From NCBI RefSeq assembly GCF_945980375.1, contig NZ_CAMFQO010000016.1, positions 1 to 40,314 on the forward strand: a stretch of 40,314 nt of DNA. Reading direction: 5' to 3'. The position numbers and the translations under genes were made by a program. Below are positions 1 through 40,314 of the stretch, one piece after another; positions within the stretch are counted from its first letter, which is position 1; the number at the start of each line of letters is the position of its first letter. The DNA is from an uncultured Eubacterium sp. GTDB taxonomy: Bacteria; Bacillota; Clostridia; Oscillospirales; Acutalibacteraceae. A model generated the notes under the pieces. It was not told where the DNA came from and did not search any database. It was given only the letters and a program-made list of their open reading frames with translations.

Positions 1-66
1 AAGGGCTCACGCGGAATGAAGCTTGAAGATATAATAAATACTGTGTATAAAGGATGGGAAAAATAA
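1..66 (+). CDS. murF: MurF C-terminal fragment (UDP-MurNAc-tripeptide--D-Ala-D-Ala ligase), cut by window edge
   Basis: The first 22 codons are open from base 1 and end at TAA 64-66. They read a short C-terminal tail that begins KGSRGMKLEDII. The KGSRGMK(L/M)E motif is typical of the end of MurF, the enzyme that adds D-Ala-D-Ala to the UDP-MurNAc-tripeptide in the cytoplasm. The position directly before mraY is the usual murF place in dcw clusters. The stop overlaps the preferred mraY start by one base (TAATG), so the two are probably translationally coupled. Only the tail is visible, so the identification rests on this motif plus context. Confidence 0.8.
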   Translation, partial: KGSRGMKLEDIINTVYKGWEK

Positions 67-1109
67 TGAGCACTACTGTTGCAACAATAATTACCGCTGT
101 TATTGCCTTTGGCGTAACTGCCGGTCTTGGCTTTGTAATTATCCCTTGGTTAAGAAAACTAAAATTCGGTCAAACTATATTGGACATCGGTCCTTCCTGG
201 CATAAGTCAAAGCAGGGCACTCCGAATATGGGTGGCTTGATGTTTATTATCGGTATAATAGTTGCCTTTGCGGTTGGTGCGTTAACCTTTGTTCTTTCGG
301 GCGGAAACCTTGAAAGTGATTATGCCGCAATATTTAAGGGCAGAGATTTAGTTCTGCTCATTGCGGGTCTTTGCCTTGCATTCGGCTGTGGCGTAGTAGG
401 CTTTGCCGATGATTTTATCAAAATTAAGCTTAAAAGAAATGAGGGCTTGAGCGCAAAGCAAAAAACCTTTGGTCAGCTTGTTATGGCTCTTGGTTATACT
501 GCAACACTTTGGCTTTCTCATAATACCGTATGGACAATTCCGTTTCTCGGCAATGTAAATTTTGAAAAGAATTTCTTTACGGCCATAGTATTCTGGCTTG
601 TTTCAATTTTCATTATTTACGGCTGTGTAAACAGCGTAAACCTTACAGACGGCATTGACGGCCTTTGCTCAAGCGTAACCGCAACAGTTGCAATAACCTT
701 TATTATTGCATCTGTGATATTAAAATTCGCAGGACTTTCCATATTATCTTCGGCATTGCTCGGCGGTGTTCTCGGCTTTCTTTGTTGGAACTGGAATCCT
801 GCAAAAACCTTTATGGGCGACACAGGCTCATTGTTCCTCGGTGGCATGGTAACAGCACTCGGCTTTGCAATTAAGTGCCCGTTGCTTTTGTTGCCTATCG
901 GTATCGTTTATGTGTGCGAAACAATGAGCGATATTATCCAAATCGGTTATTTCAAAATTACTCACGGTAAGCGTGTGTTCAAGATGGCACCTATCCACCA
1001 TCACTTTGAAATGTGTGGCTGGAAGGAAAAGAAAATCTGTATTGTTTTTTCGGTTGTAAATGCTATCGGCTGTGCTTTGGCATTGGTTCTCATTTATTTT
1101 GGAAGATAA
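66..1109 (+). CDS. mraY: Phospho-N-acetylmuramoyl-pentapeptide-transferase MraY
   Basis: MraY is an integral membrane enzyme that transfers phospho-MurNAc-pentapeptide to undecaprenyl phosphate, making lipid I. The 347-residue protein has about ten hydrophobic segments. Family motifs are present: HKSKQGTPNMGG near the start, the Asp pair D115-D116 (FADDFIKI), NLTDGIDGL with N192, D195 and D198, MGDTGS with D252, and the HHHFE loop at 311-315. All key acidic residues are there. An in-frame ATG at 54 would add four residues, but AAAGGA lies correctly only for ATG 66, which also gives the TAATG coupling with murF. In many Firmicutes murD follows mraY. Here the next gene is a SEDS gene, 36 bases downstream. 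Confidence 0.96.
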   Translation: MSTTVATIITAVIAFGVTAGLGFVIIPWLRKLKFGQTILDIGPSWHKSKQGTPNMGGLMFIIGIIVAFAVGALTFVLSGGNLESDYAAIFKGRDLVLLIAGLCLAFGCGVVGFADDFIKIKLKRNEGLSAKQKTFGQLVMALGYTATLWLSHNTVWTIPFLGNVNFEKNFFTAIVFWLVSIFIIYGCVNSVNLTDGIDGLCSSVTATVAITFIIASVILKFAGLSILSSALLGGVLGFLCWNWNPAKTFMGDTGSLFLGGMVTALGFAIKCPLLLLPIGIVYVCETMSDIIQIGYFKITHGKRVFKMAPIHHHFEMCGWKEKKICIVFSVVNAIGCALALVLIYFGR

Positions 1110-1145
1110 TTTGTTATCATTATTCTATGAAAGGAGCTGCATAAA

Positions 1146-2402
1146 ATGGCAGGCAGAGATTTAGAACCGCCTCGTCGTTCCATTAGGGAAACGCAGGGTC
1201 AGGCTGCAAATTATGATGACGGTAAAAAAGCAAGGTCATCAAAGATTTCCTTCGCCTCTGATGTTAAAAATTCTTTTTGGTTTGCAAAGGGAAGCTTTGA
1301 TTTGTCGTTCTTTGCAGCAACCCTTGCATTAATTACCATCGGTCTTGTAATGCTGTTTTCGGCATCATATCCTTATGCTCTTCAAAACAAGGGCGATTCA
1401 TATTATTTCTTTAAGCGTCAGCTACTGTTTGCAGTTGTCGGCATTATTGTAATGCTTGTGGTGTCAAAGCTTAATTTCCGATTTCTTAAGGTTATAGAAA
1501 AGCCTTTGCTTTTTGTAACCATCGGTCTTTTGATACTTGTTTTGTTTTATCACGTAGATCTTGACAGAAGCGGTGAAGATTTCAAAAGATGGATTCCGGT
1601 CGGACCTTTTACCTTTCAACCGTCGGATGTTGCAAAGTTCAGTCTTGTTTTGACTTTAGCAGGATATATAAGTAAAAATTATCGCAAAATGAAATATATT
1701 AAAGAGGGAGTAGTTGTTCCTGCAGTTATTATATGCGTATTTTGCGGCTTGATTTTTTTGGAAAATCACTTGTCCTGCACCTTGCTTGTATTTATGATAG
1801 GTATTGCAATGATGTTCTGCGGAGGCACTCGTTGGCAGTATTATGTTGCGGGCTTATGCGTCGTTGCAGTTGCGGCATTTATTGTTATTAAAAATCCTGA
1901 TGTTCTGCCCGGCTATCAAGGTGACAGAATCAGAGCCTGGACCGATAAGGGCTTTGATCCTCTCGGATTAAGGTGGCAAACTAATAATTCGCTTTATGCA
2001 ATCGGCTCCGGTGGCTTTTGGGGTGTAGGATTGGGTAATTCAAAGCAAAAATATCTATATGTATCCGAGCCTCAAAATGACTTTATTTTCTCCATTGTCT
2101 GTGAGGAGCTTGGATTTATCGGCGCTACACTTATTATTGCTCTTTTCGGAATTCTTTTCTGGAGAGGTGTAAAAATTGCACAAAGATGTGAGGATAAGTA
2201 TTCTTCACTTGTAGTTATAGGTATTGTGTCACAGGTTGCCATCCAAACCGTGTTTAATATATTGGTAGTAACCGATACTATTCCCAATACGGGTATTGCA
2301 CTGCCGTTTTTCTCCTACGGCGGTACGGCACTGTTAATGCTTTGCTTTGAAATGGGTGTTGTACTTTCCATTTCTCGCAGGGTAAATACAAAAAGATTTT
2401 GA
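1146..2402 (+). CDS. ftsW: SEDS peptidoglycan glycosyltransferase, FtsW/SpoVE type
   Basis: SEDS family polytopic membrane protein (418 residues) that polymerises lipid II into glycan strands, in division (FtsW) or spore cortex synthesis (SpoVE). Visible motifs are RWIPVGPFTFQPSDVAKF, DRIRAWTDKGFDPLG, a GSGGFWGVGLGNS segment, and NDFIF with D312, which aligns with the catalytic Asp of E. coli FtsW (D297, TDFIF). FFSYGGT near the C-terminus is also present. About 45 charged, hydrophilic residues precede the first membrane helix. The position between mraY and murG matches spoVE/ftsW in Bacillus. A good ribosome site (AAAGGAG) precedes the ATG. The sequence does not separate FtsW from SpoVE; RodA is less likely because of the dcw location. 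Confidence 0.93.
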   Translation: MAGRDLEPPRRSIRETQGQAANYDDGKKARSSKISFASDVKNSFWFAKGSFDLSFFAATLALITIGLVMLFSASYPYALQNKGDSYYFFKRQLLFAVVGIIVMLVVSKLNFRFLKVIEKPLLFVTIGLLILVLFYHVDLDRSGEDFKRWIPVGPFTFQPSDVAKFSLVLTLAGYISKNYRKMKYIKEGVVVPAVIICVFCGLIFLENHLSCTLLVFMIGIAMMFCGGTRWQYYVAGLCVVAVAAFIVIKNPDVLPGYQGDRIRAWTDKGFDPLGLRWQTNNSLYAIGSGGFWGVGLGNSKQKYLYVSEPQNDFIFSIVCEELGFIGATLIIALFGILFWRGVKIAQRCEDKYSSLVVIGIVSQVAIQTVFNILVVTDTIPNTGIALPFFSYGGTALLMLCFEMGVVLSISRRVNTKRF

Positions 2403-2413
2403 GGTAAATAATT

Positions 2414-3544
2414 ATGAAATTGTTATTTGCAACAGGAGGTACGGCAGGTCACATTAATCCTGCATTGGCAGTTGCATCATACATTCAGCAAAAATATCCC
2501 GATTCTCAAATTATGTTTGTAGGCACGGCAGATCATATGGAATCTCGCCTTGTGCCAAATGCAGGATTTGAATTTAAGACTATCGAGATTAACGGCTTTA
2601 AGCGCTCACTTTCGCCAAAGGCTGTTATTGATAATGTAAAAACGGTTTCAAGGCTTATTAAATCCGAAAAGGATTCAAAGCAAATCATTAAGGATTTTCA
2701 GCCTGATGTTGTTATCGGCTTTGGCGGATATGTTTCGGGTCCCGTGCTTGATGCCGCAGTAAAGATGCATTGTCCAACCTGTATTCACGAGCAAAATGCT
2801 TATCCCGGTATTACCAATAAGCAGCTTGCCAAAAAGGTGGACAAGGTTATGCTCACCGTTGAGGATGCGAGAAGTTATATGCAGGCAAAGAATGATGTTA
2901 TCATTACCGGTCTGCCTGTTCGTGGTGAGCTTCTTGAAAAATCAAAGTTTCAGGCAAGAATTGAGCTTGGCATTGCCGATGAAAAGCCTCTCGTTCTTTC
3001 ATTTGGAGGCTCACTCGGTGCAAGACCTCTCAATGATGCAATGCTTGATATTCTTCTTGAGGATTCTCAAAGAGATGATGTGTACCACATTCATTCTGTC
3101 GGAACAAACGGAATTGAATACCTTGACAAATTCGTAGAAAACGGCTTTAGCAAAAGAGCCGAAAATATATATTATAAGGGTAACACAGAGGTTAGGCTCT
3201 ATATTGATAATATGGACACCTGTATGGCCGCAGCAGATTTGGTTATCGGCAGGGCAGGTGCGTCATCGTTGTCCGAGATTGAGGCAATGGGAAAGGCGTC
3301 AATTCTTATTCCCTCACCGTATGTTGCCGAAAATCATCAGTATCATAATGCAATGGCACTTGTAAACCGTAATGCCGCAAGGATTCTTGAGGAAAAGGAT
3401 TTAACTGCGCCTTCGCTAAAGGCATTGATGAATGAGCTTATTGCAGATAAAAATGTGCTTAGTCAAATTGAACAAAACGCAAAGGATATGGCTATCATTG
3501 ACGCAAGGGAACGTATTGCGGATATCATCCTGTCACTTGTGTAA
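2414..3544 (+). CDS. murG: UDP-GlcNAc:undecaprenyl-PP-MurNAc-pentapeptide GlcNAc transferase MurG
   Basis: MurG is a GT-B glycosyltransferase (GT28) on the inner membrane face that converts lipid I to lipid II. The N-terminal glycine loop reads GGTAGH (residues 8-13), a variant of the usual GGTGGH. HEQN is at 125-128, FGGSLGARPLN at 197-207, and the UDP-GlcNAc binding stretch GRAGASSLSE is followed by ENHQ at 306-309. The 376-residue length is normal. It starts 11 bases after the SEDS gene and clearly shares its operon. Confidence 0.96.
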   Translation: MKLLFATGGTAGHINPALAVASYIQQKYPDSQIMFVGTADHMESRLVPNAGFEFKTIEINGFKRSLSPKAVIDNVKTVSRLIKSEKDSKQIIKDFQPDVVIGFGGYVSGPVLDAAVKMHCPTCIHEQNAYPGITNKQLAKKVDKVMLTVEDARSYMQAKNDVIITGLPVRGELLEKSKFQARIELGIADEKPLVLSFGGSLGARPLNDAMLDILLEDSQRDDVYHIHSVGTNGIEYLDKFVENGFSKRAENIYYKGNTEVRLYIDNMDTCMAAADLVIGRAGASSLSEIEAMGKASILIPSPYVAENHQYHNAMALVNRNAARILEEKDLTAPSLKALMNELIADKNVLSQIEQNAKDMAIIDARERIADIILSLV

Positions 3545-3588
3545 TTAACATTTATTTTCCGATTTCATAAACTGCCATAGGTGGTTTT

Positions 3589-4851
3589 ATGAAATGTCTT
3601 AAAATTAACGGCGGCAGAGCCTTAGAGGGAAGCATAGATGTTCACGGAGCAAAAAACAGTATTCTGCCTGTTCTTTGTGCAACAGTGCTCATTAACGGCA
3701 AATCCGTGATACATAACTGTCCAAGGCTTTCCGATGTAGAGGTTACTGTAAACATTCTGCGGTACTTGGGTGCAAATGTAAGCAGGGAGGGTAACACCTT
3801 AATTGTTGATGCAACAAGTATCTCTCGTTCAAATATTCTTGAGCCTCAAATGAAGGAGCTTCGTTCTTCGATAATATTTCTCGGTGCTTTGGCGTCTCGA
3901 ACCGGTCAGGCTTGCCTTTATCTTCCCGGTGGTTGCGATATTGGGTTAAGACCTATTGATTTGCATTTGAAGGGACTTAAGGCTCTTGGATATGAGGTTT
4001 TTACAGACGGACATAATGTATGCGCCACTCGCAGAGATGTTATCGGTAAAGAGATTGTTTTGCCGTTTCCAAGCGTAGGCGCAACGGAAAACATTATTCT
4101 TGCTTCGGTTTTAGCCAAGGGCACAACAACCATAGTAAATGCTGCAAGAGAGCCTGAGATAGAAGATTTAGCTGATTTTCTCAACAAAGCAGGTGCAAAA
4201 ATATTCGGTGCGTCTACCCCGACAATCACTATCGAGGGCGTTAATGAATTAAACGGAGCAGAGCATACCGTTATCCCCGATAGAATTTTAGCAACTACTT
4301 TAATGTCTGCCTGTGCCATTACAGGAGGACAGATTCAGCTTAATAATGTTTGTATGTCGCACATTATGCCTACCTTGCCTGTGTTTGACGAGATGGGCTG
4401 TGATGTAAGCTATAATTATTCATCTGTAAAAATAAAAGCTCCCCATAGGCTTAAACGGGTTAAAAGCATAGAAACTATGGCATATCCGGGATTTCCTACT
4501 GATTGTCAGGCACCTGTTATGTCGGCTTTGTGTGTTGCTGACGGAACATCTATTATTAAGGAAACTATATTTGAAAACAGATTTAAGCATATTGAACAGC
4601 TTAATTTGTTTGGTGCGGATATTTCGGTTAATGACAGAATAGCTGTTATTAACGGAGTAAACAGCCTTCATAGTGCAAATGCAAAGTGCACCGATTTAAG
4701 AGGAGGAGCGGCAGTTGTCATCGCAGGACTTTCTGCCGAGGGCGAATCAACGATAACAGATATTCACCATATCGACAGAGGATATGAGAATATAGAGCAT
4801 CAGCTTTCCTTGCTGAATGCTGATGTAAAGAGGATAGACGATGAAAAATAA
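3589..4851 (+). CDS. murA: UDP-N-acetylglucosamine 1-carboxyvinyltransferase MurA
   Basis: Catalyses the first committed peptidoglycan step, transfer of enolpyruvate from PEP to UDP-GlcNAc. The EPSP-synthase fold protein (420 residues) has K22-N23 in GAKN, catalytic-loop Cys C116 in GGCDIGLRP, and D305 in FPTDCQAP. These match the numbered active-site residues of E. coli MurA almost exactly, C116 standing for C115. Having Cys rather than Asp in the loop is the form associated with fosfomycin sensitivity in the family. The ribosome site AGGTGG precedes the ATG. The 3' end overlaps ftsQ by 11 bases. In Bacillus, murB or murA paralogues sit at a similar place. Confidence 0.96.
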   Translation: MKCLKINGGRALEGSIDVHGAKNSILPVLCATVLINGKSVIHNCPRLSDVEVTVNILRYLGANVSREGNTLIVDATSISRSNILEPQMKELRSSIIFLGALASRTGQACLYLPGGCDIGLRPIDLHLKGLKALGYEVFTDGHNVCATRRDVIGKEIVLPFPSVGATENIILASVLAKGTTTIVNAAREPEIEDLADFLNKAGAKIFGASTPTITIEGVNELNGAEHTVIPDRILATTLMSACAITGGQIQLNNVCMSHIMPTLPVFDEMGCDVSYNYSSVKIKAPHRLKRVKSIETMAYPGFPTDCQAPVMSALCVADGTSIIKETIFENRFKHIEQLNLFGADISVNDRIAVINGVNSLHSANAKCTDLRGGAAVVIAGLSAEGESTITDIHHIDRGYENIEHQLSLLNADVKRIDDEK

Positions 4852-5803
4852 CAAGTCAAATAATAAAAAGGATAACAGTATGGCTCCGCTCAATGATGAG
4901 CTTGGCTTTTTTGATCTTGAGCCACCGAAGATATACCGCAGTGATCAGTCTGCAAATCGTAGCACACAGGCTGATAAAAAGGGTAAAAAGGCATCAACAA
5001 AAGCAAAGCAACCGTTAAAAAAAGCAAAAGCAGACGGTGAAGTAAGAAGCAAAAAGAAGCGTAAGCTAAAGAAAAAGTTTAGGCTCGCCTTTACTGCCGT
5101 AGGTATGATTGCACTGATTGCTTTGATAATTGTTGTGCTAAGCTTAACTGTATTTTTCAAAATTGATACAATAAATGTTGAGGGAACAAAAAAATACAGC
5201 TACAAGCAGGTAACATCTGTTTTGCCTATTGATAAGGAAAAAAATTTGTTCCTCATTGATAAAAAGGGAGCAACAAAAAAGCTTGAGGAAAACCTGCCGT
5301 ACATCTATGATGTAGAGATTACACGCAAGCTTCCGTCAACCGTTGTTGTAAAAATAACAGAGCCACAGCTTATTTATTATGTAAAGAACAGTGACAATAC
5401 CTACACCTATTTTGATGATAACTTTAAGATTCTTGAGGTAAATGTTAAGGAACCTGCCGAAAAGGGAATAGAGCTTAAAAAAATCGCCTTCAGCGATGTA
5501 TCACCGGGAAAAACCGCAAAACTTACAAACGAAGAATTGTTGTCTGATTTACAGATAATGATGCAAACCGTAACAAGCCTTAAGCTTAAGGAGGTTACGG
5601 CTATGTATTCCGAAAGCCTTGTTAATAATTATGTTGTATACGACAACAGAATTACAATTAAGCTTGGCGAAACAAAGGATATTGAGGATAAGCTTTTTAC
5701 AGCCTTGACTGCTATTGAAAAGCTTAATGACACTGCTCCCGATGCAGAGGGAACTCTAACTGCCACAAACAGTAAACAGATTTACTTTACAGAGAAAAAA
5801 TAG
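4841..5803 (+). CDS. ftsQ: Cell division protein FtsQ/DivIB, POTRA domain
   Basis: Bitopic divisome protein that links the FtsL/FtsB(DivIC) complex to septal wall synthesis. The 320 residues comprise a Lys-rich cytoplasmic tail of about 80 residues, one transmembrane helix at about 85-108, and an extracellular POTRA domain beginning FFKIDTINVEGTKKYS. That domain includes the typical LPYIYDVEITRKLPSTVVVKI segment split across the beta-strands. A beta domain follows. The start overlaps the end of murA by 11 bases, so translation is probably coupled. Sequence conservation is low, as usual for this family; topology and dcw position carry the call. Confidence 0.88.
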   Translation: MKNNKSNNKKDNSMAPLNDELGFFDLEPPKIYRSDQSANRSTQADKKGKKASTKAKQPLKKAKADGEVRSKKKRKLKKKFRLAFTAVGMIALIALIIVVLSLTVFFKIDTINVEGTKKYSYKQVTSVLPIDKEKNLFLIDKKGATKKLEENLPYIYDVEITRKLPSTVVVKITEPQLIYYVKNSDNTYTYFDDNFKILEVNVKEPAEKGIELKKIAFSDVSPGKTAKLTNEELLSDLQIMMQTVTSLKLKEVTAMYSESLVNNYVVYDNRITIKLGETKDIEDKLFTALTAIEKLNDTAPDAEGTLTATNSKQIYFTEKK

Positions 5804-5819
5804 TTACATTTACTGTAAC
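5803..5819. other. Dyad symmetry directly after the ftsQ stop
   Basis: GTTACA and TGTAAC are perfect 6-base inverted arms with a 5-base centre, beginning at the last base of the ftsQ stop codon. No T-run follows, so it is not a convincing intrinsic terminator. It could be a weak hairpin or a protein-binding site between ftsQ and ftsZ. Confidence 0.35.
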
Positions 5820-5944
5820 CTTGTGTAAAGTGATATTCTTACAAATACAACTACAAACTGTATAGTTTATGCATAATGCACAAATATTTTTTGTATTATT
5901 TTATAAACATTGGAAAAAATAATACGAATATTTCTTAAAAAGTA

Positions 5945-5973
5945 TTGCAAAGTGGTTACAAAACTGTTACAAT
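5945..5973 (+). promoter_or_regulatory. Predicted sigma-A-type promoter for ftsZ
   Basis: TTGCAA (5945-5950), exactly 17 bases, then TACAAT (5968-5973). The -10 matches the consensus at five of six positions and the -35 at four. It lies about 75 bases before the ftsZ ATG in a 243-base gap, so ftsZ can probably be transcribed separately from the mur genes. Confidence 0.6.
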
Positions 5974-6046
5974 AGCAAATGTGAGGCACTGCCTAATGCG
6001 AGTGCTGTACCTAAAAAACAGAAAATAAAGATAAGGAGAATAAAAA

Positions 6047-7144
6047 ATGGGAAGATACGAAATTGATACCGATGACAACAAGGTTGTTTCTATAAAAGTA
6101 ATCGGCGTAGGTGGCGGCGGCGGAAATGCCGTTAACCGTATGGTTAAGTGCGGAGTAAAGGATGTAGAGTTTGTTGCTATTAACTCTGATAAGCCTGCTC
6201 TTGAAAAGTCATCTGCTACACATAAAATACTTATCGGCGAAAAGGCAACAAAGGGCAGAGGCGCAGGCGCAAGACCTGAGGTTGGTCTTAAGGCTGCCGA
6301 AGAATCAAAGGAAGCATTGACCGATGTTCTTCAGGGATGTGAAATGGTATTTGTTACTGCCGGTATGGGTGGCGGAACAGGTACAGGTGCCGCTCCGGTT
6401 GTTGCAAAGCTCGCAAAGGAAATGGGCGTACTTACAGTAGGTGTTGTTACAACTCCTTTCGGCTTCGAGGGTAAGCGCCGTATGCAACAGGCACAGGAGG
6501 GTATCAACGAGCTTGCTGCTAATGTTGACTCATTGATGGTTATACCTAATGAAAACCTCAAGCTTGTTTCTAAGGAAAAGATTACTCTTCTCAATGCTTT
6601 TGAAATTGCAAATGATGTTCTTCGCCAGGGTGTTCAAAGTATTTCAGACCTTGTAAATGCAACAGGTCTTGTAAACTGTGACTTCGCTGACGTTACAGAA
6701 ATTATGAAGGATGCCGGATATGCTCATATGGGTGTTGGTCACGGCAAGGGTAAGGATAAGGCAGAGGTTGCTGCCCAGCAGGCAATTTCTTCACCGCTTC
6801 TTCAAACATCTATTGACGGTGCTCGCGGAGTTCTTCTTAATATCACCTGTTCAACAGATATCGGTCTTGAGGAAATTGATGCAGCATCAAGTGTTGTTAT
6901 GGAAGCAGTACATCCTGATTGTGAAATCATCTGGGGTGCAAACTTTGATGAGGAGCTTGAGGATGAAATGATCATCACTGTTATCGCTACTCGCTTCGGT
7001 GAGGACGGTCCCGGTGCTCCGATCAAGTCTACAACAGCTTCAAAGCCTGTTGCTCCTCCAACAGAGATTCCATCAGCTCCTGCAAGCTTTACATCAAATG
7101 ATGACGATTCGTTCAATGACATCGTTTCATTCTTCAAAAAGTAA
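6047..7144 (+). CDS. ftsZ: Cell division GTPase FtsZ
   Basis: Tubulin-like GTPase that forms the cytoplasmic Z-ring. The nucleotide-binding glycine-rich start ([13 protein letters not shown]) is present, with the tubulin signature GGGTGTG at residues 108-114 and the catalytic T7 loop (N210-C-D212-F-A-D215). A linker rich in Ser, Pro, Ala and Thr runs from about 325 and ends in a short C-terminal peptide, NDIVSFFKK. That peptide lacks the proline of the common DIPxFL form. The start is fixed by AAGGAGA ahead of ATG 6047. No ftsA lies upstream, so ftsZ follows ftsQ directly, with its own predicted promoter and a strong downstream terminator. Confidence 0.98.
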
Positions 7145-7157
7145 TATGATTGAATTA

Positions 7158-7183
7158 GGCTGCTCAAACGAGCAGCCTTTTTT
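7158..7183 (+). terminator. Rho-independent terminator after ftsZ
   Basis: A perfect 8-base stem (GGCTGCTC / GAGCAGCC) with an AAAC loop is followed by six T. It ends the dcw transcription unit. Confidence 0.93.
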
Positions 7184-7293
7184 GTATGTAAAGTAAAATA
7201 GTTTGTCAATATAATATATTATAAAGCACATATTACTTTCTGCAATATTTCGCGTTTTCATTGCGAAAAGCAATTTGCTTTACGTTTTTAACA

Positions 7294-7369
7294 TTTTCCA
7301 CACGGTTTTCCACAATAACAAGGTGCATAAAATGGACTTTTCCACATTTTTTCCACAAATCAATCCACA
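7294..7369 (+). repeat. Array of DnaA-box-like 9-mers (TTTTCCACA)
   Basis: TTTTCCACA occurs at 7294-7302, 7306-7314, 7338-7346 and 7349-7357, and a weaker CAATCCACA at 7361-7369, all in one orientation. Start-to-start spacings are 12, 32, 11 and 12 bases. Each of the first four differs from the Bacillus and E. coli DnaA box TTATCCACA at one position. The close, helical-turn-like spacing next to an AT-rich stretch suggests DnaA binding. The function, whether titration, transcriptional control or origin-like, is inference. Confidence 0.55.
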
Positions 7370-7473
7370 TCGATTTCTGTATGTAAAGTGTTTTGCTTTA
7401 CAAAATATCTTAAATTCTTCATTTTCTTTATTTTGCCATACATTTAATTAATCGTATTTACTGAATGTTTGTC

Positions 7474-7502
7474 TTTACAAATTTTGCCTTACGAGGTATG
7501 AT
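7474..7502 (+). promoter_or_regulatory. Predicted promoter for the macrodomain gene
   Basis: TTTACA (7474-7479), 17 bases, then TATGAT (7497-7502). This is a good sigma-A-type match, placed 31 bases before the ATG at 7534. Confidence 0.6.
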
Positions 7503-7533
7503 TAACACATAGATTTATTTTTTGAGGTGTACT

Positions 7534-8574
7534 ATGCCGTTACAGATAATAAGAAACGATATTACAAAGGTTGAGTGTGATGCAATAGTCAATGCCGCTA
7601 ACTCTACGCTTTTAGGCGGCGGGGGCGTTGACGGTGCTATTCATAAGGCGGCAGGCAGGGGATTACTGCTTGAATGTATGAAGCTTGGCGGTTGCAGGGT
7701 TGGTGAGGCAAAAATTACCAAAGGCTACAATCTGCCATGCAAATATGTAATACATACCGTGGGCCCTAAATGGAAGGGCGGTAGCAATAACGAGCGTGAG
7801 CTCTTGGAAAGCTGTTACAAAAATTCTCTTGAGCTTGCAAAGAAAAACAATTGTGAGTCCGTTGCTTTTCCGCTTATATCAAGCGGTGTTTACGGCTATC
7901 CGATGAACGAGGCCTTCAAGGTTGCGGTTGACACTGTCGCCGAATTTTTGATGCACAATGATATGCTTGTATACATTGTTGTTTACAATAAAAATGCTCT
8001 TGCCACAGGCAGTAAGCTGTTCACCGATATTGCACAGTACATAGACGATAACTATGTTGCCGAGCATTCTGCGTATGTCAGCAGGCGAATAAATAATGCT
8101 TGCGAAAGTATGCCTTTGCCTCAAACACAGTTCCTTTCTAACGAAGAAAAATGCTACGCGTGTAATGAGGACATCGCTATGTCGATTCCTGTGCCTGAGG
8201 ACACCGCAGGCCTTAGCGATATAGTTATCAAGCTTGATGAAAGCTTTTCGCAAATGCTCCTTCGAAAAATTGATGAAAAGGGAATGACTGACAGCGAGTG
8301 CTACAAAAAAGCAAACATCGACAGAAAGCTTTTTTCCAAAATTCGCTCAAACCCTGACTATAAGCCGAGCAAGCCAACTGTTATTGCCTTTTGTATTGCA
8401 TTAGAGTTAAGCCTTGCCGAAACCAACGAAATGCTTCTAAAAGCCGGCTTTGCGCTTTCGCACAGCAACAAATTTGATGTAATAATAGAATACTTTATTA
8501 AAAGAGGGAATTACAACATATTCGAGATTAACGAAGCACTTTTTGCTTTTGATCAAAGTCTTCTCGGTGCATAA
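7534..8574 (+). CDS. MacroD-type macrodomain protein with C-terminal helical, HTH-like domain
   Basis: Residues 1-165 form a macrodomain of the MacroD/O-acetyl-ADP-ribose deacetylase class. Seen are ND9ITK, the catalytic-type [18 protein letters not shown] (N20, N23, D33) and the phosphate loop [10 protein letters not shown]. Such enzymes hydrolyse O-acetyl-ADP-ribose and remove mono-ADP-ribose from proteins. About 60 less conserved residues, including a CYAC pair, lead to a C-terminal region of about 115 residues. That region contains [13 protein letters not shown] and a helical [16 protein letters not shown] stretch, resembling an XRE-like HTH fold attached to varied Firmicutes proteins. 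ATG 7534 is preceded by TGAGGTG; a TTG at 7522 is in frame but has no ribosome site. The gene sits alone with a VWA gene. The macrodomain is confident. The C-terminal domain's role is unknown. Confidence 0.88.
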
Positions 8575-8611
8575 AAATAATGTCGCTTTCAAGGCGACCA
8601 AATAACAAAAC

Positions 8612-8675
8612 AAATCTCCTATAATGAGCTTGTAAGGTTGATAAGAAACCGAAACAAATTCATTAAAGGAGATTT
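8612..8675 (+). promoter_or_regulatory. Leader of VWA gene: complementary arm to its Shine-Dalgarno, plus a TATAAT box
   Basis: AAATCTCCT (8612-8620) is perfectly complementary to AGGAGATTT (8667-8675), which is the ribosome site of the VWA gene at ATG 8681. Read-through RNA from the macrodomain gene could fold to hide that site. A perfect -10 hexamer TATAAT overlaps at 8620-8625, without a recognisable -35. A transcript starting there would lack the anti-SD arm. A second hairpin, GTCGCTT / AGGCGAC, lies just after the macro gene at 8582-8598. Confidence 0.45.
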
Positions 8676-8680
8676 TTATT

Positions 8681-9340
8681 ATGAAAGAAAATGTAAAAAT
8701 TCACAACAACATTACGGAAATGGTATTTATCCTTGACCGTTCGGGCTCAATGGCAGGTCTTGAAAAGGACACAATCGGAGGATTTAATTCCCTAATTGAA
8801 AAGCAGAAAAAGCAGGACGGCAAGTGCTATGTGTCAACGGTGTTGTTCGACCATGAAACACAGGTAATACATGACAGAGTTGAGCTTGCGGACATTAAGC
8901 CTATGACCGATAATGACTATTTTGTTCGTGGCTGCACAGCGTTGATTGATGCAATAGGAAGCTCAATTCATCATATCAAGAATATCCATAAATATGCAAG
9001 GAGAGAGGATGTTCCCGAGCACACAATGTTTGTGATTATTACCGACGGCTACGAAAATGCAAGTCGTAAGTATTCAAGCGACCAAGTAAAAAGGATGATA
9101 GAGCACGAGAAAGAAAAGTACGGTTGGGAATTTCTTTTCATTGGTGCTAACATTGACGCAGTTGAAACTGCAAAGCATTTCGGAATCAATGAGGATAGAG
9201 CAGTTAACTATCACGCAGATGAAAAAGGAACAGAAGTGGTTTATGACACTGTTGCAGATGCTTGTTGCAATATAAGAGCCTGTGCACCCCTAACTGCAGA
9301 TTGGTCAACCGCAATCAATGATGACTTTAACAACAGATAA
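8681..9340 (+). CDS. VWA-domain protein with intact MIDAS (TerY-like)
   Basis: The protein (219 residues) is one von Willebrand factor A domain with no signal peptide or membrane segment, so it is probably cytoplasmic. The metal-ion-dependent adhesion site is complete: D19-R-S21-G-S23, T86 (GCTALIDA) and D122 (IITDGYENAS). Sequence features resemble TerY-type VWA proteins of the tellurite/phage-resistance class, but no other ter gene is in the window. VWA domains of this kind usually mediate metal-dependent protein contacts. It lies 106 bases after the macrodomain gene on the same strand and ends at a bidirectional terminator, so the two probably form one small unit. The ligand and function are unknown. 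Confidence 0.85.
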   Translation: MKENVKIHNNITEMVFILDRSGSMAGLEKDTIGGFNSLIEKQKKQDGKCYVSTVLFDHETQVIHDRVELADIKPMTDNDYFVRGCTALIDAIGSSIHHIKNIHKYARREDVPEHTMFVIITDGYENASRKYSSDQVKRMIEHEKEKYGWEFLFIGANIDAVETAKHFGINEDRAVNYHADEKGTEVVYDTVADACCNIRACAPLTADWSTAINDDFNNR

Positions 9341-9379
9341 ATATTACTACTTGTATAAAATATTACTGATGTAAAATAA

Positions 9380-9417
9380 AACGACTTGGCTTCGTTTTTT
9401 GAAGCTGAGCCGTTTTT
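9380..9417. terminator. Bidirectional terminator between convergent genes
   Basis: A 14-base imperfect stem (9380-9393 with 9401-9414; one mismatch, two wobbles) has a loop of GTTTTTT. TTTTT follows on the plus strand and a T-rich run on the minus strand. It serves the VWA gene and the convergent minus-strand gene. Confidence 0.8.
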
Positions 9418-9421
9418 ATTG

Positions 9422-10408
9422 TTAAAACTCAAAATCGTCCTCGTCATTCAAAGAGGTTTCTTCTTCTGTGTTCTCTTTGGATTTTTTCTTTTCGGCATTT
9501 AAGTGTCCTGCGGAAAAGCCTATCAGCAGCAGTCCTACCGCTCCTAATATACCGCCTGTTAAAATCAGTATTTGCCGTTTACCTTTCGCGTTATCTGATA
9601 TTTTTGGGTTATAGATTATTTGACTTGCCGTCTCGGGAACAGCACCGCTTTTTTCGGTGGATAAAATGCCGGATGCTCGGTATTTTGTTACAGATGAATC
9701 GCTCTTGCTGTTAGCCGTTGTGTATTTGTGTGAAGCTGTAAATTTTGTGGATTTATCTTCTTTTTCGGGATTATTTGCGTTTCCTTTTTCAACCGTAATT
9801 CCATCGGCTGAATACTGTGTCTTGTTAGCCCTTGTTGCTTTTACCTTGGTTGTTGTCGGTTTCTTGGTAGCTGTTATCTTATTTAAGGTAACACCGTCAA
9901 TCAAATTAAACTTGACATTATCAACACATAATGCAATTTTCATCCTGTTTTCGAGTGCTTTTGTTTTTACATCAAGTGCAACAACATATATTCCGCTACC
10001 TGTATTTTGTGCGTTGAAAAATCTACATCCTGCACCGAATTTCTTGCACACATCAGTGCTTCCCTTAACACCGTCCTTATCAACATAAAAGGAATATTTC
10101 TCGGTGTCGGAGTCTATGTTAAATTCAATTTGTATGCTGCTGCTCTTTTTTATTTGTGCATTGACGGCGAGAACTTGAAAATATGCACAGCTGTTGTTTT
10201 CATCAATAAGATAGCTTATCGTACATTCGGCAATTCCGTTTTCAGTCTCATATGATACTGATTTTGTAACGGCATTTTCACTTTCCGTCCAAGAGGTGTC
10301 GGTGAGCATACTGTCGTCATAGGAATATGCAGTAAATCCCGTAACAGCAGTGCTTACGGTAATTGCTATGCTTAATGCAATAATGAAAAATGCTTTGATT
10401 TTTCGCAT
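9422..10408 (-). CDS. Hypothetical exported protein with C-terminal membrane anchor
   Basis: Not recognised as a known family. The 328-residue protein begins with a clear Sec signal peptide (MRKIKAFFIIALSIAITVS...). An ectodomain of about 150 residues follows, with beta-strand-like alternation and two close cysteines (VCKKFGAGCRFF). Next comes a Thr/Lys/Ser-rich, probably extended stalk, then one hydrophobic helix (LILTGGILGAVGLLLIGFSA), and a charged, acidic cytoplasmic tail ending DDEDDFEF. There is no LPxTG. The start is supported by GGAGGTG upstream and a promoter at 10436-10464. It is the only minus-strand gene in the window and diverges from mltG. It is possibly a surface or sensor protein, but no function can be claimed. 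Confidence 0.8.
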   Translation of the reverse strand: MRKIKAFFIIALSIAITVSTAVTGFTAYSYDDSMLTDTSWTESENAVTKSVSYETENGIAECTISYLIDENNSCAYFQVLAVNAQIKKSSSIQIEFNIDSDTEKYSFYVDKDGVKGSTDVCKKFGAGCRFFNAQNTGSGIYVVALDVKTKALENRMKIALCVDNVKFNLIDGVTLNKITATKKPTTTKVKATRANKTQYSADGITVEKGNANNPEKEDKSTKFTASHKYTTANSKSDSSVTKYRASGILSTEKSGAVPETASQIIYNPKISDNAKGKRQILILTGGILGAVGLLLIGFSAGHLNAEKKKSKENTEEETSLNDEDDFEF

Positions 10409-10435
10409 TCCTTCACCTCCAAAAATATATAGTTT

Positions 10436-10464
10436 AATATAACATCATTGTATTCCTAAATCAA
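10436..10464 (-). promoter_or_regulatory. Predicted promoter of the minus-strand exported protein
   Basis: On the minus strand this reads TTGATT, 17 bases, TATATT (-10 at 10441-10436). It is a fair sigma-A match, about 27 bases before the start codon. Confidence 0.55.
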
Positions 10465-10508
10465 CAAAATTTGACATTTTTTGTCGTTTTGTATCAAAAA
10501 ACATATGG

Positions 10509-10538
10509 TTGACAAACAATGTGTGTTGAATGTATGAT
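10509..10538 (+). promoter_or_regulatory. Predicted promoter of mltG
   Basis: Consensus TTGACA (10509-10514), 18 bases, TATGAT (10533-10538), about 40 bases before the mltG start. It forms a divergent control region with the opposite-strand gene. Confidence 0.65.
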
Positions 10539-10578
10539 ATACTTGTAATAACAAATGATAATACTCGGAGGAATATCA

Positions 10579-11622
10579 ATGGCCGGTAAAAAACGTTCAA
10601 AGCTACCCGTAATTTTACTTGTTATACTGATTGTTATTGCTTTGGCAGTGGCGGGTGTATACGCATACGGTGTTGTAAACAATGATATTACAGGTAAAAA
10701 TCAAGAGGATAAGCCATATACCCTAATTATAGAAAAAAGTGATTTTGAATACGAGATTGGGCAAAAGCTTGCTGCAAACGGGGTAATTGTTTCGGATACC
10801 GTGTGGACAAATTGGATGAGCAGTCATTATCCGGATTTTGAATATATCAACGGTGAGTATAATATGAATTCAAATATGAGCTATGAGGATATTGCACAAA
10901 AGCTCCAAAATCCCGATATATCTCATAAATCGGTTAAGGTTTGTATTCCCGAAGGTACAAATGCTATGCAAATTGCAGATATTTTGGAGAAGAATAATAT
11001 CTGCAAGGCAAACGACTTTCTTGATGTGTGCAAATCCACCGACGGCTTTGATTTTGATTTTTTGAAAACTGTGCCCGATACAGACATTATTGGTTATAAG
11101 CTTGAGGGCTTTTTGTTTCCTGCAACCTATGATTTTGCAATGAACAGCGATGCAAGAGATATTGCCGAGCAAATGCTTGAAGCCTTTGATTATCGTATAA
11201 CCGATGATATGACAGCCTTTTGCGAGAATAACAATATGACTATGTTTGAGTTAATAACTCTTGCCTCTGTTGTTCAGGAGGAGGCACTCGGGCAAAAATC
11301 CGCAAAGAACATTGCGTCCGTTTTTATGAACAGACTGAAAAAAGGCGCCAAGCTTCAGTCGGATGTAACATATTTTTATGCTCGTGACCTGCGTGACAGC
11401 TATGGCTTTTCACAGGAGGTTTATGATGCTTATTACACCTATCGTTGCCAAGGCTTGCCGGCAGGTCCTATAACAAACAGCGGCTCGAATATCATTGACT
11501 CTGTGGTAAATTATCCAAAAACCGATTATCTGTATTTCTTCTCTGATTTACAGCAGGAATTTCACTTTGCAAAGGATTATGACGAATTTGTAAGGCTTCA
11601 AAAGCAGTATCCATGGAAATAG
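10579..11622 (+). CDS. mltG: Endolytic murein transglycosylase MltG (YceG-like)
   Basis: MltG is a membrane-anchored lytic transglycosylase that cleaves nascent glycan strands during elongation. The 347-residue protein has a short basic N-terminus and one transmembrane helix (about 10-32). A LysM-like/YceG region includes PEGTNAMQIADIL. The catalytic region ASVVQEEALGQ has E235 in the position of the invariant Glu, while the first Glu of the more common VEKE pattern is Gln (Q233). VFMNRLKKGAKLQSDVTYFYA and CQGLPAGPITN complete the signature. ATG 10579 follows CGGAGGA; an upstream in-frame ATG at 10555 has no ribosome site. It is monocistronic, with its own promoter and terminator. Confidence 0.93.
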   Translation: MAGKKRSKLPVILLVILIVIALAVAGVYAYGVVNNDITGKNQEDKPYTLIIEKSDFEYEIGQKLAANGVIVSDTVWTNWMSSHYPDFEYINGEYNMNSNMSYEDIAQKLQNPDISHKSVKVCIPEGTNAMQIADILEKNNICKANDFLDVCKSTDGFDFDFLKTVPDTDIIGYKLEGFLFPATYDFAMNSDARDIAEQMLEAFDYRITDDMTAFCENNNMTMFELITLASVVQEEALGQKSAKNIASVFMNRLKKGAKLQSDVTYFYARDLRDSYGFSQEVYDAYYTYRCQGLPAGPITNSGSNIIDSVVNYPKTDYLYFFSDLQQEFHFAKDYDEFVRLQKQYPWK

Positions 11623-11652
11623 CCTTGAAAATGATATAATTAAATATTTTAG

Positions 11653-11683
11653 ACCACCTGCACAAAACAGGTGGTTATTTTTT
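11653..11683 (+). terminator. Rho-independent terminator after mltG
   Basis: The stem ACCACCTG / CAGGTGGT (8 bases, 7-base loop) is followed by TATTTTTT. Confidence 0.9.
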
Positions 11684-11733
11684 GTGTGATTTGTATCTAC
11701 AATATTTTCCGCCTGTGTGATAAAATGTAGATG

Positions 11734-11739
11734 TATAAT
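11734..11739 (+). promoter_or_regulatory. Putative -10 box upstream of the LRR protein
   Basis: A perfect TATAAT lies 24 bases before the TTG start at 11764. No good -35 is visible. If real, transcription begins after ATG 11731, which favours the TTG start. Confidence 0.35.
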
Positions 11740-11763
11740 TATGTAATAAGACAGGTGATTGTT

Positions 11764-14514
11764 TTGAAAAATAACAAATCAGTAAGTAAAAGGGTGCTTT
11801 CGCTTGTTATGAGCGTTGTTCTTGTTGTGTCAACCTTTATGTCTGTTATGGTGGTTGATGCAGCGGCAGTTACCGTACCCGGTCCGAATTTGCAGTACAC
11901 CTTTGATTCCGATACAGGTACTCTTACCATTTCCGGTCAAGGCGATATGTACGATTTTAGGGATACTAATTTGGGCTTAAATCATCAGGTTCCATGGACA
12001 AGTGTTAAGGAACAAATTAAAACCGTTATTGTTGAAGAGGGTGTAACAGGTATTGGTGAGTACTCATTTTTTAAGTGTGAAAACCTTACCTCTGTACAGC
12101 TTCCGTCTACGCTTAAGATTATCAGAGGCGCCGGTGCTACCGGTGGCTATGCAGGTACAAACACTCTTTCATACGGTGCATTTCGTCAGTGCGTATCGCT
12201 TGAAAGTATTGTTTTCCCTGAAGGACTTGAAACCATTGAAGCGGTAGCCTTTCGTGAATGTACTTCGCTTAAAAAAGTTGTGCTTCCCGACAGTCTTACA
12301 AGCCTTGGAACAGGTGCGTTTGTTAATTGCTCCGGCTTGGCAGAGGTTACCTTTGGCAGTGGATTAACCGAAATACCTGTTGAGTGCTTTTATAACTGTT
12401 CAAACCTTGCTACTATCAATTGGGGTCCGACCGTAAGTGACGTAGGTGAATGGGCATTTTATAATTCAAGGCTCACATCTATTGAAATTCCGGAGCAGAT
12501 TACGAAGATTTCGGGACGTGGCTTTGCGGATTCATTCCATCTTCGTGATGCATATATTTATAATCGAGATTGCTCTATTGCCGAGCTTGCTTTTAATAAC
12601 ACAAAGCTTACTTCAACACAGGAGTTTACCGTTCATGGCTATACAGGCTCAACGGCACAGGCTCACGCAGAATCAAGGGGCTACACCTTTGTCCCTCTTG
12701 ATGCCTGCGCTCACGAAAATACGCATATAGACATTATCACTCCCGCAACCTGCACCACCGACGGTCAACAGCAGGTTTATTGTGACGACTGCGATACCGT
12801 TATTTCAACATCAACAATTAAGGCAACAGGCCACAACTACGAGGTCCTTTCAACACAGGATGACACAGAGGTTGACGGACATATCAGAGAGTTTACAAAA
12901 TGCTCTCTGTGCGGTGACGAAAAGACTGTTCCAAAGCATGTAGAAACCGAGGAAAGCGGAACAGTAAATAAAAAGTATGTTTGGGTTGACGGATATTATA
13001 CTTATGACTGTAATGCAACCTGTACATCTGCCGGCTGGGAGAAGTATACCTGCACGGTTGAGGGCTGCGGCGTAATCCAAAGGAATGCTGTGGCAAGCAC
13101 AGGCCATACCGTTGATAATTGGGTTGTTACAAGCCAAGCGACCTGTACTCAGGAAGGCTCAAGGACAGGTCATTGCTCTGTATGTGACCAGGATGTAACA
13201 GAGGCTATCCCTATGGCTGACCATACGATTGACCTTGAAAATCCTGCAAGAACAGAAGATAAAACCGATGTTGACGGACATATTTACAAGTACTATACCT
13301 GTACCGTTTGCGGTACCGAAATCTGCCAAACGGAGCATACGGCGTGGATAGAGGGCGAATACACTCCTACCATAATTGTAAACGTAACCTGCACAACAAA
13401 CGGCTTAAGACGTGATAAGTGCGATATCTGCGGTGAAACAAGAAATGTTACCCTTGAGGCAGTAGGCACCCATGATTGGCTTGCCACTCAAACAATAGAG
13501 CCTACATGTACCACAAAGGGACAAACAAATTATACCTGCCAGGCGTGCGGTGCAACAAAAAAGGACAATGTAGTTGATGCATTGGGCCACAACTATGTTT
13601 TGCAGACCGATAAAAATGTCATTTCAACCTGTACAGAGGATGGCTCAAAAACCTATCTTTGCTCGCGTTGCTCAAGCGAAAAGGTTGAGGTAGTTCCTGC
13701 AAAGGGACATTTGTCATACGCAAACCAAAGGGTTATAGACACTCCTGCTGATTGCGAAAATGCAGGCTCCGGCCACGCAACCTGTGTCAGATGCTCAGAA
13801 TATTACGAGTTTGTAATTGACCCTCTCGGTCATGCTTATGAGAATGTTGAGGTAGAAATAGCGGATAAGCCGGGGCATGTTTTGTCAACACCTACCTGCA
13901 CCCGTGAGGGCTGTACTCAAAAGGAAACCTCCGAGATTGTTCACAAGGAATGGATAGAGGGTTATTATAAGCACACGGTTATAACGCAGGCAAACTGCCT
14001 GACCGGTGAAATCTATGTTGACACCTGTGATTTGTGTAACCTTTCAACAGGCAATCAGCAGGGCGCACCACTTGCACACGAATATCAGCTTGTCCGTGTT
14101 TACAACGAGCCGAGCTCTTCGCAAATCAGCGGATCGTTAAATGTTGAGCCTTACAGTGTTATTTATTCATGTAAGCATTGCGGAAGACTTGATACAAAAA
14201 CGGGTGCTTGGCTTTATTCAATGTGGAGTATATATTACTATAATCAGGTGCCTGATAAACGAGTTGATGTAAATAACATTTCGTATATGGATGTTAACGG
14301 TGACAACTTTGTAAACGCAAAGGATTATGCGTTGATTTATCAGTTGAATAAGAAATACCTTAAGTATCAGGAGGAGCTTTCACAGGCGGGGGATACGTCG
14401 GATACCGGCACAACGGATAACGGTGATGCATCAGGTACAGAAGATACGCAAACAACCGATTCGTCGGTTGCTCAGGCTGCGGCGTCTGCCGAGATGTATC
14501 AAAAGGAAGCTTAA
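11764..14514 (+). CDS. Secreted BspA-like leucine-rich-repeat protein with CxxC repeats and a single dockerin-like motif
   Basis: A large exported protein (916 residues from TTG 11764, which follows AGGTGA; ATG 11731 is in frame but unlikely). Order: a signal peptide (about 1-35), then roughly eight BspA/LRR_5 repeats at about 50-310 (units such as [16 protein letters not shown]). These close with the family end motif [18 protein letters not shown]. About ten cysteine modules at roughly 313-820 follow the pattern ATCTxxGxxxYxCxxCG and often end in GH. One EF-hand-like dockerin segment ([13 protein letters not shown], about 842) comes next, then a Thr/Asp/Ser-rich tail. Only one calcium-loop repeat is seen where classical dockerins have two. 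It is probably a cell-surface or cellulosome-related adhesin; the ligand is unknown. It has its own terminator. Confidence 0.85.
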
Positions 14515-14525
14515 TAATTACTGTC

Positions 14526-14562
14526 AAACGGCTTGTCGATGTTTTTTCGATAAGCCGTTTTT
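14526..14562 (+). terminator. Rho-independent terminator after the LRR protein
   Basis: A 13-base stem (14526-14538 with 14548-14560, one G-T pair) closes on a T-rich loop and is followed by a T-rich tail. Confidence 0.85.
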
Positions 14563-14634
14563 ATAGTGCTTTTCGATGTATTTTGTCGTATTGTAACTTA
14601 TTTGTAATTATTTATTTTTTATATTTTCTTTACT

Positions 14635-14662
14635 TTGAGAATAATTTATATTATTATATAAA
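14635..14662 (+). promoter_or_regulatory. Predicted promoter of the pyrH-polC operon
   Basis: TTGAGA (14635-14640), 16 bases, TATAAA (14657-14662). Each box has five of six consensus bases. It lies 28 bases before the pyrH ATG. Confidence 0.55.
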
Positions 14663-14690
14663 GGAAATATGTGTAACGGAGGATTTTTAT

Positions 14691-15395
14691 ATGGGCATAG
14701 CATATAAAAGAATTTTGTTAAAGCTTAGCGGCGAGGTGCTTGCAGGTGCTGCCGGTAAGGGTATTGATAACGATACCGTAATCAATATTTGCAAATCTGT
14801 AAAAAAGGTTGCAGATGCAGGAGTAGAGGTTGCCATAGTAGTCGGCGGCGGAAACTTTTGGCGTGGCAGAACAAGTGAGCATATGGATCGTGCAAGGGCA
14901 GATCATATCGGTATGCTTGCAACCGCTATGAATTCCTTGGCTCTTTGCGACGCATTGGAGCAGCTCGGTGCAGATGTAAGAGTTCAAACTGCTATCGAGA
15001 TGCGTCAAATTGCAGAGCCGTACATTCGCTCAAGAGCAATTCGCCATTTGGAAAAGGGCAGAATAGTTATTTTCGGCTGCGGTACAGGCTCACCGTTCTT
15101 TTCAACCGATACTGCTGCCGCACTTCGCAGTGTGGAAATTAACGCCGATGCTTTGCTAAAGGCAACCAATGTTGACGGCGTATATGACAAGGATCCTAAC
15201 AAATTTGATGATGCTGTTAAGTACGATGACGTAACCTTCCAGGAGGTTATCACAAGAGATATTAAGGTTATGGATTCAACCGCATTTTCTCTTTGCAAGG
15301 ACAATGAAATGCCAATTATCGTGTTTAACCTTAACCACCCCGATAATATTATGAGTGTAGTTTCGGGTGAAAAGATAGGCACAACCGTAAAATAG
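14691..15395 (+). CDS. pyrH: UMP kinase
   Basis: Bacterial amino-acid-kinase-fold UMP kinase, converting UMP to UDP with ATP. Motifs are [14 protein letters not shown] at the N-terminus, [21 protein letters not shown] and the C-terminal [12 protein letters not shown] nucleotide region. ATG 14691 has GGAGG 8 bases upstream and gives 234 residues, the family norm. An upstream in-frame extension is not supported by a ribosome site or by the family. It is first in the pyrH-frr-uppS-cdsA-dxr-rseP-ispG-polC run. In Bacillus rpsB and tsf precede pyrH; here an unrelated LRR gene does. Confidence 0.97.
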
Positions 15396-15434
15396 TTCGA
15401 AAAGTAATTTATATAATTTAAGAGAGGTTTAATT

Positions 15435-15989
15435 ATGGATACAATTTTTGCAAAAACAACTGAAAGAATGGAAAAATGCCTTGACTCATTGGATAGAGAT
15501 TTCTCTACAATAAGAGCCGGCAGAGCAAACCCAAATGTTCTCAACAATGTTATGGTTGATTATTACGGAACACCTACAAAGATTGACCAAATGGCTGCCG
15601 TATCTGTTCCTGAGCCGAGAATGCTTGTTATTCAGCCTTGGGATGCTTCAATGCTCAAGGAGATAGAAAAGGCAATTAACGTTTCGGAAATCGGCATTAA
15701 TCCGCAAAACGACGGCAAGGTTATCCGCCTTACATTCCCTCAGCTTACAGAGGAGCACAGAAAAACTCTTGTAAAGGATGTTTCAAAGCGTGGGGAGGAA
15801 GCAAAGGTTGCTGTTCGTAATGTCCGCAGAGATTCTATGGATGACATCAAGAAGCTTAAGAAAAACAACGAGATTACCGAGGATGATCAAAAGGACGGCG
15901 AAAAGAAGCTTCAGGATCTTACCGATAAGTACATCAAAAATGTTGAAGATATGACAAAGAAGAAGGAAGAAGAAATTCTTTCCATCTAA
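15435..15989 (+). CDS. frr: Ribosome recycling factor
   Basis: RRF splits post-termination 70S ribosomes together with EF-G. The 184 residues are a full-length match to the two-domain, tRNA-shaped protein. It has IRAGRANPNVL near the N-terminus, the VDYYGTPTKIDQMAAVSVPEPRMLVIQPWD core split across the hinge, and the helical RRDSMDDIKKLKK C-terminal bundle. It follows pyrH by 39 bases, with GAGAGG as ribosome site. Confidence 0.98.
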   Translation: MDTIFAKTTERMEKCLDSLDRDFSTIRAGRANPNVLNNVMVDYYGTPTKIDQMAAVSVPEPRMLVIQPWDASMLKEIEKAINVSEIGINPQNDGKVIRLTFPQLTEEHRKTLVKDVSKRGEEAKVAVRNVRRDSMDDIKKLKKNNEITEDDQKDGEKKLQDLTDKYIKNVEDMTKKKEEEILSI

Positions 15990-15998
15990 TTAAAGCTT

Positions 15999-16020
15999 GG
16001 GCGACGCTACGGCTTCGCCC
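15999..16020 (+). other. Hairpin between frr and uppS
   Basis: GGGCGA / TCGCCC (6-base GC-rich arms, 10-base loop) ends 28 bases before uppS. The T-run lies 8 bases further on, so it is at best an attenuating or partial terminator inside the operon. Confidence 0.5.
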
Positions 16021-16047
16021 TATAACACTTTTTTAGGAGTAATAATT

Positions 16048-16776
16048 ATGGCTCTTTTCAGTAAAAAATCAGCCGAGCTGTCGCAGGAGCGACCTGCCTT
16101 TGATGTTTTGCCGGAGCATATAGGAATCATTATGGACGGCAACGGCAGATGGGCAAAAAAACGCGGTCTTCCTCGTTCGGCAGGGCACAAGCAGGGCTCC
16201 GAAACCTTTCGCACAATAGCAAAGGAATGTGGCAGGCTTGGCATTAAGCACGCAACCTTTTACGCTTTTTCAACAGAAAATTGGAAAAGACCTAAGGAGG
16301 AGGTTGAAGCTCTTATGAGGCTGTTTAAGGAATATCTTCTTGAAGCAAAGGAGGATATTACCGCAGCCGATAATAACAAAATCAGGTTTGTCGGTATAAA
16401 GGAGGGCTTGCCCGATGACATCCTTGCTCTTGTAGAGGAAGCAGAGGAGGACACAAAAAACAATACCGGCTGTGATATTGCAGTTGCAGTAAACTACGGA
16501 GGCAGACAGGAAATTGTGTGTGCGGTAAATAAGCTTATTGCCGACGGTAAAACGCAAATAACCGAGGACGATATAAGCAATAATCTTTTCACCGTTCCTG
16601 ATTGTGATTTGATAATTCGTCCGTCGGGCGAGCAAAGGCTTTCAAACTTTTTGCTGTGGCAGGCGGCTTACAGCGAATTTTGGTACAGCGATGTTTTATG
16701 GCCCGATTTTACAGTAAATGATTTGTATTCTGCACTTTTTGAGTTTGAAAAACGAAATCGCAGATTTGGAGGATAA
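16048..16776 (+). CDS. uppS: Undecaprenyl diphosphate synthase (isoprenyl transferase)
   Basis: Cis-prenyltransferase that makes undecaprenyl diphosphate, the precursor of the lipid carrier used by MraY and MurG in this window. HIGIIMDGNGRWAKKRG carries the catalytic D30, GHKQG follows, and the C-terminal RPSGEQRLSNFLLWQ and SEFWYSDVLWPDF motifs are intact. ATG 16048 has AGGAG upstream. A longer in-frame extension from 15997 would run through the hairpin and is rejected. The 242-residue length is normal. Confidence 0.97.
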   Translation: MALFSKKSAELSQERPAFDVLPEHIGIIMDGNGRWAKKRGLPRSAGHKQGSETFRTIAKECGRLGIKHATFYAFSTENWKRPKEEVEALMRLFKEYLLEAKEDITAADNNKIRFVGIKEGLPDDILALVEEAEEDTKNNTGCDIAVAVNYGGRQEIVCAVNKLIADGKTQITEDDISNNLFTVPDCDLIIRPSGEQRLSNFLLWQAAYSEFWYSDVLWPDFTVNDLYSALFEFEKRNRRFGG

Positions 16777-16778
16777 TT

Positions 16779-17657
16779 ATGAAGCAAAGAGTTATTACTG
16801 CCGCAGTTCTTCTTGCCGTGCTTGCAGTTGTTGTGTGGCAAATATACACACCGTTGTTTATTGCAGTAATTGCGTTTTTATCTGCAGTTGCCGCAAACGA
16901 AATTATGAAATGTGCAAAGGTTACTAACAAATTCATTTTGATTTTCGGTACGGCAATGGGCGCCGTAATTCCTTTTACTTCAAGTGAAAGCATTATGATG
17001 CCTTGGATTATCGGCGAAAAATGGGGCAGGTTAATTTCGCTTTTGCCGGGTATGACCTTGCCTGTAATTATCATTATTGCATTTTTCCTTGCAATGATTT
17101 TTGATTTTGAGCATACAAAATTTGAGGATGTGGCAGTCAGCATTGTTGCATCAATAGCAGTTCCTTACGGTTTTTCAATGTTCGGTGTGCTTCGTGATTT
17201 TTACGGCTTTAAGTCACAGCTTGGTGTTTATCTTGTTTTCTATGCGCTTATAACTGCTCTGGGTACAGATACAGGTGCTCAGCTTGGAGGTATGGCATTT
17301 GGCAAGCACAAAATGTCACCACGCATTTCGCCTAAAAAAACCGTTGAGGGTGCGGTTTGCGGTGTAGCAACATCATTTGCACTTAACGCTATTGCTATGG
17401 CTTTGTATTCAAAGCTTGCATATACACCGCTTCCAAAGGAGCTTATCACGGCATTGCTTGTTGCAGAACCGTTTATTTCATTCCTCAGTATGATGGGTGA
17501 TCTTTCCGCTTCCGTTTTGAAGCGTAATTTTGATGTTAAGGATTTCGGCAAAATCTTCCCCGGACACGGCGGAGTTATGGATAGATTTGATTCCTCACTT
17601 TTCTCGATTCCGCTTACATACTGTGTGGTTATGATTATTAATTATGCCGTAAAATAG
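16779..17657 (+). CDS. cdsA: Phosphatidate cytidylyltransferase (CDP-diglyceride synthase)
   Basis: Polytopic membrane enzyme making CDP-diacylglycerol from phosphatidate and CTP, the branch point to anionic phospholipids. The C-terminal CDS signature is present: GTDTGAQLGGMAFGKHK, SPKKTVEGAVCG, GDLSASVLKRNFDVKDF and PGHGGVMDRFDS. About seven to eight hydrophobic segments are seen over 292 residues. It starts two bases after the uppS stop, so it is tightly coupled. Confidence 0.96.
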   Translation: MKQRVITAAVLLAVLAVVVWQIYTPLFIAVIAFLSAVAANEIMKCAKVTNKFILIFGTAMGAVIPFTSSESIMMPWIIGEKWGRLISLLPGMTLPVIIIIAFFLAMIFDFEHTKFEDVAVSIVASIAVPYGFSMFGVLRDFYGFKSQLGVYLVFYALITALGTDTGAQLGGMAFGKHKMSPRISPKKTVEGAVCGVATSFALNAIAMALYSKLAYTPLPKELITALLVAEPFISFLSMMGDLSASVLKRNFDVKDFGKIFPGHGGVMDRFDSSLFSIPLTYCVVMIINYAVK

Positions 17658-17670
17658 GAGCTGAATTGCT

Positions 17671-18819
17671 ATGACAAAAAATATTTCATTGCTTGGATCA
17701 ACAGGCTCAATAGGTACACAGTCGCTTGATGTCGCAAGGCTTCAAGGATATAGCATAAAGTGCTTAACCGCCAATTCAAATGTTGCTTTGATAGAAAATC
17801 AGGTTAGGGAATTTAAGCCGGAGCTTGTTTGTATGATGAATGAGCAGGCAGCAGCCGAGCTAAAAACAAAAATAGCCGACACCGATACCAAGGTAACATA
17901 CGGTATGGACGGCCTTATTGAATGTGCAACCTACGACGGCGCAGATACTGTGCTTAATTCGGTTGTCGGTATGGTTGGTCTTAAGCCGACACTTGAGGCA
18001 ATTAAGGCAAAAAAAACAATTGCCCTTGCAAACAAGGAAACCCTTGTTGCAGGCGGTCATTTGGTAACAAATCTTGCAAAGGCAAACGGCGTTTCCATTC
18101 TTCCTGTTGACAGTGAGCACTCTGCAATTTTTCAGGCGATGCAGGGCTCACCGAGAAAGGAAGCAATAAAAAAGATAATTCTTACTGCGTCGGGCGGTCC
18201 GTTCTTTGGCAAATCACTTGATGAGTTAAAGGATGTCACCCCTGCCGATGCGCTTAAGCATCCAAACTGGGATATGGGTGCAAAAATAACCATCGACAGC
18301 GCTACAATGATGAATAAGGGGCTTGAGTTTATCGAGGCAAAGTGGTTGTTTGATATGCCTAATGATGATATAGAAATTGTTGTGCATAGAGAGTCCGTTG
18401 TTCATTCCGCTATTGTGTATCAGGATAATTCAATGATTGCACAGCTTGGTGTGCCTGATATGCGCATACCTATTCAGTACGCGCTTACCTATCCCGAAAG
18501 GATAGAAAGTCCTGTCGCAGAGCTTTCTCTTGCTGACTACGGCAAATTGACATTTTTTGAACCTGATTACGCAACCTTTAAGTGCATTGACGTTTGCCGT
18601 GATGCAATAGAAATGGGAGGGCTTCATCCGGCAGCCGCAAACGGTGCTAATGAAGAAAGCGTAAAATTGTTCCTTGCGGGAAAAATTAAATTTACCGATA
18701 TAGCATATCTTAATAATGAAGCCATGAAAAGGGCAGATAATAAAACCGACTTTACCCTTGAGGATGTGCTTGAGGCAGACCGTAGGGCAAGGGATTTTGT
18801 ATTGGAGTGCGTTAAGTAA
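17671..18819 (+). CDS. dxr: 1-deoxy-D-xylulose 5-phosphate reductoisomerase
   Basis: Second step of the MEP isoprenoid pathway: NADPH-dependent conversion of DXP to MEP in the cytosol. The N-terminal NADPH loop LLGSTGSIGTQSLDV, the LANKETLVAGG segment, metal/substrate-site PVDSEHSAIFQ and NKGLEFIEAKWLF are all seen. The 382-residue length is standard. The stop overlaps the rseP start by one base (TAATG). Together with ispG two genes downstream it supplies isoprenoid precursors for uppS. Confidence 0.97.
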   Translation: MTKNISLLGSTGSIGTQSLDVARLQGYSIKCLTANSNVALIENQVREFKPELVCMMNEQAAAELKTKIADTDTKVTYGMDGLIECATYDGADTVLNSVVGMVGLKPTLEAIKAKKTIALANKETLVAGGHLVTNLAKANGVSILPVDSEHSAIFQAMQGSPRKEAIKKIILTASGGPFFGKSLDELKDVTPADALKHPNWDMGAKITIDSATMMNKGLEFIEAKWLFDMPNDDIEIVVHRESVVHSAIVYQDNSMIAQLGVPDMRIPIQYALTYPERIESPVAELSLADYGKLTFFEPDYATFKCIDVCRDAIEMGGLHPAAANGANEESVKLFLAGKIKFTDIAYLNNEAMKRADNKTDFTLEDVLEADRRARDFVLECVK

Positions 18820-19850
18820 TGTCGAATATTTGGCAAACAGTTTATCCCATTGTTATTGCTGTGTTGTTCTTTGAACTGATTATTGTCATACATGAGGGCG
18901 GTCATTTCATCGCTGCCAGATTGATGAAAATTAAGGTCAACGAGTTTTCCATAGGGATGGGTCCAAAGCTTTTTCAAATAAAGAGAGGCGACACCGATTA
19001 CACCCTTCGCATTATCCCGTTCGGTGGATATTGTGCTATGGAGGGCGAGGATAAGGATAGCGATGATGAAAACGCATTTGTAAACAAAAAGGTAATTCAG
19101 CGTATTTTTGTTGTAGTGGCAGGCGCCTTGATGAATTTACTCCTCGGAATACTTATCATTCTTGGTATGGTTTGCTCGCAAAACCTTGTAGGTGTTCCCG
19201 CTATTGCGGATTTTGATGAGGACGCAGTTTCATCGTCTGTGCTTAGGGTTGATGACAGAATTTTGGCAATTGACGGTATGAGGGTGTACACCACTACCGA
19301 TATCAGCACAGGCTTTTCACGCAGTCCCGATGATGAGGTTGAATTTCTTGTAAAGCGTGACGGCAAAACCCAAACCGTAAATGCAAGGTTTAATACCCAA
19401 ACAATAGACGGTAAGCAGTATATTGATATGGACTTTTATCTGTACGGTGTGGAAAAGAATGTTCCTAATGTTACTAAAGAAACACTTCGGCAGTTTATGT
19501 CCTTTTGCAGAATAATATTTCTGTCTGTTCACGATTTGATAACAGGTAAATACGGGCTGTCCGATATGAGTGGTCCCGTGGGTGCTGTCAGCGTTGTGTC
19601 GGGTGCGGTAAAAATCAGCCTGACCTCAACCTTTAGGATTATGGCTTTGTTAACAATTAACATCGGTATATTCAATCTGTTTCCGTTTCCTGCTCTTGAC
19701 GGATGGCGACTGTTCATTCTTGCGTATGAAGGAATTTTTAGGAAAAAGATGTCGTCAAAATATGAGTGGATGATTAATGCAGTTGGCTTGGCAGTGTTGC
19801 TTGGGCTGATGTGTCTTGTAACATTTTCCGATATTACAAGGCTGTTTTGA
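18819..19850 (+). CDS. rseP: Site-2 intramembrane metalloprotease RseP/RasP
   Basis: Membrane zinc protease that cuts anti-sigma factors and remnant signal peptides. Zinc-site HEGGH is at 25-29 in the first helix (HExxH, with Gly where HELGH is usual). A PDZ domain at about 115-200 contains RVDDRILAIDGMRV. The third-ligand motif FPALDGWRL has D294. Four transmembrane helices are predicted over 343 residues. It is coupled to dxr by a one-base overlap. The order dxr-rseP is widely conserved in Firmicutes. Confidence 0.95.
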   Translation: MSNIWQTVYPIVIAVLFFELIIVIHEGGHFIAARLMKIKVNEFSIGMGPKLFQIKRGDTDYTLRIIPFGGYCAMEGEDKDSDDENAFVNKKVIQRIFVVVAGALMNLLLGILIILGMVCSQNLVGVPAIADFDEDAVSSSVLRVDDRILAIDGMRVYTTTDISTGFSRSPDDEVEFLVKRDGKTQTVNARFNTQTIDGKQYIDMDFYLYGVEKNVPNVTKETLRQFMSFCRIIFLSVHDLITGKYGLSDMSGPVGAVSVVSGAVKISLTSTFRIMALLTINIGIFNLFPFPALDGWRLFILAYEGIFRKKMSSKYEWMINAVGLAVLLGLMCLVTFSDITRLF

Positions 19851-19875
19851 TGAATAATGTATTGGGGTATTTGAT

Positions 19876-20919
19876 ATGAGAATTTCTAAAAAAATAAAAA
19901 TCGGCAACACCTTTATCGGTGGTGACAGTCCTGTATTGGTTCAAAGTATGCTTAATGTTGCCTCAACGGATATTGACGGCTCCGTTAAGCAAGCAGTTGA
20001 GCTTGAAAGGGCAGGCTGTCAGGTAATACGATTTGCTATCCCTAACGAAGAAGCACTTGCTTTGATTGAGCCTATAAAAAATGCAACTACGGTTCCGCTT
20101 GTTGCAGATATTCATTTTGACTATCGCTTGGCATTGGGTGCGGCAGAAAGAGGTATTGACAAAATTCGCATCAATCCCGGCAATATCGGCTCACAGGATA
20201 GGGTTAAGGCTGTTGCAGATATTTGTAAGCAAAAGGGATTGCCTATAAGAATAGGCGTAAATTCCGGCTCGCTTGAAAAGGAGATTCTTGCCAAATACGG
20301 CTCTCCTACTCCTCAGGCTATGGTAGAGTCTGCGCTGTACCATGCTTCACTTTTGGAAAAATTTGATTTTGATGATATTGTTATTTCCATCAAATCATCA
20401 AATGTAAACACAATGATTAAGGCATATGAGCTTGCAGCCGAGCAATGCAGCTATCCGCTTCATCTGGGTGTAACCGAGGCGGGCACAGAGCGTATGGGTA
20501 TCATCAAATCCGCTGTCGGTATTGGGTCACTGCTCACTCACGGTATAGGCGACACAATTCGTGTAAGCCTTACGGATGCACCTGTTAAAGAGGTATATGC
20601 CGCATTTGATATTCTAAAGGCAATAGGATTAAAAACAGATTGCCCTTATCTTGTTTCCTGCCCGACCTGTGGCAGAACAAGGATTGACCTTGTCGGTCTT
20701 GCTCAAAGAGTTGAGGAAAGATTAAGAGATTGCAAAAAGCCAATCACCGTTGCTGTTATGGGCTGTATAGTTAACGGCCCCGGTGAAGCAAGGGAGGCAG
20801 ACATCGGTGTTGCCGGCGGTGACGGCTGCGGTCTGATATTTAAGAAGGGTGAGATATTACGCAAGGTCCCTGAAGAAAATTTGTTAGATGAATTGATGAA
20901 AGAGATTGAAAATTTGTAA
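19876..20919 (+). CDS. ispG: 4-hydroxy-3-methylbut-2-en-1-yl diphosphate synthase IspG (GcpE)
   Basis: [4Fe-4S] enzyme of the MEP pathway that converts MEcPP to HMBPP. The N-terminal TIM-barrel carries PVLVQSMLN and ADIHFDYRLAL. The C-terminal cluster domain has C262 and C265 (CPTCGRTRIDL), C297 (VMGCIVNGPGEA) and the fourth ligand E304. The 347-residue length is the short bacterial form. The stop overlaps the polC start by one base. Confidence 0.97.
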   Translation: MRISKKIKIGNTFIGGDSPVLVQSMLNVASTDIDGSVKQAVELERAGCQVIRFAIPNEEALALIEPIKNATTVPLVADIHFDYRLALGAAERGIDKIRINPGNIGSQDRVKAVADICKQKGLPIRIGVNSGSLEKEILAKYGSPTPQAMVESALYHASLLEKFDFDDIVISIKSSNVNTMIKAYELAAEQCSYPLHLGVTEAGTERMGIIKSAVGIGSLLTHGIGDTIRVSLTDAPVKEVYAAFDILKAIGLKTDCPYLVSCPTCGRTRIDLVGLAQRVEERLRDCKKPITVAVMGCIVNGPGEAREADIGVAGGDGCGLIFKKGEILRKVPEENLLDELMKEIENL

Positions 20920-23900
20920 TGAATAAGCTTTATGACTACTTTTCACCGTATATAAACGATAACGATTTGGCTGTTATAGGCAGCGGAGAAATTACAAAAT
21001 TTGCTGTAAGCAGGAGTAACAGATCACTTGAGGTTGGCATTATGCTTGACAGGATTGTGGATTATTCCGTTGTTGTAAGAGTTCAAAAATCACTTGAAAA
21101 AAATCTACAGCTAAAAACAGCTGTGTTAAATATTAAATATCCGAGCAGTCTGTTCAGTGTTGAAACGGTAGGCGCCGTGCTTTCAAGGATAGGCTGTCTT
21201 AACCCTGTTGTAAACGGATTTTTTGACAATGCCGATGCAGAGCTTGAGGATAATGTGCTGACCGTTTGCCTTAAAAACGGAGGCAGGGATCTTCTTGAGT
21301 CACAAAATATCGGCAAGGAAATTATTGCCGGAGTTTATGAAATGTTCGGAGTAGACCTTGATGACGTTTCGTTTCTTGAGGTTGAGGCATTCGATATGGA
21401 GCAGGCAGTGCGCAAGGCTGTAGAGGAAAAGGCTGCCCAAAAGGCAAAGGAGGAGGCTGAAAAGGAGCAGTATGTTCCCCATATTCAACTTGGAGATTTG
21501 CCCCTTTATGCCGATACAAGAAAGCAGATTTTTGGCAGACCTATTAAGGATTTGCCAAAGCCTGTTAAGGAGGTAATGCCCGAGGATGGCTTTATTACCG
21601 TTTGGGGCGATGTGCTTAAAACCGATGTGCGTGACACAAAAAGGGGAGATTCTCGCATATTTACATTTGACATCACGGATTACACATCATCAATTTCGGT
21701 AAAGCTGTTTGATAAGAATTCCGTTATTGACCCCATAATAAAGAACATTGAGTCAGCGGGCACCGTGATTGTAAACGGTATTTACCAGTATGACCAGTTT
21801 TCGGGTGAATACCTTATCCGACCTAATAATATCGAATCGGTTAAGAAAATAGAAAAAACAGATAATGCTCCCGAAAAAAGAGTAGAGCTCCATTTGCATA
21901 CCTCTTTTTCCGATATGGACGGTATCAATACGCCCAAGCAGCTTGTTGCACGTGCGGCAAGGTGGGGGCATAAGGCTATCGCCGTTACCGACCACGGAGT
22001 AGTACAGGCTTTGCCCGAGGCTTATGCGGCGGCAAAGGCTAACGGTATCAAGCTGATTTTGGGTATGGAGGGGTATTTAGTTGATGACAGCCTTTATCCT
22101 GATTTTATGAATATGAAGATGAAGGAATTTCGCCGTCATCACATTATTCTTCTTGTTAAGGCTGATAACTCAATGCCTATGCGACTTGATGAGAATTGGC
22201 GACCTGTTATGGATGAGCCCGAGGACGGAATTGTTCACCGCGGCAGAAAAAATCTTTATGAGCTGATAAGCCACAGTAATGTCAAGACCTTTAAGGGCAG
22301 ACCGCTTATACCTAAATCATTGCTTCAATCAAAGCGAGATGATATTCTTGTAGGCTCCGCGTGTGAGCAGGGAGAGCTTATTCAGGCTATTCTGCGTGGC
22401 GAAAGTCAGGAAGAAATAGAACGACTCGCACAGTTTTATGACTACATAGAAATTCAGCCAAACGGCAATAATGCCTTTATGATAAGGTCTACCAAGGAGC
22501 TTCACGACGGCATCAACAGTGAAGAAGATTTGATTAATCTTAATAAGCGACTTGTAGAAATTGCGGACAAGCAGGGCAAGCTTGTTGTTGCCACGGGTGA
22601 CGTTCATTTTCTTGATGAAAAGGATGCTAAGTTCAGGGCAATTATTATGGCTTCAAAGGGCTTTGATGACGCTGATAATCAGGCACCGCTGTATTTTAAG
22701 ACAACCGACGAAATGCTCGAGGAATTTTCTTGGGCAGGTGATAGGGCAAAGGAATTTGTTATTGACAATCCAAACAAGATTGCCGATATGATTCAAGATA
22801 ATATTCCGCCTATTCCTCCGGGAACATATCAGCCTTATATCGAAGGTGCTGACGAGGAGCTTACCGAAAAGTGCTGGGCAACAGCAAAGGAGCTTTACGG
22901 CGACCCTGTGCCCGAATATGTTGCCTCCCGTCTTGAACGAGAGCTCAACTCAATCATCTCTCACGGCTACGGTGTGCTTTATGTAATTGCAAAGCGACTG
23001 GTAGAGGAAAGCGAGCGCAACGGATATTTGGTTGGCTCAAGAGGCTCTGTAGGTTCGTCACTTGCAGCTCATTTCGGCGGTATATCGGAGGTTAATCCGC
23101 TTGCACCTCATTATTACTGTAAAAAATGTAAGCACAGCGAATTTTTCCTTAACGGCGAGTATGGCTCCGGCTTTGACCTTCCAAAAAAGAATTGTCCTGT
23201 CTGCGGTGAGCCTATGAAGCGAGACGGACACGAAATTCCGTTTGAAACCTTCCTTGGCTTTGACGGTGACAAGGAGCCTGATATTGACCTTAATTTTTCC
23301 GGTGAATATCAATCTCGCTCTCATAGATTTACCGAGGAACTGTTTGGTAAGGAATATGTGTTCAAGGCAGGTACAATGGCTACCGTTGCCGACAAAACCG
23401 CATATGGCTACGTAAGAAAATATCTTGATGAAAGAGAGCTTACAAACATCACATCAAGAGCAGAAATAGATCGTCTGACCGTTGGTTGTACGGGTATCAA
23501 AAGAACAACCGGTCAGCACCCGGGCGGTATGGTTGTTGTGCCCGACAAATATTCTGTTGAAGATTTCACACCCATTCAGTATCCGTCAAACGATGAAAAG
23601 AAGGGTACATATACAACTCATTTTGACTTTAAGAATTCACTTCACGATACTCTTCTCAAGCTTGACGAGCTTGGCCACGATAATCCGACACTTTATAAGT
23701 ATCTTGAGGATGCAACAGGTGTTCCGGTTATGGATGTTGATTTGTGCGATCCAAAGCTTTATGAGCTTATTACCTCGTGTGCTCCGCTCGGTATAACAAG
23801 AGATGATATAGATAATGATACAGGCACGCTGGCCATTCCTGAAATGGGCACACCGTTTGTTGTCGGTATGCTTGTGGAGGCACAGCCTAAAACCTTTGCC

Positions 23901-24755
23901 GACCTGCTTCAAATTTCGGGACTTTCACACGGTACCGATGTGTGGCTCGGAAATGCACAGGAGCTTATTAAGCATGGCACTTGTACGATTTCCGAGGTTA
24001 TCGGATGCCGTGACGACATTATGACATATCTTATCCATAAGCTTGAGGCATATGAAAGAGAAACGGGCAAGCAAGCTCCTCTTACCAAAAAAGATTGCTT
24101 CAAAATTATGGAGTACACACGTAAGGGCAAGGCAACAAAGGAGCTTCCTCCTTATGAGGAGGGAATGAAAACCATAGGTGTTGAGCAGTGGTATATTGAC
24201 TCCTGCTACAAGATCAAGTACATGTTCCCAAAGGCTCACGCGGCAGCATATGTTATTGCGGCTCTTCGTATTGCGTGGTACAAGATATATTATCCTGTTG
24301 AATTTTACAGTGCATACTTTACCGTTCGCGGAGGCGCTATTGACGCCGTTGCCGCCGTTCAGGGCAAGGAAGCGGTAAAGAAAAAAATGAACGAAATCAA
24401 GCTTAAGGGCAATGACGCAACCGCCAAGGAAGAATCGCAGTATGTTGTTTTGCAGATTGTAATAGAGATGCTTGCCCGTGGCTACGAATTTCTGCCGGTT
24501 GATTTGTACAAGTCGGATTGGCGTGTTTACAAAATAGAGGACGGCAAAATCAGACTTCCGTTTTCTGCAATCGATGGTATAGGCGAAACTGCGGCACAGG
24601 CGATTGCCGATGCAGTTGAGCGTAATCCTGACGGCTTTATCGCGTCGGATGATTTGGCAAATGAGCCGGGTGTGGGCAAGTCTGTTGTTGATGCACTTAG
24701 AGGTGCGGGAGCACTCGGAGATTTGCCGGAAACCACACAGATTTCTCTGTTCTAA
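20919..24755 (+). CDS. polC: DNA polymerase III alpha subunit, PolC type, lacking the embedded exonuclease domain
   Basis: Main replicative polymerase of low-GC Gram-positives. Order of the 1278 residues: N-terminal domain (1-190), OB fold (about 225-315), PHP domain starting H325-L-H327-T, zinc finger C734/C737/C759/C762, palm with D788, D790 (PDIDLNFSGEYQ) and D916 (LKLDELGHD), then helix-hairpin-helix region and a C-terminal clamp-binding QISLF. In B. subtilis-type PolC (about 1440 residues) a DEDD exonuclease is inserted inside PHP after the EANIVDD region. Here E384-GYLVDD runs within some 15 residues into RRHHIILL and no DxETTG motif exists. PHP ligands H325, H327, D358, H359, E384, H408, C482, D561 and H563 are all present. 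An extra segment of about 20 residues follows H408 (around ADNSMPMRLDENW). The frame is continuous. Confidence 0.96.
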   Translation: MNKLYDYFSPYINDNDLAVIGSGEITKFAVSRSNRSLEVGIMLDRIVDYSVVVRVQKSLEKNLQLKTAVLNIKYPSSLFSVETVGAVLSRIGCLNPVVNGFFDNADAELEDNVLTVCLKNGGRDLLESQNIGKEIIAGVYEMFGVDLDDVSFLEVEAFDMEQAVRKAVEEKAAQKAKEEAEKEQYVPHIQLGDLPLYADTRKQIFGRPIKDLPKPVKEVMPEDGFITVWGDVLKTDVRDTKRGDSRIFTFDITDYTSSISVKLFDKNSVIDPIIKNIESAGTVIVNGIYQYDQFSGEYLIRPNNIESVKKIEKTDNAPEKRVELHLHTSFSDMDGINTPKQLVARAARWGHKAIAVTDHGVVQALPEAYAAAKANGIKLILGMEGYLVDDSLYPDFMNMKMKEFRRHHIILLVKADNSMPMRLDENWRPVMDEPEDGIVHRGRKNLYELISHSNVKTFKGRPLIPKSLLQSKRDDILVGSACEQGELIQAILRGESQEEIERLAQFYDYIEIQPNGNNAFMIRSTKELHDGINSEEDLINLNKRLVEIADKQGKLVVATGDVHFLDEKDAKFRAIIMASKGFDDADNQAPLYFKTTDEMLEEFSWAGDRAKEFVIDNPNKIADMIQDNIPPIPPGTYQPYIEGADEELTEKCWATAKELYGDPVPEYVASRLERELNSIISHGYGVLYVIAKRLVEESERNGYLVGSRGSVGSSLAAHFGGISEVNPLAPHYYCKKCKHSEFFLNGEYGSGFDLPKKNCPVCGEPMKRDGHEIPFETFLGFDGDKEPDIDLNFSGEYQSRSHRFTEELFGKEYVFKAGTMATVADKTAYGYVRKYLDERELTNITSRAEIDRLTVGCTGIKRTTGQHPGGMVVVPDKYSVEDFTPIQYPSNDEKKGTYTTHFDFKNSLHDTLLKLDELGHDNPTLYKYLEDATGVPVMDVDLCDPKLYELITSCAPLGITRDDIDNDTGTLAIPEMGTPFVVGMLVEAQPKTFADLLQISGLSHGTDVWLGNAQELIKHGTCTISEVIGCRDDIMTYLIHKLEAYERETGKQAPLTKKDCFKIMEYTRKGKATKELPPYEEGMKTIGVEQWYIDSCYKIKYMFPKAHAAAYVIAALRIAWYKIYYPVEFYSAYFTVRGGAIDAVAAVQGKEAVKKKMNEIKLKGNDATAKEESQYVVLQIVIEMLARGYEFLPVDLYKSDWRVYKIEDGKIRLPFSAIDGIGETAAQAIADAVERNPDGFIASDDLANEPGVGKSVVDALRGAGALGDLPETTQISLF

Positions 24756-24762
24756 ATTAGTA

Positions 24763-24791
24763 TTGACATTGGTGCTTTATCGTAGTAATAT
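24763..24791 (+). promoter_or_regulatory. Predicted promoter of the his operon
   Basis: Consensus TTGACA (24763-24768), 17 bases, TAATAT (24786-24791), about 60 bases before the hisZG start. Confidence 0.65.
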
Positions 24792-24826
24792 ATTAACGCA
24801 CTAAAGTATAACAACGAAAGGGACAG

Positions 24827-24842
24827 TATTTCCACGGAAATA
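24827..24842. promoter_or_regulatory. Perfect palindrome in the his leader
   Basis: TATTTCC-AC-GGAAATA (7-base arms) lies between the promoter and ATG 24853 and includes GGAAA, the only plausible but weak ribosome site. It could be an operator or a small hairpin modulating initiation. Confidence 0.45.
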
Positions 24843-24852
24843 TGTATTAATT

Positions 24853-26469
24853 ATGAAAAGATATTCAAAGATTACACCGCAGGGAAGCAGAGATTATTTG
24901 TTTGAGGAATGCGATGACAGGAGAACTGTCGAGCATGAGCTTTCCGCTTTGTTTAAGGAGAACGGATACAGAAAGGTTATCACTCCTTCAATAGAATATT
25001 TTGATGTTTTTAAGAGCGACAACACGGGTATAGAGGCGCAGGAGATGTTCAAGATGTCCGATTCAAACGGCAGAACAACCGTTCTTCGCCCTGATAACAC
25101 CATGCCAATTGCCCGTATGGTAGCCACCCGTTTGCATAACGAGGAGCTCCCTGTACGCCTGTATTACAATCAGCCTGTATTTGTCAGAGCAAAGGATCTG
25201 GCAGGCAGACCGAGCGAAATTGCTCAAAGCGGTGTGGAGCTTATAGGCGATGGCTCGTTTGATGCGGATATAGAAATTGTAAAAATGGCTGTTGATAGCC
25301 TAAAGCGCAGCAACCTTAATTCATTTAAGCTCGAGATAGGCAATGCCGTATTTTTCAATGTTGTTCTCGGCAAAATGGATATTGCACAAACCGTTAGGGC
25401 AGACATCATTAATTGTATAGAATCAAAGAATTACGCCGCACTCGGTGATTTGCTTGACAAAATCGGTGATACAGCCGAAACAAGAGTTATTCGTCGTTTG
25501 CCTCGTCTGTTCGGTGATGCTTCGGTTATTGATGAGGCAAAGAAGCTTTATTCCGATTCCGCATTTCAGCAGGCATTGCAGTATCTTCAAACTGTTTACA
25601 ACCGTCTTTGTGATGAGGGGCTTGAGGATTACATTATTCTTGACCTCGGTCTTGTAAACCGTTCCAATTATTATACAGGTATTATCTTCCACGGCTATGC
25701 CGAGGGCTCCGGCATTTCTGTGCTTTCGGGCGGTAGATACGATAATTTGCTCGGCGAATTCGGTATGCCTGCACCTGCTATCGGCTTTGCCGTTGAGGTG
25801 ACTGCGTTATGCGAGGCAATGCGCGAGGTAATAAATGTTGAACGACCTATCCGTATTGCTTTGACCAAGGGAAGGCTTGAAAGAAAAACCGTTGAGCTTT
25901 TCAAAACCATGGGGCTTGATACAACCGAGCTTGAAAACAAGGGTAGGAGGCTTATTCTTCCTGTTGATAAATACGAAACCGTGCTTTCAAAGGCACCCGA
26001 TGTCATCACCTATGTTGAGCACGGAGTTTGCGATATAGGTGTTGTAGGCAAGGATACAATTGTTGAGCACGGCAGTTCCTTTTACGAGGTTATTGATTTG
26101 AATATCGGTAAATGCAGATTTGCACTTGCCTGTACAAAGGGAACGGATTTCTTTTCCGGCTATAAGCGTAAAACCGTTGCCTCAAAATATCCAAAGGTTG
26201 CAAAGGAATTTTTTGAATCAAAGGGTATGGACGTAGAGGTTATTAAGATTGAGGGCAGTGTTGAGCTTGCTCCGCTTTTAGGTCTTGCCGACGGTATTGT
26301 CGATATAGTTGAAACAGGCTCAACCCTTAAGGAAAACGGACTTGAGGTTGTTGAGGAAATATTCCCGATTTCTGCACGAGTTATAGTAAATATGGCTTCT
26401 ATGAAGCTTCGCAAGGCTGAAATAGAGGAATTTTTGAACGATTTAGAGATTGCATCCCGAGTGATATAG
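24853..26469 (+). CDS. hisZG: Fused HisZ-HisG: ATP phosphoribosyltransferase regulatory and catalytic subunits in one chain
   Basis: One 538-residue chain holds two proteins that are usually separate. Residues 1-330 are HisZ, a histidyl-tRNA-synthetase-like regulatory subunit. It has TPQGSRDYLFEE, the motif-2-like VLRPDNTMPIAR and the motif-3-like GGRYDNLLGEFG...AIGFAVEV. Residues 331-538 are short-form HisG, starting RPIRIALTKGRLERKT, with the PRPP loop GLADGIVDIVETGSTLKENG. The enzyme makes phosphoribosyl-ATP, the first step of histidine synthesis, and HisZ normally gives histidine feedback to short HisG. No stop or frame change is visible at the junction. It is the first gene of a his operon with its own promoter. 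Confidence 0.93.
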   Translation: MKRYSKITPQGSRDYLFEECDDRRTVEHELSALFKENGYRKVITPSIEYFDVFKSDNTGIEAQEMFKMSDSNGRTTVLRPDNTMPIARMVATRLHNEELPVRLYYNQPVFVRAKDLAGRPSEIAQSGVELIGDGSFDADIEIVKMAVDSLKRSNLNSFKLEIGNAVFFNVVLGKMDIAQTVRADIINCIESKNYAALGDLLDKIGDTAETRVIRRLPRLFGDASVIDEAKKLYSDSAFQQALQYLQTVYNRLCDEGLEDYIILDLGLVNRSNYYTGIIFHGYAEGSGISVLSGGRYDNLLGEFGMPAPAIGFAVEVTALCEAMREVINVERPIRIALTKGRLERKTVELFKTMGLDTTELENKGRRLILPVDKYETVLSKAPDVITYVEHGVCDIGVVGKDTIVEHGSSFYEVIDLNIGKCRFALACTKGTDFFSGYKRKTVASKYPKVAKEFFESKGMDVEVIKIEGSVELAPLLGLADGIVDIVETGSTLKENGLEVVEEIFPISARVIVNMASMKLRKAEIEEFLNDLEIASRVI

Positions 26470-26477
26470 GAGGAAAT

Positions 26478-27761
26478 ATGAAAATTACAAGAGCAAACGG
26501 CAAGGCGGAATATGCCGTTATCGAGAATCTTAAAAAACGAAATGTTGAAACCGATGAAAAGATTGTCAGCATTGTTTCAAACATCATTGCAGAGGTTAAG
26601 GAAAACGGTGATGATGCAGTAAGGGAGTTTACCGTAAGATTTGACGGCGGAGTGCCGAAAAAGAGCGTTATAGAAAAGGACGAGCTTAATCAATATCTTG
26701 ATATGGTGGATGATGAATTTAAGTCTGCCATTGTCAAGGCAAAGGATAATATTTATGATTTTCATATGCGTCAGTCACAGCAATCTTGGATGATGACAAA
26801 GGAAAATGGCGTAATTATGGGACAGCGTGTTCGCGGCTTACATAGGGTTGGTATCTATGTTCCCGGTGGAACAGCTGCTTATCCGTCATCGGTGTTGATG
26901 AATGCCGTGCCTGCAAAAATAGCAGGTGTAAAGGAAATCATTATGGTAACTCCTCCTGCAAAGGACGGAAATCCCGACCCTAACATTATGGCTGCAGCTG
27001 CTGTTGCGGGAGTAGACAGGGTGTTCCTTGTAGGTGGCGCACAGGCTGTTGCCGCACTTGCATTCGGTACAGAAAAGATTCCAAAGGTTGACAAGATTGT
27101 CGGTCCCGGTAATATTTTTGTTGCAACGGCAAAAAAATTGCTTTACGGCATTGTTGATATTGATATGGTTGCAGGACCGAGCGAAATTCTTATTGTTGCC
27201 GACAAAACCGCAGATCCTTCATTCCTTGCCGCCGACCTTATGTCGCAGGCAGAGCACGACAAAATGGCATCTGCAATTCTTCTTACAACCTCTGTTGACT
27301 TGGCGCGGGCAACCCTGCACGAGATTGACAAGCAGGTTAAGACGCTCGAGCGTCAGGAGATTATACGCGAAAGCCTTGAAAATTACGGCGAAATCATAGT
27401 ATGTGAGGATTTGGAGCAGGCAATTAATTTTGCAAATGAGCTTGCACCCGAGCATCTTGAGCTTTGCATTTCGGAGCCGTTAAAGTATATCGGCAGGGTA
27501 GATAATGCAGGCTCTGTGTTCCTCGGCAATTTTTCACCGGAACCTCTCGGCGACTATTATGCAGGTCCAAACCACGTGCTTCCGACATCGGGTACTGCAA
27601 GATTTTTCTCTCCTCTCGGTGTGGACAGCTTTGTTAAAAAATCTTCGTTTATTTACTACACTCCTGCCGAGCTTCGCAACGCAAAGGATGATATTATAAA
27701 GCTTGCAAATTCCGAGGGTTTAACTGCTCATGCAAATTCCGTTAAGGTAAGATTTGAATAA
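26478..27761 (+). CDS. hisD: Histidinol dehydrogenase
   Basis: Zinc enzyme that oxidises histidinol to histidine in two NAD-dependent steps, the last of the pathway. Motifs are RVGIYVPGGTAAYPSSVLM, GPGNIFVATAKK, AGPSEILIVAD, DLMSQAEHD with metal-ligand Gln/His, and LAPEHLEL. The 427-residue length is normal. TAGGAGG overlaps the end of hisZG, and the ATG lies 8 bases after its stop. Confidence 0.97.
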   Translation: MKITRANGKAEYAVIENLKKRNVETDEKIVSIVSNIIAEVKENGDDAVREFTVRFDGGVPKKSVIEKDELNQYLDMVDDEFKSAIVKAKDNIYDFHMRQSQQSWMMTKENGVIMGQRVRGLHRVGIYVPGGTAAYPSSVLMNAVPAKIAGVKEIIMVTPPAKDGNPDPNIMAAAAVAGVDRVFLVGGAQAVAALAFGTEKIPKVDKIVGPGNIFVATAKKLLYGIVDIDMVAGPSEILIVADKTADPSFLAADLMSQAEHDKMASAILLTTSVDLARATLHEIDKQVKTLERQEIIRESLENYGEIIVCEDLEQAINFANELAPEHLELCISEPLKYIGRVDNAGSVFLGNFSPEPLGDYYAGPNHVLPTSGTARFFSPLGVDSFVKKSSFIYYTPAELRNAKDDIIKLANSEGLTAHANSVKVRFE

Positions 27762-27779
27762 AACTGAAGGGGGATTTAT

Positions 27780-28358
27780 ATGCGTACTGCAACTGTAGAA
27801 AGAAATACAAAGGAAACACAGATAAAGCTTAGCCTCTGCCTTGACGGCGGAGATGTAAGCATTTCAACAGGCATTGGTTTTTTTGACCATATGCTTACAG
27901 CCTTTGCCGTACACGGTGGATTTGGCTTAAGCCTTGATGTAAAGGGCGACCTTGAGGTTGATACTCACCACACCGTCGAGGATACAGGCATTGCGCTCGG
28001 CAATGCATTTAGTCAGGCTCTCGGCGACAAGGCAGGTATAGAGCGATACGGTACATTTTCTATCCCTATGGACGAAAGTCTTGCACAGGTATCTCTTGAT
28101 ATTTCAAACCGCCCGTTTCTTGTGTTTAATGCACACTTTGAGCAGGAGCTTTGCGGTGATTACGAAACCTGTGTAACAGAAGAATTTTGGCGTGCATTCG
28201 CTGAAAATGCAGGCATAACCCTGCATATCAATGTTCCGTACGGAGCAAATGCTCACCATCAAATCGAAGCAATATTTAAGGCCGCCGCTCACGCTCTCAA
28301 AATTGCGGTTGCAAAAAATAAGGACGGCTCTGTCCTTTCTACAAAGGGAGTATTGTAA
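27780..28358 (+). CDS. hisB: Imidazoleglycerol-phosphate dehydratase
   Basis: Manganese-dependent dehydratase making imidazole-acetol phosphate. The monofunctional 192-residue form has no phosphatase half. Metal-site motifs FDHMLTAFAVHGGF, DTHHTVEDTGIALG and ANAHHQIEAIFKA are all present. The stop overlaps hisA by one base. In many Firmicutes hisH lies between hisB and hisA; it is absent here. Confidence 0.97.
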   Translation: MRTATVERNTKETQIKLSLCLDGGDVSISTGIGFFDHMLTAFAVHGGFGLSLDVKGDLEVDTHHTVEDTGIALGNAFSQALGDKAGIERYGTFSIPMDESLAQVSLDISNRPFLVFNAHFEQELCGDYETCVTEEFWRAFAENAGITLHINVPYGANAHHQIEAIFKAAAHALKIAVAKNKDGSVLSTKGVL

Positions 28359-29071
28359 TGATAATTTTTCCGGCTATTGATATTATTGACGGCAAGCCCG
28401 TAAGGCTTTTTAAGGGCGATTTTTCAACTGCCGAGCAGGTCGCTGAGGATGCTTTGCAAACTGCCCAAGGCTTTGTTGACGCCGGTGCCGAGTGGATACA
28501 TATGGTAGATTTGGACGGCTCTGTTCAAAAAAAGAGGGTTAATCATCAGGTTTTTGTTGATGTTGCAAATCAAACCTCACTAAAGGTTGAGCTCGGTGGA
28601 GGTATTCGCACAATGCAGGATATAGATTATTATGCAAGTAACGGCATTTCAAGAGTGATTTTAGGCTCGGTTGCCCTAAAAAATCCTGCACTTGTAAAGG
28701 AAGCCGTTAAGGAATTCGGCGACCTTATTGCTGTCGGAATTGATGCCAAAAACGGCTTTGTAGCAACTGAAGGCTGGACCGAGGGCTCGGATACCTTTTA
28801 TATTGACCTTGCAAGGCAAATGGAGGATATGGGTGTTAAAACCATTATCTATACCGACATTTCAAAGGACGGCACATTGTCAGGTCCCAATATTGAACAG
28901 CTGACCGCTCTTAACAAGGCGGTGTCGTGTGACATTACTGCTTCGGGCGGGGTTACAAATATTGATGATATTATTGCTCTTAATGACAAAGGCCTGTACG
29001 GTGCAATTTGCGGCAAATCAATTTATAAGGGTACACTCGATTTGAAACAGGCTGTGGAGGTTTGCAAATGA
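28358..29071 (+). CDS. hisA: Phosphoribosylformimino-5-aminoimidazole carboxamide ribotide isomerase
   Basis: TIM-barrel isomerase converting ProFAR to [24 protein letters not shown] with catalytic Asp 8 region, [27 protein letters not shown] and [13 protein letters not shown] are seen. The 237-residue length and motifs fit HisA better than its paralogue HisF: the N-terminal [12 protein letters not shown], not a CLDV-type start. It overlaps hisB by one base and hisI by four. Confidence 0.95.
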
Positions 29072-29400
29072 TTGATGTAGAAAAATATTTCAAAAAGTCA
29101 GAGCTTATTCCTGCTGTTATTCAGGAGGAGTCAACAGGCGAGGTTTTGATGCTCGCGTATATGAATAGGGAGTCTTTGCAAAAAACTCTTGAAACCGGGT
29201 ACACTTGGTTTTGGTCAAGAAGCCGTCAGGAGCTTTGGAATAAGGGAGCAACCTCCGGCCACCTTCAAAAAATTACCGATATTAAGGGTGACTGTGACGA
29301 CGATACTCTGCTTATCAAGGTGGTACAAACAGGTGCCGCCTGTCACACAGGTAATCACACCTGCTTTTTTAATGATATAGAGTTCAGCAAGGCTGAATGA
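29068..29400 (+). CDS. hisI: Phosphoribosyl-AMP cyclohydrolase
   Basis: Zinc enzyme that opens the purine ring of PR-AMP. The 110 residues include [31 protein letters not shown], metal-binding GDCDDDTLL and the [11 protein letters not shown] cysteine motif. ATG 29068 overlaps the hisA stop (ATGA) and has GGAGG 7 bases upstream. This is better than an in-frame TTG at 29062. It is separate from hisE rather than fused as in Bacillus. Confidence 0.96.
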
Positions 29401-29415
29401 TGAAAGGCTTTTACT

Positions 29416-29739
29416 ATGGATTATATAAGAAATGATTACGAAACTATCCTTGCCCGTAAGGACGCAAAGGAGGAGGGCTCATATACCTGCTATCTTTTTG
29501 AGCAGGGGCTCGATAAAATATTGAAAAAGGTCGGCGAGGAAAGCACAGAAATGGTTATTGCCGCTAAAAACGGTGTTAAGGACGAAACCGTCGGTGAAAT
29601 ATGCGACCTGATTTATCATACTCTTGTTATGATGGTAAATGAAAATATTACAATAGAGGATGTTGAGGCTGTGCTTGAAAAGCGTGCCCAAAAGGCAGGC
29701 AATCTTAAACAGTTTCATAAGGTAGATAAGAATTCATAA
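29416..29739 (+). CDS. hisE: Phosphoribosyl-ATP diphosphatase
   Basis: MazG-like all-alpha pyrophosphohydrolase that removes PPi from PR-ATP. The 107 residues carry KKVGEESTEMVIAAKN and EICDLIYHTLVMM, the acidic metal-binding helices. It is the last his gene here. Its stop overlaps recJ by one base, so transcription probably continues into the recJ-rel run. Confidence 0.95.
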   Translation: MDYIRNDYETILARKDAKEEGSYTCYLFEQGLDKILKKVGEESTEMVIAAKNGVKDETVGEICDLIYHTLVMMVNENITIEDVEAVLEKRAQKAGNLKQFHKVDKNS

Positions 29740-31763
29740 TGGCGTTCAAAAAATGGGTAGTGAGGCAGGCCGACAAGGACAGAGCCTCGCAGTTAAGTGA
29801 AAAATTTAATATAGACCCATTTGTTGCTTTTTTAATGGTATCAAGAGGAATTGTCAACGACTTGGATGCCGTAAACTTTATGGCAGACGAGTTTGTTTTG
29901 TCGTCGCCGTTTGATTTTGTTGATATGGATGAGGCTGTTTTTGCTATCGGCGAGGCAATGGATAACGGCGATAAAATTTGTATCTACGGCGACTATGACT
30001 GCGATGGTGTTACATCGACAGCTCTTCTTGTGGATTTTTTGCGAAAAAGAGGTGCAGATGTCTGCTACTATATTCCAAGCAGAGAAAATGAGGGCTACGG
30101 CTTGAATATGCATGCTGTTGATACCATTCATTCTTGGGGTGTAAGCCTCATTGTTACTGTTGATAACGGCATTAGTGCATTTGACGAGGCAAAGCATATT
30201 TATGACCTCGGTATGTCCTTGGTTGTAACAGACCACCACCAGCTTACCGAAGGCAGGCTTCCTATGGCAGAGGCGGTAGTAAATCCGCATAGAGATGAAA
30301 ATAATATTGATTTTCGTGATTTTTGCGGAGTGGGAGTAGCCTTCAAGCTTGCTGTTGCAATGGATGAGGATAACGTTGAGCAGATAATTGATGAATATAT
30401 TGACCTTGTTGCAATCGGCACCATTGCCGATGTTATGCCGTTGAGGGAGGAAAACAGAGCCTTTGTCCGCAAAGGCCTTGAAAAAATAAACAATTATCCT
30501 CGAAAAGCCATCGCACCGCTTGTAAACAAAAACAGTTCTCCTGCTACATCACAGGATGTTGCATTTCAAATTTGCCCAAGAATAAACGCAATGGGCAGAA
30601 TGGGCGATGCAAAACGTGCCGTTGAATTTCTTTTGTGTGATGACGCACAGCAGGCCTTGTCCGCCTGTAATGTGCTTAATGAGGAAAACATAAATCGTCA
30701 AAGGGTAGAGCAAGACATATTGGATGACGTTAACCGTCAGGTTCAAAGCAATCCCCGTCTTGTGTCCTCTCCTGTAATTGTTGTTGCAGGTAAAGGGTAT
30801 CACCACGGAGTTATTGGCATTGCCGCCGCACATATTTTGGAAAAATACGGCAAGCCTACATTTGTAATAGGTATTGATGAAAACAATGTTGCACGTGGCT
30901 CGGCAAGAAGTGTAGAGGGCTTTAATATTTTTGAGGCTATCACAGCTTGCAGTGATGACCTTGTTCAGTTCGGCGGACATCCTCTTGCAGCAGGCATTAC
31001 GCTTGAGGCAGATATGATTGAAAGGTTTTCAAATGACATTAATGCTTATGCGATAGAGCATTATCCCGTTATGCCGCAGCCGGAGCTTACTCTTGATTTT
31101 AAGCTTGCTCCTTCATATCTTAATTTGGATTTGGTGGATTCTATGGCTGTGCTTGAGCCTTACGGCGCAGGCAATCCTCCTGCGGTTTTCGGTATTTACC
31201 GCCTAAAGCTTGTTAATGCTTCTCCGCTTAGCGACGGAAAGCATATTCGTCTTGATTTGCAGAAAAAGGATACTAAAATCAGAGTTGTTCGTTTTTCTTC
31301 ACCGTTTAACGAATTTCCGTATCAGCCGGGTGACGAGCTTAATCTTGCTGTCAGGGTAAACAAAAACTTATATAACGGCAAAACATATCTGTCTGTTCAG
31401 GCAGTTGACATTCGTCTTTCTTCGGTTGATGAGGATAAGTATTTTAAGGAAAAGTCAGCCTATGATTTGTATCGTTATTCAGGACAGGTTGAAGCATCGC
31501 TTTATCCGTCAAGAGATGATTGTGCTTATGTGTATAGGTTCTTGAAGAATAATAACGGCTACGCATATTCTCTTGATTATTTGTATTTTAGACTCCAAGA
31601 AAGGATAACATACGGTCAGCTTATGTTTGCCGTAAAGGCTTTTTCACAGGCAGGGCTGATAAATTATAAAAAAGGTATAACTCTCAATATTCCAAAGGAA
31701 AAGGTAAATCTTGAGGATACACCTATTCTAAAGGCTTTGAAGGGAAGATTAGACATTGAGTGA
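29739..31763 (+). CDS. recJ: Single-stranded-DNA-specific 5'-3' exonuclease RecJ
   Basis: DHH-family nuclease for recombination and mismatch or lesion repair. Motif I reads YGDYDCDGVTS (D85, D87, D89) and the DHH motif is D165-H166-H167 (VVTDHHQL). The DHHA1 motif FGGHPLAAGI and an OB-like domain with QPGDELNLAVRV follow. The 674 residues include a C-terminal extension of about 100 residues after the OB fold. The last eight bases overlap the rel start. Confidence 0.95.
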   Translation: MAFKKWVVRQADKDRASQLSEKFNIDPFVAFLMVSRGIVNDLDAVNFMADEFVLSSPFDFVDMDEAVFAIGEAMDNGDKICIYGDYDCDGVTSTALLVDFLRKRGADVCYYIPSRENEGYGLNMHAVDTIHSWGVSLIVTVDNGISAFDEAKHIYDLGMSLVVTDHHQLTEGRLPMAEAVVNPHRDENNIDFRDFCGVGVAFKLAVAMDEDNVEQIIDEYIDLVAIGTIADVMPLREENRAFVRKGLEKINNYPRKAIAPLVNKNSSPATSQDVAFQICPRINAMGRMGDAKRAVEFLLCDDAQQALSACNVLNEENINRQRVEQDILDDVNRQVQSNPRLVSSPVIVVAGKGYHHGVIGIAAAHILEKYGKPTFVIGIDENNVARGSARSVEGFNIFEAITACSDDLVQFGGHPLAAGITLEADMIERFSNDINAYAIEHYPVMPQPELTLDFKLAPSYLNLDLVDSMAVLEPYGAGNPPAVFGIYRLKLVNASPLSDGKHIRLDLQKKDTKIRVVRFSSPFNEFPYQPGDELNLAVRVNKNLYNGKTYLSVQAVDIRLSSVDEDKYFKEKSAYDLYRYSGQVEASLYPSRDDCAYVYRFLKNNNGYAYSLDYLYFRLQERITYGQLMFAVKAFSQAGLINYKKGITLNIPKEKVNLEDTPILKALKGRLDIE

Positions 31764-33963
31764 GAATATAAAATTAGAAGATTATAACGATAAGTTTGAT
31801 GAATTTTTTGGGGAAGTCAAAAAAAATCCAAGCTATAACAGTAAGCTCATACAGCAGGCGTATTCGTTAGCGTACGAGGCTCATAAGGACCAACGCAGAC
31901 GCTCGGGTGAGCCTTATATAATGCACCCTGTTGCCGTTGCAAAAATTCTGTTTGATTACGGAATGGATAACGAATGTATAGTAGGCGCACTTCTTCACGA
32001 TGTCGTTGAGGACACAACCTATGACCTTGCGTTCATTAAGGAGCATTTCGGCGAGGAGGTTGCCGTGCTTGTTGACGGTGTTACAAAGCTTGGCAAAATT
32101 CCTCTTTCCACAAAGGAGGAGGTGCAGGCGGAAAACATTCGCAAAATGTTTATCGCAATGAATCAGGATGTGCGTGTTATTATCATTAAGCTTGCAGACA
32201 GACTGCATAATATGCGTACCCTTGAGCATATGCCTGCATATAAGCAACGCGAAAAATCGCTTGAAACTCTTGAAATTTATGCTCCTATTGCACACCGTCT
32301 CGGTATCCGTGCATTTAAGGAGGAGCTTGAGGATATTGCAATAAGGTATCTTGACCCTATTGCTTATAAGGAAATTGAAGACTCTCTTTCTATGAAAATG
32401 AGCGAGGGCAAGGATTTTCTTGATGATATAAAAAGTCAGATTAAGGAAAAAATTGAGCCTATTATGCCCGGGGCTCAAATAACCTCCCGTGTAAAATCCG
32501 TTCACGGAATATTCCGTAAGGTGTACATTAAGGGCAAAAACTTTGAGGAAATTTACGACATTTATGCGGTAAGGATCATCGTTAATTCAATGATTGATTG
32601 CTATAACGCACTTGGCGTTGTGCACGATATGTTCACTCCGCTCCCCGGTAGATTTAAGGATTATATCTCCACCCCAAAGCCTAATATGTATCAGTCGCTT
32701 CATACTACGGTTTTGAGCAAAAAGGGTATTCCGTTCGAAATTCAAATTCGTACCTGGGATATGCACCGCACTGCAGAGTACGGTATTGCTGCCCATTGGA
32801 AATATAAGATAGGCAAGGGCGGAGCGGATAATTTTGACTCCTCCCTTCAGTGGATTCATAAAATGCTTGAAAACGGCGATTCAGCCGACAATGCAGAGGA
32901 TATGGTTATGTCCATTAAGGGTGACCTGTCCATAGATGAAATCTATGTGTTTACTCCTCGCGGTGATGTAAAGTCACTTCCTAAGGGCTCAACCGTAATC
33001 GATTTTGCCTATGCTATTCACTCTGCAGTAGGTAACAAGATGACGGGTGCAAAGGTTGACGGTAGGATAGTACCGCTTGATACAGTTGTGCGTACCGGTC
33101 AGGTTGTTGAAATTATTACATCAAAGCAACAGGGCAAGGGACCTTCAAGAGATTGGCTGGGCATCGTTAAAACAGGCGAGGCACGCTCCAAGATTCGTGC
33201 GTGGTTCAAAAAGGAAAAACGAGAGGAAAATATTGTTCAGGGTAAGCAGGATCTTGAGCATGAGTTTAAGAAAAACTTTCTTCGCTTTGAGGGCAATGCC
33301 TACGAGGAATTTGTTAAAAAAATTGCCGAGCGTCAGCACTTTGATACCGTTGATGATTTTTATGCTGCCATAGGCTACGGCGGTGTTCAAATCAGCCGAA
33401 TGATGCCCGGTATCAAGGACGAATACAACCGTAATTGGAAGGTTAAGGAGCCGGTTGCCGTACCTGCATCAAACAAGATTGAGCAGGTTAACAGAGAACC
33501 AAAGTCCTCAGGTGGTGTAGTTGTCGAGGGAATAGATAACTGCCTTATCAATATGGCAAGGTGCTGTAATCCTCTGCCCGGTGAAAATATTATCGGCTTT
33601 ATCACAAGAGGACATGGACTTACCGTTCACCGCAGGGATTGTAAAAATGTTCCTGTTGATATAGAAAACAGTCCTGAGCCGGAGCGATGGGTTAATGCTC
33701 ATTGGGACAGCAAAATTAAGGTTGAGGCTCGCTCCTCGCTTAATGTTTATGCTATTGATCGTGACGGTGTAGTTCTTGATATAACAACTACAATAGTTAA
33801 TGCTCATGTAAAAATGCACACACTTAATGCTCGACCTATTAATGACGGAAATTGCTTAACCTCTATGACAATTACCGTAAATAATAAGGAGCATTTGGAT
33901 GCAATTATCAAGCTTCTCAATAAGATTGACGGCGTTTATCTTATTGAAAGAAGTGATCAGTAG
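31756..33963 (+). CDS. relA: Bifunctional (p)ppGpp synthetase/hydrolase (RelA/SpoT family)
   Basis: Stringent-response enzyme with both activities apparently intact. The HD hydrolase has [16 protein letters not shown] and HDVVEDT (H81-D86). The synthetase has [32 protein letters not shown] and [24 protein letters not shown], the last longer motif seen in parts. A TGS domain ([18 protein letters not shown]), a zinc-finger-like CCNPLPGE and a C-terminal ACT domain follow. The likely start is TTG 31756 with AAGGGAAG upstream, overlapping recJ by eight bases. The 735-residue length is normal for Rel. Confidence 0.96.
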
Positions 33964-33971
33964 GAGATTTT

Positions 33972-34424
33972 ATGAAGGCAGTAATTCAAAGAGTTAAGCA
34001 CTCTAATGTAAAAATAGACGGCAGTGTTGTCGGCTCGTGCGAGCAGGGATTAATGATCCTTCTCGGTGTGCAGGACGGTGACACACAGCAGGATGCCGAT
34101 AAGCTTTTGAAAAAGGTGCCTGTTCTGCGTATCTTTGAGGATGAGAACGGCAAGATGAATAAGAGCCTGCTTGATATTGACGGTGAGGCACTTGTTGTAT
34201 CTCAATTTACGCTTCTTGCAGATTGCTCACACGGACGACGTCCGTCGTTCACTGCTTCTGCCCCTCCCGATATAGCAAACGCATTGTATGAATATTTTGT
34301 TCAGGGTATGAGGGACGCAGGTGTAAAAAGAGTGGAAACAGGTGAGTTTGGCGCAGATATGGCTGTTGAAATTCTTAATGACGGTCCTGTTACAATTTTG
34401 CTTGATTCAAAGGAGCTTCACTAA
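33972..34424 (+). CDS. dtd: D-aminoacyl-tRNA deacylase
   Basis: Proofreading enzyme that clears D-aminoacyl-tRNAs. The 150 residues include the N-terminal [15 protein letters not shown], the catalytic [17 protein letters not shown] and the Gly-cis-Pro motif region NDGPVTI. Its place after rel is conserved in Bacillus (relA-dtd/yrvI). The stop overlaps the next gene by one base. Confidence 0.97.
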
Positions 34425-35035
34425 TGAGGGTTTTGTACGACAGCTTTGGCTCGATGGATAATAATTGTTGCCTTATCGTTGATGAAAACAGTAATAAATC
34501 CGCTTTGGTTGATTGTACAGAATTCAGCCTAAAAATGCTCGATTTAATCGGAAACACGGATTTGTGCTATATTTTGTTAACCCACGGTCATTTTGACCAT
34601 ATTACAGGTGCCCGTGATATTAAGGCAAAATACGGGGCAAAAATTGTTATTTCCAAGACAGACGCACCTATGCTTAATTCCTCAAGGCTTTCGTTGGCGG
34701 CTTTTTGTAATGCAGAGCAAAACAATGTTGATGCCGATATTCTTGTTGATGACGGCGACGAAATTGAGCTTGGTGATATAAAAATTAAGGTTATGTCAAC
34801 TCCCGGTCACACAAGCGGCAGTGTATGCTATATTGCACAGGACTGTATTTTTTCAGGCGATACTTTGTTTAGATGCTCCTGTGGAAGAACGGATTTTCCG
34901 TCGGGCTCACCTCAGCAAATGGCTCAATCACTTAAAAGGCTAAAGGAACTTGACGGTGATTACAAGGTTTACACAGGTCATAACAGTATTACAACGCTTG
35001 ATTTTGAACGCTCAAATAATCCGTATATGAGATAG
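34424..35035 (+). CDS. MBL-fold metallo-hydrolase, glyoxalase II-like
   Basis: Cytosolic metallo-beta-lactamase-fold hydrolase of 203 residues. The two-metal site is complete: THGHFDH (H54, H56, D58, H59), H129 (TPGHTSG), D146 (FSGDTLF) and H186 (YTGHNS). It resembles the short Firmicutes glyoxalase II-like group next to rel/dtd (B. subtilis yrvI/yqgX-like). The substrate cannot be told from the sequence; thioester hydrolysis is the family guess. It is coupled to dtd by a one-base overlap. Confidence 0.9.
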   Translation: MRVLYDSFGSMDNNCCLIVDENSNKSALVDCTEFSLKMLDLIGNTDLCYILLTHGHFDHITGARDIKAKYGAKIVISKTDAPMLNSSRLSLAAFCNAEQNNVDADILVDDGDEIELGDIKIKVMSTPGHTSGSVCYIAQDCIFSGDTLFRCSCGRTDFPSGSPQQMAQSLKRLKELDGDYKVYTGHNSITTLDFERSNNPYMR

Positions 35036-35041
35036 CTTGAT

Positions 35042-36466
35042 ATGATAATTAGGAATATAAACCACGATTGTGCCTATCATACAGAAAAAATTGCCGTAAT
35101 GTTTTTTCCTCTTGAAAAGCTTAAAACAGACGGCGACGACAATGTTGTGATAGAAACAAAAAAAGAAAATAATACCTTATCGGTGCGTGTTAGAGCATTT
35201 TCTCGTTTTGAGGAGCAAAGCCGTACTATCCCTTCCGATGCCGATGTTGCTCATGAGCTTTCTGTTTTGTTATATGATACCTTGAGCAAATTAACGGGAT
35301 ACACAATGCCATGGGGTATACTTTACGGTGTGCGCCCTGCAAGATTGATGCATGCAACCGTTGAGTCTGTCGGCAGAGACGGTGCGGTAAAAAAATTCTT
35401 GTCCGATAAGGTACAGCAAAAGAAAATTGACCTTGCTCTTGCTGTAATGGAAAGAGAAAACAGGATAATTGAGCTGTCGTCGGACAACTCGTTTTCGCTT
35501 TATGTATCAATTCCGTTTTGTCCAAGCAGATGCTCCTATTGCTCGTTTGTATCACATAGCATAGCAAATGCACAGGAGCTGATAGAACCGTATGTCGAGC
35601 TTTTATGCAAGGAGCTTGAATATACAGGCTCTGTCGCAAAGGAATTGGGATTAAGGCTTGAAAGCGTGTATTTCGGCGGAGGAACACCCACAACACTTTC
35701 GCCGTCACAGCTTGATGCTCTGCTCGGCACTATTGAGCGAAGCTTTGATTTGTCGACCGTGCGTGAATATACCGTTGAAGCAGGCAGACCCGATACTGTG
35801 ACAAGGGAAAAGCTTGATACTCTGCTTTTGCATAATGTTTCAAGAATAAGCATTAATCCTCAAACCTTTAATGATGATGTGCTTAAAAGCATTGGCAGAA
35901 GGCATACTTCAAAGCAAACCGTAGATGTCTATAACCTTGCAAGACAAATGGGCTTTGGTAATATCAATATGGATTTTATTGCAGGGCTTAATTCGGATAC
36001 GTTTGACAGCTTTAAGCAAAGCATAGATACTGCAATCAATCTTTCCCCGGAAAGTATTACAGTACATAATCTTGCCCTAAAATCAGGCGCATATCTGTGT
36101 ACCGAAAATGAGCTTTTCGATTTAACGAAAAGAAGCCTTGCAACAAAAATGATAGATTATTCGTACAATACCCTGACTCAAAACGCATATAATCCGTATT
36201 ATATGTACCGCCAAAGCAAGTCACTCGGTAATCTTGAAAACGTAGGCTATGCAAGGGATGGCTATGACTGCTTGTACAACATCTTTATGATGGATGAAAC
36301 GCATACTGTTTTGGCGGCAGGTGCAGGAGCCGTAATAAAGCTGAAAAATCCAAAAACCACTCATATTGAAAGGATATATAATTACAAGTATCCTTATGAA
36401 TATATCAATAATTTTGAGCAGATAATCTCAAGAAAAAAGGGAATATTTGATTTTTACAGTGAATAG
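35042..36466 (+). CDS. hemZ: Radical SAM coproporphyrinogen III dehydrogenase-like protein HemZ
   Basis: Radical SAM protein of the HemN/HemW superfamily, HemZ branch. The [4Fe-4S]-SAM motif is C160-x3-C164-x2-C167 (CPSRCSYC). The 474-residue protein has the HemZ-specific N-terminal domain of about 150 residues with YGVRPARLMH before the barrel, then VYFGGGTPTTLSPSQL, EAGRPDTV and NMDFIAGL. HemZ is proposed to act in oxygen-independent haem synthesis, but no other haem gene is in the window, and HemW-like roles are possible. It starts six bases after the MBL gene. Confidence 0.88.
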   Translation: MIIRNINHDCAYHTEKIAVMFFPLEKLKTDGDDNVVIETKKENNTLSVRVRAFSRFEEQSRTIPSDADVAHELSVLLYDTLSKLTGYTMPWGILYGVRPARLMHATVESVGRDGAVKKFLSDKVQQKKIDLALAVMERENRIIELSSDNSFSLYVSIPFCPSRCSYCSFVSHSIANAQELIEPYVELLCKELEYTGSVAKELGLRLESVYFGGGTPTTLSPSQLDALLGTIERSFDLSTVREYTVEAGRPDTVTREKLDTLLLHNVSRISINPQTFNDDVLKSIGRRHTSKQTVDVYNLARQMGFGNINMDFIAGLNSDTFDSFKQSIDTAINLSPESITVHNLALKSGAYLCTENELFDLTKRSLATKMIDYSYNTLTQNAYNPYYMYRQSKSLGNLENVGYARDGYDCLYNIFMMDETHTVLAAGAGAVIKLKNPKTTHIERIYNYKYPYEYINNFEQIISRKKGIFDFYSE

Positions 36467-36468
36467 TA

Positions 36469-36500
36469 TTGTACAGATACACTTGTTGTAATATGTACAA
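36469..36500. other. Inverted repeat upstream of the coiled-coil gene promoter
   Basis: TTGTACA (36469-36475) and TGTACAA (36494-36500) are perfect 7-base inverted arms around an 18-base centre, ending 25 bases before the -35 box. It may be a regulator site or a weak hairpin after hemZ; there is no T-run. Confidence 0.4.
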
Positions 36501-36525
36501 ATTTCACTAATTATCACATTTGGTA

Positions 36526-36554
36526 TTGCATTAATCTACTATTTGTAATATAAT
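36526..36554 (+). promoter_or_regulatory. Strong predicted promoter for the coiled-coil gene
   Basis: TTGCAT (36526-36531), 17 bases, consensus TATAAT (36549-36554), 19 bases before the ATG. It is the closest match to consensus in the window. Confidence 0.72.
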
Positions 36555-36573
36555 AATACCGAGAGGTGTAGTT

Positions 36574-36996
36574 ATGAGAAATTTTAACGATGTATTGAAT
36601 TCTGTTGATGAGGTTATCAACAACGCAAAAAAGAACGGCAGCATTGAAGAGGTTATTAATAAGACCAGGGAATATGCCAAAAAAAGTGCCGAGGCATTAG
36701 AAATCTCACGCAAAAAGATTGAGCTGCTTGATACAAAGACTAAGCTCGCCAAGGCTTACGAAAAGTTCGGTAAGCAACAGTTTACCATTTATGACGGTGG
36801 CGAGGTAGAGCAGGATGAGCTTAACGCAACCTGCGAGGAAATCATTATGCTCAAAAGCCAGGCAGAGTTTTTAGAGGCAGAGATTGATGCCTTTAAGGAG
36901 GCTATTGCATCACAGGTTGATGCAAAGATTAATACAAAAAAGGCAGACGATGTTGTTGTTGACGATTCCGAGGTTGAGGTTGTTGAGGTAGAATAA
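36574..36996 (+). CDS. Small hypothetical coiled-coil protein with acidic tail
   Basis: Not assigned to a known family. The 140 residues have no signal peptide or membrane helix, so it is probably cytosolic. Residues 1-65 and 75-118 look like long amphipathic helices, rich in Lys/Glu/Ala with heptad-like hydrophobic spacing (for example NKTREYAKKSAEALEIS). They are separated by a short FTIYDGGEVEQDE turn. The last 20 residues are acidic and Val-rich (DDVVVDDSEVEVVEVE). GAGAGGTG precedes the ATG. The gene stands alone between a near-consensus promoter and a strong terminator, suggesting an abundant, independently controlled protein. The neighbours give no clear clue. Confidence 0.78.
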   Translation: MRNFNDVLNSVDEVINNAKKNGSIEEVINKTREYAKKSAEALEISRKKIELLDTKTKLAKAYEKFGKQQFTIYDGGEVEQDELNATCEEIIMLKSQAEFLEAEIDAFKEAIASQVDAKINTKKADDVVVDDSEVEVVEVE

Positions 36997-37019
36997 CAAC
37001 AGAGTAATACAAATTTATT

Positions 37020-37047
37020 GAACGGTGTTCTATCACCGTTCTTTTTT
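37020..37047 (+). terminator. Rho-independent terminator after the coiled-coil gene
   Basis: The stem GAACGGTG / CACCGTTC has a 6-base loop and is followed by six T. It ends only 14 bases before the TTG start of the next gene. Confidence 0.92.
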
Positions 37048-37060
37048 GTTGGTGATTTGT

Positions 37061-38752
37061 TTGTCAAGCCTAAAGAATAAATATCTGTCGTCTGCCTTTG
37101 TTTTACTTTTGTCAACCGTAATTGTAAAGGCAGTGGGCGCTGTTTACAAAATTCCTCTTACTGCATTTATAGGAGGCATAGGTAGGGGATATTTTGCCTA
37201 TGCCTACAATTTGTTTATGCCTGTTCACGCAATCACAATGGGCGTTTTTCCAATTGCGTTGTCAAGGCTTGTCAGCACCTACAATTCAAAGGGCGACGAG
37301 CAAAGGGTAGCATCGCTTAAAAAAGGCTCATTTAGGCTTTTTGTTGCTGTTGGCTTGGCGGGAATGTGTTTGTTGCTTGCGGTGTCAAGGCAGTATTCTT
37401 TGCTTGTTGCCGGCTCACCGTCAGCCGTGTACACTATTGCAGTGCTTGCTCCGTCGGTGCTTTTTTCATCAATGGCGGCATCTTACAGGGGATATTACGA
37501 GGGCTTTCTCAATATGATTCCCACTGCGATAAGCCAAACCATAGAGGCTTTGTTCAAAATGATTTTCGGTTTGTTGTTTGCCCGTATGTCAATGGTGTAT
37601 TTTGTCACCGAATATGAAAAAACGGGTATGGTGCTTGACAAGGCTTTTGAAAATGAAGCGGCTGCATTAAGTGCAATTTATCCGTATACATCTGCCTTTG
37701 CAATGCTCGGGGTTACCCTCGGTGCGTTAGCAGGTCTGTGCTTTTTGTGGTGCTATTCATTGTTTAACGGCAAACCTACCGTTAAAGCCTGTGATGTTCG
37801 CGGCAGTCAAAGGGAGCTGTTGCTTTTTTCATTTCCTATTATGATCAGTACCGGTGTTCAAAGCATATTTCAGTTTTTAGATACTGCAAGTATTCAGGTC
37901 GCTCTCGGTAGGCTTAACATCGTAGCCATAAAGTCTATGCTTATGCAAATGGGCGGTACCGTGCAGGCAGCCGATAAGGATTTGCCAACCTATATGTACG
38001 GCTTGTATTCATCGGCATTGGATTTCAAAAATCTTATTCCGAGTATAACAATGGCTCTCGGTGTTGCTTCTGTTCCTGCAATAAGCCGTGCGTTTGAGCA
38101 GGGTAGTCGTGAGCGCTTTGAAGCACTTGTTAATTCAATTTACAAATACACAATGCTTTTGTCTGTTATCGGCGGAATAATTCTTTATTCTTGTGCCGAT
38201 GATATACTTAACCTCCTTTACGGCAAAAGCTCTCCTGATATTGCCGCATCAACCGTTGATTTGGTTAAGGCGTTGTCGCTGACTGCTTTTTTGTATTCAC
38301 TTGCAGGCACTGCCGTGTTTTCCGTTCAGGCGGTCGGCCTTGCAAAAAAATCAATATTGCCTTATGCCGTGTCGGGAATCATAAGGGTTGCTCTGAATGT
38401 ATTGCTTGTCGGCAACGGTAAATATATTCTTTACGGTGCTGTAATCAGCGGGGCTGTAGGATATGCGGTTTTATCCGGCTGGTGTATTGCAATAGTGTGC
38501 AAAAATACAAAAACAAGGATAAGCTTTATTAAGATTTTTGTCTTGCCTGTGCTTGCGGGAATAGCTACGCTTTTTGTGTATAAGCATATGGATTTGTATC
38601 TTATCGGCATAAATTCTTCAATAGTAAATATCATTGTAAAATGTCTGTTTGTTGTTTCTGTGTACTGTATATTGTGCTTTTTGTGCGGTATGCTGAATTT
38701 TAGAAGGTTTTTTCGTGATTTTGTCAGCAAAAAAAATAAAGCAAATGCTTGA
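37061..38752 (+). CDS. SpoVB/MurJ-like MOP-superfamily lipid flippase (YabM-type)
   Basis: Polytopic membrane protein of the polysaccharide/lipid II exporter group. The 563 residues have about 14 hydrophobic segments and begin SSLKNKYLSSAFVLLLSTVIVKAVGAVYKIPL (two motif blocks), typical of SpoVB and YabM. The group moves lipid-linked wall precursors across the membrane in growth or spore cortex synthesis. Placement before mazG, hup and the S4 gene matches yabM in B. subtilis. The best start is TTG 37061 with GGTGA upstream. A GTG at 37025 in frame lies inside the terminator stem and is unlikely. Which paralogue it is (SpoVB, YabM or MurJ) is not resolved. Confidence 0.85.
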   Translation: MSSLKNKYLSSAFVLLLSTVIVKAVGAVYKIPLTAFIGGIGRGYFAYAYNLFMPVHAITMGVFPIALSRLVSTYNSKGDEQRVASLKKGSFRLFVAVGLAGMCLLLAVSRQYSLLVAGSPSAVYTIAVLAPSVLFSSMAASYRGYYEGFLNMIPTAISQTIEALFKMIFGLLFARMSMVYFVTEYEKTGMVLDKAFENEAAALSAIYPYTSAFAMLGVTLGALAGLCFLWCYSLFNGKPTVKACDVRGSQRELLLFSFPIMISTGVQSIFQFLDTASIQVALGRLNIVAIKSMLMQMGGTVQAADKDLPTYMYGLYSSALDFKNLIPSITMALGVASVPAISRAFEQGSRERFEALVNSIYKYTMLLSVIGGIILYSCADDILNLLYGKSSPDIAASTVDLVKALSLTAFLYSLAGTAVFSVQAVGLAKKSILPYAVSGIIRVALNVLLVGNGKYILYGAVISGAVGYAVLSGWCIAIVCKNTKTRISFIKIFVLPVLAGIATLFVYKHMDLYLIGINSSIVNIIVKCLFVVSVYCILCFLCGMLNFRRFFRDFVSKKNKANA

Positions 38753-38807
38753 AATTACGGCTTAAATAGTGTATATTAATCAAAGACGCGACACGAGGAT
38801 TTTGGCT

Positions 38808-39617
38808 ATGGCAAAGGGTTTTGAGATTAAACAAAGATATAATATTGATGATCTTGTAGCAATAATTAAAGTCCTTCGTGCACCGGGCGGTTGCCCGTGG
38901 GATAGGGAGCAAACCCACGAATCTATAAAAAAGAATTTTATAGAGGAAACCTATGAGGTAGTTGAGGCTATTAACAAAAATAGCTCCGATATGCTTCGTG
39001 AGGAGCTGGGTGATGTTCTTCTTCAGGTTGTTCTCCATACTCAAATGGAGGAGGAAAAAGGCTCGTTTACCTTTGATGATGTAGCAAACGATATTGTACA
39101 AAAGCTTGTTGTCCGCCATCCGCATGTTTTTGGAGATGTGGTTGCCGAAAACACGGCTCAGGCTCTCAATAGCTGGGATGACGCAAAGCAAAAGTCAAAG
39201 GGGCAAAAGACTCAAACCGAATCAATGCTATCTGTACCGAGGGAGCTTCCTGCTCTTATGCGTGCACAAAAGATTCAGCACAAGGCGGCAAAGATCGGCT
39301 TTGATTGGGATAATGCAGATGGAGCCTTTGAAAAGCTTTATGAAGAAATTAATGAGTTAAAAACAGCTATGGAGCATGGCTCAAAGGCTGAAATTGATGA
39401 CGAGCTCGGAGATGTTCTTTTCTCTTGCGTAAACATTTCGCGCTTCGTCGGTGCAGACAGCGAGGAAGCTTTAACGGCATCTACCGATAAGTTTTTATCT
39501 CGCTTTGCACTGGTTGAGCAAATGGCAAAAGAACAGGGCATAGATATGAAATCATCATCAATTCAACAGCTTGACGAGCTGTGGGACAAGGCTAAGAAAA
39601 TAAAAAATGCCGAGTAA
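38808..39617 (+). CDS. mazG: Nucleoside triphosphate pyrophosphohydrolase MazG
   Basis: All-alpha NTP-PPase that hydrolyses (d)NTPs to NMP and PPi, cleansing damaged nucleotides. The 269 residues contain two MazG-like halves. The first has APGGCPWDREQTHES, EETYEVVEAI and EELGDVLLQVVLH. The second has KIGFDWDNADGAFEKLYEEINELK and DELGDVLFSCVNISR. ATG 38808 follows ACGAGG; an upstream in-frame GTG at 38769 adds a non-family tail. It corresponds to yabN, though Bacillus YabN also carries a tetrapyrrole-methylase domain that is absent here. Confidence 0.95.
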   Translation: MAKGFEIKQRYNIDDLVAIIKVLRAPGGCPWDREQTHESIKKNFIEETYEVVEAINKNSSDMLREELGDVLLQVVLHTQMEEEKGSFTFDDVANDIVQKLVVRHPHVFGDVVAENTAQALNSWDDAKQKSKGQKTQTESMLSVPRELPALMRAQKIQHKAAKIGFDWDNADGAFEKLYEEINELKTAMEHGSKAEIDDELGDVLFSCVNISRFVGADSEEALTASTDKFLSRFALVEQMAKEQGIDMKSSSIQQLDELWDKAKKIKNAE

Positions 39618-39623
39618 TCGGCA
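39608..39623 (+). promoter_or_regulatory. Hairpin over the mazG stop, just before the hup ribosome site
   Basis: TGCCGA-GTAA-TCGGCA forms a 6-base stem with a 4-base loop holding part of the mazG stop. ATGGAGG follows directly. It could separate mazG and hup translation or mark an RNA-processing site. Confidence 0.45.
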
Positions 39624-39638
39624 ATGGAGGTATTTATT

Positions 39639-39914
39639 ATGAATAAAACTGAATTGGTAGCAGCTGTAGCTGCAAAGGCAGAATTGTCAAAGAAGGATGC
39701 AGAAGCAGCAGTAGCAGCAACATTTGATGCTATCACAGCAGCTCTTGCAGAAGGCGATAAGGTTGCTCTTGTTGGCTTTGGTACATTCGCAGTTAAGGAA
39801 AGAGCAGCTCGCACAGGTCTTAACCCACAGACAAAGGCTAAGATCGAAATCCCTGCTTCAAAGGCTCCTGGCTTCAAGGCAGGTAAGGCTCTTAAGGATG
39901 CTGTAAACGCATAA
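39639..39914 (+). CDS. hup: DNA-binding protein HU
   Basis: Small histone-like dimer (91 residues) that bends and compacts DNA. N-terminal [22 protein letters not shown], the [18 protein letters not shown] beta-arm start, NPQT at the arm tip and the [13 protein letters not shown] tail are standard. ATG 39639 has TGGAGG upstream. The codon choice is strongly biased, fitting a highly expressed gene. Its place between mazG and an S4 gene is common in Clostridia. It ends with its own terminator. Confidence 0.97.
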
Positions 39915-39928
39915 TTATTTGCTAATTT

Positions 39929-39956
39929 ACAAGGTGCTGTTTCAGCACCTTGTTTT
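39929..39956 (+). terminator. Rho-independent terminator after hup
   Basis: An 11-base stem (ACAAGGTGCTG / CAGCACCTTGT) has a TTT loop and is followed by a short T-rich tail. The tail is weak, so partial read-through into the S4 gene is likely. Confidence 0.75.
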
Positions 39957-39977
39957 ACTATGTAAAGGAGATTTTGT

Positions 39978-40217
39978 ATGCGACTTGATAAGTATTTGAA
40001 GGTGTCACGTATTATTAAACGCAGAACAGTTGCCAATGAGGCATGTGACGCAGGCAGAGTGGAGGTTAACGGAAAGCCTGCAAGGGCATCGTACGATGTT
40101 AAGGTAGGGGATAAAATAAAGGTTTCCCTCGGTCAGAATGAACGCACCTATGAGGTACTTGAGGTTTGTGAGCACGCCTTGAAGGAGGATGCTCTTAAAA
40201 TGTATAAAACGCTGTAA
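39978..40217 (+). CDS. rqcP: RNA-binding S4-domain protein, RqcP/YabO type
   Basis: The 79-residue protein is a single S4 domain (MRLDKYLKVSRIIKRRTVANE, then AGRVEVNGKPARASYDVKVGDKI), the size of RqcP/Hsp15-like proteins. B. subtilis RqcP (YabO) binds stalled 50S-peptidyl-tRNA and helps RqcH add alanine tails in ribosome quality control. AAAGGAG precedes the ATG. The order flippase-mazG-hup-S4 fits yabM-yabN-yabO, predicting yabP, yabQ and divIC just outside the window. Confidence 0.9.
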   Translation: MRLDKYLKVSRIIKRRTVANEACDAGRVEVNGKPARASYDVKVGDKIKVSLGQNERTYEVLEVCEHALKEDALKMYKTL

Positions 40218-40231
40218 TCATCTGCTTACAC

Positions 40232-40314
40232 GTCAGACTGCTGACAAAGTGGGCTGAAACACGCCAAAAGAAAATATATTTGGCGCCCCTTTTATGCAAT
40301 AAAGGGGAGCTGTC
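40232..40314. repeat. Palindrome-rich intergenic segment, probably a truncated dispersed repeat
   Basis: Three inverted repeats stand in a row: GTCAG/CTGAC (40232-40245), CGCCAAA/TTTGGCG (40262-40285) and CCCCTTT/AAAGGGG (40286-40307). The window then ends in AAAGGGGAGCTGTC. That end resembles the start of REP-like palindromic elements common in gut Clostridia. This is recalled, not checked, and the element is cut by the window edge. Confidence 0.45.

Follow-up and report, generated by a model that had tools for sequence, protein, structure and literature searches.

A PolC-type DNA polymerase III lacking its embedded exonuclease but retaining a complete PHP metal site, and evidence for recurrent Exo loss among related polymerases

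Textbook accounts make Gram-positive replication fidelity depend on the DnaQ-like exonuclease of PolC. Read from its sequence, the PolC encoded in the 40,314-nucleotide stretch of DNA analyzed here (the window; contig NZ_CAMFQO010000016.1 of an uncultured Eubacterium sp.) lacks this embedded exonuclease (Exo), and both its polymerase core and the metal site of its PHP domain are complete. The reading we favor, and consider probable, is that this is an ordinary chromosomal PolC from which a DEDDh Exo was lost as a redundant proofreader, that such loss has been recurrent, and that the PHP domain is the likely backup.

The polC gene (20919..24755; forward strand, as for all window features below) is a single uninterrupted open reading frame of 1278 residues, identified as PolC by Pfam, NCBIfam and phmmer. 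The NCBIfam PolC equivalog cut-offs are passed in two separate stretches (NF001688, 1386.9 bits with a cut-off of 873; TIGR01405, 1265.4 bits with a cut-off of 1043.45), and PHP (residues 323-513), Pol3 alpha, finger and HHH_6 score above their Pfam cut-offs. Matches to the PolC-specific N-terminal domains NI/NII (residues 14-182, 20958..21464; PF14480, PF11490) and to the OB domain (residues 237-306, 21627..21836; PF01336) fall in the expected order but are weak, NI reaching 22.1 bits (cut-off 22), NII 19.8 (26.3) and OB 18.8 (27); the OB region is covered in the phmmer alignment with PDB entries 3f2b and 9qpc. The alignment with 3f2b, which according to the available text of PMC12592400 is G. 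kaustophilus PolC with Exo taken out for crystallization, is one stretch that runs from residue 216 to 1278 of the window PolC and spans the junction. The polymerase motifs are intact, as the first-pass annotation of this DNA had reported: alignment places the catalytic aspartates at D788 and D790 (23280..23288) and D916 (23664..23666), the zinc-finger region (residues 732-768, 23112..23222) holds its four cysteines, although Pfam's zinc-ribbon profile gives no significant match, and the chain ends in the clamp-binding-like motif QISLF (residues 1274-1278, 24738..24752). By Pfam, the gene row before polC comprises AA_kinase, RRF, undecaprenyl diphosphate synthase, CTP_transf_1, DXP reductoisomerase, an M50 peptidase with a PDZ domain and ispG (GcpE; 19876..20919), which abuts polC. 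Directly after polC, tRNA-synt_His (HisZ-like) and HisG are fused in one 538-residue protein (24853-26469), followed by histidinol dehydrogenase.

At the Exo site the chain passes from MEGYLVDD (from residue 383) to RRHHIILL (from 405) with no DxETTG between them, and the claimed absence of a DnaQ-type exonuclease is borne out. Alignments leave a 25-residue loop at this site (residues 383-407, 22065..22139; MEGYLVDDSLYPDFMNMKMKEFRRH), which starts beside the PHP ligand E384 and lies within blocks of the AlphaFold2 model with mean pLDDT of 95-97. Only 23 residues separate ligands E384 and H408, as against an Exo-bearing segment of ~215 residues in relatives that have the domain (exo+). No RNase_T/exonuclease domain is matched in the window PolC by Pfam, and searches of Pfam, NCBIfam and the PDB rule out a divergent Exo hidden elsewhere in the chain.

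The source assembly is a draft of 53 contigs, and the missing domain could in principle be an assembly or binning artefact, an explanation to which we now give practically no weight. We collected 80 related loci from other assemblies, 72 with frames longer than 1150 residues and 8 partial. All 72 full-length loci share the architecture, with a loop of 22-32 residues at the Exo site, and one of them comes from an isolate, Eubacterium coprostanoligenes ATCC 51222 (L294); this refutes the assembly deletion that had been raised as a concern. Moreover, the window junction is in frame and the exo-less architecture also occurs in many distant families. No Exo motif was found in the 8 partial loci, some of which stop short of the junction. 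The records nearest to the window's come from bacteria of the gut and rumen that carry the labels Eubacterium, Ruminococcaceae or Clostridia. Across a broader set of 99 exo-less PolCs, the window's included, the leftover loops vary from 13 to 59 residues and differ in sequence.

The PHP domain is interrupted only by this short loop. Its first part (21879..22067; AlphaFold2 model mean pLDDT 90) supplies ligands H325, H327, D334 and H359 and its second (22140..22718) H408, C482, D561 and H563, and with E384 all nine metal ligands are present (HHDHEHCDH), as they are in the DnaE of the same genome. This nine-ligand signature is the one scored 'active' in the available text of PMC12926913. M. tuberculosis DnaE1, which has a PHP exonuclease (5lew, 7pu7; accessible portion of PMC5636811), carries the signature HHDHEH[C/H]DH, to which the window PolC conforms and from which we predict activity; the window protein differs from DnaE1 in its PolC-type domain order and in loop length and sequence. 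It differs from the PolCs of B. subtilis, G. kaustophilus and E. faecium (3f2b, 9qpc) in having no Exo in the PHP loop, and its eighth PHP ligand is D rather than the N found in G. kaustophilus PolC and in all 14 PolCs read from a Bacilli-like class. The first-pass annotation had concluded that the main replicase seems to lack intrinsic proofreading. This stands for the DnaQ-type exonuclease and is unsupported as a general statement, the PolC's own PHP domain being a candidate proofreader with all nine ligands; the annotation's alternative suggestion, that proofreading might come from PHP, agrees with the signature, and the exonuclease activity itself is a prediction. The PHP domains of this PolC and of the co-resident DnaE are a second candidate proofreader and may together supply 3'-5' proofreading in the manner of M. 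tuberculosis DnaE1. Exo loss would then be tolerated because the PHP domains already proofread, making Exo redundant.

The PHP ligands HHDHEHCDH are intact in 99/99 exo-less PolCs and in 117/121 exo+ PolCs, the four exceptions all belonging to the Bacilli-like class. Since exo+ PolCs outside that class keep the ligands just as well, ligand conservation is no particular mark of Exo loss, and the PHP domain as a whole is not detectably better conserved where Exo is missing than where it is present. In a first set of 30 genomes the PHP site of DnaE was intact in 29, the exception (G632) being from the Bacilli-like class. A second set comprised 26 exo-less genomes. A DnaE match came from 25 of them, of which 24 could be read at every one of the nine sites and were intact and one could be read in part; the remaining genome had no match. 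All 43 DnaEs of exo-less genomes that were fully readable at the nine sites have an intact PHP signature.

The window PolC is of an exo-less kind known since 2013. The available text of Timinskas et al. (PMC3919608) puts such proteins at 6% of PolC and places them in Clostridia and Negativicutes, with one extra copy in Thermotogae; these share with the window protein the missing Exo insertion, co-occurrence with DnaE1 and a conserved PHP metal site, and we see no difference of kind. Alongside its exo-less PolC, the window genome encodes a DnaE, which we assign to type 1 from its intact PHP signature. To gauge frequency, we drew genomes by taxon, not by abundance, using the TIGR01405 profile (E <= 1e-50); exo-less counts made by profile depend on match start position and frame length. 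Among 150 genomes of the window's family, 131 had PolC, with 39 confirmed as exo-less by sequence and 2 carrying a dead Exo; 3 further PolCs appear exo-less by profile and some others are incomplete. At class level (137 genomes), 21/130 PolCs were exo-less by profile and 5 more had other inserts. This agrees with the 2026 survey PMC12926913, whose available text states that most Clostridia retain three active proofreaders, Exo included, and makes exo-less PolC a minority in Clostridia. At phylum level (139 genomes), the profile count rose to 63/106, and the sequences inspected were without Exo in 36 of 36 cases, with one dead Exo and four too incomplete to tell. Repeated loss and dead Exo are absent from the 2013 account as far as its available text goes, and its 6% has other denominators than the 63/106 phylum-wide and 21/130 class-wide found here. 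No published account of repeated Exo loss or of dead Exo in PolC was found in the open-licence PMC literature; the new part seems to be the repeated loss with dead remnants, in which a second candidate proofreading site stays intact.

On a tree of 229 PolCs, built quickly with the insert left out and with SH-aLRT support only, the best topology requires at least 27 changes of Exo presence, and at least 18 changes are forced by well-supported branches. A careful tree of 97 PolCs from the window's family and its neighbors gave 13 changes (bootstrap range 11-15), 7 of them forced, and a single grouping of all 44 rows without a working Exo was rejected (AU p 2e-28). The long branches L071 and L078 join in this tree and are possibly misplaced. 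The window PolC belongs with full support to a group of 6 exo-less proteins, and Exo would have been lost in the ancestor of this small clade. These trees strongly support the window loss as one of many that occurred independently in the phylum, the Bacilli-like class apart. The opposite polarity, in which exo-less PolC is ancestral and Exo arrived later as an insertion that gene transfer or recombination then spread, would fit the exo-less majority of the phylum-wide draw, interleaved as it is with exo+ PolCs, and draws on weak support near the root of a DnaE-rooted topology and on at least one exo+ row (L083) whose Exo is nearer to another core lineage. We consider it improbable. Of 28 supported splits in the Exo-domain tree, 24 are common to the core tree and 2 conflict, as would be expected if Exo was mainly inherited vertically and at times lost, and not gained repeatedly; loss in at least two lineages is indicated by a dead Exo at this very position; and the earliest branch of the DnaE-rooted tree is an exo+ PolC (L194), though this rooting is weak. 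One or more regains of Exo, L083 for example, may have occurred, and the PolC tree is not firmly rooted.

The dead domains are Exo-sized inserts that still match the Exo profile (65 bits in L073, 50 in L075 and 38 in L211; hhalign 99%). L073 and L075 come from two congeneric genomes of family f1, and L211 is from family f91. The five catalytic Exo residues are kept in all 121 exo+ PolCs by alignment, although matching the Exo motifs as strict text had missed 27 of the 121. By alignment, too, five of five catalytic positions are replaced in L211, and in L073 and L075 the E and H are both missing, with one aspartate left in L073 and three in L075. The inserts of L073 and L075 are 45% identical and their cores 83% identical; in 60 exo+ pairs with core identities of 80-85%, Exo identity is 63-79% (5-95% range). 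In L210, the congeneric nearest neighbor of L211, Exo is absent, and the two other inspected members of that family keep theirs. It is strongly supported, from the aligned residues, that at least two lineages carry a recognizable and catalytically dead Exo at the same site, and such inserts suggest an order of events in which Exo would first be silenced, then decay and finally be deleted. Two other kinds of insert at the Exo site were left out of the proven dead-Exo count: a segment of 329-331 residues that family f57 carries in its PHP loop (L182-L184), with an Exo probability of 24% by profile comparison, and an insert in family f54 for which the same comparison gives a weak 60%. Separately, two genomes encode a second PolC-like copy, L074 (G146, 2969-5494, reverse strand, 841 residues) and L076 (G073, 2730-5045, reverse strand, 771 residues); in both, PHP ligands are broken and the clamp motif is missing, and L076 has also lost two of the three polymerase aspartates. 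Neither copy entered the trees or the counts of PHP ligands, polymerase triad, zinc finger and clamp motif.

An exonuclease acting in trans could replace the embedded domain, and a free DnaQ/epsilon had been proposed as something to search for. None was found in the window genome, where the single RNase_T match at E <= 10 is a 290-residue RNase_T-family protein with a cysteine cluster at its C-terminus (L001, 1156-2028, reverse strand). That this or another separate DEDD exonuclease proofreads for PolC appears very improbable. At least one free RNase_T match (E <= 1e-4) is present in 20/25 exo-less genomes, but such matches are equally common in exo+ genomes (22/25), with no enrichment in the exo-less, and most have frames of ~280-340 residues in both groups. 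Moreover, five of the 25 exo-less genomes (G116, G131, G046, G093 and G086), 96-99% complete, have no match at this threshold. Strong free matches (>100 bits) occur in 2/25 exo-less genomes (G063 and G149, the latter from the window's genus), in one of the two dead-exo genomes (G146) and in 1/25 exo+ genomes (G001). General compensation by free DnaQ is ruled out by these counts. A link between Exo loss and missing mismatch repair is likewise ruled out, MutS1 being matched in 51/52 genomes, the window's own included, exo-less and exo+ alike. The match in G006 is partial only, and the sole genome without one is G086, which is exo-less, also has no RNase_T match and is 96% complete.

In the Bacilli-like class the eighth PHP ligand of PolC is N instead of D in 14/14 PolCs read, 10 of which are the top scorers of the class, and in a draw of 151 genomes, 150/150 PolCs among the matches listed run end to end through Exo and none is exo-less. 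By our own mapping, this ligand would correspond to D226 of M. tuberculosis DnaE1, where the available text of PMC5636811 reports that D226N abolishes the PHP exonuclease. We used only this D-to-N change because ligand six reads differently between two alignments, as H in one and as G/R in the other. We infer that the class, to which G632 belongs, is Bacilli, because its PolCs carry the N ligand and the DnaE PHP site of G632 is degraded. The retention of Exo where PHP is broken comes from one class and 14 sequences read, and is not an independent test. A broader reading, which we advance tentatively and rate at slightly under an even chance, is that in clostridial-type replisomes PHP is the indispensable proofreader, that Exo is redundant and has gone through silencing followed by deletion on about twenty occasions or more, being locked in only where PHP is broken, as in the Bacilli-like class, and that some exo-less genomes replicate without any RNase_T-type proofreader. 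Should much of the phylum be able to do without Exo, the primary proofreader of these bacteria is likely the PHP site. The exo+, dead-exo and exo-less relatives, including one dead/exo-less pair within a single genus, form a natural series for testing which site proofreads and what its loss costs in mutation rate.

PolC could also spare its Exo if it were no longer the main replicase and DnaE copied the genome, proofreading with its own PHP domain, an idea raised in the available text of Timinskas et al. (PMC3919608). The window genome does encode a DnaE with an intact PHP site, and some related genomes have no PolC match, for example 9 of the 10 family-f9 genomes in the draw from the order. 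We think this explanation unlikely, though it carries real weight. Exo-less PolCs show no decay: the polymerase aspartate triad and the zinc-finger cysteines are each intact in 99/99, the window's included, and a loose clamp-like C-terminal motif is present in 95/99, as against 119/120 exo+ PolCs. In addition, exo+ PolCs of the window's family reside in the same cells as the same kind of DnaE (3/3 read). Redundancy of Exo, with predicted PHP exonuclease activity as backup, remains our preferred reading. As separate observations, the nine family-f9 genomes without a match (E <= 1e-50) suggest replication without PolC, the tenth (G226) giving only a partial match that contains internal stops, and in another genome (L379/L380; G139:C24:20050-26574) the DnaE matches are split by a long in-frame insert, perhaps an intein, within an open frame of 2315 residues.
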